From: Peloplasma aerotolerans
GTDB lineage: Bacteria; Bacillota_I; Bacilli_A; Acholeplasmatales; Acholeplasmataceae
Length of the DNA: 50,883 nucleotides
Reading direction: 5' to 3'
NCBI RefSeq assembly: GCF_030012175.1
Contig: NZ_JASCXW010000013.1
Span: forward strand, 1 to 50,883
The notes under the pieces: generated by a model
The model's input: the letters and a program-made list of their open reading frames with translations, nothing else
Told to the model about the DNA's origin: nothing
Databases searched by the model: none
Program-made: the position numbers and the translations under genes
In this document: positions 1 through 50,883 of the stretch, piece after piece
How the letters are laid out: the number at the start of each line of letters is the position of its first letter
Position numbering within the stretch: the first letter of the stretch is position 1

Positions 1-33
1 CTATCGCATGCCTGTCTCTTGGCGTGCTTTAAT

Positions 34-163
34 ATTCTACCACTTGAACGTTGACTTTGTCAACACATATATAAACTTTTACTTATTTTGTTTTGCTGCT
101 CAAGTGAGGTGCGCTTTTTGGAGCGACCTTTATCATTCTATAATATTCAGACACTAAAGTCAA
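34..163 (-). promoter_or_regulatory. Two tandem sigmaA promoters reading off the left edge
   Basis: On the minus strand the upstream promoter has -35 TTGACT (158-163), a 17-nt spacer and -10 TAGAAT (135-140). The downstream one has -35 TTGACA (58-63), an 18-nt spacer and -10 TAGAAT (34-39). The transcript then starts into a small hairpin near 9-30 (GCACGCC pairing with GGCATGC) and leaves the window. Two close, near-consensus promoters are typical of rRNA or ribosomal-protein operons, but the gene itself is not visible, so its identity is an inference. Confidence 0.7.
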
Positions 164-176
164 TACTTTTGACTAT

Positions 177-220
177 AAAAAAAAGAAATCTTTTCGAAGA
201 TATCGATTATGACTTCTTTT
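177..220 (-). terminator. Probable terminator after the 185-aa membrane gene
   Basis: On the minus strand an AAAGAA arm pairs with TTCTTT around a smaller inner hairpin (ATCTT/AAGAT), followed by a run of eight U. The stem is A/U-rich and imperfect, so the call is moderate. Confidence 0.45.
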
Positions 221-295
221 CCGCTTAATTAAGCGATTAATTATATGATGAATATAGAAATAAATTCTACAAAAATGTTGTTTTTATTATATTTG

Positions 296-853
296 TCACG
301 TGGAAATGGTTCGTTCTTTATACCATTGTTTGAAAAACATCCATAAACCAAGCTGAAAACCAATATAAAAGACAGATAATATTGACTCATTTAAGGTTTG
401 TGGTTGATTAGCCATGAACATAAGAATCAGAATACTTATACAATATAGTATGGTTAACCCTATGACGAGATAACCTTTATGAGCAATACTCGTCCGATTT
501 TGTTCACTAATTTTGAGTACGAACATAATCAAAAATGATATTTGAACAACCAATATAAGAAAACTTATAAGACTGAACACACCAATTAATGAAAATTCAA
601 TTAAGAAAAATCTTAAAATACCTACAACTGAAAAACCTAAAGACAACCATTTAATAAGATCACGATTTGTCAAAATGAGAAATATACCGATAAATCCAAA
701 GATGAGTGTAAGATCTCCAAAACGGATTAATGCAGCAATCAATGGTTGCATTCTTTCCAATTCTAAAATGTTGACATCAATCAAATATAGCAGATGTGCA
801 AAACCATTCATCAAACAAGAAACCAAAATAATCACAATCGGAAACTGTTTCAA
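296..853 (-). CDS. Multi-pass membrane protein of unknown function
   Basis: A 185-residue protein dominated by hydrophobic stretches. I see about six likely membrane segments, near residues 4-24, 36-61, 66-85, 86-114, 127-147 and 155-173, with very short loops and a basic C-terminal tail (WYKERTIST). I recognise no family motif. The start is a TTG at 851-853, preceded by a G-rich sequence (GGGGG) eight bases upstream that can serve as a weak ribosome binding site; no ATG lies in a better position. It follows the rseP terminator, so it is probably transcribed alone. No function is proposed. Confidence 0.7.
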   Translation of the reverse strand: MKQFPIVIILVSCLMNGFAHLLYLIDVNILELERMQPLIAALIRFGDLTLIFGFIGIFLILTNRDLIKWLSLGFSVVGILRFFLIEFSLIGVFSLISFLILVVQISFLIMFVLKISEQNRTSIAHKGYLVIGLTILYCISILILMFMANQPQTLNESILSVFYIGFQLGLWMFFKQWYKERTIST

Positions 854-912
854 ATAAACGCCCCCATATATAAGTTGTATTTATTTTACCATTTTTTATA
901 ATATAAATAAAC

Positions 913-936
913 AAAAAAGGGATATTAATTATCCCC
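913..936 (-). terminator. Intrinsic terminator of the uppS-rseP operon
   Basis: Minus-strand stem GGGAT/ATCCC (919-923 and 931-935) followed by six U (913-918). The TAA stop of rseP (929-931) lies inside the hairpin. Confidence 0.85.
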
Positions 937-2500
937 TAATAAGTCTCAATATATCATTATAGGTCACGAAGACGAACAATCCTAATAATAAGAAGAACAT
1001 GACATTATTGATTGTGTTCTCTAATTTTTTATTCAATGGCTTTCTTGTAACTGCCTCAATCCCTAAGAAAACGAGTCTTCCACCATCAAGTGCTGGAATA
1101 GGAAGCAAATTCAATAAACCAATGTTAATGCTTAAGAATGCAGTAAATCCAAGTATTGCAACAAACCCTTGACTTGTCGTACTACTTACAAGTGAAAAGA
1201 TACCTACAGGACCTGATAAATCACCAATACCTAAATTTTCAGATTTATCAAACAATAAACCTAAAGTACTAAATACTTGTCTCGTATTTGAATAAAATGC
1301 AACAAATGGATAACTTAGTGTATATCCTAGATTGAAATCTGCTGTTGGACTAACACCTAACTGAAAGAGAATACTTGGATGACCGAGTTTCGCTAAAGCA
1401 CGTTCACTAATCATCGAATACTCAGCATCTAAAATTTCACTTCCTCTTAAATAGGTAATTACCAAATCTCCAGATGTTTCTCTGCGGAACACATCAATGA
1501 TATCATCCCAAGAATTGATAACATTAGGAGTCCCACCATTAACTGTAATAGATTGAATCACGTCATTTGCTTCTAACCTACCATCCGTTTTAGCACGTCC
1601 AAAAGCTTGTCCAACAACTGCTTGATCCGAATAAATCGTACCATCTGCTGCTCGATTGGTTATACCTGCCATTTGAATAATTGCAGATACAACGACATCA
1701 GATTCTGTAAATGTTATTCCTTCACGCGTATAAGATAAGGAAAGAGAAACGGAATTTAGACTTCTCATGACATTTGATAAGTCATCCCAAGTGTTGATAT
1801 TTTGACCGTTAATTACCGTAATGATATCACTTTCTTCAAGACCAATGGATTCTGCTGGAGATCCTACTGCAACATAATCAATTTCACTACTATCAGTATT
1901 TGGTTTTAACAAGAAGAAACCAACAATTAAAAATAAAACAAGTGCTAAAATAAAGTTCATCAATGGTCCAGCAAAAATAACTAAAAATCTTTGCCACAAA
2001 GTCTTGCTTTCAAAACTTTTTTCTGATGGGGTAATCCACATCTCTTTTTTATCAGTCATTCTATAAACTGCATCTCTTTTAACTGAATATCTTGTCGTTA
2101 CTCCATCAACTTCAAGTTCAATATATAAAGGATCAAAGTCTTTACCATATAGATCATATGCTTTGACGATACCAATCGCATCATTAGGTAGTGCATCATT
2201 TAATATAATTTGACTAATGTGACCTTGTGAGTTGAACTTAACACCAATAACTTGTTCTTTTCTAATCAATGCATCATTAATGCTTTCTCCAGCCATCGAT
2301 ACATATCCACCAATTGGGATACCACGGATTGAATACATCGTTTCGCCTTTTCTCTTTTGGAAAAGAGCAGGTCCCATACCTATAGAAAATTCATGACATA
2401 ATATACCAGCCTTTTTAGCAAAATAAAAATGACCAGCTTCATGAATTAATATAATAACCCCTAAAACGAGTATAAAAATAATTAAATCAAATATAAACAT
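929..2500 (-). CDS. rseP: Site-2 intramembrane metalloprotease RseP/RasP
   Basis: A zinc metalloprotease that cuts membrane-embedded substrates such as anti-sigma factors and leftover signal peptides. The HEAGH zinc motif is at residues 20-24 in the first membrane segment, and the second metal site LDGG is near 471-474, just before the last hydrophobic segments. Between them lie at least two PDZ-like stretches, the first around the PAESIGLEESD motif. At 523 residues it is about 100 longer than the usual 420-450; the excess lies in the soluble middle part (about 70-160 and 280-360). It is the last gene of uppS-cdsA-dxr-rseP, three bases after dxr, and ends in the terminator. The family is certain; the substrates are unknown. 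Confidence 0.93.
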   Translation of the reverse strand: MFIFDLIIFILVLGVIILIHEAGHFYFAKKAGILCHEFSIGMGPALFQKRKGETMYSIRGIPIGGYVSMAGESINDALIRKEQVIGVKFNSQGHISQIILNDALPNDAIGIVKAYDLYGKDFDPLYIELEVDGVTTRYSVKRDAVYRMTDKKEMWITPSEKSFESKTLWQRFLVIFAGPLMNFILALVLFLIVGFFLLKPNTDSSEIDYVAVGSPAESIGLEESDIITVINGQNINTWDDLSNVMRSLNSVSLSLSYTREGITFTESDVVVSAIIQMAGITNRAADGTIYSDQAVVGQAFGRAKTDGRLEANDVIQSITVNGGTPNVINSWDDIIDVFRRETSGDLVITYLRGSEILDAEYSMISERALAKLGHPSILFQLGVSPTADFNLGYTLSYPFVAFYSNTRQVFSTLGLLFDKSENLGIGDLSGPVGIFSLVSSTTSQGFVAILGFTAFLSINIGLLNLLPIPALDGGRLVFLGIEAVTRKPLNKKLENTINNVMFFLLLGLFVFVTYNDILRLIRG

Positions 2501-2503
2501 AAA

Positions 2504-3643
2504 CTACCTCTTTCCATATGTAAGCAAAATGTGATTTTGAATCCATTCATCTGTTTGTATGATTTCATCTAGTGTTGGTTCCATTTTGTTTTCAAATTGA
2601 TGGACTGTTTCCATCACAATATTTTCGATTTCTAAAAACTTAATTTGTTTTTTTAAAAATAACTTAACTGCAGCTTCATTTGCAGCGTTCATAACGGTTG
2701 GGAGCAATCCACCTTGTAAACCTACATCATAAGCAAGTTTTAATAGTGGAAATCTCTTAAAATTCATAGGTTCAAAACTTAGGTTTGTCAATTCAAGTTT
2801 TGAAGGATATTCATGTCTTTTAGGATAATACAAAGCATAAGCTATTGGTATTTTCATATCCGATAAACTTAAACATGCTTTAACCGTTCCATCTTTAAAA
2901 TAAGCAAGACCATGAACAACGCTCTCTTTATGAAGAACTGTCTCAATTTGATGATAAGGCAATCCAAAGAGATGGTGTGCTTCAATAACTTCTAATCCTT
3001 TGTTCATCATGGTTGCACTATCTATAGTTATTTTATCGCCCATTGACCAATTCGGATGCTTTAACGCTTGTTCTAATGTAACTTCACTCAATGCCTCTCT
3101 TGAAAGGTCCCTAAATGACCCTCCACTTGCCGTTATAACAAGTTTTTCTATATCAGTTGTGTCTTCACCTTTTAAGGTTTGCCAAAGCGAACTGTGCTCG
3201 CTATCAACAGGATATAAATTAACTTGATACATCTTAATTAACTGATTAATAATATCTCCAGCCATCACAAGTGTTTCTTTATTTGCTAACGCAATATCTT
3301 TTTTAGATTCAATAGCTGCAACTGTAGGTCTTAGACCTGCAGAGCCAGAAAGCGCATTTAAAACAATACCCTTTTTAGGATATCTGGCAATCTCGATTAA
3401 TCCTTCATCACCACCGACAAATTTTATGTAAGGGTATTGATCTTGAAAAGCTTTTAGATGTGTATGGTTTCTTAAACAAACAATTTCAACATTAGGAAAT
3501 CGATCTAAAATAGAGCGATTCAATGTTTCTTGGCTTCCAAGAGAAATACCGATGATATTGAGTTCATTGTTACTTTGCTCAACAACTTCTAAGGACTGTA
3601 GCCCTATAGAACCAGCTGCACCTAAAATATATATATTTTTCAT
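2504..3643 (-). CDS. dxr: 1-deoxy-D-xylulose 5-phosphate reductoisomerase
   Basis: Converts 1-deoxy-D-xylulose 5-phosphate to 2-C-methyl-D-erythritol 4-phosphate with NADPH, the committed step of the MEP isoprenoid pathway. The N-terminus carries the nucleotide-binding motif GAAGSIG (residues 8-14). The metal and substrate site is seen as DSEHSS, ITASGGSF and MMNKGLEVIEAHHLFG, and the C-terminal domain has PTVMNAANEAAV. The length of 379 fits the family. Its ATG overlaps the cdsA stop by four bases (ATGA), implying translational coupling. Its presence means this organism makes isopentenyl units by the MEP route, feeding UppS two genes upstream. That is a trait of Acholeplasma-type rather than Mycoplasma-type Mollicutes. 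Confidence 0.96.
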   Translation of the reverse strand: MKNIYILGAAGSIGLQSLEVVEQSNNELNIIGISLGSQETLNRSILDRFPNVEIVCLRNHTHLKAFQDQYPYIKFVGGDEGLIEIARYPKKGIVLNALSGSAGLRPTVAAIESKKDIALANKETLVMAGDIINQLIKMYQVNLYPVDSEHSSLWQTLKGEDTTDIEKLVITASGGSFRDLSREALSEVTLEQALKHPNWSMGDKITIDSATMMNKGLEVIEAHHLFGLPYHQIETVLHKESVVHGLAYFKDGTVKACLSLSDMKIPIAYALYYPKRHEYPSKLELTNLSFEPMNFKRFPLLKLAYDVGLQGGLLPTVMNAANEAAVKLFLKKQIKFLEIENIVMETVHQFENKMEPTLDEIIQTDEWIQNHILLTYGKR

Positions 3644-4581
3644 ACGATAATTGCTGGAAACAATCTATAAATCAGTAAGAACACTGCAGTTAAATACATT
3701 GCGACAAATAAGACTGAATCAAATCTATCCAATAACCCTCCATGACCCGGTAGAATCGTACCAAAGTCTTTAATATTATAAGTTCTTTTTAACCTCGATG
3801 CAACCAAATCGCCTATTTGGGCTAAAATACTTGCTATAAAGGTAACTGGGACAATAATTAATCCTTGAACCCATAAAGGATTTCGTTCACCTAAACTAGA
3901 GAAATTATCGAGCAAGGTTTGTTCTCCACTAAGGTTTAGTAAATTACCCAACCAGGTGCCTGGATAGAAAACAGATCCATAAAACAGTGCAAAGCTAGAC
4001 GCAATTACGGTTGCGAATATGGTTCCTGCAATCGCACCTTCCCATGATTTTTTGGGACTGATATGTGGTGCGAGTTTTCGTTTACCATATTTCATACCAA
4101 ATATATATGCAAAGATATCTGTTGCTGAGGTAATCAACAATAAATAAACGATGAAGCGTACACCTAAGAAACGTAAAATAACGATTGAAGCAGCACCTAA
4201 ACCTACATAATTAATAACTGTTAGTGCCTTACCTACATCTTCTCCATTGAAATCTCTAAATAATACAAGAAAGCTTAACAATATAATTGTAAAAATAGGA
4301 ATTGTAATACTTAGCACTCCATTTGCTTGAAGTGGATTATGATCGACATTACCTAAAACACCACCGACGCTAAAAAACGTTCCTAATGTCAGTAATATGA
4401 TGCCTACTTTTGGAAATTTTTGAAATTTCTTTTTACTTTCAAACATTCTAATCATTTCAAATGCTGCAATAACAACAAATAATGTCATTAAAACTTGAAA
4501 CATTTCTAAAAATATTTCAATACTTACGATGGGTATTAAGATTGCAGCTAATATAATGCCTGTAACTAAACGATCTTTCAT
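3640..4581 (-). CDS. cdsA: Phosphatidate cytidylyltransferase
   Basis: Makes CDP-diacylglycerol from phosphatidate and CTP, the entry point to phosphatidylglycerol and cardiolipin. It is a polytopic membrane enzyme of 313 residues with about eight hydrophobic segments. The family signature is near the C-terminus (LKRTYNIKDFGTILPGHGG followed by LLDRFDS), and KKSWEGAIAGT lies in the middle. It overlaps uppS upstream and dxr downstream by four bases each, so the operon is tightly coupled. Confidence 0.95.
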   Translation of the reverse strand: MKDRLVTGIILAAILIPIVSIEIFLEMFQVLMTLFVVIAAFEMIRMFESKKKFQKFPKVGIILLTLGTFFSVGGVLGNVDHNPLQANGVLSITIPIFTIILLSFLVLFRDFNGEDVGKALTVINYVGLGAASIVILRFLGVRFIVYLLLITSATDIFAYIFGMKYGKRKLAPHISPKKSWEGAIAGTIFATVIASSFALFYGSVFYPGTWLGNLLNLSGEQTLLDNFSSLGERNPLWVQGLIIVPVTFIASILAQIGDLVASRLKRTYNIKDFGTILPGHGGLLDRFDSVLFVAMYLTAVFLLIYRLFPAIIV

Positions 4582-5252
4582 TTTAGACCTCCAAAACGTC
4601 GATGCCTTTTTTGATAACTTTTAATTGCCTTTAATAATTGTTTTTCACTAAATGCAGGCCAATGAACTTTGGTAAAATAAAACTCTGCATAAGATACTTG
4701 CCATAATAAAAAATTAGATAATCTTTGTTCTCCACTTGTTCTAATGAGAAGATCTACAGGTTCTTTTACCATAAGGTGTTTTTCGATATCTTCTTTGCAT
4801 ATAGGATGTTTACATTGATTGACTGCAGTTACCAGTTCATCGTAAGAACCATAATCTGCTGCAATTGTTAGTTCGAAACCTTCATTATCTTTTGTTTCTT
4901 TTTCAATCGTCTCCATAACTTCTAATAATGCTTTACTAAAACGATCTCTTCTACCTGCAAATGTAACTTTATAATCCAATTCTTCAATTCTATTTCTATT
5001 CTCATGGAAAAGCTCAATAGGTTTCGTCATTAAGTAGTTGACTTCATCTTCTGGTCTTTTCCAGTTTTCAGTGCTAAATGCATATACAGTTAATTTTTTG
5101 ATTCCAAATTTTTTGGCAGCTTGAGCAACACGAAAAAGGTTTCTTCCACCTTGATAATGTCCGAAAGATCTTGGTTGTCCATATTTTTTTGCCCATCTTC
5201 CATTACCATCTAATATGATCGCAACATGTGTAGGAATATTTTTATCTATCAC
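4578..5252 (-). CDS. uppS: Undecaprenyl-type cis-prenyltransferase
   Basis: Condenses isopentenyl diphosphate onto farnesyl diphosphate to give a long polyprenyl carrier lipid. The active-site motif ILDGNGRWAKK starts near residue 12, with the catalytic Asp at 15. Also visible are the GHYQGG region, TVYAFSTENWKRP and the C-terminal LLIRTSGEQRLSNFLLWQ signature. The start is a GTG (5250-5252) with AAGGTG seven bases upstream; an ATG five bases earlier is out of frame. First gene of the operon. In a wall-less cell the carrier lipid would serve glycan or lipoglycan export rather than peptidoglycan; that is inference. Confidence 0.95.
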   Translation of the reverse strand: MIDKNIPTHVAIILDGNGRWAKKYGQPRSFGHYQGGRNLFRVAQAAKKFGIKKLTVYAFSTENWKRPEDEVNYLMTKPIELFHENRNRIEELDYKVTFAGRRDRFSKALLEVMETIEKETKDNEGFELTIAADYGSYDELVTAVNQCKHPICKEDIEKHLMVKEPVDLLIRTSGEQRLSNFLLWQVSYAEFYFTKVHWPAFSEKQLLKAIKSYQKRHRRFGGLK

Positions 5253-5270
5253 TCATAATCACCTTAATAC

Positions 5271-5299
5271 ATTATACCGTATTTGACTCACTTTTTAAA
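5271..5299 (-). promoter_or_regulatory. Promoter of the uppS-cdsA-dxr-rseP operon
   Basis: Minus-strand -10 TATAAT (5271-5276), 17-nt spacer and a weak -35 TTTAAA (5294-5299), about 20 bases before the GTG start of uppS. Confidence 0.6.
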
Positions 5300-5337
5300 T
5301 ATTTAAAAAGATTTAACATATTTCTACAAAATAAGGA

Positions 5338-5375
5338 AATAACCTCTGCAATACATGACGATTGCAGAGATTATT
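5338..5375 (-). terminator. Terminator of the second ABC transporter operon
   Basis: A 15-bp stem with one mismatch (5338-5352 with 5361-5375, core CTCTGCAAT) and an 8-nt loop, followed on the minus strand by a U-rich tail. Confidence 0.8.
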
Positions 5376-5391
5376 AAATAAATAAGTCATA

Positions 5392-7854
5392 TTAAATATC
5401 ATAATATCCTAAAAGCTGTGCAGGAGACTTTCTAAGCAACATAAAGATTGGAATCATTCCTACAAGTCCAATAAGATAAATCAATCCAATACCGATAATC
5501 ACTCCCCAAGTTGTAACAAGGAAATAATACGATTGTCCAATCAAAGTATGATCAATTCGATCTAAAAATATCGTAAACAATAGATAACTTAAAACACTAC
5601 TTGCTGTTAATCTAACAAATGTTTCAACTAAATATTTCTTAAAGATATCTATTTTTTTAACTCCAAGTGCTCTATAAATACTGATTTCATGAATTTGAGA
5701 AGCAATTGAAGACTTCAGCATGAAATAAATACTTGTTACTGATAAGACGATTAATAAGATACCTAAGACAAGCATTGTTCTTAAACCTAATAAGAACACT
5801 CTACCTTCGTTAACTGCATTTTGATATGGCCAAGTTGGGATTGCAGAAATAAAGTTATTTTCAACTTGTGTGATTGTTCTTGCGGGACTTTGAGAATAAA
5901 TGGATACTGTAATTTGACTAATCGTATATTGATATATTCTAAACGATATATCTTCATGTGGCAACAACAGTACACTGGTACTAAACTGGATATCTGAATC
6001 ATAACTATAAATTCCAGTTGCACGAACAATGAAATCTATTTCAAATGATGCCTGATTCGAGAAATCGAATGATTCAAGACCTGGGAAATTTACGACATGA
6101 TCTTCATGTACTAAGACTTCATAATAGCCTCTATTTGAATTAAACCGTGTTGGTAAATTCCCGACATATGAGAAATCTGGATCTTGATAAAACATTTCTG
6201 CGGATAAGAAATTATTCCCGTGATTTGAGCCTAAAAATACCATCGCTTCTTTTGCTGCATAAACTCTAGTTGCACCTGTATTAACGATACCAGTAATGAT
6301 GAAAGGACGATCTGGCAAATATTGGTTTACAATGCGTTTCCCAATTAAACTCTGATCATTCCAGATACCAACTCTTTTTAATGTCGATCTTGATCTTGAA
6401 AAATCAGCTAAAACGATGCTTAAATCAATCGCTATTTCATTTGGATTTTCGGGTAATCGACCATAGACGAGATTGGATTCATCGATATGATCGACAAGTC
6501 CTAAGTCTGCAGTGAGAAAGTTATTTTGCACACCATCAATCGATACTGTATCAAACACAAATTGAGATCGTCTAAATACATTAATATAAAAGAGTTCGTC
6601 ATCAGGTTCTTTAAGTGATTCTAAAATTCGATAATTAGGCCCCCCTGGAGCAAGACCATTAACGTATATATAATTTTCTTGATCACTAGCAAAAATCATC
6701 CGATTAGATTGTACATTATTGATAAATGGTATGCCTATTGCCATGACAATACCCATTAAGAAAAAGACAGTAATCATTAAATTCATTCGTTTCGATAGAG
6801 TGAAAAGACCAAAGAAAGATTCAATGAAACTCTTTTTGACTGAAATAAAGCTTTTATCTTTAGTTAACACTTTTTGTGGATTTAATTCCTCTAGATCAAA
6901 TGATATTTCTGATTCCCATTTTTGTTCATCACTACTTTTAAATGTATTATCAATGCTAATATTAGCTTCGTTATTGATAATTCTAATGTTTTTAATAGGT
7001 TCGCTAACATCTAGATATAATGTATCATTTCGAACAACCAAAGTTACATGATAATCACTATCATCTTGATCACTTTCTCTATATGTTTCAATCTTCCAAT
7101 TGTTTTGATCAATAGATGCATCTTTTTTCATATCTTTAAGATATAGAGTATTATCATCTATTTCATAATGAGAACTCTTTTCATTGATATAATCATTAGT
7201 AATTTGTCCATCTTTGATTTCAATAATACGATCAGCATAAAAACTAACTAAATTTTTCTCATGTGAGACTAAAATAACAAGTTTGTCTTCTGAAATCTTT
7301 TTGATGATATTCATAATATCAAAAGTATTTTTACTATCGAGATTACCTGTTGGTTCATCCGCTAAGATAACTTTAGGATTTTTAACGATTGCTCTTGCGA
7401 TTGCAACTCTTTGTTGTTGCCCTCCAGATAATTGGGTAACGAGTCTTCCGCTGAAGTGATGCATGCGTAACGATTTCAAAATATACATGACTCTACGCTC
7501 GATCTCTTCTTCGTCGTGCAACCCTAAAATACGTAGTGACAAAGCTACGTTTTCATAAACTGTTAAATGCTGAATTAAATGATAGTTTTGGAATATATAA
7601 CCGATTTCTTTACTTCTAAGTATATCCCATTCTTTTTCATTTCTATTTCTAACAATCTTATCACCGATAACGACTTCTCCACCAGATGCTTTTTCAAGAC
7701 CACCGATAACATTTAAAAATGTTGTTTTCCCTGAACCAGAATGACCTAAAAGAACAACTAAACCTTTTTCTGGAAACTCAATAGAAACATCTTTTAGCAC
7801 GTTGATTTTATTGTTGACGCCAAAGTTTTTGACGATATGGTTGACTTTAATCAT
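5392..7854 (-). CDS. ABC transporter, ATPase fused to FtsX/MacB-type permease (copy 2, large subunit)
   Basis: An N-terminal ATPase (about residues 1-220) has Walker [10 protein letters not shown] at 37-45, the Q-loop FQNYHL, signature LSGGQQQR and Walker [13 protein letters not shown]. Then comes a polar, strand-rich stretch (about 225-340) with no membrane segment, one membrane helix, a large external domain, and three C-terminal helices of the FtsX/MacB type ending [11 protein letters not shown]. This order is typical of transporters that extrude or detach peptides and lipids from the membrane. The ATG at 7852-7854 was chosen because GGAGG lies nine bases upstream; an in-frame GTG 18 bases earlier overlaps that site. 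Four bases follow the partner gene, so the two probably form a heterodimer. Substrate unknown. Confidence 0.88.
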
Positions 7855-7858
7855 CTCA

Positions 7859-9982
7859 TTATACCTCCGCACTCTTGCTCAAGGTATCAATGACTGATAT
7901 TTCATAAATACTTTGATGAAATTTAATCGGTATCATAATTGTCATATAAGAGAATACCATGAATACAATCAAGACATCAAAAACCCCTATATATCTCATG
8001 CTTTCTGCTATTGATGCTACGAAAAACATCAACGTAAAAACGAATATAACAGTCAGTATTGAACCAAAAATAATTTGAAATATTTGTTCTAAAAATACGA
8101 GACTGCCTAAGAATTTTTTGCTTGCTCCAACTGAACGATAGATTGCAAAATCCTTTTTTCTTGTTGCAATCATATTCTTAAAGACAGCTTTTAGTAATGT
8201 AAATAAGAGTAAAGCAACAATAACAATCATTAAGTATGATACAACGCGTAATATGTAACCAAAAGATGTGTAGTCCTGATTTTGAGCTAATGCATCATAA
8301 TAAATGATATATGTATCTTGATCAATTGAATTAAGTAATCTTTGTCCATCATAACGATCATAAACATTTAAAACGATTTTATATCGATGGTCAAGACTTG
8401 TCATATAATCAACTAATTCATCATAGTTTTTTTGGTTTAAGCGCACTTCTGAAAAAGCTTCTGAAAATTGAAATGTGGCCAGTACATCTAGTTCAATACC
8501 GGTACCATATCCTGTTTCCATCGTCATGATAGAGTTTCTAGTGCCAGAATTTTCATAAGTCACATAAACAAATATTTCATCATCTTCTAATAATTCATCA
8601 ACAATGAAAGTTCGATATGAGTTTCTTCGAACATTTTGGATACCATCATCATCGATGACATTGATTAAGATACGATTGACTATTGATTTAAAAACAAAAA
8701 ATGAGTCTATAAAAAAGTCGTCATGAAAATAGACTGCACGGTTTACTGTGCTACTGATGCCTACAATAGTAAATATGAATGGTTCAAATGTAGCTGTTCT
8801 TAATGTAACCTCATCATGAATACCAACATCAAGATAAATTGATAAATCTTCAGAAATCATAATTTCTTCGATTTGATTTGGCAATCGACCATCAAGAATA
8901 TCACTTTGATTCAATATAGCTGTTCGTTCTGAATAAATTCTAGTTCTTCCAATTGAAGTAAAAAGCCCTGCTATGGTTTCATAGTCATTAATCTCTCTAA
9001 CATATCTGTGGTTAGCAAAAAAATCAATTTCATCTTGAGTGAATGCAGATTCATCAACTTTTTGAATAACTAATTGATGCTCACTAGCATCTAATGAATC
9101 AGGTAACAATCCACTTTGATGAAAAAGACTCGTTGTTGTCCCATAGATAAGTAAGGCTAAAAATACGAATACAAATTGTAAGAGCAACATAAATGTGAAT
9201 TTTTTAGGTGAAGCAAATAAATTGCGGATTGCAATTTTTGCAGTTGTCACAAAATGAATGTGCTTTTGCTTAATTTCTGAATTTTCAATTTGTTTAGGTT
9301 TTTCTTTAATGAGTTTAATATCTTCAATAATTTCACCATCACTCATTTTGACTCTTCTTGTCGCATATTTTGCAACCTCATCAAATTGATGTGTAACGAT
9401 GATAACGAGTTTATTTTCACTGATTTCATGAAGCAGTTTGATTATTTCTTCACCTGTTTTACTATCAAGATTACCAGTTGGTTCATCACATAAGATTGCT
9501 GGACAATCCTTTGCTAGTGCTCGTGCAATAACTGTTCGTTGTTTTTCACCACCAGAAAGCTTACTGGCTTTATGGTGAACTCGGTGGCTTAATCCAACAC
9601 GCTCAATGATTTCAAGAGCTCTATCTTGTCTTGAAGCTTCATCATATCCTTGAAACTCAAGTGACAATAATACATTTTGATAAACTGTATATGCATCAAT
9701 GATGTTATAGTTTTGAAAAACAAAACCTACATACGCTGCCCTATATGCTTCCCATTGGGCAATCGTGTAATGTGATGTAGGTTCACCAAATAGAAAAAAC
9801 TCACCTTCTTCAAATGTGTCAAGTCCACTTAATATATTGAGTAATGTTGATTTCCCTGAACCACTTTCTCCAGTAATCGCAACAAACTCTCCTAGTTTAA
9901 AGTCAAGACTGATTTTACGCATCCCAACTGAAACTAATGTATTTGACTTATAGTATTTTGATACGTTTTCTAATCTGATCAT
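7859..9982 (-). CDS. ABC transporter, ATPase fused to FtsX/MacB-type permease (copy 2, small subunit)
   Basis: A 707-residue fusion. The ATPase has Walker [10 protein letters not shown] near 37-45, FQNYNI, signature LSGGEKQR and Walker [14 protein letters not shown] membrane helix follows near residue 260, then an external domain, and three C-terminal helices with the FtsX-type [16 protein letters not shown] turn. Unlike its partner it lacks the polar linker between ATPase and first helix. The ATG at 9980-9982 is preferred over an in-frame GTG 27 bases upstream because GAAGGTGATGAA precedes it. Likely transcribed with the downstream large subunit and paired with it in the membrane. It is a clear paralogue of the gene at 12607-14724. 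Confidence 0.88.
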
Positions 9983-10083
9983 TTCATCACCTTCATTTAT
10001 GTCTTGCACCTTATATTCTACTATAAAATCGATGTTTTAAGGCGTTTTTTACATGAATTTTATATAAATATGCTTTTAATATA

Positions 10084-10125
10084 AAAAGCATTTGGCGCCA
10101 TAGTTCAATGACACCAAATGTTTTT
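10084..10125 (-). terminator. Terminator of the first ABC transporter operon
   Basis: Minus-strand stem CATTTGG (10114-10120) pairing with CCAAATG (10089-10095), extended by weaker pairs, followed by a U-rich tail. It separates the two duplicated transporter operons. Confidence 0.75.
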
Positions 10126-10143
10126 ATGCACATGTTTTATTAT

Positions 10144-12603
10144 TTAAATATCATAATAACTTAAAATTTGCGCAGGTGATTTTCTTAACAATCTATAAAT
10201 TGGAATAACACCTACCAACCCAATCATATAAATGATGAGTAAACCTGAGACAATACTCAGTGGTGTTACAAGGAAATAATTAGCTTGTAGTAGAACTGCT
10301 AAATCAATTTTAGCTAGTACGTAGGTTCCTACTGCATAACAAATCGTTGAACTAAATGTTAATGTGACAAGTGTTTCAGCAATAAACCTTTTGGATATAT
10401 CTCTTTTCTTAACACCTAAAGCTCGATAAATACTAATTTCATAAATATTGGCTGTCATCGATGACTTAAGCATAAAGTAAATACATGCAACTGATAGAAC
10501 AATCAATAATACACCTAAAGCAACAAAAGACTGTAAACCCATTAAAAATACTTTTCCTTCTTTCATCGCTTCCATATAAGGTGAGTCAACTTGAACATTT
10601 CGATAACTGTCCTCAAGCGTTAGCATCACTCTTTGTGGGTTGTTTGAATATATATATGTTGTTCTTTGATTAATTGAATACTGGAATATCCGATATGCAA
10701 CATCTGCATGATGTGTCAACATCAAGTGATCAAAATTGTTATCATCAGTATATTCATAAATACCTGTTGCAAAAATATTATAATCGAACTGATAACGACC
10801 ATTTGAAAAGTCAAATGTTTCAAGTGCAGGATAAATATTAATATAGTGAGCGGGAACAATAACTTCATGTTCATTTACAATTGGATCAAATGGGCTAGGC
10901 ATTTTTCCGTTTAATACCAAGTTTTCATCACCAATAAACATTTCAGAAGGCAAATAAGGGACCCCATTGTTCGAAGCTAGAAAAGCCATTGCTTCTTTTG
11001 CTGCGTAAAAACGTTTAGCTCCAGTATCAACAATACCCGTTATAACAAATGGTTTATTTGGCATATAAATATTAACAATTTCTCTTCCAATAATTTGTTT
11101 ATAGTTCCAAACACCTACTGATTTAAGCATCGAATTTGAATTCGTATAATCTTCTCTAATTAAGCTATAATCAATTGCTAGCTCATATTGATTTTCTGGT
11201 AATCTTCCATATACGAGTTCATTTTGATGAATATGGTCATGAATGCCAATATCAGCATAGATTAAGTTTTCAACAAATCCTCTCATACTATAGACATTAA
11301 ACCTTATATTACTAGTCGGATACACATTGATGAAAAACTCATGATCATTAATATTTTCTAATGATTCTAAAAATCGATAATTTGGCGTATTAGAAGCGAG
11401 TGAATTGACTCGTACATAGTTCGGCTGATCACTTAAATAAATCGCGCGATCCGACAATACGTTATTGATAAAAGGAACACCAATTGAAATTACTAATCCC
11501 ATTAAGATGAAGATAAAGAACATAAGTCTTGTTCTTTTCTGCATCGAAAAAAGTTTATGAAAAGCGTCAGCAAAAGCTTTTTTATACGTCATGAAAGTTT
11601 TATAATATTTTGTATCATGCTCATCTTGTAATTCCTTGAGATCAAAATCACTGTATTGAACTTCTTCTAAAATATCAGCTTTCTTTTTTGTTTCATCAAT
11701 CATAATATTACTGTCGTTGTTAATAACTTTAATATTTTTAATTGGACCTTGTGTATTTAAATATAGTGTTCCATTTCTTAAAATCAATGAGACTTTATAA
11801 TCATGGAGTTTCACTTTTTCATCACTATAGACATTAAGATCCCAAGATTTTTCTTTGATTTTGATGTCTTCTTCTAAATCTTTAATATAGATCGTATTAT
11901 CATCGACGACATATTGCGCAGATTTTTGATTCACGTAATCATTCGTAATGATACCATCTTTGATTTCAATAATACGATCAGCATAGTGACTAACGAGATC
12001 TTTTTCATGAGAAACAAGAATAACAAGTTTTTCTTCCGCAATCTTTTTGATAATGTTCATGATCTCAAAAGTGTTTTTACTGTCAAGGTTACCTGTTGGT
12101 TCGTCAGCTAAGATAAATTTAGGATTTTTAACTAATGCTCTAGCAATAGCAACTCTTTGTTGTTGACCACCTGAAAGTTGTGTGACGAGTCTACCTCTGA
12201 AATAAAACATGTTAACAGCTTTAAGTGTGTAAAATACACGTTTTTCAATTTCATTTTCATCTGTATAACCTTTAATTCTTAATGATAACGCGACATTTTC
12301 ATAAACCGTTAACGCTGGAATTAAGTTATAGTTTTGAAACACATAACCGATTTCTTGGTTTCTTAAGAAGTCAAAATCTTTATCGCTATTATTTTTTAAT
12401 ATTTTTTCATCGATAATGATTTCACCTTGGGTTGGTCTTTCTAGACCACCCATAATATTAAGCAGTGTTGTCTTACCTGAACCAGAGTGACCTAAAATAA
12501 CGACTAATCCTTTTTCAGGAAAATCGACAGTGACGTCTTTTAGAACTTTAGTTGGATTGTGTTTCATACCAAAAGTTTTGGATAATTGTTTTATTTTTAT
12601 CAT
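10144..12603 (-). CDS. ABC transporter, ATPase fused to FtsX/MacB-type permease (copy 1, large subunit)
   Basis: An 819-residue paralogue of the gene at 5392-7854 with the same layout: ATPase (Walker [36 protein letters not shown]), a charged strand-rich linker of about 110 residues, one membrane helix, a large external domain, and three C-terminal helices ending SPAQILSYYDI. Short blocks such as KVFLMGL and IYRALGVKK are shared almost unchanged with copy 2, while the external domain has diverged, which suggests selection for a different ligand. The ATG is preceded by GGAGGTG and lies three bases after the partner's stop. Substrate unknown; peptide, lipoprotein or antimicrobial handling are possibilities. 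Confidence 0.88.
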   Translation of the reverse strand: MIKIKQLSKTFGMKHNPTKVLKDVTVDFPEKGLVVILGHSGSGKTTLLNIMGGLERPTQGEIIIDEKILKNNSDKDFDFLRNQEIGYVFQNYNLIPALTVYENVALSLRIKGYTDENEIEKRVFYTLKAVNMFYFRGRLVTQLSGGQQQRVAIARALVKNPKFILADEPTGNLDSKNTFEIMNIIKKIAEEKLVILVSHEKDLVSHYADRIIEIKDGIITNDYVNQKSAQYVVDDNTIYIKDLEEDIKIKEKSWDLNVYSDEKVKLHDYKVSLILRNGTLYLNTQGPIKNIKVINNDSNIMIDETKKKADILEEVQYSDFDLKELQDEHDTKYYKTFMTYKKAFADAFHKLFSMQKRTRLMFFIFILMGLVISIGVPFINNVLSDRAIYLSDQPNYVRVNSLASNTPNYRFLESLENINDHEFFINVYPTSNIRFNVYSMRGFVENLIYADIGIHDHIHQNELVYGRLPENQYELAIDYSLIREDYTNSNSMLKSVGVWNYKQIIGREIVNIYMPNKPFVITGIVDTGAKRFYAAKEAMAFLASNNGVPYLPSEMFIGDENLVLNGKMPSPFDPIVNEHEVIVPAHYINIYPALETFDFSNGRYQFDYNIFATGIYEYTDDNNFDHLMLTHHADVAYRIFQYSINQRTTYIYSNNPQRVMLTLEDSYRNVQVDSPYMEAMKEGKVFLMGLQSFVALGVLLIVLSVACIYFMLKSSMTANIYEISIYRALGVKKRDISKRFIAETLVTLTFSSTICYAVGTYVLAKIDLAVLLQANYFLVTPLSIVSGLLIIYMIGLVGVIPIYRLLRKSPAQILSYYDI

Positions 12604-12606
12604 CTG

Positions 12607-14724
12607 TTACACCTCCAAACTTTTGTTCAAGGTATCAATGACTGATATTTGATAAATACTTTCATTGTACTTAACTGATGTACGTATCGTCATATATGAA
12701 AATACAAATAGGATGAATAAGATATCTCCAGCTGTAATGAACCTCATTGTATTTTGAATTCGTCCAACATAGATACTTGAGACCACAATCACAATCGCTG
12801 TTAATAGTGTTCCCAATAAGATTTGAATGATAATCTCTCTAAGAATTAGAGTTTTAAGAAATTTCTTGCTTGCTCCAACAGAACGATAAATAGCAAAATC
12901 TTTTCTTCTTGTTTCTAACATATTTTTAAATACAAAGCGTAATATGGTAAACATAAAGATTGCCACAACACCAATGACGATATATGATCCTACGGTTAAA
13001 GCAATCCCAAATGGAGATCCTTGAGTATTTTGTGTTAATGCAGGATAATAAACTATATATCGACTATGATCAATACTATTAAGTAGTTTTTCACCATCGA
13101 ATCTATCATAAACATTGAGTACAATACGATGTTTCATTTCATCACTTGTAAAGTAATCAACAAGACCTTGATAAGTTTCTGTATCAACAATTAAGTCTAG
13201 TCTTGATTCTGAGAAGACAAATGTTGTTTCAAGATTTACACTTGCATGATCACCATATCCTGTTTCCATATATAAAACAGAATCTCTTATGCCATTATAG
13301 TTATATCTAGTATTTGCAAATGCTGTATTTTCAGGAAATGATTCATCATATGTAATATTTGAAAAATTAGTTGACATATAATTGTAGTTGACGTCGATAT
13401 TTCTTACACCAGTATCTTGAATAATTGATTTAAATACAAACTCCTTATTTTCAAAGAAATCATCATGGAAGTAAGTTGCATTACTTGTTCGACTTGAAAT
13501 GCCTGATACAAAGAATGTATACCTTAGTGAGCTTGCTGTTCTGAGTTCAACATCTTCATTAACTCCAACTCCAAGATAAAAAGCTAATCCTTGTGATAAA
13601 ACAACTTCGTTTTCAACGAGTGGTGCTCTACCATCAACATAATCACTACTCTTTAATACCGCTGCTCTTTCTGAAAAGAAATCTTCTCTACCGATTCCTC
13701 TAAAAAGCCGACCAATAGTTTCATACTCATTAACAGCGATTACGTATTTTTTAGCTTTAAATGCCTCAATTTCTTCTATTGTAAATGGTGTACTGTCTAG
13801 CTTTTGGATTGTTAAACTGTGTTCACTTGCTGAAGAACCGCTCGGTATAATGACGTTGTCATGGAATAAACCTTGAATTGTCCCATATATCAAAAATGAA
13901 AGTATCACAAAAAATACTTGTAATAAAAGCATAAACATTAGTTTTCTAGGGGTTGCGATAAGGTTTCTAAAAGCAATGCGTAGTGTTGTTAAAAAACGGA
14001 CATCTTTTTGTTCATAAAATAAATGATCGTTAGTAACAATTCTTCTTTCGTTAAGCTTAATATCTTCAACGACTTCCCCATCACTCATTTTAATGCGTCT
14101 CGTTGCATAAGCTTCAACTTCAGCATAATTATGCGAAACAAGAATAACCAGTTTATCTTTACTAATATCATGAAGTAGTTTGATAATCTCTTCAGCAGAT
14201 TTGCTATCTAAGTTACCTGTTGGTTCATCACATATAATCGTTGGGCAGTCTTTAGCAAGCGCTCTTGCGATAACTGTCCGTTGTTTTTCGCCACCAGATA
14301 GTTTAACTGCACGGTGATGAACACGGTGTGATAAACCCACTTTCTCAATAATTTCTAAGGCGCGTTCTTTTCTTCTTTCTGGTTCATATCCTTGTAATTC
14401 AAGAGCTAACATGACATTTTGAAAAACAGTGTAAGAATCTAATATATTATAATTTTGAAAAACAAACCCAACGTAATTTGCTCGATAGGCTTCCCAATCT
14501 TCAATTGTATAATGTGAAGTTGGTTTATCAAAAAGGAAAAATTCACCTTCTTCAAAAGTGTCAAGTCCACTTAATACATTGAGTAATGTTGACTTGCCTG
14601 AACCGCTTTCACCGGTAATAACAACAAATTCACCCAGTTTAAAATCTAGACTTATCTTTCTTATACCAACTGCTACCAATGCATTTGTTTTATAAAATTT
14701 GGATACTTGTTCTAGTCTTATCAT
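12607..14724 (-). CDS. ABC transporter, ATPase fused to FtsX/MacB-type permease (copy 1, small subunit)
   Basis: A 705-residue paralogue of the gene at 7859-9982. ATPase motifs are [23 protein letters not shown] and [12 protein letters not shown]. An external domain lies between the first helix (near 260) and the three C-terminal FtsX-type helices with [16 protein letters not shown]. The ATG follows AGGTGAATTT. It heads the two-gene operon, behind a strong promoter, and would form a heterodimer with the next gene. No two-component system or peptide gene lies nearby, so a bacitracin-type detoxification role (Bce family) cannot be claimed. Confidence 0.88.
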   Translation of the reverse strand: MIRLEQVSKFYKTNALVAVGIRKISLDFKLGEFVVITGESGSGKSTLLNVLSGLDTFEEGEFFLFDKPTSHYTIEDWEAYRANYVGFVFQNYNILDSYTVFQNVMLALELQGYEPERRKERALEIIEKVGLSHRVHHRAVKLSGGEKQRTVIARALAKDCPTIICDEPTGNLDSKSAEEIIKLLHDISKDKLVILVSHNYAEVEAYATRRIKMSDGEVVEDIKLNERRIVTNDHLFYEQKDVRFLTTLRIAFRNLIATPRKLMFMLLLQVFFVILSFLIYGTIQGLFHDNVIIPSGSSASEHSLTIQKLDSTPFTIEEIEAFKAKKYVIAVNEYETIGRLFRGIGREDFFSERAAVLKSSDYVDGRAPLVENEVVLSQGLAFYLGVGVNEDVELRTASSLRYTFFVSGISSRTSNATYFHDDFFENKEFVFKSIIQDTGVRNIDVNYNYMSTNFSNITYDESFPENTAFANTRYNYNGIRDSVLYMETGYGDHASVNLETTFVFSESRLDLIVDTETYQGLVDYFTSDEMKHRIVLNVYDRFDGEKLLNSIDHSRYIVYYPALTQNTQGSPFGIALTVGSYIVIGVVAIFMFTILRFVFKNMLETRRKDFAIYRSVGASKKFLKTLILREIIIQILLGTLLTAIVIVVSSIYVGRIQNTMRFITAGDILFILFVFSYMTIRTSVKYNESIYQISVIDTLNKSLEV

Positions 14725-14753
14725 AAATTCACCTGTTTTTTAGTTATTTATTA

Positions 14754-14782
14754 ATTATACATTTAACTAACATGAATATCAA
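14754..14782 (-). promoter_or_regulatory. Promoter of the first ABC transporter operon
   Basis: Minus-strand -35 TTGATA (14777-14782), 17-nt spacer, -10 TATAAT (14754-14759), about 30 bases before the start codon. Close to consensus. Confidence 0.8.
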
Positions 14783-14825
14783 TACACGTTAGGTCAAAAT
14801 GCACAATTTCGTTGGTATAATACAA

Positions 14826-14856
14826 AAAAAACTACACGCAAAACGCATGTAGGTTT
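14826..14856 (-). terminator. Terminator of the rpsB-tsf-pyrH-frr cluster
   Basis: Minus-strand arms CCTACATGC and GCGTGTAG pair (one G-U type position) around a short U loop, followed by eight U. Confidence 0.85.
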
Positions 14857-14865
14857 TACTAATTT

Positions 14866-15420
14866 TTAGATTTTTAATAACTCTTCAGACTTGATCTTAA
14901 CTTCCTCATCTATTTTTTTAACAAATTTATCAGTTAACTCTTGAACATCTTGAATATATCCTTTTTCATCATCTTCAGATAACCCAAGTTTCTTCATATG
15001 TTCATTTCCATCACGCCTAATATTTCTAATGCCTACTTTTGAGTGTTCACCCATCCGTTCAATTTCTTTAACGAGTTCTTTACGTCTTTCTTCAGTTGGC
15101 TGAGGTAAGAATAGTCTTATACCTGTACCATCATTTTGAGGATTTAATCCTAAATCAGATGCCATAATAGCGTGCTCTATAGGTTTTAATAACGACTTAT
15201 CAAATGGTTTGATAAAAAGTTGGTTACCCTCGACGACTGCGATTGATGAAATCTGTTTTAACGGTGTATCAACACCATAATAACTGATTAAAATTCGATC
15301 AAGAAGTGCTGGGTTTGCTCTGCCTGTGCGTACACCTGCAAACTCTTTTTTCAAGACTTCTAGTGTTTTCGACATGTGATCTTCAGTTTCCATCAAAATT
15401 AAATCTGCTTGTTCACTCAT
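14866..15420 (-). CDS. frr: Ribosome recycling factor
   Basis: Releases ribosomes from mRNA after termination, with EF-G. The protein is 184 residues, the normal length, and keeps the family signatures VRTGRANPALLD near residues 30-41 and the C-terminal helix with SEDDEKGYIQDVQELTDKF. GGAGG precedes the ATG. It lies three bases after pyrH, the usual Firmicute neighbour. Confidence 0.97.
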   Translation of the reverse strand: MSEQADLILMETEDHMSKTLEVLKKEFAGVRTGRANPALLDRILISYYGVDTPLKQISSIAVVEGNQLFIKPFDKSLLKPIEHAIMASDLGLNPQNDGTGIRLFLPQPTEERRKELVKEIERMGEHSKVGIRNIRRDGNEHMKKLGLSEDDEKGYIQDVQELTDKFVKKIDEEVKIKSEELLKI

Positions 15421-15423
15421 TTG

Positions 15424-16137
15424 TTATTCCTCCCATTTAACCAAAGTTCCAATAGGTTCTTGTAATACAGCTTTCTTCATGTTTCCATAAGTGTTCATAT
15501 TAAATACTAAAATGTCAATTTTGTTTTCTCTACAAATGGATGCTGCTGTTTGATCCATAACTGCAAGTTTTTGTTTTAACACTTCATCTTGAGTTACTTC
15601 ATCATACATTGTTGCATCATCATGTTTTTTAGGATCTTTATCGTAGACACCTTCAACACCATTTTTTGCCATCAAGATGATATCAGCATTTAATTCTGCA
15701 GCTCTAAGTGCTGCTGCTGTATCCGTTGAAAAATAAGGTGAACCTGTTCCTCCAGAGAAGATAAGTACTCTTCCTTTTTCAAAATGTCTCATCGCTCTTC
15801 TTCTAATGTAAGGTTCAGCAACTGAACTTACTGGAAGGACTGTCATCACTCTTGTTGGCACTAAAACTGACTCAAGTGCATCTTGTAGAGCTAAACCGTT
15901 CATTATTGTTCCAAGCATGCCCATATAGTCAGCTTGTGCACGGTCCATGCCAAGTTCTTCGCCAATTTTGCCACGCCATAAATTCCCGGCACCAACAACA
16001 ATTCCGATTTGAACTCCTAACTCATAGATCTCTTTGATTTCGGTGGCAATGTTTTTAACTGTTATAGGATGAATGCCATAAGTTCCATTACCCTTCAATG
16101 CTTCTCCACTAAGTTTTAAAATGACTCTTTGGTACAT
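15424..16137 (-). CDS. pyrH: Uridylate kinase
   Basis: Phosphorylates UMP to UDP with ATP, in pyrimidine nucleotide synthesis. It is an amino-acid-kinase-fold protein of 237 residues with N-terminal [10 protein letters not shown], the glycine loop [28 protein letters not shown] and [16 protein letters not shown]. It sits between tsf and frr as in most Firmicutes. Confidence 0.97.
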
Positions 16138-16161
16138 TTTGCCACACCCCTTAAATAATTT

Positions 16162-17037
16162 TTATTTACGTACTTGTGCTGCTACTTCAGCTGCAAAATC
16201 TTCTTCTTTCTTTTCAATACCTTCTCCAACTGCTAAGCGGATAAAGCTTATGACAGAAGTTTTATTTGCTTTCAAGTATTCACTCACTTTTTGATCAGGA
16301 TCTTTTACGAATCCTTGGTCAACTAAGCAAATATCTTGTAAGTACTTATTTAAGCGTCCAATAACCATTTTCTCAACGATGTTTTCTGGTTTACCTTCTT
16401 GAAGTGCTTGTTGAGTTAAAACATGTTTTTCATGTTCTAGTGTTTCTTGATCAACTTGTGAACGATCTAAATATCTTGGGTTTTGAGCAGCGATGTGCAT
16501 TGCCATATCTTTAGCAACTTCTTCATTTGCAGGTTCAATGACTGTTAACACAGCAATTCTTCCACCCATATGTTTATAAGCTCCAAAGCTTTGGTTATCT
16601 GTTTTATTAACTTTAGAAACGCGTCTTAAACTGATTTTTTCACCGATTGTTACAGTTGCATCAGCAAGTAATGTATCGATTGTTTTACCGTTAATCTCTG
16701 CTTTCAAAGCTGATTCAGTATCTGTAGCAGTTGAAGTTAAAATTGTATGCCCTACATTTTCTATTAAATCAAGAAATTGTGAGTTTTTAGCAACAAAGTC
16801 TGTTTCTGAATTCAATTCGAAGATAACACCTACGTTACCATCTACAACAACTGAACATAAACCTTCTGCTGCAATTCTTCCAGCTTTTTTAGCTGCTTTT
16901 GCAATACCTTTTTCTCTTAAATAATCTATTGCTGCTTCGATATCACCATTTGTGTGATCAAGTGCCCCTTTGCAGTCCATCATACCTGCTCCAGTTCTTT
17001 CTCTTAATTCTTTTACCATTTGGGCTGTTACTGCCAT
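16162..17037 (-). CDS. tsf: Elongation factor Ts
   Basis: Nucleotide exchange factor for EF-Tu. N-terminal helical domain MVKELRERTGAGMMDCKGAL, then FELNSETDFVAKN, the typical core of the family. The length of 291 matches Firmicute EF-Ts. GGAGGATATAT precedes the ATG. It is separated from rpsB by a terminator-like hairpin that probably sets a lower level than S2. Confidence 0.97.
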   Translation of the reverse strand: MAVTAQMVKELRERTGAGMMDCKGALDHTNGDIEAAIDYLREKGIAKAAKKAGRIAAEGLCSVVVDGNVGVIFELNSETDFVAKNSQFLDLIENVGHTILTSTATDTESALKAEINGKTIDTLLADATVTIGEKISLRRVSKVNKTDNQSFGAYKHMGGRIAVLTVIEPANEEVAKDMAMHIAAQNPRYLDRSQVDQETLEHEKHVLTQQALQEGKPENIVEKMVIGRLNKYLQDICLVDQGFVKDPDQKVSEYLKANKTSVISFIRLAVGEGIEKKEEDFAAEVAAQVRK

Positions 17038-17089
17038 ATATATATCCTCCTAATTTAGTTAGTTATTAAATGAATTATTTTTTAAAAAT

Positions 17090-17114
17090 AAAGGGGATTT
17101 TTTAAGTCCCCTTT
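17090..17114 (-). terminator. Terminator or attenuator between rpsB and tsf
   Basis: Minus-strand stem AAAGGGGA (17107-17114) pairing with TCCCCTTT (17090-17097), followed by a U-rich tail. Because tsf, pyrH and frr follow with no strong promoter visible, it may act as a partial terminator. Confidence 0.8.
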
Positions 17115-17119
17115 TAGCA

Positions 17120-18280
17120 TTATTTTAGTAAATCAATGAGTTCTGCTTTTTTAAGGGTTGAATAACCTGTTAGGTTACGTTCTTTTGCAAGACTACGTAA
17201 TTCAGCAACTGTCATTGCACTAAGATCTACTTCTTTTGTTTCAACAGTTTTTTCTTCAACTGCTTTCTTAGCTGGTTCTACTTTAACTTCTTCGACTGGT
17301 TTTTCTTCAGTCTTCTTCACTTCTTTTTTAGGTGCTTCTTTAACTGGTGCTTCAACAGTTTTTTCTACTTCTTTTTTGGGAGCTTCTTTAACTGGTGCTT
17401 CAACAGTTTTTTCTACTTCTTTTTTGGGAGCTTCTTTAACTGGAGCACTTGTATCTCTTGCTGGTTTTCTATTTGGTCTATCATCACCAGTACGTTCTCT
17501 GTTTGGTCTTTCTCCACCTGAAGATTCTCTTGTTGGTCTTGGTGTTCTTTCTCTTCTTGGAGCAGATGTAATCGGTTCATCTTCAAATTTCTCAACAACT
17601 CCACCTTGAGCTTCAATAACTGCATTACCCATAACCCATGTGATTAACTTAACAGCGCGGATTGCGTCATCATTTGCTGGGATAATATGGTCAACGTCAT
17701 CAGGATCACAGTTTGTATCAACGATACCGAATACTGGAATACCTAATTTACGAGCTTCTAAGATTGCATTGCTTTCTTTTCTTGGGTCAACGATGAAGAT
17801 TGCTTCTGGAACTTTCTTCATTTCTTTGATTCCACCAAGGAATTTTTCTAAACGATCACGTTCATGTTTTAATTGTTGTACTTCTTTTTTAGGAAGTTTC
17901 TCAAAAATACCGTCAGTTTCCATCTTGTATAAATCGTGAAGTCTTTTGATACGACGACGAATTGTTTTAAAATTTGTTAATGTTCCACCTAACCAACGTT
18001 GGTCAACATAAAATTGACCAGTACGGATAGCTTCTTCTTTAACTGCTTCCTGTGCTTGCTTCTTTGTACCAATAAATAGTACCTTACCGCCATTTTGAAC
18101 TATAGTAAATAGTTCTTGATAGGCCTTTTCAATTTCTTCAGCTGTTTTTTTCAAGTCGATAATATATATACCGTTTCTTGACGTGAAGATGTATGGTGCC
18201 ATTTTAGGATTCCAACGACGCGTTGCGTGGCCGAAATGTACACCAGACTCTAATAATTGTTTCATTGAAACTACTGCCAT
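17120..18280 (-). CDS. rpsB: Ribosomal protein S2 with long C-terminal extension
   Basis: The core S2 domain covers residues 1-227 ([55 protein letters not shown]). It is followed by an extension of about 160 residues not found in ordinary S2: an Arg/Pro-rich linker (228-278), three copies of a 16-residue Lys/Glu repeat starting [11 protein letters not shown] (279-326), an acidic-basic stretch (327-352), and a C-terminal module at 353-386 ([26 protein letters not shown]) that looks like a SAP/Rho-N-type nucleic-acid-binding motif. The ATG at 18278-18280 follows GGAGG; an in-frame codon 42 bases upstream lacks a site. Ribosomal identity is certain; the role of the tail is unknown. Confidence 0.95.
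17303..17446 (-). repeat. Three 48-bp tandem repeats inside rpsB
   Basis: Three adjacent 48-bp units encode [32 protein letters not shown] and [16 protein letters not shown]. The first two units are nearly identical in DNA, so copy number may vary by slippage. Confidence 0.92.
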
Positions 18281-18414
18281 AAAATTTAATTCCTCCATTT
18301 TTGTTTTTTTCTTCTGTATCACTTAAAATCATCCACCCGAAGGCACTAGAACGACCAAACATGACACATGCTTATTTTCATAGCCTTAATAAATATAACA
18401 TATTTATATGTCAA
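18281..18414 (-). promoter_or_regulatory. rpsB promoter and about 100-nt 5' leader
   Basis: Minus-strand -35 TTGACA (18409-18414), 17-nt spacer and a weaker -10 TATTAA (18386-18391). The leader contains a UUCG-capped small hairpin (core GCCTTCGGGT) around 18335-18350. The length and position suggest a possible autoregulatory leader for S2, but I do not recognise a described motif. Confidence 0.55.
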
Positions 18415-18458
18415 AAGCAAGGAAATGCGTTGAATTTATCGTTAAAAATCAGCTTTTT

Positions 18459-18902
18459 TTACTTGCCACTACTTCCAAATCCACCAAGACGTGCTACGTT
18501 TCCTGTTTCATCATCATCCGTCTTTTGATAAGTTAAGAAAATACCTTGAGCAACACGTTCACCTTTTTCAATAGTTACCTCGTGATCTCTTATATTTAAA
18601 AGTGAAACCATGATGTGTCCTTCGTTACTCTCATTATTATAATAATCTGAATCAACCACCCCAACACCATTGCTCAATAATAACCCTTTTTTAATTGCTA
18701 TTGACGAGCGAGCAAAAATAAACATTGCTTCTGTTTTTGGTATTTGGACTTTTAGTCCGGTAGGAATCATTTTGATTTCATTTGGTTGAATTGTGACATC
18801 TTCGACTGCTGCTAGATCATATCCTGCCGAACTATCAGTAGCTCTTTTCGGAATTTGTGGGTTTAAATGTTTGTATTTTTCTATGACTTCGAATTTTCTC
18901 AT
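18459..18902 (-). CDS. dut: dUTP diphosphatase
   Basis: Hydrolyses dUTP to dUMP, keeping uracil out of DNA. Trimeric dUTPase motifs are seen in order: SAGYDL, ARSSIAIKKG, GVVDSDYYNNES, GERVAQGIF and the C-terminal phosphate-binding RLGGFGSSGK. The length of 147 is normal. Its ATG overlaps the Nudix stop by one base. The ung gene some 3.5 kb away acts against the same threat, uracil in DNA. Confidence 0.95.
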   Translation of the reverse strand: MRKFEVIEKYKHLNPQIPKRATDSSAGYDLAAVEDVTIQPNEIKMIPTGLKVQIPKTEAMFIFARSSIAIKKGLLLSNGVGVVDSDYYNNESNEGHIMVSLLNIRDHEVTIEKGERVAQGIFLTYQKTDDDETGNVARLGGFGSSGK

Positions 18903-19426
18903 TATAATATCTCCTTAAGTTTTGATAAAACCATATTTTCACGAATAAGAACTGTTCTTAATCCTTTGGCTTGATGTCTATTGTCTTTCATAATAATATT
19001 ATTATGTTGGATTGCTTCATCGATATCAACCCATTTTGGCTCAATACCATGATAATGCTCTCTTCCAATTAATGATTGCTGTCCCTTAGTACCAACTTTG
19101 CAAATATAATATGTTGATGTTTGTAAGTAAATATTTTGTGTTCCTCTAAAATCATATTTTCTCTCTTGAGCTTGTCCACAAGCCTTGATATCATAAATAT
19201 CAGAAGCCCCAATTTCTTCTTTAAGTTCTCTCTTTAGAGCGTCAATTTCAGTTTCTTCAGGTTTGACACCTCCACCAGGAAAAGTGTAGTCATCAAATAG
19301 TTTTGAATACACTAAAAGGACTTCTTTTTTTTCATTAGTAATAATTGCACGAACTGTGTTTCTTTTAATCTCAGTTCCGTTTTCAATGAGTCCTTTTTCA
19401 ATGATTAATGGTCCAAATTGAATCAT
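18902..19426 (-). CDS. Nudix hydrolase
   Basis: The full Nudix box is present (GGGVKPEETEIDA then LKRELKEEIG, about residues 51-73), so the protein should hydrolyse a nucleoside diphosphate linked to another group. The substrate cannot be read from the sequence. It overlaps xerC by four bases (ATGA) and dut by one, so it is translated in the same operon. A house-cleaning role next to dUTPase is plausible. Confidence 0.9.
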   Translation of the reverse strand: MIQFGPLIIEKGLIENGTEIKRNTVRAIITNEKKEVLLVYSKLFDDYTFPGGGVKPEETEIDALKRELKEEIGASDIYDIKACGQAQERKYDFRGTQNIYLQTSTYYICKVGTKGQQSLIGREHYHGIEPKWVDIDEAIQHNNIIMKDNRHQAKGLRTVLIRENMVLSKLKEIL

Positions 19427-20331
19427 TTTTTCACCATCCTTGGATGAGTTGTTTTATACTTTTCTTTTAGTTTTTCACTTGAAACATGTGTATAGATTTG
19501 AGTTGATTTAAGGTGTTCATGACCAAGAAGTTCTTGGACAACTCTTAAATCTGCTCCATGGTTTAAAAGCGTGGTTGCAAATGCATGTCTTAACATGTGT
19601 GGATGTATTTTATAAGTTTCACCAGAATTTTTAATGATTTGCTTGAGAATTATTTGTAGCCCTCTTACTGTTAATGGTGTACCTTTATAGTTTATAAACA
19701 CCTTTAATTCACTTGTTATAGGACCTTTTGATAACAAAATTGGTCTTATATAAGTTAGATACTGCCTCAAATCTTGAACGAGTCTTTGGTGAAGTGGGAT
19801 ATAGCGATCTTTTGAACCTTTACCATGTATAAGAATTTGTTCTTGGTCAAGTTGGATGTCTTTAATCGTTATATTAACGATTTCGCTAGCGCGTAATCCG
19901 CAACTAAATAGGAGATCCAAAAGAACATAATTTCTAAAACCCAAAGGTTTAAACCGATCAATACTTTTAAATAGCATTTCTATTTCTTCATCTTGAATCA
20001 ATTTAGGCAGTTTTTTAGGGACTTTTGGTGTCTCTAGATTCGTAAATATATTGACTTCAATTTCATTTTCTTTAATGAGATAATCATAAAATGTTCTTAG
20101 ACTTGAGATCTTTCTTGCTATTGATTTTTTTGCATAGTTTCGTTCATCTAAAAAAGCAAGGTAATGTCTACCTAATCTTTCTCTTGTTACATCAAGTAAA
20201 TCTGCAGCAAGTTCTTCTCTTTTAATAAATGTTTCAAAATCATGAATATCTTTGAGATAGCTTGTTACAGTATGTTGTGAATAGTTTTTTTCAATTGTCA
20301 AATACGTTTTGAAATGCTCAACACATTGCAT
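19423..20331 (-). CDS. xerC: Tyrosine recombinase XerC
   Basis: A 302-residue tyrosine recombinase. The N-terminal SAM-like domain begins FKTYLTIEKNYSQHTV. Catalytic residues are in LRASEI (Arg), HPHMLRHAFAT (His-x-x-Arg), LLGHEHLKSTQIYTHV (His and Tyr nucleophile). Such enzymes resolve chromosome dimers at dif. The position directly after trmFO matches Bacillus trmFO-xerC order, so I prefer XerC over XerD or a phage integrase. The ATG at 20329-20331, seven bases after AAGGAGG, is better placed than the in-frame TTG just before it. The reading frame overlaps the trmFO stop by one base. Confidence 0.9.
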   Translation of the reverse strand: MQCVEHFKTYLTIEKNYSQHTVTSYLKDIHDFETFIKREELAADLLDVTRERLGRHYLAFLDERNYAKKSIARKISSLRTFYDYLIKENEIEVNIFTNLETPKVPKKLPKLIQDEEIEMLFKSIDRFKPLGFRNYVLLDLLFSCGLRASEIVNITIKDIQLDQEQILIHGKGSKDRYIPLHQRLVQDLRQYLTYIRPILLSKGPITSELKVFINYKGTPLTVRGLQIILKQIIKNSGETYKIHPHMLRHAFATTLLNHGADLRVVQELLGHEHLKSTQIYTHVSSEKLKEKYKTTHPRMVKK

Positions 20332-21617
20332 CAAAGCTCCTCCTTAAAAAGTTTAAGTGCTTCAAGTGCTCGTTTAGCGTATAGTTCTTTTCTCATTTTT
20401 TTAGAATGCTTAAATTCAAGAGCTGGTAACAATCCAAGATTAGCATTCATGGGTACAAACGACTTGTTCGTTATTGATATATAACTTGCCATTGCACCCA
20501 TCATGGTTTGAATCGGAAGTGGTTTTAATTCTTGCTTGTTTATGAGTAACCTCATCTGAATGGCAGCATTTAAACCAGAAGCTGCACTCTCAACATATCC
20601 TTCAACACCACTAATTTGTCCTGCAAAAAAGAGTTTCGGATATTGTTTTGATTGAAAACCTGAGTTTAATAATTTAGGACTTTCAATATATGTATTACGA
20701 TGCATAACACCATATCTTAAAATCTTTGCATTTTCTAAACCTGGAATCATATGGATGATTTTCTTTTGTTCATCCCAAGTCAAATGTGTTTGAAAACCAA
20801 CGATATTATACATGGTTTTTGCTGCATCATCTTGTCTTAATTGAATCACAGCATGTGGTCTTTTTAGACCTTCTTGCTCTAAACCTACAGGCTTAAGTGG
20901 GCCGTAAAGTAATGTTTCTTTGCCTCTTTTTGCCATAACCTCTACGGGCATGCAACCTTCAAAAACATTGTTCTCAAAATCTTTGATTTGTACCACTTTT
21001 GCATCAATCAATGCTTGATAAAATGCATCATATTCTTCTTGGTTCATTGGACAATTGATATATGCTGCATCACCTTTATCATATCTACTTTTTAAGTAAG
21101 CAATGTCCATATTTATAGAACCTGCATCAATAATAGGTGCAATCGCATCAAAGAAATGCAAATGTTCTGAGTGAAATAACTCACTTATATTTTTTGATAA
21201 ATCATCACTTGCTAATGGTCCTGCACAAATAATGGTATAGTCATCAACATTCAATTTTTGAACTTCTTCTTGAATAACTTCTATATTTGGATGGTTTTTT
21301 ATCTTATCTTCAATAAACTGTGAAAAAAGCTCACGGTCTACCGCTAAGCTTGAGCCTGCAGGAACACTTGAATGCTGTGCTGCTTGCATAATTAAGGAAT
21401 GAAATAATGACATTTCATATTTAAGTAACCCCACTGCATTATGAAGATCATTAGATCTAAGTGAATTGGAACAAACCAGTTCTGCAAAATGCCCAGTTTG
21501 ATGGGCAGCAGTCATCTTTTTTGGTCTCATTTCATATAGTTTTACCTTGATGTTTTGATTGGCAAGATAGTAAGCAGCTTCAACGCCTGCAAGTCCCGCA
21601 CCAATAACTTTGACCAT
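20331..21617 (-). CDS. trmFO: tRNA m5U54 methyltransferase, folate-dependent
   Basis: Methylates U54 of tRNA using methylene-tetrahydrofolate and FAD. The N-terminal FAD motif is VIGAGLAGVEAAYYLA, followed by MRPKKMTAAHQTG and ELVCSNSLRSN, all hallmarks of TrmFO (formerly Gid). The 428-residue length fits. I chose the ATG at 21615-21617, which has GGTGAT upstream; the frame stays open 36 bases further but lies over the promoter. It uses folate, and the neighbouring operon encodes a folate importer. It ends in TGA, showing that UGA is a stop here. Confidence 0.95.
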   Translation of the reverse strand: MVKVIGAGLAGVEAAYYLANQNIKVKLYEMRPKKMTAAHQTGHFAELVCSNSLRSNDLHNAVGLLKYEMSLFHSLIMQAAQHSSVPAGSSLAVDRELFSQFIEDKIKNHPNIEVIQEEVQKLNVDDYTIICAGPLASDDLSKNISELFHSEHLHFFDAIAPIIDAGSINMDIAYLKSRYDKGDAAYINCPMNQEEYDAFYQALIDAKVVQIKDFENNVFEGCMPVEVMAKRGKETLLYGPLKPVGLEQEGLKRPHAVIQLRQDDAAKTMYNIVGFQTHLTWDEQKKIIHMIPGLENAKILRYGVMHRNTYIESPKLLNSGFQSKQYPKLFFAGQISGVEGYVESAASGLNAAIQMRLLINKQELKPLPIQTMMGAMASYISITNKSFVPMNANLGLLPALEFKHSKKMRKELYAKRALEALKLFKEEL

Positions 21618-21632
21618 TTTATCACCAGTTTT

Positions 21633-21661
21633 ATTATACATGATTTTTAGCAAAATATAAA
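21633..21661 (-). promoter_or_regulatory. Promoter of the trmFO-xerC-Nudix-dut operon
   Basis: Minus-strand -10 TATAAT (21633-21638), 17-nt spacer and weak -35 TTTATA (21656-21661), directly after the folT terminator. Confidence 0.55.
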
Positions 21662-21683
21662 AAAAACGTAAGTAAACTTACGT
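21661..21683 (-). terminator. Terminator of folT
   Basis: Perfect stem ACGTAAGT/ACTTACGT (21666-21673 and 21676-21683), then a U run on the minus strand. The folT stop TAA (21678-21680) is in the stem. Confidence 0.88.
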
Positions 21684-22208
21684 CTTTGAAATTTGAGTTT
21701 CTAAGCTGAATTGTTCGTGTAGTGGTAACAACTTCCTGTGAATGTCTTTTACCAGTATAAAGATAATAACCGAGTTAAATGGAATGAGCGCCATTCTTAA
21801 AACAACAAGTGGAATTGTTGTCTCAAATCCTAAGTGAATAATTCCGGCTAGAGTATTTGATAAATTAACGAACAAATAAGTTAGCGGAACAACCCAAGCA
21901 AGCTTGATGACTGAATATCTCTTATGTAATATCAAACCTGGCAAAAAGCCCCAAATGATTGGCCCAATCACATATAATGGCAAAAAGCCATAAGGTGAAA
22001 GCATCACACCAATATAATCACCAACAAAACCCATAATCGCTCCATACATTGGACCTAATATAATACTTCCTAAAATAATGGGGATTGCATAAAATGGCAA
22101 TCCAAAGTTAGGAATTCCTAAAGCATAAGCGAAAAATACGTCAATAACAACTGATACTGCTGCTAAAGATGCAGCCAATACAAGCTTTTGAATCTGTTTG
22201 TTTTTCAT
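21678..22208 (-). CDS. folT: Folate-specific ECF transporter S component
   Basis: A 176-residue membrane protein with five to six helices and a small-integral-protein look (KLVLAASLAAVSVVIDVFF at the N-terminus, GPMYGAIMGFVGDYIG in the middle), the pattern of energy-coupling-factor S components. The substrate is assigned from the tetrahydrofolate riboswitch directly upstream, which in Firmicutes controls folT. It would need the shared EcfA1A2T module encoded elsewhere. The ATG at 22206-22208 follows AGGAGG; the frame extends 33 bases upstream into the hairpin and is not used. Confidence 0.88.
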   Translation of the reverse strand: MKNKQIQKLVLAASLAAVSVVIDVFFAYALGIPNFGLPFYAIPIILGSIILGPMYGAIMGFVGDYIGVMLSPYGFLPLYVIGPIIWGFLPGLILHKRYSVIKLAWVVPLTYLFVNLSNTLAGIIHLGFETTIPLVVLRMALIPFNSVIIFILVKDIHRKLLPLHEQFSLETQISKT

Positions 22209-22209
22209 G

Positions 22210-22235
22210 AAAAAAGACCTCCTATTTTTGAGGTC
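22210..22235 (-). promoter_or_regulatory. Expression platform hairpin of the folT riboswitch
   Basis: GACCTC (22230-22235) pairs with GAGGTC (22216-22221), whose strand contains the folT ribosome binding site, and six U follow. The hairpin can therefore hide the binding site and also resembles an intrinsic terminator. Confidence 0.8.
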
Positions 22236-22240
22236 CACCA

Positions 22241-22343
22241 TAATTGCTTACAGCGGACGCATTAGAAAACCGCCACTTTCGTGTTCGTTCCAACCCGACA
22301 TCCCATGGTTAGACACTTAACGCTTCCTAATTACTCTGCAATC
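22241..22343 (-). promoter_or_regulatory. Tetrahydrofolate (THF) riboswitch
   Basis: On the minus strand the conserved pieces occur in order: AGAGTA, GCGTTAAGTGT, ATGGGATGTC, GCGGT and GCGTCCGCT. P1 forms from ATTGC and GCAAT; P2 from ATTAGGAA and TTTCTAAT; P3 from CTAACC and GGTTGG; a further hairpin is capped by GAAA (CAC/GTG). These match the class of THF riboswitches described in Firmicutes and explain control of the folate importer downstream. Confidence 0.92.
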
Positions 22344-22345
22344 TC

Positions 22346-22375
22346 ATTATACTATTTTTATTTAATTATGACCAA
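22346..22375 (-). promoter_or_regulatory. Promoter of the folT riboswitch transcript
   Basis: Minus-strand -10 TATAAT (22346-22351), 18-nt spacer, -35 TTGGTC (22370-22375), a few bases upstream of the aptamer. Confidence 0.65.
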
Positions 22376-22382
22376 TAAAATG

Positions 22383-22407
22383 AAAAAATGACAATTTTTG
22401 TCATTTT
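22383..22407 (-). terminator. Terminator of ung
   Basis: Stem AAAATGACAA/TTGTCATTTT (22385-22394 and 22398-22407), followed by U on the minus strand. The ung stop lies at its base. Confidence 0.85.
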
Positions 22408-23056
22408 AAGTTAATGTCCAATCAATGGGTTTGATGTTATTCCTGATTAAGAAATCATTAGTTTTAGAAAATGGTTTAGATCCAAAAAAACCTCGATGTG
22501 CAGATAATGGAGAAGGATGTACCGATTTCAGTATATAATGTTTTCTATTGTTAATATAGGGTATAAACTTTTGTGCATGAGAACCCCATAAAATAAAGAC
22601 AACAGGTTGATCTTTTTCATTAATCTTTTTAACAACTTCTAAAGTAAACGATTCCCAACCTCTATTTTGATGACTCATGGGTTGATGTGCTTCTACAGTT
22701 AATACTGTGTTTAGCAATAAGACACCTTGTTTTGCCCATTTTGATAAGTTCCCAGTATTCGGATATGAAATACCTAAGTCATCAACAAGTTCTTTATATA
22801 TGTTTTTCAGACTCGGTGGATAGCTTCCTTGTTCAACACTAAAGGCTAATCCATGTGCTTGATTGATATTATGATAAGGATCTTGTCCGATAATTACCGC
22901 TTTGACGTCGTCATATGGTGTTAATTTAAAACAAGTCATCCGATTATCCTTTAAAGGTAATATTTGCTTAGTCGCATCTTCTTGTTTCAAAAATAAGACA
23001 AGTTGCTGAAAATAAGGTTTTTGAAGTTCTTCGTGAATCAAATCATTCCAAAACAT
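22406..23056 (-). CDS. ung: Uracil-DNA glycosylase
   Basis: Removes uracil from DNA, the first step of base excision repair. Family 1 motifs are complete: GQDPYH (catalytic Asp), NTVLTVE, VFILWGSHA and the leucine loop HPSPLSAHRGFFGSKPFS. The length of 216 is normal. The start lies four bases after the stop of the SipW-type gene upstream, so it is probably cotranscribed with it, though functionally unrelated. Confidence 0.97.
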   Translation of the reverse strand: MFWNDLIHEELQKPYFQQLVLFLKQEDATKQILPLKDNRMTCFKLTPYDDVKAVIIGQDPYHNINQAHGLAFSVEQGSYPPSLKNIYKELVDDLGISYPNTGNLSKWAKQGVLLLNTVLTVEAHQPMSHQNRGWESFTLEVVKKINEKDQPVVFILWGSHAQKFIPYINNRKHYILKSVHPSPLSAHRGFFGSKPFSKTNDFLIRNNIKPIDWTLT

Positions 23057-23060
23057 AAAT

Positions 23061-23618
23061 TTACTCCTTTTTATTCTTCTTTAATAAAGTGGCAATCGTA
23101 ACAATGATTGCAATATTTAATATAATCAATCCTAATAATATCGGATTTTGAATCAAAATTTTAAAGAAAATAATAATATATCCCACATATGCAATTTTAG
23201 ATGTAACCAACCCAATAATATCCTCGTCAGTAAAATTGCCCCACTGATCAGGTTGATTATTACTTAGGATTGACTTGTGAGAGATAGACTCATACATCCG
23301 TACACCATCTACTTTTTGAATAGAATAAATATAGTGTGTGACGATTTCCTTCTCCCCATTATTATTAATATCCATTTTGAAAGTTATAACATCTCCAACT
23401 TGTAAATCTTCTGGATCTACAGGCTTTACTATAAGAATATCGCCAATGTTATATAAAGGTTCCATACTATCAGTAATGACAACATAACTTCTAAAACCAA
23501 GAAGCTTAATCGTATGTTCAGGTGCAAATATCTGTATCAAGATAAAACCGCTTAATAAAGCAGTCATTAAATAAAATATCGCATTTAAAACCATCTTTTT
23601 GCTAACTACTTTTTCCAT
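23061..23618 (-). CDS. SipW-type signal peptidase I (first of two)
   Basis: A 185-residue membrane peptidase of the ER/SipW type. A helix at about 11-31 is followed by the catalytic Ser in ITDSMEP (Ser51) and a His in VTHYIYS (His95) where classical bacterial enzymes have Lys, then FTDEDIIGLV and a C-terminal helix pair (about 138-178). Such enzymes remove the signal peptides of TasA- and camelysin-like proteins, three of which lie 3-5 kb upstream. The ATG follows AAGGAGC. A strong terminator lies just upstream, so expression depends on read-through or an unseen promoter. Gene order suggests a SipW homologue, but substrate pairing is inference. Confidence 0.88.
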   Translation of the reverse strand: MEKVVSKKMVLNAIFYLMTALLSGFILIQIFAPEHTIKLLGFRSYVVITDSMEPLYNIGDILIVKPVDPEDLQVGDVITFKMDINNNGEKEIVTHYIYSIQKVDGVRMYESISHKSILSNNQPDQWGNFTDEDIIGLVTSKIAYVGYIIIFFKILIQNPILLGLIILNIAIIVTIATLLKKNKKE

Positions 23619-23636
23619 ATATGCTCCTTCAAATAA

Positions 23637-23664
23637 AATAAACCTCTCATGTAAAAGGTTTATT
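23637..23664 (-). terminator. Terminator before the first SipW gene
   Basis: Perfect 9-bp stem AATAAACCT/AGGTTTATT (23637-23645 and 23656-23664), then a U-rich tail on the minus strand. It covers the stop of the 200-aa gene. Confidence 0.85.
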
Positions 23665-24262
23665 TTTTATTTTCTTTAATATAAAAGACATAGATGATTG
23701 ATAGAATTAAACCTTGAACTGATGCCATCACAAGAAATCCTCTTAGATTCGATGACACATAATAGATTGTTCCTAAGAAAGACGCATCTTTAATATAAAC
23801 AAAATCTATGTCATCAATTGATGTTGTATTAGAAATGAATCCATCAAATGTCGTTTGTAACTCATTGAGTGATTCTCTTATTTCAACAACTTCTTCAACC
23901 CAATAAATATCAGTGCCAAAACGGCCATATATTAATATATTATCTCCGACTTTTAGGTCATCTAATTTCAATCTTTTAACGATAACAATTCTTGTACTTA
24001 ATTCTTCATCAAGTTCTTGATTATTAGGAACCGCTAAAACATTAGCTGTTCCAAGTAACCCGATGCCTCTATTTGGAAGAATCAATGGAAATGCAATGAA
24101 CATAGTGTGTAAAATAGCTAGACCAACAAATATCCAAAATATAGTTTTTTTATTTATTTTTATATTAAACTTTCTAACTTTTTTTTGGATATGTAGATCA
24201 GAAGTGACTTTTTGACTAGCTAATTGAGCCAGCAATTCTTCTGTCGATAAATAATTTGCCAA
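23660..24262 (-). CDS. Signal-peptidase-like membrane protein lacking catalytic residues
   Basis: A 200-residue protein between two SipW-type peptidases. It has a cytosolic Lys-rich N-terminus, a helix near 41-62, a soluble middle and a C-terminal helix near 172-192. The middle contains LKVGDNILIYGR (about 103-114), aligning with QVGDVITF and EEGDIITF of its neighbours, so it appears to share the S26-peptidase fold. Where they have SMEP it has ANVLAVPNNQE, and the THY histidine motif is absent (DIYWVEEVVEI follows instead). It is probably inactive as a protease and may act as a partner or substrate adaptor; that is inference. Starts with TTG (24260-24262), 12 bases after the upstream stop, with a weak binding site. 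Confidence 0.7.
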   Translation of the reverse strand: MANYLSTEELLAQLASQKVTSDLHIQKKVRKFNIKINKKTIFWIFVGLAILHTMFIAFPLILPNRGIGLLGTANVLAVPNNQELDEELSTRIVIVKRLKLDDLKVGDNILIYGRFGTDIYWVEEVVEIRESLNELQTTFDGFISNTTSIDDIDFVYIKDASFLGTIYYVSSNLRGFLVMASVQGLILSIIYVFYIKENKK

Positions 24263-24274
24263 GCTCTCACTTCC

Positions 24275-24841
24275 CTATTGTTCAATATTATCCTTATTCT
24301 CTTTCTTTCCTGACTTTACAATGACGATGATTGCTGCAATGACTAAAACATTAACCGATACAGCAGCAATACCAAATGGGCTTCTCAAAAAGGCAATAAA
24401 GACTCCAAGTTGAGGAATTCTAAAACCGTAAACTCCGATGATATCAGCATCTCGAAGAATCCATGTATCCGGAACTGTCCCATTATGTCTAATCGTTCGA
24501 TATATTTTTTCATCTTGTGAATTAACAGTTATTGAGTGTATGTAGTGTGTTATAACTTCTTTGGTTCCATCATAATCAATATCAGCCATAAAGGTTATGA
24601 TATCACCTTCTTCAAGTTTATCCAAATTTGGATTATAAACGATGATTAAATCATTTACATCTAAAACAGGCTCCATACTTTCTGTGATGACCACATAAGG
24701 TTTGAACTGAAAAACCTTAATGGTTGTATTCGGAATAAAGATTTCCAATAGAATATATAAAATCAGTAATCCCGATAACACAAAAAATAGAATTGAGCCT
24801 ACATGTTTCAATATGAGTTTAGTTTTATTGGATTCAGTCAC
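24275..24841 (-). CDS. SipW-type signal peptidase I (second of two)
   Basis: A 188-residue SipW/ER-type signal peptidase with a helix at about 16-36, the catalytic Ser in ITESMEP (Ser55), the His in ITHYIHS (His99), the RDADIIGVYG motif, and a C-terminal helix near 155-177. Same family as the gene at 23061-23618 but clearly diverged, so the two may prefer different substrates. It starts with GTG (24839-24841) after an AGGGGT site and has its own promoter, so it can be made apart from the riboswitch-controlled genes upstream. Confidence 0.88.
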   Translation of the reverse strand: MTESNKTKLILKHVGSILFFVLSGLLILYILLEIFIPNTTIKVFQFKPYVVITESMEPVLDVNDLIIVYNPNLDKLEEGDIITFMADIDYDGTKEVITHYIHSITVNSQDEKIYRTIRHNGTVPDTWILRDADIIGVYGFRIPQLGVFIAFLRSPFGIAAVSVNVLVIAAIIVIVKSGKKENKDNIEQ

Positions 24842-24880
24842 TTATATTTACCCCTTAAAAGTTTTATATATATCGAATGA

Positions 24881-24909
24881 ATTATATCATATTTTTAGAT
24901 AAATGTTAA
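24881..24909 (-). promoter_or_regulatory. Internal promoter before the SipW-type genes
   Basis: Minus-strand -35 TTAACA (24904-24909), 17-nt spacer, -10 TATAAT (24881-24886) preceded by an extended TGA. It would transcribe the peptidase genes independently of the c-di-GMP riboswitch. Confidence 0.75.
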
Positions 24910-24942
24910 TACAATCATTTAATAAAGGGCAATTTTACTTCT

Positions 24943-26523
24943 TTAGTTTGAGTATAGTTCCCAATATGACTCTGAACCCGTTTCACCAGGTATGATGTTT
25001 GTAGAAGTTGAGATTGCGATATAAGCAACATTATCATAAATTGCTATATCATTTGTTTGATATGTATTAAAACTTTGATAATAAAGGGTACCAATACGGT
25101 TCCATGCATTGTTTGCAGTTCCTGGTTCAACATTATTGTTTGCATTTGATGCATTAACAACTTTATACGCATAAAGACCAAAAAATGCATAATCATCTGA
25201 GACATAGGTGTTATACCATTGCCATTCTGACGTATTTACTTGATTCCATGCATTATATGCTGTACCTGGAGTATTAGCATTGGCATTGGTTAAGTTGACA
25301 ACTTTATATGGGTCACCATTATAGAATACATGATTATTTGCTTGATATGTATTATATATTTGATACTGATCAGTATCTACTCTATTCCAAGCATTATAAG
25401 ATGTACCCGGGGTATTTGCATTCGCATTGGTAACGTTTTGAACACGATAAACGCCTCCACTATAGAGTACATGATCATTTGCTGCGTATGTATTAAACCA
25501 TTGATACTCAGAAGTATCTACTCGATTCCATGCATTAGATGAAGTACCTGGTTCATTTGCATTAGCGTTGGTTGCATTCACAACTTGATATAAGTTACTA
25601 TTATGTAATACTAATTGTCCATTTGAGTATGTTCCAGATATAGACCAAACAGGCATGTTATAAGTATTCCATGCATTGCTTGATGGAGGTACACTACCAC
25701 CGGTTATTTTTCTTTTAGCTATATAGAAACTTCCGTTGTATCTTACAATATCATCTTTATTATATGCAGTATATGAGGTCCATTCATAACTTCCTACTTC
25801 AATCCAGTTAGAGCCAGTACCTGGTGTCTGATTGGTGTGAGAAGCAAGAGAACGATACAAAATACCATTATATAGAACATGATCACCTATTGCATATTGT
25901 GTGAAGTTGTTCCATATGACAGAACCGACTTGTCTCCAGTGTAATGAAGTTCCTGGAGTGTTTAGGTGTAGATTGTAATCTACAGCTGCTTGATATAATA
26001 ATCCATTATGGATAACATAATCACCAATTGTGTAAGTTCCACCTGATGACCAAACAATTGAATACATGTTAAACCATCCCGCTCCATTTGTTCCTGGTTC
26101 TGCACCATTCGCAACCCCTGCATTTATGACGCGATAGAACATACCATTGTGTAGCACAACATCGTTTAGATAGTATGTGTTGGTAGGTTTGTATTCATGA
26201 TAGATTTCATTAAATGCTCCATATGGTGCATTTGATGGTGGTGGTGCTGAAGCATAGTCTCCACTGATGATTTGATAGATTTTACCGTCATACCAAACAT
26301 AGTCACTCACAGCATAGGTATCTCCTTGAACATATTCAGGAATACCTTGTGGTGGACCTACAGCAAGTCCCCATTCACCAATAGGGACTTCAGCAAATGC
26401 TGATTGTTGACTTCCACTTATGTTAGATGCCCAAAAAGCATAAGTATAGGAAGCGGTATATGAAAATAACGAAACAAGCAACATTAAAACAGCAAATCTA
26501 AGCGTATTTTTTCTTCTTTTCAT
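24943..26523 (-). CDS. Exported protein of ten CBM5/12-like carbohydrate-binding repeats
   Basis: A 526-residue secreted protein. The N-terminus is a SipW-type signal (basic MKRRKNTLR, hydrophobic core, then YTYAFWASN around residues 26-34). The rest is ten modules of about 42-50 residues with the pattern W or Y, then Y..GD.V.YNG..Y......PG....W, the aromatic-rich fold of chitin/cellulose-binding families 5 and 12. Modules 6-10 share a NATNANANTPGT-type loop. No enzyme domain, no C-terminal anchor and no LPxTG motif are present, so it is a multivalent binder rather than an enzyme. Ligand unknown. The start follows GGAGGTGATTAT. It is third in the riboswitch operon, after a hairpin that could limit read-through. 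Confidence 0.85.
   Translation of the reverse strand: MKRRKNTLRFAVLMLLVSLFSYTASYTYAFWASNISGSQQSAFAEVPIGEWGLAVGPPQGIPEYVQGDTYAVSDYVWYDGKIYQIISGDYASAPPPSNAPYGAFNEIYHEYKPTNTYYLNDVVLHNGMFYRVINAGVANGAEPGTNGAGWFNMYSIVWSSGGTYTIGDYVIHNGLLYQAAVDYNLHLNTPGTSLHWRQVGSVIWNNFTQYAIGDHVLYNGILYRSLASHTNQTPGTGSNWIEVGSYEWTSYTAYNKDDIVRYNGSFYIAKRKITGGSVPPSSNAWNTYNMPVWSISGTYSNGQLVLHNSNLYQVVNATNANANEPGTSSNAWNRVDTSEYQWFNTYAANDHVLYSGGVYRVQNVTNANANTPGTSYNAWNRVDTDQYQIYNTYQANNHVFYNGDPYKVVNLTNANANTPGTAYNAWNQVNTSEWQWYNTYVSDDYAFFGLYAYKVVNASNANNNVEPGTANNAWNRIGTLYYQSFNTYQTNDIAIYDNVAYIAISTSTNIIPGETGSESYWELYSN
24950..26385 (-). repeat. Ten degenerate protein-coding repeat modules of about 140 bp
   Basis: The ten modules of the exported binder are also visible as DNA repeats, strongest in the 3' half (24950-25600), where the unit with NANANTPGT and AWNRVD recurs at roughly 141-bp spacing. 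This is a coding repeat, not an interspersed array. Confidence 0.8.
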
Positions 26524-26547
26524 ATAATCACCTCCTTTAGGTCTAAA

Positions 26548-26565
26548 AGCAGCTAGTTAGCTGCT
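26548..26565 (-). promoter_or_regulatory. Intercistronic hairpin upstream of the repeat protein
   Basis: Minus-strand stem AGCAGCT/AGCTGCT with loop AACT, followed by UUU. It may act as a weak terminator or an mRNA-stability element between the second and third exported-protein genes. Confidence 0.6.
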
Positions 26566-26597
26566 CTTCTCTTAATAACGTTATTTATTTTTATTAG

Positions 26598-27131
26598 TTA
26601 TTCGACTTGTTGATCGATTGAGAAAGTTAAGTCAAATGTTATTTCTTTTCCTGCAACTGCTGTATACTGTTCTTGATTAGATGGTTCAGACATTGTAATA
26701 ACAAAATAGAATGTTACTTGTGCACCTAAAGCAATTGTTTCTGGATTGCCGGATTTTTCTACAACAGAAATCAATGTATATGGGTTTTCTACTCTATCCA
26801 CTTCGATATTCTCGATAAGAACTGAAACATCAGCATCCGCAATTCCAGTTAAAGCAGGATCATTAGTCCAAGTTACTATAAATGAAATTTCAATTGAATT
26901 ACTTTGACCTTCTAACGGTGTAACAGTCGTAGGTACTAACACTTCAGTATCTCCACCTTGTGCACCTATTGCAACTTGAATAGTAACAGGTTCTCCTTCT
27001 CCAATTTGAACGCTACCAGGAATATCATTTACACCATCTGTAATTGTTCCTGCCCAAAATGCATAAGTGAATCCTGATACCACTAATGCCAACATAACTA
27101 ATAAACCAATTACTAAATTTTTTTGTCTCAT
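26598..27131 (-). CDS. SipW-dependent exported protein, TasA/camelysin-like
   Basis: A 177-residue protein with signal helix at about 6-20 and the SipW-type junction FTYAFWAG (residues 21-28; Trp26). The mature part is acidic and appears all-beta (SIEISFIVTWTNDP, VTFYFVITMSEP, ITFDLTFSI), as in the TasA/camelysin group of fibre or surface proteins. It contains the short GSVQIGEGEP block after the cleavage region, echoed as EVPIGEW in the repeat protein. No metal-binding HEXXH motif is seen, so a protease role is not claimed. Second gene of the operon. The family call rests on the signal and beta content, not on a residue-level match. Confidence 0.7.
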   Translation of the reverse strand: MRQKNLVIGLLVMLALVVSGFTYAFWAGTITDGVNDIPGSVQIGEGEPVTIQVAIGAQGGDTEVLVPTTVTPLEGQSNSIEISFIVTWTNDPALTGIADADVSVLIENIEVDRVENPYTLISVVEKSGNPETIALGAQVTFYFVITMSEPSNQEQYTAVAGKEITFDLTFSIDQQVE

Positions 27132-27178
27132 TTTTAAATCTCCTTTATTTTCCCTTTTTTTATTTTTCTTTTATATTC

Positions 27179-27760
27179 TTATTCTACTTCTTTAGGTTCG
27201 ACCCTAAAACTAATTGTAAAACTTATGTCTTCTCCCTTAATTGTGTTATATGCCAACTGTGAATCATCAACATTAACCAACTCAAGATCCAATCCTTTTT
27301 CAACTGCCTCATCATGATCGATAGGCTCTAACAACCTTACAACGATTGTTATTGTAACAACACTATTGAAAAGCTCATTAACAAAATAATCTTTTGCATT
27401 TCCAATTGAAATGTCAACCAAATGTGAATACTCATCCGATTCACCAATTAAAACATCTTTTGCTTCTACAATGAGATTCATGCTTTGAACTAATGTTTTA
27501 TCGACACTCACATCGTATTCAAAGACTACTTGATCAACTTCACCTACGACATATACACGTCCTTCGGGTACCAGTCTTCCAGTAAATTCATCATGTTGAG
27601 CTTCGACGACAAGACTTGCGTCTTCTCCTTCAAATCGAATCACAACATTACCAATCTGTGATACGTCCTGCCAATAAGCGAATGCTGCCGAGGATGTAAA
27701 ACCTAATGCAATAACTAACATTGTAATAATTAAATATGGTATTGATTTTTTTCCTAGCAA
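27179..27760 (-). CDS. SipW-dependent exported protein, TasA/camelysin-like (operon head)
   Basis: A 193-residue protein. Hydrophobic signal at about 7-27, with the SipW-type AFAYWQD (residues 26-32; Trp30). The mature part is acidic and beta-rich (VVFEYDVSVD, VVTITIVVRLLEP, ISFTISFRVEP), ending in the same ITF/ISF-strand pattern as the next gene. It starts with TTG (27758-27760), seven bases after a perfect AAGGAGG site, which decides the start. It is the first gene after the c-di-GMP riboswitch and terminator. A structural or adhesive surface subunit is the likeliest role; direct evidence is lacking. Confidence 0.7.
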   Translation of the reverse strand: MLGKKSIPYLIITMLVIALGFTSSAAFAYWQDVSQIGNVVIRFEGEDASLVVEAQHDEFTGRLVPEGRVYVVGEVDQVVFEYDVSVDKTLVQSMNLIVEAKDVLIGESDEYSHLVDISIGNAKDYFVNELFNSVVTITIVVRLLEPIDHDEAVEKGLDLELVNVDDSQLAYNTIKGEDISFTISFRVEPKEVE

Positions 27761-27781
27761 GTCCTCGCCTCCTTATGACTT

Positions 27782-27814
27782 AAAAAAGTCAACGTAGATA
27801 TCCCACGTCAACTT
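27782..27814 (-). terminator. Riboswitch-linked intrinsic terminator
   Basis: Minus-strand AAGUUGACGU (27805-27814) pairs fully, with two G-U wobbles, to ACGUUGACUU (27786-27795) across a 9-nt loop, followed by U6. It lies between the c-di-GMP aptamer and the first gene of the operon, so it is the probable output stage. Confidence 0.85.
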
Positions 27815-27883
27815 ATGTCTTTTCATATAAAAAGCCATATCGTCAAGCGTAGAATTATCAATCTACAAATTGTAGAAATAATT

Positions 27884-27968
27884 CTAAATGACAACTGGCT
27901 ACCTTTTCTTAGGCCCTATAGCTTTGCGTCCTTAAGTTCCCTTAAGTTTGCCTTTAACATTTGTTTAG
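27884..27968 (-). promoter_or_regulatory. Cyclic-di-GMP-I riboswitch (GEMM-I)
   Basis: On the minus strand the family core occurs in order: GGCAAAC, a hairpin CTTAAG-GGAA-CTTAAG whose loop is a GNRA tetraloop, GGACGCAAAGC, GGGCCTAAG (tetraloop receptor) and GGTAGCC. P1 closes with CTAAACAA pairing to TTG and TTTAG around a 3-nt bulge. These features are diagnostic of GEMM-I. Between aptamer and terminator is another imperfect hairpin (27851-27885) overlapping the P1 3' end. Whether ligand turns the operon on or off cannot be read with certainty. Confidence 0.93.
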
Positions 27969-27996
27969 AAAATGCATTTATTTATTTTCCGTTATT

Positions 27997-28025
27997 ATTA
28001 TATAACACATGTCCTGCTGTGTCAA
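27997..28025 (-). promoter_or_regulatory. Consensus sigmaA promoter of the riboswitch operon
   Basis: Minus-strand -35 TTGACA (28020-28025), exactly 17 nt, -10 TATAAT (27997-28002). A perfect consensus, which implies that control is mainly by the RNA downstream. Confidence 0.92.
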
Positions 28026-28080
28026 ACAAAAAGTGCTTTATTTCGTAATTATTTCGTAAATTTTTTGATGTTCAAACAAA

Positions 28081-28110
28081 AAAGGGCAAAATCATCGCTG
28101 ATTTGCCCTT
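28081..28110 (-). terminator. Terminator of gapA
   Basis: Minus-strand stem AAGGGCAAATC pairing with GATTTTGCCCTT, loop in between, then a U run. Confidence 0.9.
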
Positions 28111-28137
28111 AACAATGTAATTAACTCGCTTTTTTTG

Positions 28138-29151
28138 TTATTTAATCAAACTTGCTAATTTACTTACTGTACGAATCAATTGTGCAGTATAACTCATTTC
28201 ATTATCATACCATGCCATAACTTTAACAAGTTGTCTGTCATCATAATTTACGATTTGAGTTGTATTTGCATCATATAATGAACCAAACTTAGATCCAATA
28301 ACATCTGATGAAACGATAGGATCAGATACATATGCTAGTGTTTCATTTGCTGCTTTTCTAAATGCTGCATCAACTTCTTCTAGTGTTGTATGTTTTTTAA
28401 CTTCAACAGTTAAGTCAACAACTGATCCAGTAATTGTAGGTACACGTAATGCTGTTCCATCTAATTTACCTTTTAATTGTGGTAATACTAAACCGATTGC
28501 TTTTGCAGCACCAGTTGAACTAGGGATAATACTTGCTGCAGCTGCACGACCACGTCTAGACATGATGCCTTTTTTATGTGGTTGATCCATTAGGGATTGA
28601 TCAGCAGTGTATGCATGAATTGTTGTCATGAATCCACCTTTGATACCAAAATTGTCATCCAATACTTTTGCAATTGGAGCCAAACAGTTTGTAGTACATG
28701 AAGCACCACTTAAAATATCTTCTGTACCATCAAGAATATCATCATTAACACCATAAACAATTGTTTTAACGTTTCCTGATGCAGGAGCACTAACAACAAC
28801 TTTTTTAGCACCAGCTTCTAAATGCCAACCAGCTTTGACTTCGTCAGTAAAGAAACCTGTACATTCTAATACAACATCAACACCTAATTTTCCCCAAGGT
28901 AATTCTTTAGGGTCTTTTTGGCTGAAAATAGGAATTTTCTTACCATCTACAATCAAATCAGTACCTTCAAAACTTACTGAACCATTTTTGAAATTACCTT
29001 GTGCTGTATCATACTTTAATAAATATGCTAAAGTTTCAGCATCAGTTAAATCATTAATACCTACTACATCGAATTGTGGATCATCTGCCATAAGTCTATA
29101 TGCAAGACGTCCAATACGACCAAATCCATTAATTGCTACTTTAATAGCCAT
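28138..29151 (-). CDS. gapA: Glyceraldehyde-3-phosphate dehydrogenase
   Basis: Glycolytic enzyme converting glyceraldehyde 3-phosphate to 1,3-bisphosphoglycerate with NAD. The N-terminal Rossmann motif is INGFGRIGRLAYR, the active-site Cys is in GASCTTNCLAP (near residue 150), and the family signature SWYDNE-type sequence appears as AWYDNEMSYTAQL. The length of 337 is typical. Transcribed alone from its own promoter, with a cre-like CcpA site upstream, consistent with sugar control. Confidence 0.97.
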   Translation of the reverse strand: MAIKVAINGFGRIGRLAYRLMADDPQFDVVGINDLTDAETLAYLLKYDTAQGNFKNGSVSFEGTDLIVDGKKIPIFSQKDPKELPWGKLGVDVVLECTGFFTDEVKAGWHLEAGAKKVVVSAPASGNVKTIVYGVNDDILDGTEDILSGASCTTNCLAPIAKVLDDNFGIKGGFMTTIHAYTADQSLMDQPHKKGIMSRRGRAAAASIIPSSTGAAKAIGLVLPQLKGKLDGTALRVPTITGSVVDLTVEVKKHTTLEEVDAAFRKAANETLAYVSDPIVSSDVIGSKFGSLYDANTTQIVNYDDRQLVKVMAWYDNEMSYTAQLIRTVSKLASLIK

Positions 29152-29189
29152 TTTTAATTTCCTCCTTGAATGTTTTATTCATCAACTAC

Positions 29190-29217
29190 ATTTTACCATT
29201 TATACGGTTTAATTCAA
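29190..29217 (-). promoter_or_regulatory. gapA promoter
   Basis: Minus-strand -35 TTGAAT (29212-29217), 16-nt spacer, -10 TAAAAT (29190-29195). Confidence 0.65.
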
Positions 29218-29240
29218 ATATATATCCTTAGTCTTTGTGA

Positions 29241-29255
29241 ATGTAAACGTTTTTC
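29241..29255. promoter_or_regulatory. Cre-like CcpA site between gapA and the CYTH gene
   Basis: ATGTAAACGTTTTTC matches the B. subtilis cre pattern TGWAARCGYTWNCW at 12 of 14 positions. It lies upstream of the gapA -35 and also upstream of the putative plus-strand -10 (TATAAT, 29280-29285), so it could affect either gene. Confidence 0.5.
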
Positions 29256-29333
29256 CTTTTCTTTAACCCTTTGATTTGATATAATATAAAGGGCATAATG
29301 AAATGCAACATGTTCTTCAGAAAGGTGATGTCA

Positions 29334-29885
29334 ATGACTAAAAATATCGAGATTGAGTTTAAAACAGCTTTAACAATTGAAAAATATCAAGAGCTGCTTG
29401 AGTTGTTTCATTTGGAAAACAATATTTTTAAGCAAATTAATCACTATTTTGATACTGATGATTACCAACTTATGGAACAGCAAATTGTGTTGCGTATTCG
29501 TCAAAAGGGTGAAAACAGGTTTAAAGTCACTCTAAAGAGTCAAAGTGAAAAAGGTGCTTATGAAAGCCATGTTTTGTTAACACCTGATCAAGCAAAAGAC
29601 ATGATTGAAAATGGTTTTAGAACTAAGGATTTTTTTGATGACATCGATCATTTTGTAAAGTTTAGAGTATCTTTAGATAATTACCGAGTCAGTACACCTT
29701 ATGAAGGTGGCACACTTTTCTTAGATCGCTGTGAATATTGCAATATCGTTGATTACGAAGTTGAATATGAAGTTAACGATTATGATGAGGGTGAAAAGCT
29801 GTTCAAACAGTTTTTAGAAAAACATCAAATTGAAATTCAACCGACAAAAAGAAAAAGCGAAAGAGCATTCACATGTAGAAGATAG
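29334..29885 (+). CDS. CYTH-domain triphosphate-binding protein (YjbK-like)
   Basis: A 183-residue protein with the CYTH tunnel signature IEIEFKT (ExExK) at the N-terminus and alternating basic strands (IVLRIRQKG, RFKVTLKSQ, SERAF near the end). The family binds or hydrolyses triphosphates such as polyphosphate, thiamine triphosphate or nucleotides, with divalent metal; B. subtilis YjbK is the closest type I can name. I chose the ATG at 29334-29336 (AAAGGTGATG upstream) and not an in-frame codon 36 bases earlier. Monocistronic, ending in a terminator that contains its stop. Confidence 0.88.
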   Translation: MTKNIEIEFKTALTIEKYQELLELFHLENNIFKQINHYFDTDDYQLMEQQIVLRIRQKGENRFKVTLKSQSEKGAYESHVLLTPDQAKDMIENGFRTKDFFDDIDHFVKFRVSLDNYRVSTPYEGGTLFLDRCEYCNIVDYEVEYEVNDYDEGEKLFKQFLEKHQIEIQPTKRKSERAFTCRR

Positions 29886-29906
29886 CGATTAATGCTATCT
29901 TTTTTT
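29881..29906 (+). terminator. Terminator of the CYTH gene
   Basis: GATAGC (29881-29886) pairs with GCTATC (29894-29899), followed by U8. The TAG stop (29883-29885) lies in the stem. Confidence 0.9.
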
Positions 29907-29914
29907 ATATTTAT

Positions 29915-29944
29915 TTTACAACCTGTATTTTTTTTTGCTATAAT
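29915..29944 (+). promoter_or_regulatory. Promoter with extended -10 for the membrane gene at 29967
   Basis: -35 TTTACA (29915-29920), 18-nt spacer, -10 TGCTATAAT ending at 29944. It excludes start codons upstream of about 29951. Confidence 0.8.
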
Positions 29945-29966
29945 GTCTTCGACAGGTGAAATATAT

Positions 29967-31229
29967 ATGGAGATAATCATGAAATTTATAAAACAGAATA
30001 TGTTGATACCATTTATATTTGGTGTTATTTTTATTATTGCTTTTTTGATTGAACCGATTGATGCAATCTATCATGGTTTTATAGCAATTTTAATGAGTCC
30101 AAGTATATTAATCTCAGATTATTTATTAATCGGTGGATTATCAGCAACTTTAATCAATGTTTCTTTAACTGTTATACTAAATTTAATCTTAATTAAAAAA
30201 TTAGAGCTTAAAATGACAGGTCCTATTTTTGCTTGTTTATTAACAATTGCAGGGTTTGCCTTTTTTGGTAAAAACATTTTTAATGCAATACCGATGTATA
30301 TTGGTATTTATTTTTATGCGAAAGTTACCAAAACTGAATTAAAAAGTTATATTCTTGTTCTACTCCTATCATCTGGTATTTCACCAATTGTTAGTTATTT
30401 GATGTTTGGTGTTGGCTTAGAATATTTTATATCGATTCCTCTTGGTATTTTTGTTGGTCTTCTTGTTGGTTTTGTTCTACCATCATTTAATGCGCATGCT
30501 ATTAAATTTCATCAAGGTTACAACTTATATAACACAGGATTTTCTATGGGTGTTTTATCGATGTTATTAACTGGTATCATATCATCATTTACTGTTATAG
30601 AAAGAAGTGCTGAAGTTAATAATGCTTATCACTTTGAATTGCTATGGTCAACAATTATCGTTTCTATTTTCTTGATTATTGTAGCTTTTATCATGGATCC
30701 AAAAGTTTACCAAAAATATAATTTAATTTTAAAGAGATCTGGTCGACTCATCACTGACTTTCCTGCAATAGCTGGTAAGGAAGCTACAATTTTAAACGTT
30801 GGAGTCATGGGACTTTTTTCGATAGCAATTGTTCTAACTCTTGGCATATACATTAATGGACCAGTCATGGGTGGTATTCTTACCATCGTTGGTTTTGCAG
30901 CCTTTGGTAAACATCCTCTAAACTCCATACCTGTTGTTCTCGGAGCGATGTTAGCAGTACTTCTTACACCACTTGAATTAACACTTGGACCGATTCTTGC
31001 TATCTTCTTTGTTACAGGTTTAGCACCATTAGCTGGAAAATATGGATTTATTGCTGGTGTAATAGCAGGATTTATTCATTTACTAATAACGCCACTAGCT
31101 TTAGCATTCCAAGGTGGTTTCGACTTATATAATAATGGCTTTGCTGCTGGGTTTGTTGCAGCTGTATTATCGTCACTTTATGCGATTTTCAAGCCTGATG
31201 ATGAAGATAAAACGACTAAACCCGTATAA
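29967..31229 (+). CDS. Polytopic membrane protein, DUF1576-like
   Basis: About 420 residues with ten or more hydrophobic segments. It contains an internal duplication: a GP.....LTI.GFA.FGK..(L/F)N.IP motif occurs twice (TGPIFACLLTIAGFAFFGKN and NGPVMGGILTIVGFAAFGKH), and a G(Y/F)(N/D)LYN.GF..G motif twice (QGYNLYNTGFSMG and GGFDLYNNGFAAG). This resembles membrane proteins of the DUF1576 group, whose function is unknown to me; a transporter-like pseudo-symmetric fold is plausible. The start is either ATG 29967 (AGGTGA seven bases upstream, chosen) or ATG 29979. Confidence 0.75.
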   Translation: MEIIMKFIKQNMLIPFIFGVIFIIAFLIEPIDAIYHGFIAILMSPSILISDYLLIGGLSATLINVSLTVILNLILIKKLELKMTGPIFACLLTIAGFAFFGKNIFNAIPMYIGIYFYAKVTKTELKSYILVLLLSSGISPIVSYLMFGVGLEYFISIPLGIFVGLLVGFVLPSFNAHAIKFHQGYNLYNTGFSMGVLSMLLTGIISSFTVIERSAEVNNAYHFELLWSTIIVSIFLIIVAFIMDPKVYQKYNLILKRSGRLITDFPAIAGKEATILNVGVMGLFSIAIVLTLGIYINGPVMGGILTIVGFAAFGKHPLNSIPVVLGAMLAVLLTPLELTLGPILAIFFVTGLAPLAGKYGFIAGVIAGFIHLLITPLALAFQGGFDLYNNGFAAGFVAAVLSSLYAIFKPDDEDKTTKPV

Positions 31230-31286
31230 AAATTACTGTTATAGTCCTATTTAAAGCCATTTTATGCACTTAAAATCATAATAACA

Positions 31287-31315
31287 TTGACATTAAAGAG
31301 TATAAAACTTATAAT
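31287..31315 (+). promoter_or_regulatory. Consensus promoter of the small membrane protein gene
   Basis: -35 TTGACA (31287-31292), 17-nt spacer, -10 TATAAT (31310-31315), a perfect consensus. Confidence 0.9.
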
Positions 31316-31348
31316 AATATATGTAAGTAAGTATCAATGGAGGCCCTA

Positions 31349-31741
31349 ATGAAAGAACGTAGTTTACTTTATTTTATAACAGCTGTTGTTGCTAGTGTGC
31401 TTTTTTTAGTAGCGTTACTAATTAGAACACAGGGGTGGTTTAATACATATGGGGCTCTTGTTATGCCCTCATTACATAAATTATTAATACCAGTTGTTCT
31501 GCTTTGGATTGGATGGTATTTTGAAAACAAAGGTTTTCTTCTATCCGCATCAATTGTTTTAACAGTGTTGTTTGGTCTTCATCTAGATAATTGGGGAGTC
31601 TTAACAGGGGATATATTCATTGTTTCACAATATGCTCCAGCAGTAAAAACAGCATTTGTATTAGGATTCATCTTATTACTTGGTGGTCTTGGAATGGGTT
31701 ATTATTCCTATCTAACATTGAGTTTTGAAAAGAAAGCATAA
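31349..31741 (+). CDS. Four-helix membrane protein of unknown function
   Basis: A 130-residue protein with four hydrophobic segments (about 6-25, 40-59, 62-80 and 96-122). I recognise no motif. GGAGG five bases before the ATG at 31349 sets the start; an in-frame ATG 12 bases earlier has no such site. Despite its obscurity it is driven by a perfect consensus promoter, so it is likely well expressed. Monocistronic. Confidence 0.78.
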   Translation: MKERSLLYFITAVVASVLFLVALLIRTQGWFNTYGALVMPSLHKLLIPVVLLWIGWYFENKGFLLSASIVLTVLFGLHLDNWGVLTGDIFIVSQYAPAVKTAFVLGFILLLGGLGMGYYSYLTLSFEKKA

Positions 31742-31757
31742 ACTTAAGTCAAACAAA

Positions 31758-31780
31758 AAAGGAACTTCCGAGTTCCTTTT
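31758..31780. terminator. Bidirectional terminator between the small membrane gene and spx
   Basis: AAGGAACT pairs with AGTTCCTT across UCCG, with U-rich sequence on the plus side and A-rich sequence on the left that serves the minus strand. Confidence 0.88.
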
Positions 31781-31798
31781 ATTTTGTCTTTATTTCTT

Positions 31799-32260
31799 TT
31801 AAGTATGTTGTTGGTCTTTCTTTATTTCATCAAAATAACGTCTTAGCGCACTTTGATAGTCACAATGCTCACCTTGAGGACAATCAACACACATAATTAA
31901 TTCTCTAAGTCTCTTAGGAATAAATACACGAATTTCCTCATCATTATAACCTACTTGCATTTTGTCACCATCAATCATAATTGGTCGTTTAAGAACACTA
32001 GGATTTTCGATAATAAACTTTTTAAGCTCACTAATTCTCATATCTTCAACATCTAATGATTCTTCTTTAAAAATCTTAGATCTTGTCGAAATGATATCTT
32101 CAAATCCGTTTTCAGCATTCTCAAGCATACGATCAATGTCTGCTTCGGTAATTCTTTGGTTAAATAGGTTTTTCTCTTCATAAGTGATCTTATGATCATC
32201 AAGCCACTTTTTCGCTTTCCGACAAGATGAACAACTTGGGGTTGTAAAAATAGTAATCAT
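31799..32260 (-). CDS. spx: Spx-family transcription regulator (ArsC-like fold)
   Basis: A 153-residue thioredoxin-like protein. The redox switch CSSC is at residues 10-13, and RPIMIDGDKMQVGYN is the Spx/ArsC core. Spx binds the RNA polymerase alpha subunit during disulfide stress. Compared with the usual 131 residues it has about 20 extra at the C-terminus, including a second cysteine group CVDCPQGEHC (Cys124, 127, 133) that might bind zinc or add redox sensing. The arsenate reductase alternative is less likely because CSSC and the RPI core fit Spx. Monocistronic, with a structured leader. Confidence 0.85.
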   Translation of the reverse strand: MITIFTTPSCSSCRKAKKWLDDHKITYEEKNLFNQRITEADIDRMLENAENGFEDIISTRSKIFKEESLDVEDMRISELKKFIIENPSVLKRPIMIDGDKMQVGYNDEEIRVFIPKRLRELIMCVDCPQGEHCDYQSALRRYFDEIKKDQQHT

Positions 32261-32365
32261 TTGTCTTCCTCCTTTTGGAGCATAGGTATTAGCCTATAGC
32301 ACTTTGTGTTCTTGTATCAGGTCTCCCTGTTGCTTAATTATATAATTATTTAGATTAATTTTCAA
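32261..32365 (-). promoter_or_regulatory. spx promoter and hairpin-rich leader
   Basis: Minus-strand -35 TTGAAA (32360-32365), 17-nt spacer, -10 TATAAT (32337-32342). The leader of about 65 nt folds into CAGG-GAGA-CCTG (a GNRA-capped hairpin), ATAGG/CCTAT, and CTCC-AAAA-GGAG, the last covering the ribosome binding site. No described riboswitch was recognised. Confidence 0.6.
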
Positions 32366-32368
32366 CAC

Positions 32369-32383
32369 GTGTAAACGTTTTTA
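32369..32383. promoter_or_regulatory. Cre-like CcpA site between spx and pepF
   Basis: TGTAAACGTTTTTA (32370-32383) matches TGWAARCGYTWNCW at 13 of 14 positions. It lies just upstream of the spx -35 and about 60 bases upstream of the pepF -10 (TATAAT near 32440). Confidence 0.55.
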
Positions 32384-32475
32384 TCACTATTTTACATAAT
32401 TAAAATTTTGTCGTTAGGTGATTTAGATGTGATTGCGTTATAATATAGTCAATATAACAGAAAGGATTAACATAT

Positions 32476-34242
32476 ATGTCAAAATGGGATTTATCAATAT
32501 TTTATCCAAATTTAGAGGCTTGGGATGAAGATTTAAAGAAATTACCTGAGCATATTGAAAAACTTGCTTCTTTTCAAGGCAAGTTAGGTGAGCTTGAAAA
32601 TTTTAGAAAATTTTTTAAAGCAGAGGAGGAAGCAACCAAGTTACTTTATCGCTTGTATGCTTATATTCATTTAAACAGTGATTTAAATTTAAAGGACACT
32701 GTTAAGTCTGCTAAAAACCAACAAATGTTGCTGATGTTATCTGAGTTAAATCAAAAAACATCATTTACACAACCTGAGATTATTAGTCTTGGTCAAGAAA
32801 AGATTATGGAGTTTGTTGAAAGCGATGATTTTCTAGGAACTTATAAGTTTCAAATGGAAAAACTCTTTATGCAACAAAAGCACGTATTAAGTAGTGATCA
32901 AGAAAGAATTATTGCTAACTTTGGTCCTACAAAGAGTGTTCCAGCTTCATTATATCAAGCATTAGCTATTGTTGATGCTGAAGATGAAAAAGTTACTTTA
33001 AGTGATGGCAAAGAAATTACTGTAACTCAATCTAATTATCGCTCTTTATTAGCTGAAGTACCTACTGCTGATGATCGTAGACTCGTATTTGAAGCGGCTT
33101 TCAAACGTTATAAAGAAAACAAAGCTGCATTTGCAAGTACATATAATCTTGTGTTGCAACAACAAGCAGCGAATTATAAGTCAAGAAATTATGCATCTGC
33201 ATTAGATGCTGCATTATTCCAAAACAACATTCCTACTTCTGTATTCCATAATTTGAAAGATGTTGCTTATGAAAATACAGCACCAATTAGGCGATATATT
33301 GCAATTAGAAAAAAACATTTAGGTTTAGACAAATATCATACATATGATCGCTTTATGAAACTCGCAAAAGACGATACGAAATATCCTTTTGAAGATGCTA
33401 GAAAAATGTTTTTTGAGTCTATTAAAGATATGAATCCAGAGTTTGTTAAGAATCAAAAGTCTGCAGTTGAGGATGGCTTTGTTGATGCTTATCCTCAAGA
33501 TGGTAAACGCACTGGTGCTTACTCATCTGGCTTCTATGGATATCATCCATTTATCTTATTAAATCATGATGATACTCTAGATTCAGTTTTCACACTTGCA
33601 CATGAAGCAGGACACAGTGCACATACAATCTTTTCAAATGAAAATCAACCGATGCCTACTTCTGACTACACAATATTTGTTGCTGAAATAGCATCTACAT
33701 TTAATGAACATGCTCTTCTTGATTTCTTACTTCAAAAAGCAGAATCAAAGGCACAAAAAGTTGATTTATTAGAATCAGCAATTGATGGTATTATGGCAAC
33801 CTTCTATCGTCAAACCTTATTTGCAACATTTGAGTATGAGGCAAATCAATTAGTAGAAAAAGGTATGCCAATAACTGATGAGGCTTTGTCTAAGATTATG
33901 GTTGATCTTTATAAACACTATTATGATCTTGATATCACTGAAGAAAATGGTAAGCAGTATGTATGGGCATATATTCCTCATTTATTCTACTATCCATTCT
34001 ATGTATATCAATATGCTACATCTTATAGTGCTTCATTAAAAATATATGCAGATGTTAAAAATAAAAAACCAAACGCGATGGAAAACTATTTAGGTCTACT
34101 AAAGTCTGGTGGTAGTGACTATCCAGTTAATCAAGCAGCAAAAGCAGGTGCTGATTTAACTAACAAAGAAACATTTAATGCAGTTATCGATCGTTTTACG
34201 AGTTTAGTCGATGAACTTGAGAAAGTTCTTGAAGAAAAATAA
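32476..34242 (+). CDS. pepF: Oligoendopeptidase F (M3 family)
   Basis: A cytosolic zinc peptidase of 588 residues that cuts short peptides. The zinc motif HEAGH is at 376-380 with the family context LAHEAGHSAHTIFS, followed by a downstream Glu region (VAEIASTFNEH) as expected for M3. AGAAAGG lies upstream of the ATG. Monocistronic, with a TATAAT at about 32440 and a cre-like site upstream, suggesting control by carbon supply. Confidence 0.95.
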   Translation: MSKWDLSIFYPNLEAWDEDLKKLPEHIEKLASFQGKLGELENFRKFFKAEEEATKLLYRLYAYIHLNSDLNLKDTVKSAKNQQMLLMLSELNQKTSFTQPEIISLGQEKIMEFVESDDFLGTYKFQMEKLFMQQKHVLSSDQERIIANFGPTKSVPASLYQALAIVDAEDEKVTLSDGKEITVTQSNYRSLLAEVPTADDRRLVFEAAFKRYKENKAAFASTYNLVLQQQAANYKSRNYASALDAALFQNNIPTSVFHNLKDVAYENTAPIRRYIAIRKKHLGLDKYHTYDRFMKLAKDDTKYPFEDARKMFFESIKDMNPEFVKNQKSAVEDGFVDAYPQDGKRTGAYSSGFYGYHPFILLNHDDTLDSVFTLAHEAGHSAHTIFSNENQPMPTSDYTIFVAEIASTFNEHALLDFLLQKAESKAQKVDLLESAIDGIMATFYRQTLFATFEYEANQLVEKGMPITDEALSKIMVDLYKHYYDLDITEENGKQYVWAYIPHLFYYPFYVYQYATSYSASLKIYADVKNKKPNAMENYLGLLKSGGSDYPVNQAAKAGADLTNKETFNAVIDRFTSLVDELEKVLEEK

Positions 34243-34261
34243 TTATTGATGTATAATAAAT

Positions 34262-34472
34262 TATGCGATGATTAGGAAATAATTCACTAAAAATCTATCT
34301 AAAGAGAGTTGGCATGGTGGAAACCAACGTTAGATTGTGAATGATTGGGCCCTATGAGCATAAAGTAAGTCGGCTATAACGACATTGAGGGCTAGAGTTT
34401 TCTCTAGAACTAAGGTGGCACCGCGTAAACATTTACGTCCTTAGATTTTTTATCTAAGGGCGTTTTTAATTT
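34262..34472 (+). promoter_or_regulatory. Tryptophan T-box leader of trpS
   Basis: The T-box core AAGGTGGCACCGCG is at 34412-34425; stem I precedes it with the specifier codon TGG (34346-34348, in the GATTGGGCC loop). The terminator stem CGTCCTTAGAT/ATCTAAGGGCG, then U5, lies at 34435-34472. The tRNA-end pairing bases are UGGC, which fit a G discriminator as in tRNA-Trp. Confidence 0.95.
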
Positions 34473-34494
34473 AATTAGTCATAGGAGGAATATT

Positions 34495-35613
34495 ATGGCA
34501 ACTACAACCAAATCTGTAAAAAAAACTGAAACCAAACCAGCAAGTAAAACAACAAAGAATCCTAAGAAGAAAATTAGAATTGTTCCACCAACGATTGCTG
34601 TCATCCCAGATAAGACAAAAAGACTTGTCTCTGGCATTAAGCCAACAGGACAACTCACATTAGGCAATTATATTGGTGCACTAAGACAGTTCGTTAAGTT
34701 ACAAGACGAATTAAGTGATCATGAACACTTCATTTTTATTGCTGACCTTCATGCAATTACGACTCCTCAAGACAGATTAGAACTCAGAAAAAATATTAGA
34801 AGTGTTGCTGCTTTATATATTGCCTGTGGTTTAGACCCTGATAAAGTTAATCTTTTTATTCAATCTGAGGTAGCTGAACATGCTGCTTTAGGATATATTA
34901 TGGAGTCAACAGCCTATGTTGGTGAGATGGAGAGAATGACACAGTATAAGGACAAAAAAGGCAAGCAAACAGATGGCATTAGAACTTCTTTATTAACATA
35001 TCCTGCTTTAATGGCTGCAGATATTTTATTGTATGATGCAAATGTTGTTCCTATAGGTGATGATCAAAAACAACATTTAGAATTAACAAGAAATTTGGCT
35101 ACTCGCTTTAACAATTTATATGGTGAAACATTTGTTGTTCCAGAAGGATTCTTTCCTGAAACAGGCGCTAGAATCAAATCTTTAACTGATCCAACGAAAA
35201 AGATGGATAAGAGTGGCGATAATGAAAAATCATATATCTTGTTACTAGATGATTTAGGTCTTATAAGAAGAAAGATTAAGAGTGCTGTTACAGATTCTAA
35301 TGGCATTATTAAGTATGAGGTTAGAAATAAACCTGGTATATCAAATTTGTTGCAAATATATTCATCGTTAACTGATGTTTCAGTCAAAGATTTAGAAAAG
35401 AAGTATGCTGAATCTGATTATGCAACATTTAAAGATGATTTAGCAGAAATTGTTGTTGATGCGATAAGACCCATTCAACAAAAGTATTTTGAAATTATCA
35501 ATGATACAAAACTTGATGAGATTCTTAATCAAGGTGCTGAACGTGCAAAGGTTATTGCCTCTAGAAAGATGTTTAAAGTTTATAAGAAGCTTGGATTAGG
35601 TAGAATTAGATAA
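34495..35613 (+). CDS. trpS: Tryptophanyl-tRNA synthetase with Lys-rich N-terminal extension
   Basis: Class I synthetase charging tRNA-Trp. The HIGH-type motif is in SGIKPTGQLTLGNYIGA, and KMDKSG is the KMSKS loop. The ATG at 34495 follows a perfect AGGAGG site, so the first about 42 residues are real coding sequence: a Lys/Thr-rich stretch (TTTKSVKKTETKPASKTTKN, then PKKKIRIVPP) that other bacterial TrpRS lack, since they begin near RLVSGIKPTG. Length 372 against the usual 325-340. Regulated by the T-box above. Confidence 0.95.
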   Translation: MATTTKSVKKTETKPASKTTKNPKKKIRIVPPTIAVIPDKTKRLVSGIKPTGQLTLGNYIGALRQFVKLQDELSDHEHFIFIADLHAITTPQDRLELRKNIRSVAALYIACGLDPDKVNLFIQSEVAEHAALGYIMESTAYVGEMERMTQYKDKKGKQTDGIRTSLLTYPALMAADILLYDANVVPIGDDQKQHLELTRNLATRFNNLYGETFVVPEGFFPETGARIKSLTDPTKKMDKSGDNEKSYILLLDDLGLIRRKIKSAVTDSNGIIKYEVRNKPGISNLLQIYSSLTDVSVKDLEKKYAESDYATFKDDLAEIVVDAIRPIQQKYFEIINDTKLDEILNQGAERAKVIASRKMFKVYKKLGLGRIR

Positions 35614-35634
35614 GGTTGCGATGCAACCTTTTTT
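35612..35634 (+). terminator. Terminator of trpS
   Basis: AAGGTTGC pairs with GCAACCTT, then U6. The TAA stop is at its base. Confidence 0.9.
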
Positions 35635-35644
35635 CATGCCTTAA

Positions 35645-35672
35645 ATAAAAAGAAAAGCAGCTAATGCTGCTT
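35645..35672 (-). terminator. Terminator of the tyrS-lipid kinase operon
   Basis: AAGCAGC/GCTGCTT stem (35655-35661 and 35666-35672), loop TAAT, U-rich tail on the minus strand. Confidence 0.88.
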
Positions 35673-36513
35673 ACTCACTTGCGGTTGTTGTTAATGATTC
35701 GATTGGATATTCAACATCACCATCGATTTGAAGATACGTAGGTTTATCAAACTTAATAGTGACTTCGTTAGCTTTATATATTTTCACCCACGATTTAAAC
35801 ATCACATGCCATCCTAAATAAATAGAAGGGAAGATGAGTATAAGTATCCATTTGGGTACATTTTTTACAACTACCAAATGTAAATCTTTATCTTTGCGAT
35901 GTGCTTTTGGAGCAATTTTCATCCCTCCACCATAATAAGCACCATGCATCATGCTTGCAAACCATAGTTTTTCTTCTCTAAAAGAAATGCCATCTACTGT
36001 AATTTCAGCAGCAATAGGTTTAAATTTAGCAAAACCTTCAAATGCATGTCTAAAATAGTTGAGTTTATTTTTCTTAAATCTAGAGGTGTTCACTAAATGG
36101 CCAATATAACCATCCAATCCAGCACCAGCTCCATTTAAAAAATAACAATGTTCTTCTCGATAAGTTACTTTAGGTAAATCTTTGATATAGTCGTTAATTA
36201 AAACGATTTTATCTTTAGTTTTCAAACTTCGTATAAAATCATTACCTGTACCAGCTTGATACATATATAATTTTTGCTTGAAATCTAAATCATAGATGCG
36301 ATTTGCTAAATGGTTAATCGTCCCATCACCACCAACGATAATGATTCGATCATCAATGTGACATTCTGAAGCGAACGCTTCAACATCTTCAATCGCTAAA
36401 ATACTATAACTAATTACAGTACTCCCATTTTTTTGGAGTTTTTTAATAATCTTTTCGATAAATTTGGGATTTTTACCGTTTCTTGAAAGCGGGTTATACA
36501 ACAAAATGTCCAT
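35671..36513 (-). CDS. Diacylglycerol kinase-family lipid kinase
   Basis: A 280-residue protein of the DgkB/YegS/BmrU group. N-terminal YNPLSRNGKN, then the ATP-binding GGDGTINHLA (about residues 60-70) and GTGNDFIRS. The family phosphorylates diacylglycerol or related lipids at the membrane, returning diacylglycerol to phosphatidate. The ATG follows GGAGC. It lies eight bases after tyrS and is cotranscribed with it under the tyrosine T-box, an odd pairing with no clear metabolic logic. It could recycle diacylglycerol released by the LtaS-type enzyme at 39.6-41.5 kb; that link is inference. Confidence 0.88.
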   Translation of the reverse strand: MDILLYNPLSRNGKNPKFIEKIIKKLQKNGSTVISYSILAIEDVEAFASECHIDDRIIIVGGDGTINHLANRIYDLDFKQKLYMYQAGTGNDFIRSLKTKDKIVLINDYIKDLPKVTYREEHCYFLNGAGAGLDGYIGHLVNTSRFKKNKLNYFRHAFEGFAKFKPIAAEITVDGISFREEKLWFASMMHGAYYGGGMKIAPKAHRKDKDLHLVVVKNVPKWILILIFPSIYLGWHVMFKSWVKIYKANEVTIKFDKPTYLQIDGDVEYPIESLTTTASE

Positions 36514-36521
36514 AAATGCTC

Positions 36522-37766
36522 CTATCTATAGATAATCATCGCGTATTTTTTCTTGCCTCTTCTTACAATAATGAATTGATCATGTAGTGTATTATCTTTA
36601 GTAACCATATAATCTGTATGATTTATTTTTTGATTGTTTAGTGCAATAGCATGACTTTGAATAAACGTTCTTGCTTCTCTTTTAGATGATGCGAGATTCG
36701 TTTCAACTAAAACATCAACAATTGGTTTTGGTTCATTAATTTCGGTTGTATCTAAAGTTTTTGATAACATCATAAGTCCTGAAGTGCTTAAATCGTTAAA
36801 ATCACCTGAAAATAAAGCTTTAGTAACTTTTTGTGATTCTTTGAGTGCGTCACTACCATGAATGAGTTCAACAACCTCAGCAGCTAATTTTGTTTGGGCT
36901 TCTCTGAGTTCTGGTTGTTTTTTTGATTTTTCTAGTAAATCTTCAATTTCTTCTTTTGATAATAATGTTAATGACTTTAAGTAGTTATCCAAATCTGCGT
37001 CTGCTGCATTTAAGAAATATTGATAGATTTCATAGGGTGATGACAATTGAGCATCTAGCCATAATGCACCAGATTCACTTTTTCCAAACTTTGATCCATC
37101 AGCTTTTAGCAAAAGCGGTGAACTCAAACCAACAGCTTGACTTGTTTCACCTTCTACTTTACGTATAAGTTCAAGTCCTGTTGTAATATTGCCCCACTGA
37201 TCTGATCCACCAAATTGAATTTTACAGTCATAATTTTGGTATAAGTGTAGAAAATCAATCGCTTGAATAAGCATATAAGAAAACTCAGTATATGAGATCC
37301 CTATTTCTAATCTTTTTTGAACTGTATCTTTTGCAATCATATAATTAATCGAGAAATGCTTTCCATAATCTCTTAAAAAAGAGATCATATCAATTTTACC
37401 AATCCAATCATAATTATTCACAAAAATTGCTTGTTTTGTGTCTAAAAATTGCGAAAGTTGTGTTTTTATCTTTTCTGCATTGATTAAAGATTCTTCTAAC
37501 GTTAACAATTTCCTTTCACTGGTTTGCTTAGGATCTCCAATCAGTCCTGTTGCTCCACCAATTAAAACAATTGGTGTATGGCCATATTTTTGGAGTAAAA
37601 GCATTCTAACAACTTGGACCAAATGTCCAACTGTTAAAGATTCTCCTGTAGGATCAAATCCACAGTAGAACTTAACTTGCTCATTATCCAATAATTGACG
37701 TGCTTTTTCCTCATTACTGACATCTTTAATCAGCCCACGCCATATTAATTCATCATATAGTTTCAT
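36522..37766 (-). CDS. tyrS: Tyrosyl-tRNA synthetase
   Basis: Class I synthetase for tRNA-Tyr, 414 residues. The N-terminus has [17 protein letters not shown] (HIGH-type), the middle [12 protein letters not shown], then KFGKSESG (KMSKS-type), and the C-terminus an S4 RNA-binding domain (about 345-410). Behind a T-box, ahead of the lipid kinase. Confidence 0.97.
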
Positions 37767-37790
37767 TTCTTTCCTCCTGAATTTTATATA

Positions 37791-37975
37791 AAAATCGCCC
37801 TTAGAAAAAATCTAAGGACGAAATATTCCGCGGTACCACCTTAATTCTAGAGATAATCTCTAGCACTTAATATTTGATGATCTCCATAAACGTATTTCAA
37901 GCCTTGTTTTCTCTCCATGTTACACCCTCATGAAGTCTCTAAATAAGGTTTTCAAGTCTCTACTAGATTTTATAT
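37791..37975 (-). promoter_or_regulatory. Tyrosine T-box leader of tyrS
   Basis: Minus-strand AAGGTGGTACCGCGG (37828-37842). Specifier TAC in GAAATACG (37892-37894). The terminator stem is 37796-37820 (CGTCCTTAGA/TCTAAGGGCG), then U5. The UGGU pairing bases fit an A discriminator as in tRNA-Tyr. Confidence 0.95.
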
Positions 37976-37986
37976 CATTGATCGAT

Positions 37987-38982
37987 TTAGTTGGTTGATT
38001 GTCTCTTGACAATATAATGAGGCAATGAAATGCGAATGTTGTCAACATCCTTTTGATTCATCAACTTCGTCAAAAGTCGCATTGAGACAGCACCTATATC
38101 ATATACTGGAACATCTATAGATGTCAAGTTAGGTCTTGATAAAAGTGCATATTTTGTGTTTTGAAAGCCCGCAACTGCTAAATCTTTAGGAATCGTTCTA
38201 CCATTATCTCTCGCAATATTCATAAATGATACAGCAATAGAATCTCTTACACCAATTGCAGCATCAATCTTTTTATCGCTAAAGAATGTGGAAAAATGTT
38301 GACGGTTAATATTGGTGTCTCCACTTGTTCTAAAGATTTTAGGCTCAAGTTTAGCCTCTTCCATAGCTCTTACATATCCAGCCTCTTTTTTATCGTTAAC
38401 TGAATATCGTCTAGCTGTACTTAAAAGATAAACATTTTTACGGTTATCATTGATGAGTAATTTGGTAATTTCATATCCTGCTTTTTCATAATCAATGGAA
38501 ACAGTCGGAACATCTGGATCATCTGAAACTACATTGGCAAATACAAATGGAATGCCATTTGAATTAAACATTCTCTTAATATCTTCGACTCTGTTTTCAT
38601 TGAGTTCATCATTTAAATATAAGACACCATCAACTTGTTCAGCTACGATGTCATGGAGTGTATCAATAACATCCATATCTTCTCTGATTGCGAACAGTTT
38701 GATTGAATAATGATAGTTTTGTGCGATATCACTTATACCACCTAACATCTCAGCTACCGATGCTCTTGTGATATCAGAAATAACGACACCAACTGTCGTT
38801 GTTTTTCTACTTGCTAGGCCGCGCGCAATGACGTTAGGACGATATCCTAACTCCTTAATAACTTTTAAAACGCGTTGTCTAGTTTCTTCTTTTACTTTTT
38901 CTGGATTATTGAGTACACGGGATACAGTTGCTAATGAAACACCAGCAGCACCAGCTACATCATAAATTGTTGCATTACTCAT
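37987..38982 (-). CDS. ccpA: Catabolite control protein A (LacI/GalR family)
   Basis: A 331-residue regulator. The N-terminal helix-turn-helix ATIYDVAGAAGVSLATVSRV and hinge GLASRKTTTVGVVI match Bacillus CcpA closely, as does the C-terminus VYDIGAVSMRLLTKLMN followed by SLPHYIVKRQST. CcpA binds cre sites with HPr-Ser-P under sugar excess. In this window cre-like sites occur before gapA, between spx and pepF, and before ccpA itself, so a local regulon and autoregulation are likely. A different LacI-type sugar repressor is the main alternative, but the C-terminal match favours CcpA. Confidence 0.85.
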   Translation of the reverse strand: MSNATIYDVAGAAGVSLATVSRVLNNPEKVKEETRQRVLKVIKELGYRPNVIARGLASRKTTTVGVVISDITRASVAEMLGGISDIAQNYHYSIKLFAIREDMDVIDTLHDIVAEQVDGVLYLNDELNENRVEDIKRMFNSNGIPFVFANVVSDDPDVPTVSIDYEKAGYEITKLLINDNRKNVYLLSTARRYSVNDKKEAGYVRAMEEAKLEPKIFRTSGDTNINRQHFSTFFSDKKIDAAIGVRDSIAVSFMNIARDNGRTIPKDLAVAGFQNTKYALLSRPNLTSIDVPVYDIGAVSMRLLTKLMNQKDVDNIRISLPHYIVKRQSTN

Positions 38983-39031
38983 ATATAGTCACCTCATTTA
39001 TCATAATATACGAGATTATTATATCATGTAA

Positions 39032-39046
39032 TGTAAAGGCTTTCAA
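39032..39046. promoter_or_regulatory. Cre-like site upstream of ccpA
   Basis: Minus-strand TGAAAGCCTTTACA matches TGWAARCGYTWNCW at 13 of 14 positions; it lies about 50 bases before the ccpA ATG, consistent with autoregulation. Confidence 0.5.
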
Positions 39047-39080
39047 GCATTTTATGAAAATATTTTCATTCGCTTACAAA

Positions 39081-39106
39081 AAAATAAAGAGGCAATTAGC
39101 CTCTTT
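39081..39106 (-). terminator. Terminator of rplS
   Basis: AAAGAGGC/GCCTCTTT stem (39086-39093 and 39099-39106), loop AATTA, then a U-rich tail on the minus strand. Confidence 0.88.
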
Positions 39107-39113
39107 ACCAAAC

Positions 39114-39470
39114 TTATCGTTTTTCTTTGATTCTTGATGCTTTTGCTGATAGTGTACGGATATAATGTAATTTAGCGCGTCTTACTTTACCTCTACGTGC
39201 AACATCAATATGATCGATTGATGGTGAATGTATTGGGAATGTACGCTCTACACCGATACCATAAGAAATCTTACGAACTGTAAATGTTTCAGAAATTCCT
39301 CCACCTTGTTTTTTAATAACAAGACCTTCAAATAATTGAAGACGTTCACGGTTACCTTCTTTAATCTTAACGTATACTTTAACAGTATCACCAGAACTAA
39401 AATCAGGTACTTCTTTGATATAAGATTTTGTAATCTCAGCAATCAGCTCTTGCCCTTTTAATCTTGACAT
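39114..39470 (-). CDS. rplS: Ribosomal protein L19
   Basis: Large-subunit protein at the 30S-50S interface, 118 residues. The family motif is [20 protein letters not shown], followed by [20 protein letters not shown]. In many Firmicutes rplS is the last gene of the rpsP-rimM-trmD operon; here it has its own promoter and leader, split from trmD by the ltaS-type gene. Confidence 0.97.
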
Positions 39471-39547
39471 GTTCGACTCACTCTCTTTCTTCCAATGTTC
39501 ATGTTCGTCGACAGCGGACCATTGTGCTAATTTGTTACGGCTTTATT
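39471..39547 (-). promoter_or_regulatory. Probable L19 leader RNA
   Basis: About 75 nt of untranslated RNA between the rplS promoter and ATG. CAATG (near 39523) pairs with CATTG (near 39495) around a GC-richer loop. Position and size fit the L19 autoregulatory leaders known in Firmicutes, but I cannot confirm the consensus by eye. Confidence 0.45.
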
Positions 39548-39576
39548 ATTATAACAAAGTTAAAATCAACTTGCAA
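39548..39576 (-). promoter_or_regulatory. rplS promoter
   Basis: Minus-strand -35 TTGCAA (39571-39576), 17-nt spacer, -10 TATAAT (39548-39553). Confidence 0.8.
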
Positions 39577-39600
39577 CTGTTTTTCATGAATTCAGTATGT

Positions 39601-41460
39601 TTAATCGTTTGCGGATGGTAAATAGGTTTGTAAATCAATAAAATAGTCTGTAATAAACATTTTCTCGAACTTATCGATGACTTCATAAATTTCTGTTTTC
39701 TTAATAAGATAGTCTTCTAAATCATCATGGCCATATACGATTTCATCGAATCGAACATAATTTTCATAACTTATCCAAGATGAATAAGATAGGATGATTG
39801 GTAAATCTAGTTTATTTTCTAAAAACACACTTTGCCCATAATAGTAATCTTGGTAATATGCTATGCCTAACAAATCCATAATAGTCGGTGTAATATCATA
39901 GTGTGATGACAATATATCACGATCGGTATTTCCAAGTTTTTGGCTATATATAATAAATGGTACCTTATCGATTTCAAATGGAATATGTGAGTCTGGAGTA
40001 TATTCCATTGTTATCTCTAAACTAGAATAGTTTTTGTGGTCACTATATAAAAGGATTGTCGTATTATCAAGTAGTTCTTTTTCCTCTAGGTCATCGAGTA
40101 AGATACCTAATCCTTTATCAAAATCCATTTGCGCTGCAGTTATTGTTAATAGTTCAATCGGTGCATCATAATAAGTTGGATCATTTTCTAGTTGATTATA
40201 ATACTCAGATAACTCTTCTCGGTAGTTGCTATGAGGACCATGTGGTGTAACAGTGATGACAAAGCTATAAAATGGATCATCTTGCTCTGGAACGATAAGA
40301 TCTCTAAATTGATCAAACATAACTGAGTCAAGTGGCCAATAATCTGTTTCCTCAACAACTAACTCGTTCAATCCATAAAAACGTTCAAATCCCATATTAA
40401 AATGAATTTCATCTCTATTGAAGAAATTATTATTAAAATTATGAAATGAATTTGATGTATATCCATTTTCCGCTAATATATGAGGAAGTGCATTATTGTA
40501 TGTGTTTTCTCCGAATGTATACATATAGTTATCAGCTTGGAAATACATCATTGATGTTAATGATTTAAACTCAGCATCATACGTATAATTGCTTTTGGCT
40601 GCAGAATAAAAATTAGGGAAATAAATACCATCATCAACAAGTCGATAATAGTTTGGTGTGTGTTCACGAGTAAAAGCATATTCTTCACAAGTTTCACACA
40701 TAATCATAATTACGTTTTGACCTGCTAATTCTCCAAATAATGGAGATTGATCAGCGATTGTATCGGTGATTAATCCATCAAGTTCTTCTCTGTATTCATT
40801 TGCGAAAAACAACGGTCTCAATCTATTATTAGCGAATGTCAAAATGTCTCTTGTATGATAAGTTACAGACCCAAATCTTTGAACAAACACACTTTTATCT
40901 GCTGGTGTTTCAAAGACAATTGCACTTTCTTCAGCAATAAACTTGGGACTGAAAAATAGACCTAGCATTGAGATTAAAAGCGCTATTGTGCCAAAAACCA
41001 ACCTTTTAGGTTGTGTTTCGTTATGTCTCTTGACTATTTTTCTCATAAATCTAAAGCTTAGGAATAGGAATATAAAAATTCCAACCCAAGTTATAATTCC
41101 ATATGCAGATAATGGATTATATCTCAATCCAATTTGCATCGTATCTCTACCAGATTCTAATAACATTGCAATTGATGTAACATCTTCTTTAAAAAAATAT
41201 AATGTGCTATCTGTTATAAAGAAAGTAAACATGATGAGTAAGTATACAACGTATGCAATGTATCTAGCAGTATTTTTTTTAATGAATGATAATGCTGCAA
41301 CTATAATAGCAACATTAAAAAACGCAATAATCCAATGCCCTAAAGTAACACCAAATCCGTAGCGTAGAATTAAGATCAAATCAAATGTCAATACGATAAA
41401 AATCATGGAAAGAAATTCTATGATTTGGTTGTGTTCAATTATTTTCCTGATGAATTTCAT
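39601..41460 (-). CDS. LtaS-type glycerophosphate transferase (sulfatase fold)
   Basis: A 619-residue membrane protein with five hydrophobic helices in residues 1-170 and an extracellular sulfatase-type domain from about 240. The active-site residues of S. aureus lipoteichoic acid synthase have counterparts at nearly the same numbers: Glu256 in MCETCEEY, Thr293 in SNYTYDAEF (nucleophile) and Asp474-His475 in YSDHKN. It should therefore transfer glycerol-phosphate from phosphatidylglycerol to an outside acceptor. In an Acholeplasma-type cell the acceptor could be a glycolipid or lipoglycan. Own promoter; inserted between trmD and rplS. The family is sure; the product is inference. Confidence 0.88.
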   Translation of the reverse strand: MKFIRKIIEHNQIIEFLSMIFIVLTFDLILILRYGFGVTLGHWIIAFFNVAIIVAALSFIKKNTARYIAYVVYLLIMFTFFITDSTLYFFKEDVTSIAMLLESGRDTMQIGLRYNPLSAYGIITWVGIFIFLFLSFRFMRKIVKRHNETQPKRLVFGTIALLISMLGLFFSPKFIAEESAIVFETPADKSVFVQRFGSVTYHTRDILTFANNRLRPLFFANEYREELDGLITDTIADQSPLFGELAGQNVIMIMCETCEEYAFTREHTPNYYRLVDDGIYFPNFYSAAKSNYTYDAEFKSLTSMMYFQADNYMYTFGENTYNNALPHILAENGYTSNSFHNFNNNFFNRDEIHFNMGFERFYGLNELVVEETDYWPLDSVMFDQFRDLIVPEQDDPFYSFVITVTPHGPHSNYREELSEYYNQLENDPTYYDAPIELLTITAAQMDFDKGLGILLDDLEEKELLDNTTILLYSDHKNYSSLEITMEYTPDSHIPFEIDKVPFIIYSQKLGNTDRDILSSHYDITPTIMDLLGIAYYQDYYYGQSVFLENKLDLPIILSYSSWISYENYVRFDEIVYGHDDLEDYLIKKTEIYEVIDKFEKMFITDYFIDLQTYLPSAND

Positions 41461-41520
41461 AATAATTCTTCCTTTCTTAATCTTGTATTGATTGCATCAA
41501 TGCATACTTTTGATACTAAC

Positions 41521-41566
41521 ATTATACCAAAAAAATAACAATGCCTAGTCAATCTACACTGTTATT
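41521..41566 (-). terminator. trmD terminator with overlapping -10 of the ltaS-type gene
   Basis: Stem 41534-41543 with 41557-41566 (minus-strand AATAACAGTG pairing with CATTGTTATT, one G-U), then U7. Directly after it TATAAT (41521-41526) forms the -10 for the ltaS-type gene; no good -35 at 17 nt is seen. Confidence 0.8.
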
Positions 41567-42284
41567 TTTTATTTTTATTAAATTCTTTTAATAATTGCAC
41601 TTCTTTTTCTGTTTTTTCAATTTGATTAACTAAATCTGGTCTTTTATTCAATGTTTTCTTAATTTGCTGTTTGGTTCTCCATTGATCGATTAACTGATGA
41701 TTTCCTGATACAAGGACTTCAGGAACTTTGAATCCCTTATATTCTTCAGGTTTCGTATATTGTGGATATTTCAACCAACCATTTTGCAAACTATCTTGTT
41801 CAGCTGAGTCTTGATGAATAACTTCTGGAATCAATCTAATGACAGCATCCGATATGATCATCGCTGGAATTTCTCCTCCAGTTAAGATATAATCACCTAT
41901 GGATATTTCTAAGTCAATTAACTCTTCAACTCGAGCATCGATGCCTTCATAATGACCACAAAGTAAGATTAGATGTTTACTTAATGAAAGTTCTGTTGCA
42001 GTTTTTTGATTGAAAAGTTTACCTTGTGGCGACAACATAATAACTTTTGTATTTTCTCTTTTTAGTTGATGAATGACATCATAAAAAGGAGGAAAAGCCA
42101 TTAACATCCCAGCGCCACCACCATATGGTGTATCATCAATTTTTTTATGCTTATTGTGGCTATAATCTCTTAATTGGTGTAACTCTATCTCAACTAAGCC
42201 ATCTTCAATTGCTCTTTTAATAATAGATGTCTTTAGAAAAGTGTCAAAAAATTCTGGAAAAATAGTAACAATATCTATTTTCAT
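41562..42284 (-). CDS. trmD: tRNA (guanine-37-N1)-methyltransferase
   Basis: Methylates G37 of tRNAs next to the anticodon, preventing frameshifts. The trefoil-knot SPOUT motifs LLCGHYEGIDARVEELID and EISIGDYILTGGE are intact. The length of 240 is normal. The ATG overlaps the rimM stop by one base. Last gene of rpsP-khpA-rimM-trmD. Confidence 0.97.
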   Translation of the reverse strand: MKIDIVTIFPEFFDTFLKTSIIKRAIEDGLVEIELHQLRDYSHNKHKKIDDTPYGGGAGMLMAFPPFYDVIHQLKRENTKVIMLSPQGKLFNQKTATELSLSKHLILLCGHYEGIDARVEELIDLEISIGDYILTGGEIPAMIISDAVIRLIPEVIHQDSAEQDSLQNGWLKYPQYTKPEEYKGFKVPEVLVSGNHQLIDQWRTKQQIKKTLNKRPDLVNQIEKTEKEVQLLKEFNKNKK

Positions 42285-42772
42285 TATATCAATCCTTCAA
42301 TCGGAGTAATAATAATTTTATCTTCTAGGACTTCAGAAACAAATACCTTAATAAAAGGAACCATAGCTTTTGTTCCATCTTTTTTTTCTATTTCTAATAA
42401 ATGTCCTTGAGGAACTGGAATCATACTGACTACCTTTCCAACATAGACGTTTTGATCTGTATAGACATCTTTATCAATTAAGTCATGATAATGATAATCA
42501 TCATCTTCTAATTCATCAGTTACATCTTCATCTGAATAAAGTTCCAAACCTTTATACATTAAAATATCATTGATATTATCATAACCTTTGAACTTAACAA
42601 TTAAAAGTTTGCCTTGAGGTCTCACTCTTTCGATTGTAAAAACTTTTTTTTCTTCTTTTAGAACTATATATACCTCTGCACCAATAGAAAAACGGTTAAA
42701 ATCACTTAAATTGTAGATTTTAACCTCTCCTTTAATGCCGTGTGTATTTGTTATTTTACCAATTTGATACAT
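42284..42772 (-). CDS. rimM: 16S rRNA processing protein RimM
   Basis: A maturation factor for the 30S head that binds S19. It begins YQIGKITNTHGIKGEVKI, the standard RimM start, and ends with the PRC-barrel domain (PVPQGHLLEIEKKDGTKAMV, then PFIKVFV). I prefer the ATG at 42770-42772, eight bases after AAGGA, to the one nine bases earlier, which touches that site. Confidence 0.93.
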   Translation of the reverse strand: MYQIGKITNTHGIKGEVKIYNLSDFNRFSIGAEVYIVLKEEKKVFTIERVRPQGKLLIVKFKGYDNINDILMYKGLELYSDEDVTDELEDDDYHYHDLIDKDVYTDQNVYVGKVVSMIPVPQGHLLEIEKKDGTKAMVPFIKVFVSEVLEDKIIITPIEGLI

Positions 42773-42783
42773 TGCGTTCATCC

Positions 42784-43032
42784 TTAAAAAGAGTCAATGT
42801 CGATTTGTACACGCTTGCCTTCTTTCGAAGCCCCAGCATAAACAATCGTGCGCATTGCACTCGCAATTTTTCCGCCTTTACCAATTACACGTCCTAAATC
42901 AGCTTCGTTAACTAACAGCTGTATGGTAATTGTTTCTTCATCGTTTGATAAGATTTTAACTAATACATCATCTGGGTTAACGACTAATGGCATTATCATA
43001 TTTTTGATGAGTTTTTCAAAATCAACCGCCAT
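42784..43032 (-). CDS. khpA: KH-domain RNA-binding protein KhpA
   Basis: An 82-residue single KH domain with the GRVIGKGG loop (47-54). In Firmicutes KhpA pairs with KhpB to bind RNAs. It lies between rpsP and rimM as usual. Confidence 0.93.
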   Translation of the reverse strand: MAVDFEKLIKNMIMPLVVNPDDVLVKILSNDEETITIQLLVNEADLGRVIGKGGKIASAMRTIVYAGASKEGKRVQIDIDSF

Positions 43033-43048
43033 GATATGTTCCCCCTTA

Positions 43049-43291
43049 TTATTTATCTAGTACGCTGTACTTCTTAAATAAGCTTCTTACTGTGTCCGTT
43101 GGTTGTGCACCATTACCTAACCATTTTTGTACTTTTTCAGAATCTACTGCAACTTTTCCTAATAATGGATCATAAGTTCCTAAAATTTCTAAGAATTTTC
43201 CATCTCTAGGTTTTCTTGAATCACTTGCAACGACGCGATAAAATGGTCTTTTATTCGAACCAAAACGTTGTAAACGTAGTTTAACTGCCAT
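43049..43291 (-). CDS. rpsP: Ribosomal protein S16
   Basis: An 80-residue small-subunit protein: [20 protein letters not shown], then [22 protein letters not shown] chose the ATG at 43289-43291; a GTG nine bases upstream is in frame but falls within the AAAGAGAGTG ribosome-binding stretch, which the rplS gene also uses. Confidence 0.96.
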
Positions 43292-43326
43292 GTTGTTCAC
43301 TCTCTTTCTTTTTATTATCCAGTACT

Positions 43327-43354
43327 ATTATAACCATTTTGCTTATCTTGTCAA
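43327..43354 (-). promoter_or_regulatory. Promoter of the rpsP operon
   Basis: Minus-strand -35 TTGACA (43349-43354), 16-nt spacer, -10 TATAAT (43327-43332), short leader. Confidence 0.85.
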
Positions 43355-43371
43355 GTCTTTTTACTTAACAG

Positions 43372-43599
43372 TTAAAAATTTAAGGTTTCATCATAGAGTT
43401 GAGAGGGTCCGACATATTTAAACCCTTTAACATCTTTTAATTGTTTTTTTAATGTTTGCTCAATTTGATTATCACCATATACAATTGCATAATTTAATTT
43501 TTGTGAGATGTAACTGACATCAACAGGTAAAGATTTTAATTTTTCTACAACTTGTTTCCCTTGAAAGAAAACAACATAAGCCATACGATTAGCGTACAT
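43372..43599 (-). CDS. ylbG: YlbG-family protein (DUF2129)
   Basis: A 75-residue protein with the DUF2129 pattern (VVFFQGKQVVEKL, VSYISQKLNYAIVYGD, then a KGFKYVGPS end). Function is not established. Overlaps ylbF by 11 bases and follows GGAGGTAGC, indicating tight coupling as in Bacillus, where ylbF and ylbG are neighbours. Confidence 0.82.
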   Translation of the reverse strand: MYANRMAYVVFFQGKQVVEKLKSLPVDVSYISQKLNYAIVYGDNQIEQTLKKQLKDVKGFKYVGPSQLYDETLNF

Positions 43600-43981
43600 G
43601 ACAGCTACCTCCTTTTTTGATGATTCCCATTTTGTCTGGTGTTTTAATATGATTTGAAACAGATTGAGTTAATTCAAATAAGAATGTATTGAGTTCGTCT
43701 TGAAACTCTTTTTCTACTTTAAAGTATTGCTTAACTTCATCTTTATTATACAATATTGTTTTAGTATCACTAAATTGTTTTACAGCTTCTTTAAAATCTG
43801 GATGATATCCACCACCATCTGTCATGACTTGGTCATAGTTTTGTTTTGCTTTTTGAAAGTTTTCTATTTCTTTTTCATATTTTTTGCAAATCAATTGATC
43901 AAGTGCTTTTATTTCTATATATTTAGAATCCCCTTTGATTTCATCGAGGACATGATAAGCTTGAATAATAATATCAGTCAT
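43589..43981 (-). CDS. ylbF: YlbF-family regulator
   Basis: A 130-residue, mostly helical protein of the YlbF/YmcA group, which in B. subtilis forms the Y-complex with YaaT, influences RNase Y activity, and affects competence, sporulation and biofilm. It ends GGSCHVR, with a terminal Cys as seen in YlbF. The N-terminus (AYHVLDEIKGDSKYIEIKAL) fits the family. Overlaps the pseudouridine synthase by eight bases. Whether YmcA and YaaT exist here is not visible. Confidence 0.78.
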   Translation of the reverse strand: MTDIIIQAYHVLDEIKGDSKYIEIKALDQLICKKYEKEIENFQKAKQNYDQVMTDGGGYHPDFKEAVKQFSDTKTILYNKDEVKQYFKVEKEFQDELNTFLFELTQSVSNHIKTPDKMGIIKKGGSCHVR

Positions 43982-44663
43982 ATAATGATTCCTTTCTAAA
44001 TTGTCGGTACTCTCCTGGTTTTAAATTACCAAGAGATAAATGTCCAATATGTGTACGTTTTAAATGTATTACTTCATATCCTACTGCTTGAAACATACGC
44101 TTAACTTGATGAAATTTACCTTCATCTATTTTGAGTATAACATCATTTTGGCTTGTCTTAATCTCAAGTGCTTTAGCTAGATATAATTCATTTTTTCCAT
44201 CTTTAATCATCACACCTTTGATGAGTTCTTTTTCATGTTTGAATTCCATGTCAAGTGTTACTTGATATGTTTTAGGTAAATGTGATTTAGGATGCGTTAT
44301 TTGATGTGCTAAAGTACCATCAGTTGTTAAGATTACTAAACCTTCAGCATCAATGTCTAGTCTACCAGCAATTGCATACTCAAAGCGATGATATGGCGCT
44401 TTAATCAACTCTACAACACATGGATGCAACTTATCCTTGTTTGCTGACAAAAAGCCTATAGGCTTAAATATCATCAAATGGATAGGATTTTCATAAAAAG
44501 TGATTTCTCCATCAATCTGTAATTTTTGTAGTTCAGGATTGAATTCATATGAACGATCTAAAATGCGTTGATCATCAATAATAACTTCATATGTCTTCAA
44601 GAAATTTTTGACATCATTTCTACTGCAAAAATTGAGTTGACTTAAAAATTTATCAATACGCAT
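43974..44663 (-). CDS. RsuA/RluB-family rRNA pseudouridine synthase
   Basis: A 229-residue enzyme with an N-terminal S4 domain (MRIDKFLSQLNFCSRND) and the catalytic motif GRLDIDAEGLVILTTDG. It converts a uridine in rRNA to pseudouridine. The size and the RsuA-like KPIGFLSANKD motif suggest the small-subunit type; the target cannot be proved from sequence alone. Confidence 0.88.
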   Translation of the reverse strand: MRIDKFLSQLNFCSRNDVKNFLKTYEVIIDDQRILDRSYEFNPELQKLQIDGEITFYENPIHLMIFKPIGFLSANKDKLHPCVVELIKAPYHRFEYAIAGRLDIDAEGLVILTTDGTLAHQITHPKSHLPKTYQVTLDMEFKHEKELIKGVMIKDGKNELYLAKALEIKTSQNDVILKIDEGKFHQVKRMFQAVGYEVIHLKRTHIGHLSLGNLKPGEYRQFRKESLYD

Positions 44664-44677
44664 TGCATATCTCCTTG

Positions 44678-44686
44678 TGATATAAT
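44678..44686 (+). promoter_or_regulatory. Extended -10 promoter of def
   Basis: TGATATAAT at 44678-44686, an extended -10 with no strong -35, about 22 bases before the ATG. Confidence 0.65.
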
Positions 44687-44707
44687 ATCTAGTGAGGTGT
44701 ATAGATT

Positions 44708-45298
44708 ATGATTTTGATGAAAAATATCATTCGTGAAGGCCATAAAACTTTAGAAACTGTAGCAAAAGAAGTTAAACTTCCTTTGTCAAAAGCTGATAAA
44801 AAACTACTGATTGATTTGTTAGAGTATGTTAAAAACTCACAAGATGATGAAATGGTAGCGGAATATGGTCTACGTCCAGCTGTCGGTATCGCTGCTCCAC
44901 AAGTCAATGTTTCAAAAAGAATGTTTGCTGTTCATGTCACAGATTTTGATGGAACACTTTATTCGTATGCTCTAGTTAATCCTGTATTAAAAGAAAGATC
45001 TACTGATATCATTTATATTCCTGGTGGTGAAGGTTGTTTAAGTGTTGATCGTGAAACAGAAGGTATCACACCAAGATATCAATCAGTAACTTTTGAAGCT
45101 TTATCGTACGATCTGCAAAGTGATCAACTTATACCGATTGAAATAAAACTTGAAGGTTATGTTGGCATTGTATTTCAACATGAATTTGATCATATAAACG
45201 GTATCATGTACACAACCAAATTGTTCAAAGATTTACCGAATGCAAACCCTGCTTTTGAATATATCGAACAAGAAGAGCATGATGTTGAAACTATTTAA
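44708..45298 (+). CDS. def: Peptide deformylase
   Basis: Removes the formyl group from new proteins. The three metal-site motifs are complete: GIAAPQ (60-65), EGCLS and QHEFDH. The length of 196 is typical of type 2 enzymes of Gram-positives. AGGTG lies eight bases before the ATG. Its 3' end overlaps the convergent TIM-barrel gene by eight bases. Confidence 0.96.
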   Translation: MILMKNIIREGHKTLETVAKEVKLPLSKADKKLLIDLLEYVKNSQDDEMVAEYGLRPAVGIAAPQVNVSKRMFAVHVTDFDGTLYSYALVNPVLKERSTDIIYIPGGEGCLSVDRETEGITPRYQSVTFEALSYDLQSDQLIPIEIKLEGYVGIVFQHEFDHINGIMYTTKLFKDLPNANPAFEYIEQEEHDVETI

Positions 45299-46196
45299 AG
45301 ATAACTTTTAATACTTTGATTTGATTTTCTAAAATGTCATCATAGGTGACATTTTTTGTTTCTTCATTAGGGAATATTTTCTTAGATAAATCATTGAGTT
45401 GATTTTCAATCTTTTTCTTTTCTACTGAGAAGAGTTTCTTGAAGAAACCTTGTTTAATGGGTTCAGGTTTAAATACGGTTTGTTTAAACTTATTATCGAT
45501 TAATAAATATCCAGAATAACGATCTCTTAGTAGTTTTTTAAACAGTGGTATAATATCAGTTTTACCATAACCAATGAGTTTAGGAACACCTTGGTGGTCA
45601 GCATCAACTGTCATAAATGCACCGATTTTCTTTTTCAACATACGGTAAGCAGTTGTTGTCGGTTCATTGTTTAACATTATAGCAACTGGATCGAATGCAA
45701 CACTTAAAATATTTGTTTTCATCTTCTTTAAGATATATGCATAAATATTTGCTTTATAACTATTAACTGGTAATAAAATTATTTTTTTATTATGACGGGT
45801 TGCAACATCAATAAATGGTGTTAATCTTTTTTCGATTGTTTCATATTCTTCGATGACATTATTAAACTTAGGTAGTTTAAAAAACAAATGTGTAACTTTA
45901 AGTTTATCTGATAATTTAACCATGTATTTAAACTCATCTAACGTTTCATCATGTTTTCGATCATCATATATGTCAAATGATCTATTATTTGTATCAATAA
46001 TCGCAACTTTAATTTTTTGTTCTTTCAAAGATGCTATCATTTTTTTAATTTCCCCATCTTTTAGTTCAATGAGTGGTTTTTGATTATATTGTCTCAGACA
46101 AATACTAGATAATTTGTGTTTATTTACAAGTTCGATCTGTTCATCAAAACTTAATGTTCCATCATGATCTAAAAATCCAGTGATTATCGGTCTCAT
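45291..46196 (-). CDS. TIM-barrel protein of the xylose isomerase-like/AP endonuclease 2 type
   Basis: A 301-residue protein with a barrel-like alternation: ITGFLDHDGTLSFDEQIELV, KVAIIDTNNRSFDIYDD, THLFFKLPKF, IILLPVNSYK, SVAFDPVAIM and GAFMTVDADHQGVP. It resembles sugar-phosphate isomerase/epimerase domains but lacks the full EndoIV zinc-ligand set. A Lys-rich C-terminal tail (about 245-301) follows. The ATG at 46194-46196 overlaps the upstream stop (ATGA) and has GGAG six bases ahead. Operon with thiI and the methyltransferase. Function unknown. Confidence 0.6.
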   Translation of the reverse strand: MRPIITGFLDHDGTLSFDEQIELVNKHKLSSICLRQYNQKPLIELKDGEIKKMIASLKEQKIKVAIIDTNNRSFDIYDDRKHDETLDEFKYMVKLSDKLKVTHLFFKLPKFNNVIEEYETIEKRLTPFIDVATRHNKKIILLPVNSYKANIYAYILKKMKTNILSVAFDPVAIMLNNEPTTTAYRMLKKKIGAFMTVDADHQGVPKLIGYGKTDIIPLFKKLLRDRYSGYLLIDNKFKQTVFKPEPIKQGFFKKLFSVEKKKIENQLNDLSKKIFPNEETKNVTYDDILENQIKVLKVIFK

Positions 46197-46897
46197 AGTG
46201 CTCTCCATTCATACATTAATATACCTCCAGCAACACTGACATTCAAACTCTCTACATTTTGTGTAGGAATTTGAATTGAAGCATCTGAAAGTTCTTTGAT
46301 TTCTTGTGATATGCCATGTCCTTCGTTGCCTAATACTAAAACAATTGGACTGGTCTTGTTTGATGTTTTTTTGTTGTGTGCATCTGCACAGATAATTTGA
46401 TATCCATGATGCTTTAATTGATGAATAGCTTCAACTAAGGGTCTTCTTTCTAAATATACATCAAAAATCGCACCTTTTGAAGCTCTAATGACTTTCTCAT
46501 TGTAAAAATCAGCAGATTTCAAACTAACAATAACATGTAAGAATCCAAAAGCTGCTGCACTTCTTATAAGTGCACCAACATTATCTGGATCTTGCACATC
46601 ATCTAGCATTAATATTTTATTTGATTGAATCATAGGATTTACTTTTTTGCAAATCGCTATTTGATCAAAAGATGTTTCTGTTTGTTGTAATTCATTCATT
46701 AATGCTTGATCGATGAGTATTCCTTCTAACTGATCATTTGAAGTTATAACATCAACAATAGCATGTTTCTCTTTTGCTTTCTCAATAAGGTGTTTCCCGT
46801 AAACTAAAAACATATCATGAATGTCACGATATTTTTTTACTTTGAGATTTTTCCATAATTTGAAAGAGTTATTTTGTTTCGATGTGATCAATTTCAT
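46193..46897 (-). CDS. TrmH/SpoU-family RNA 2'-O-methyltransferase
   Basis: A 234-residue methyltransferase with the SPOUT motifs DDVQDPDNVGALIRSAAAFG, LVLGNEGHGIS and IPTQNVESLNVSVAGGILMY. The N-terminus resembles the substrate-binding domain of rRNA and tRNA enzymes (RlmB, TrmH). The target is not determined. The start at 46895-46897 is 29 bases inside thiI. Confidence 0.88.
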   Translation of the reverse strand: MKLITSKQNNSFKLWKNLKVKKYRDIHDMFLVYGKHLIEKAKEKHAIVDVITSNDQLEGILIDQALMNELQQTETSFDQIAICKKVNPMIQSNKILMLDDVQDPDNVGALIRSAAAFGFLHVIVSLKSADFYNEKVIRASKGAIFDVYLERRPLVEAIHQLKHHGYQIICADAHNKKTSNKTSPIVLVLGNEGHGISQEIKELSDASIQIPTQNVESLNVSVAGGILMYEWRAL

Positions 46898-48146
46898 CAC
46901 TCTTTTCTTTAAAATAAGTATTGAATGCTTCATCAACTGTAAATCCTAGTTGAGTTATATCCATATTAAAATCCGATGTAATATCTAATGTTCTAACTTG
47001 ATTTAATGCTTGCTCTAAAAGTTCTTCATAATTAACATATCGTTCATACTTCAATGCATAAGACTCTCTTGGTTTTGTTGCAGGATTTTTTGGCACATAA
47101 ATGCTGCAACAATCATTAAATGGTCGAATTGAAACATCGAAAGTCTCTATATCTTTTGCAATATTAACGATTTCTTGTTTATCATACGTTATGACAGGCC
47201 TTAATATCGGTGTTTTCGTTACAGCTTCAACAGCTTTCATACCTTGAAGCGTTTGACTTGCCACTTGACCAATAGACTCACCATTAATCAAACAAATGAT
47301 TTTATTGCGGTTAGCATATGATTCAGCCAAACGATACATCATTCTTCTCATAATTGTGATGATATATGGATCAGTGACTTGTGCCAAGATCTCTTCATGG
47401 GTTTTTGTGAAAGGAACAAGGTGCAATTTTATGCTGCCTGAAGGTGTAAATACACTAAGTTTTTTAGCCAAATCAATAACTTTCTGAACAGATTCTAGTG
47501 GGGTTAATGGTGTTGATTCAAAATGAAATAGTTCAATTTCAACACCTTGCTTCATCGCTAAATAACCAGCAACAGGACTATCAATACCACCACTCATCAT
47601 AAGTAAACCTTTACCCGCTACACCGTAAGGAAATCCGCCCATACCTTTAATACTTTTTAAATAAATATATGCAGCATCTTTTCGTAGCTCAATATATAGA
47701 GTTTCATCAGGACTTTTGACATCAACAATAAATTTTCTTTGCGCTGCTTTTAATATTCTTCCAGCAACTGTTTGAGTAATTTCTTGACTTGTCATTGGAA
47801 AGTTTTTATCTGCTCTTTTTGTTTCTATTTTGATGCTTAATAAATCATGTTTAATTTCTGTATCCAAAACATGAATCGCTTTTTCAACGATATCATCAAT
47901 TTCAGGTTTTGAAACTTGAACAACACTAAATGAATTAATTCCTTGAATTTGCTTAAGTCTTCTTAATATTTCGTTTTCCTCTTGCTGATCAAAAGATATA
48001 TAGATACGATCATGAGTGAACTCATACTTTACATTTAAGTCTTTTAATTTTGCAATCATATGCGTTCTTACTCTTTTTATAAAAAAGCCGATATTTTTAC
48101 CTTTTAGCATCATATCGCCAAAACGAATTAGTATTTTTTTCTTCAT
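46869..48146 (-). CDS. thiI: tRNA 4-thiouridine synthetase ThiI
   Basis: A 425-residue enzyme that thiolates U8 of tRNA and can supply sulfur to thiamine synthesis. It has an N-terminal ferredoxin-like/THUMP domain and the PP-loop SGGIDSPVAGYLAMKQG. It lacks the C-terminal rhodanese domain, as in Firmicutes, so an external sulfurtransferase must serve. GGTGAT lies before the ATG. First gene of a three-gene operon. Confidence 0.95.
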   Translation of the reverse strand: MKKKILIRFGDMMLKGKNIGFFIKRVRTHMIAKLKDLNVKYEFTHDRIYISFDQQEENEILRRLKQIQGINSFSVVQVSKPEIDDIVEKAIHVLDTEIKHDLLSIKIETKRADKNFPMTSQEITQTVAGRILKAAQRKFIVDVKSPDETLYIELRKDAAYIYLKSIKGMGGFPYGVAGKGLLMMSGGIDSPVAGYLAMKQGVEIELFHFESTPLTPLESVQKVIDLAKKLSVFTPSGSIKLHLVPFTKTHEEILAQVTDPYIITIMRRMMYRLAESYANRNKIICLINGESIGQVASQTLQGMKAVEAVTKTPILRPVITYDKQEIVNIAKDIETFDVSIRPFNDCCSIYVPKNPATKPRESYALKYERYVNYEELLEQALNQVRTLDITSDFNMDITQLGFTVDEAFNTYFKEKSDEIDHIETK

Positions 48147-48176
48147 GTTTTATCACCATAACTATTTTATCATATA

Positions 48177-48185
48177 TGCTATAAT
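48177..48185 (+). promoter_or_regulatory. Extended -10 promoter of the fRMsr gene
   Basis: TGCTATAAT at 48177-48185, about 17 bases before the ATG; divergent from thiI. Confidence 0.7.
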
Positions 48186-48201
48186 AATTACGGGTGATAA
48201 C

Positions 48202-48651
48202 ATGAAAAATAGAGAATTATTAGAATCTGCTCAAGCACTATTGGAATCACAACCTAATCAAATAGCTCTTCTTGCAAATGCTTCAGCATTTTTAAATGAC
48301 TCATTTGATCGATTAAATTGGGTGGGTTTTTATTTGTTTGATGGAAATGAACTGACTGTTGGTCCTTTTCAAGGAAAAGTAGCATGTTCAAATATTGCAA
48401 TAGGTAAAGGTGTATGTGGCGAAGCTGCACTTTATAAGAAAACAATGGTTGTTAAGGATGTTTTGCAACATGAAAATCATATTGCATGTGATGCAAATAG
48501 TCGATCTGAAGTCGTCATACCTATCTTTGTTAATAATGAACTATTCGGTGTTCTTGATGTCGATAGCCCGGTCACAAATCGCTTTGATCAAGGAATTGTA
48601 GAGTTCTTTGAACAATTCGTTGGCTTATTAGTAAAAACAATTGACTTTTAA
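48202..48651 (+). CDS. msrC: Free methionine-(R)-sulfoxide reductase (GAF domain)
   Basis: A 149-residue GAF-fold enzyme that reduces free Met-R-sulfoxide. The three conserved cysteines are present: Cys62 in GPFQGKVACSNI, Cys72 in GKGVCGEAA and Cys96 in HIACDANSRSE. The start at 48202 follows GGGTGAT and the promoter; an upstream in-frame extension would be antisense to thiI and is not used. Its last codons also carry the rpsD promoter -35. Confidence 0.93.
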   Translation: MKNRELLESAQALLESQPNQIALLANASAFLNDSFDRLNWVGFYLFDGNELTVGPFQGKVACSNIAIGKGVCGEAALYKKTMVVKDVLQHENHIACDANSRSEVVIPIFVNNELFGVLDVDSPVTNRFDQGIVEFFEQFVGLLVKTIDF

Positions 48652-48669
48652 TACCCTATAGGGTAAAAT
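48641..48669 (+). promoter_or_regulatory. rpsD promoter, -35 inside the msrC coding end
   Basis: -35 TTGACT (48641-48646), 17-nt spacer, -10 TAAAAT (48664-48669). Confidence 0.82.
48652..48665. repeat. 14-bp perfect palindrome in the rpsD promoter spacer
   Basis: TACCCTATAGGGTA reads the same on both strands and fills the interval between -35 and -10. It could be an operator. Confidence 0.6.
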
Positions 48670-48675
48670 GAAAGA

Positions 48676-48834
48676 CGTCGGTAAAAAGCAGGCAAACTAT
48701 TTTTAAAAGAACAATCCCTACCAATTGGAGCCCTTAGTAACCTTTCTGCTTTAAGGTGAAAAGAACATCGGGATTACTTTTATTAAGGTACTTTGCAGTT
48801 TTTACCTACCAAAAATAAAAAGGAGGTAAAAATT
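48676..48834 (+). promoter_or_regulatory. S4 ribosomal-protein leader of rpsD
   Basis: GGTAAAAAGCA (48680-48690) pairs with TGC-AG-TTTTTACC (48794-48806), enclosing an inner helix AATCCC/GGGATT and an AACCTT/AAGGTG hairpin. The same TTTTTACCT (48799-48807) can instead pair with AGGTAAAAA (48824-48832), which covers the ribosome binding site, giving two exclusive folds. It fits the autoregulatory S4 leaders of Firmicutes. Confidence 0.75.
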
Positions 48835-49434
48835 ATGTCACGTTATACAGGACCATCATGGAAAATTTCACGTCGTTTAGGATATTCAATTTCTGAAACA
48901 GGAAAAGAATTGAAGAAACGTCCATACCCACCAGGTCAACATGGACAACGTCGTTCTAAGTTAAGTGATTATGGTAGCCAATTACAAGAAAAACAAAAAG
49001 TTAGATTTACTTATGGTTTATCAGAAAAACAATTTAGAAAGACTTTTAACGAAGCTCACAAAATGAAAGGTAAGCAAGGTGAAAACTTCTTACGTTTACT
49101 AGAAGCTCGTTTAGACAATGTTGTCTATCGTTTAGGTTTAGCAAAAACTAGAGCACAAGCTCGCCAATTGGTAAACCATGGTCATTTCTTAGTTGATGGG
49201 AAAAAAGTAGATATTCCATCATATCGTTTGCAACCAGGTCAAAAAATCACTTTACGCGAAAACTCAAAGAGTTTAAAAGTTGTTAGTGAAGCACTTGAAG
49301 GACAATATGCAACTGCAGAGTTCGTATCATTCGATAAAGATAATGCTGTTGGAACATTTGTTCGTTATCCAGAACGCAATGAAATCTTACAAGAAGTTAA
49401 TGAACAACTCATTGTTGAATTCTACAACAGATAA
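48835..49434 (+). CDS. rpsD: Ribosomal protein S4
   Basis: A 199-residue small-subunit assembly protein and translational repressor of its own operon. N-terminal [20 protein letters not shown], then RPYPPGQHG, and the S4 domain [20 protein letters not shown]. The ATG at 48835-48837 follows AGGAGG. Monocistronic. Confidence 0.97.
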
Positions 49435-49445
49435 AAGTCAAACAA

Positions 49446-49475
49446 AAAAAGATGATTCCAAATCATCTTTTTATT
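49446..49475. terminator. Bidirectional terminator after rpsD
   Basis: AAAGATGATT pairs with AATCATCTTT; U5 on the plus side and A7 on the left for the minus strand. Confidence 0.9.
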
Positions 49476-49485
49476 TTTGCTTTTT

Positions 49486-50004
49486 TTAAAATTGATCGTA
49501 TGCTTCTAGATTGTTCACATTTGTTAAGTATCTATGATTATTTATATCAGAAATTAAAGCAAATTTATTCTCATGTAAGTAAAGTAGCTTATACTCATTG
49601 TTCATATGAGGTTCCTGTAACTCTTTGACTAAATACGAGACTTTACCTTCTTGAAACTCAATAAAGCAAGATGGTACAATTCTCTTTTTATAAGCATATG
49701 CTTTTTTGCCATCAATAAGAATAAAGGGCATACCTCTTGTAAATGATCTTGGATAAGGGACTTTATGATCTAACGATATAACTTTATATGTGTAATCGTA
49801 GAATTTTTTGAGGTTTCTTGAGATTCTTAGGGTAAATATAATCACTATACATAAGATTATTAAAGCACTTAGTGCAATCATTTCATTCGTGATTTCTTTC
49901 AATAATAAAAGAATAACTGTTAAAACAGCAGCTATTATTGATAAAAACACAACAAACTTGAAGACAAGTTTTTTGTTTTCCTGCTTCAATCTTTCAGTAA
50001 TCAT
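49486..50004 (-). CDS. Two-helix membrane protein of unknown function
   Basis: A 172-residue protein with a basic N-terminus, two adjacent helices (about 15-36 and 41-60), and a soluble C-terminal domain of about 110 residues rich in Tyr, Lys and His. No motif recognised. Its likely -10 is TATAAT at 50083-50088 on the minus strand, with no clear -35. Confidence 0.68.
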   Translation of the reverse strand: MITERLKQENKKLVFKFVVFLSIIAAVLTVILLLLKEITNEMIALSALIILCIVIIFTLRISRNLKKFYDYTYKVISLDHKVPYPRSFTRGMPFILIDGKKAYAYKKRIVPSCFIEFQEGKVSYLVKELQEPHMNNEYKLLYLHENKFALISDINNHRYLTNVNNLEAYDQF

Positions 50005-50149
50005 TGGTTCCTCCCCACTAACAATACTTAATTAAATGAAGTGTACAAAAGAAAAGTATTGCTTGATGTTTTCCACAAAAGTATTATAACACTTTTTCCC
50101 GAAATAATTCTTTCATTTGCATGCATGATATATTGATATTTTTGCATCA

Positions 50150-50158
50150 TGATATAAT
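50150..50158 (+). promoter_or_regulatory. Extended -10 promoter of the SRAP gene
   Basis: TGATATAAT at 50150-50158, about 35 bases before the ATG; no strong -35. The rest of 50005-50193 holds only the divergent -10 of the membrane gene. Confidence 0.6.
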
Positions 50159-50193
50159 ATCATTATAAATTCTCGGAAATGAGGTCTATCTAT

Positions 50194-50877
50194 ATGTGTG
50201 GGCGTTTTACGGTCAGCGTAACACTTGATGAATTAAAACAATATTTATACGATAATTATGACATTGATGAAATGAATAAAGATTTTGATCTGCCACGTTA
50301 TAACATTGCTCCTGGTCAATCCATCATTTCAATCATTAATGATCGGTCAAAGAATCGTGTTGGATTACTCAAATGGGGATTCATACCAGGATTTGAAAAG
50401 GATGAAAAAACAAGCCTCAATATCATCAATGCTAAAGCTGAAACACTTCATCAAAAGCCATCTTTTATCACATCATTTCAAAATAAGCGCTGTATTATTA
50501 TTGCTGATGGATTTTATGAGTGGAAAAATGCAGATGGCAAAAAGATTCCAATGCATATTCAATTAAAAAATAAGCAGTTGTTTCCAATGGCAGGTCTATG
50601 GAACACATTTACACGAAGTGATGGCACCAAAATTCATACTTGCACAATCATTACTACCGAAGCGAATGAAATGATGTCTGAGATTCATAATCGAATGCCT
50701 GTGATTCTAACTGAAGATGCACGAAAAATTTGGTTAAACCCAGATCATAAAGATTTAAATGAGCTAAATCATTTATTAAAGCCCTATGACACAAGACAAA
50801 TGGAAAGTTACCAAGTCTCTACTTTCGTAAATCATGTAGCAAATGATGGTCCAAAGTGTCTTGAGAAAATCAAATAA
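50194..50877 (+). CDS. SRAP-domain DNA abasic-site crosslinking protein (YedK/HMCES type)
   Basis: A 227-residue protein that shields abasic sites in single-stranded DNA by a thiazolidine crosslink to its N-terminal cysteine. The start MCGRF places Cys at position 2, exposed after Met removal. The other active residues are visible: Asn79 in INAKAET, Glu109 in GFYEWK and His165 in EIHNRMP. GAGGT precedes the ATG. With ung and dut in the same window, this adds to the uracil and abasic-site defences. Confidence 0.94.
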   Translation: MCGRFTVSVTLDELKQYLYDNYDIDEMNKDFDLPRYNIAPGQSIISIINDRSKNRVGLLKWGFIPGFEKDEKTSLNIINAKAETLHQKPSFITSFQNKRCIIIADGFYEWKNADGKKIPMHIQLKNKQLFPMAGLWNTFTRSDGTKIHTCTIITTEANEMMSEIHNRMPVILTEDARKIWLNPDHKDLNELNHLLKPYDTRQMESYQVSTFVNHVANDGPKCLEKIK

Positions 50878-50883
50878 GAAAAA

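Follow-up and report, generated by a model that had tools for sequence, protein, structure and literature searches.

Most of what is known about signal peptidase folds that have lost their catalytic residues comes from SipA-type pilus loci. The closest precedent for the protein described here is SipA of S. pyogenes (FCT pilus locus; PDB 4n31), a dead signal peptidase fold with Asp and Gly in place of Ser and Lys that retains an intact peptide cleft and is essential for pilus assembly (PMC4049620). SipW-type signal peptidases are encoded in operons together with their clients, as in tapA-sipW-tasA of B. subtilis and sipW-bsaA of C. perfringens (PMC4551309, PMC7395162).

We have analyzed a 50,883-nucleotide stretch of DNA (contig NZ_JASCXW010000013.1, hereafter the window) from Peloplasma aerotolerans, an environmental bacterium without a cell wall, in which a gene for a membrane protein, here called M, lies between two sipW genes, SipW-A and SipW-B. 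Like M, SipA has a signal peptidase-related domain that has lost its catalytic residues and is encoded with the surface subunits served, although its fold match to M is middling. SipA is of the Ser-Lys bacterial type and belongs to a sortase pilus locus, whereas M is a paralogue of the SipW/ER type (Ser-His), has two transmembrane segments, adjoins SipW peptidases and in some lineages is fused to a DNA-binding domain. The tapA-sipW-tasA and sipW-bsaA operons are of the same kind as the M cassette in that they carry SipW-type clients (PMC7395162, PMC4551309). M shares a homologous ectodomain and a similar membrane topology with SipW/archaeal-type signal peptidase I (TIGR02228, NF046067), but the Ser-His pair is missing from all 40 M proteins and no family model recognizes the window protein. 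Within the SipW/SEC11 type, M represents a lineage of its own that has not been catalogued, and its gene order, c-di-GMP riboswitch and natural fusions lead to testable roles. A literature search of partial coverage, and hence weak as evidence for novelty, returned no paper joining a catalytically inactive signal peptidase, SipW and operon; judged by title and the start of the abstract, none of the papers on c-di-GMP, riboswitches and SipW or on Acholeplasma and c-di-GMP describes this system.

Organization and c-di-GMP control of the cassette

The cassette of the window and its leader consist of the following features, listed in the direction of transcription.

27997..28025, minus strand: sigma-70-type promoter (TTGACA-17-TATAAT, consensus 12/12), upstream of the riboswitch
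27887..27962, minus strand: c-di-GMP-I riboswitch aptamer (RF01051, 66.2 bits, E 7.6e-11) in the operon leader
27786..27814, minus strand: terminator-like hairpin and T run after the aptamer, likely the expression platform
27179..27760, minus strand: client 1, 193 aa, first cassette gene; predicted SipW client with signal peptide ..FTSSAAFAYWQD; TIGR04088 match sub-threshold only
26598..27131, minus strand: client 2, 177 aa, conserved second cassette gene; predicted SipW client with signal peptide ..SGFTYAFWA
24943..26523, minus strand: secreted CBM5/12 protein, 526 aa, with a SipW-type signal peptide and six CBM5/12-like repeats
24275..24841, minus strand: SipW-A, 188 aa, GTG start, predicted active S26B signal peptidase (S55 and H99)
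23660..24262, minus strand: M, the middle protein, 200 aa, TTG start, frame open and intact
23061..23618, minus strand: SipW-B, 185 aa, predicted active S26B signal peptidase (S51 and H95)
22406..23056, minus strand: ung (uracil-DNA glycosylase), 4 nt after SipW-B

Client 1, client 2, CBM protein, SipW-A, M and SipW-B is the usual gene order, and at most loci M stands between both sipW genes with short gaps or overlaps, the gaps in the window being 12 nt from SipW-A to M and 41 nt from M to SipW-B. The ung gene follows the cassette in the window's genus, g15 and g4. Departures from this order include a locus with only SipW-A and M (genome G271), one with only M and SipW-B (G335) and one in which a dead SipW-A and M occur together while a Ser/His-bearing SipW is encoded elsewhere (G029). 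In genome G227 a sipW pair without M lies at 225-226 kb, and an M gene fused to a helix-turn-helix domain is found at 147 kb on the same contig, about 78 kb away. The neighbors of M are SipW-type clients, sipW genes and ung, with no sortase recognized in the cassette. A sequence comparison of the 177-aa client with solved TasA/CalY structures gave no match; by likeness to tapA-sipW-tasA and sipW-bsaA, the cassette clients may form surface fibers or a matrix.

A c-di-GMP-I riboswitch is located upstream of the cassette at all 18 loci with complete leaders, namely the window, L061, L064, L079, L080, L084, L118-L123, L125, L127-L130 and L151, with three such riboswitches in tandem at L119 (G335). 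Additionally, the genome that contains the window yields 18 GGDEF matches along with five RF01051 riboswitches. Together these observations make it very likely that this is a c-di-GMP-controlled export cassette.

M is a SipW paralogue without catalytic residues

The two flanking peptidases have the residues expected of working enzymes, with S55 of SipW-A located within TESMEP and H99 within ITHY, and with S51 of SipW-B located within TDSMEP and H95 within VTHY. Their TIGR02228 (signal peptidase I) scores of 64.8 bits for SipW-A and 73.6 bits for SipW-B exceed the NCBIfam cut-off of 51.85, and both are predicted to be active from their Ser and His residues. A profile of SipW-B relatives also matches human SEC11A/C (E ~2e-10).

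M is predicted to have a short cytosolic N-terminus, a first transmembrane segment (TM1, aa 38-61), a beta-rich ectodomain (aa ~66-160) and a second transmembrane segment (TM2, aa 173-199). The N-terminal cytosolic segment (STEELLAQL; TTEELL) is conserved in most M proteins of the window protein's family, a feature that the first-pass annotation had left out. Scans against Pfam and NCBIfam gave zero matches for the window protein, which falls below every curated S26B/SipW family threshold, and domain scans detected no DNA-binding domain in its polypeptide. PNNQELDE occupies the position of SMEP, YWVEE that of THY, and the LKVGDNILIY stretch pairs in alignment with LEEGDIITF and LQVGDVITF of the SipW proteins. 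The first-pass annotation had described this intact reading frame as a signal peptidase look-alike that lacks the catalytic Ser and His yet keeps the LKVGDNILIY region and both end helices, and the alignment and transmembrane predictions bear this description out. Its statement that M sits between two active paralogues fits the window, where both neighbors carry Ser and His and activity is predicted, but this arrangement is not invariant as SipW-A is dead in a sister clade and a single sipW gene adjoins M at some loci.

A joint alignment of 38 SipW-A, 40 M and 36 SipW-B sequences indicates that 36/36 SipW-B and 28/38 SipW-A proteins retain both Ser and His, compared with 0/40 M proteins. The SMEP box is absent from all 40 M sequences, which have a segment with xN/D-Q-E/D in its place, and none of the 40 has His at the aligned column, the register of which is uncertain (Y120, W121 or E123). 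A divergent member, L022, has WVHRVISID near the His column without the Ser, which favors E123 as the His counterpart. A lone Ser is present at the Ser column in one of the 40 (L099), again without His. There is also no conserved Ser/Lys, Ser/His or Cys pair elsewhere in the ectodomain across the 40 M sequences, so that the Ser/Lys pair that the first-pass annotation had named as evidence against its reading was looked for and does not appear there as a conserved feature. Conserved residues of M include W121 and G106 (37/40 each) and Q82 (36/40), and its most conserved element is strand 120-129, formerly the His-bearing strand, which suggests that the cleft has been kept in an altered form.

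Loss of the catalytic pair is not confined to M. SipW-A also lacks Ser and His in G017, G022, G035 and g15 genomes (T/Y or Q/A), so that cassettes of this sister clade have two dead peptidases, with SipW-B alone predicted to be catalytic. Dead but conserved SipW-A proteins, mostly with Thr and Tyr, were seen at L018, L019, L020, L021, L050, L052, L053 and L055, and also at L022.

Homology and predicted fold of M

Whole-length profiles built from 22 M sequences match SipW-A with E 1.7e-10 and SipW-B with E 3.7e-13. Because membrane helices could drive such a match, the ectodomains were also compared alone using hhalign, which gave E 7.7e-7 for M against SipW-B and 2.2e-6 against SipW-A, with reversed profiles as controls giving 0.026 and 0.15, respectively. 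SipW-B is also the next-best match of the M profile in its own genome, and ordinary SipW proteins are matched in other genomes. Profile comparison thus identifies the M ectodomain as a homologue of SipW at the level of the S26 clan.

In an AlphaFold model of M (pLDDT 82, pTM 0.62), an N-terminal helix is followed by TM1 at 38-61, seven strands within 72-159 and TM2 at 173-199. After VIA re-alignment against the PDB, the top rows for the model include LexA (Z 6.9), human SPC-C (6.6) and SpsB (6.5), all values below 7 that Tudor domains reach alike. The match to SipA (4n31) has Z 6.7 over 83 residues at 3.1 A, also a score shared with Tudor domains. As a control, a SipW-A model gave Z 10.7 with SPC-C and 9.9 with SipA. 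Foldseek alone ranked chromatin and Tudor/SH3-like domains first for M with E >0.02, and the S24/S26 rows came mostly from VIA. Searching PDB sequences with the M profile did not retrieve any S26 chain; the hits were a designed protein, segments of membrane helices and a weakly matching Tudor domain. The predicted fold of M is compatible with S24/S26, at Z <7 and mixed with Tudor domains. The unrelated fold that the first-pass annotation had named as evidence against its reading was not seen, in a comparison that places S24/S26 entries among the best PDB rows but with scores that Tudor domains equal.

Of the weak A5 matches in other genomes (E 1e-8 to 1e-14), the ones examined, L108-L113, proved to be ordinary SipW proteins that have Ser/His, and they were left out of the M count. 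The 500-aa proteins L058 and L060 are unrelated to M, their match being confined to the N-terminal helix and transmembrane segment.

Distribution, phylogeny and selection

Of the 20 genomes of the window's genus, 18 encode M, and a 19th contains an N-terminal fragment at a contig edge. Elsewhere in its own family M occurs in g15 (5/5 genomes), g4 (2/2) and g11 (1/8), and three more families of the class (f12, f16 and f24) carry it, making four in all. The named records, obtained by a contig search with a SipW-A alignment, belong to Acholeplasmataceae and to Candidatus Izemoplasma metagenome-assembled genomes, together with some labeled Bacillales or Clostridia. A pattern search of viral contigs found no relative. 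Loci with SipW and a CBM-type neighbor in some related genomes, such as G070, have no detectable M, which indicates that M is not universally needed.

In the phylogeny M forms one clade (support 100/100) apart from SipW-A and SipW-B, with long branches that denote faster divergence in some members. Nine close pairs of M sequences have dN/dS values of 0.065-0.22 and a tenth has 0.30, with dS near saturation in some, and these values are similar to those of SipW-A and SipW-B. Recurrence of the same pattern in 40 middle proteins together with purifying selection makes it more than chance. The conservation in related genomes that the first-pass annotation had asked about is evident from intact frames in four families and a dN/dS of ~0.1, and profile homology, membership of a single clade, conservation and dN/dS all uphold its view of a dead S26-type paralogue kept intact. 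These data support the conclusion that M is an ancient, catalytically dead SipW paralogue of single origin that is under purifying selection.

Fusions of M to DNA-binding domains

Four M proteins are joined to a recognizable DNA-binding domain.

L078 2080-3066, plus strand: XRE-M
L080 6686-7690, plus strand: XRE-M
L098 1501-2415, minus strand: XRE-M
L099 1024-2163, minus strand: M-HU

In three the added domain is an XRE helix-turn-helix at the N-terminus (HTH_3; E 1.5e-13 to 5.9e-18), while the protein of L099 (G376) has a C-terminal HU-type domain after TM2 (PF00216, E 5.9e-18). The XRE forms constitute one clade (support 99/96), so there have been two independent gains in all, both of a DNA-binding domain, and about 36 of the 40 M proteins have none. 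The XRE-M genes of L078 and L080 have their own upstream gap of 110-130 nt, and a search around the displaced XRE-M gene (L117) detected no c-di-GMP-I riboswitch. A comparison of sequences upstream of XRE-M genes and cassettes revealed no shared operator, only the riboswitch core and A/T-rich words.

The XRE forms resemble the S24 repressors LexA and CI in joining a helix-turn-helix to a domain of the S24/S26 fold. However, LexA is soluble and self-cleaving with a Ser-Lys pair, whereas XRE-M is membrane-spanning and without catalytic residues. XRE-M also resembles CadC/ToxR and RodZ, which have a cytosolic helix-turn-helix, a transmembrane segment and an extracellular domain. The outer domains of those proteins are not known to be signal peptidase-like, and only a minority of M proteins have the helix-turn-helix. 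Given the fusions and the separation from the sipW pair in G227, sensing or regulation is no less plausible for M than the possible role of adaptor, chaperone or inhibitor put forward in the first-pass annotation. A signaling role is favored by the fusions, at least in the lineages that bear them.

Proposed role of M

The explanation that we consider probable is that M is a noncatalytic pseudopeptidase that binds clients or partners, serves c-di-GMP-controlled SipW-type surface-protein export and in at least some lineages is coupled to the cytoplasm. M would be anchored by its two membrane helices with an ectodomain that keeps the SipW fold, and this ectodomain probably still binds either SipW clients (the fibre-like subunits and the CBM protein) or SipW peptidases. 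Binding would occur through a remodeled cleft with Gln82 and Trp121/Glu123 where Ser and His once were. M would be made together with clients and peptidases under one operon leader with a c-di-GMP riboswitch, a co-production that points to service in a dedicated surface-protein export system. Binding may be coupled to the cytoplasmic side by XRE or HU in some lineages and by the short conserved TTEELL in that of the window. We infer client or partner binding, a surface-matrix role and coupling across the membrane from these features. The likelihoods given to this explanation and to the sensor, assembly and heterocomplex alternatives below overlap because the latter are narrower versions of it.

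With less probability, M could be primarily a transmembrane sensor and regulator. Its ectodomain would bind client signal peptides, whether unprocessed or free, and M would signal this occupancy inward as feedback on cassette expression, either by direct DNA binding (XRE and HU forms) or via a partner (short-tailed forms). Two unrelated DNA-binding domains fused at opposite ends of M, the separate upstream gap of XRE-M and its distance from the sipW pair in G227 would fit such a role, but there are only two independent fusions, the large majority of M proteins have no such domain and no shared operator was found upstream of XRE-M genes and cassettes. A further objection is that an XRE domain may bind protein instead, as that of RodZ does. 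Slightly more doubtful is the specific version in which the dead SipW domain is a membrane receptor that senses the flux of secretion clients and, through linked DNA- or partner-binding cytoplasmic modules, feeds back on the c-di-GMP-controlled export operon in wall-less and related bacteria. A role as a SipA-like assembly factor that holds clients at the membrane surface and promotes polymerization or anchoring of surface fibers, which would be useful to a wall-less cell without sortase anchoring, we consider rather unlikely. Pilus assembly requires SipA (PMC4049620), which ranks with the best structural matches of the M model, and the predicted clients are encoded in the same operon; however, fiber formation is putative, the clients match no solved TasA/CalY by sequence and the DNA-binding fusions would be left unexplained.

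Less likely again is a SipW heterocomplex in which M is a structural or allosteric subunit. A parallel is offered by the eukaryotic signal peptidase complex, in which noncatalytic partners stand beside a catalytic subunit, SEC11, that is homologous to SipW-B, though M differs from those partners in being a dead paralogue of the catalytic subunit and an M-SipW complex is putative. The position of M between both sipW genes and the sister clade in which inactive SipW-A leaves one predicted active subunit are in accord with a heterocomplex, whereas the loci with M beside SipW-A only (G271), beside SipW-B only (G335) or away from both (G227) argue against it. That M is still a protease with another nucleophile is very improbable. 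Residue 138 is Thr or Ser in 39 of 40 M proteins, but SipW strands have Thr at a like place, so T138 is probably structural, and the ectodomain has no conserved Ser/Lys/His/Cys pair, the Ser column holding only the lone Ser of L099, without His. The faster divergence of some members might be read as decay of a functionless duplicate, a reading with a negligible chance of being correct that we rule out given the single clade, the intact frames across four families and the low dN/dS. As a client- or partner-binding pseudopeptidase, M suggests that the signal peptidase fold can be reused for client binding or sensing, and that a dedicated c-di-GMP-controlled system for surface-protein export may operate in Acholeplasmataceae-like wall-less bacteria.

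Additional features of the window and related loci

Next to cassettes outside of Acholeplasmataceae lies a gene for a small secreted protein that belongs to no known family and in most cases has a c-di-GMP-I riboswitch of its own.

L118 9960-10472, minus strand: small secreted protein
L121 4943-5476, plus strand: small secreted protein
L122 9361-9861, minus strand: small secreted protein
L125 3051-3551, plus strand: small secreted protein
L151 5416-6021, plus strand: small secreted protein

The genome that contains the window has a second SipW-type locus (G000:C45, 20.6-41 kb; L158, L159) with three further SipW-like genes, all retaining Ser and His. This second locus also encodes many secreted proteins whose signal peptides are similar, as well as ATPase-like proteins, and contains three c-di-GMP-I riboswitches. 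Within the window, a hairpin between the M and SipW-B genes (23635-23670, minus strand, z -2.6) may be an attenuator or processing site. Downstream of ung, a THF riboswitch (22249-22340, minus strand) precedes a membrane protein gene (22241-21678), and such a riboswitch is also present at L061, L064, L128 and L129. Finally, a T-box leader (34259-34445, plus strand, 100.8 bits) is located before the open reading frame at 34495.
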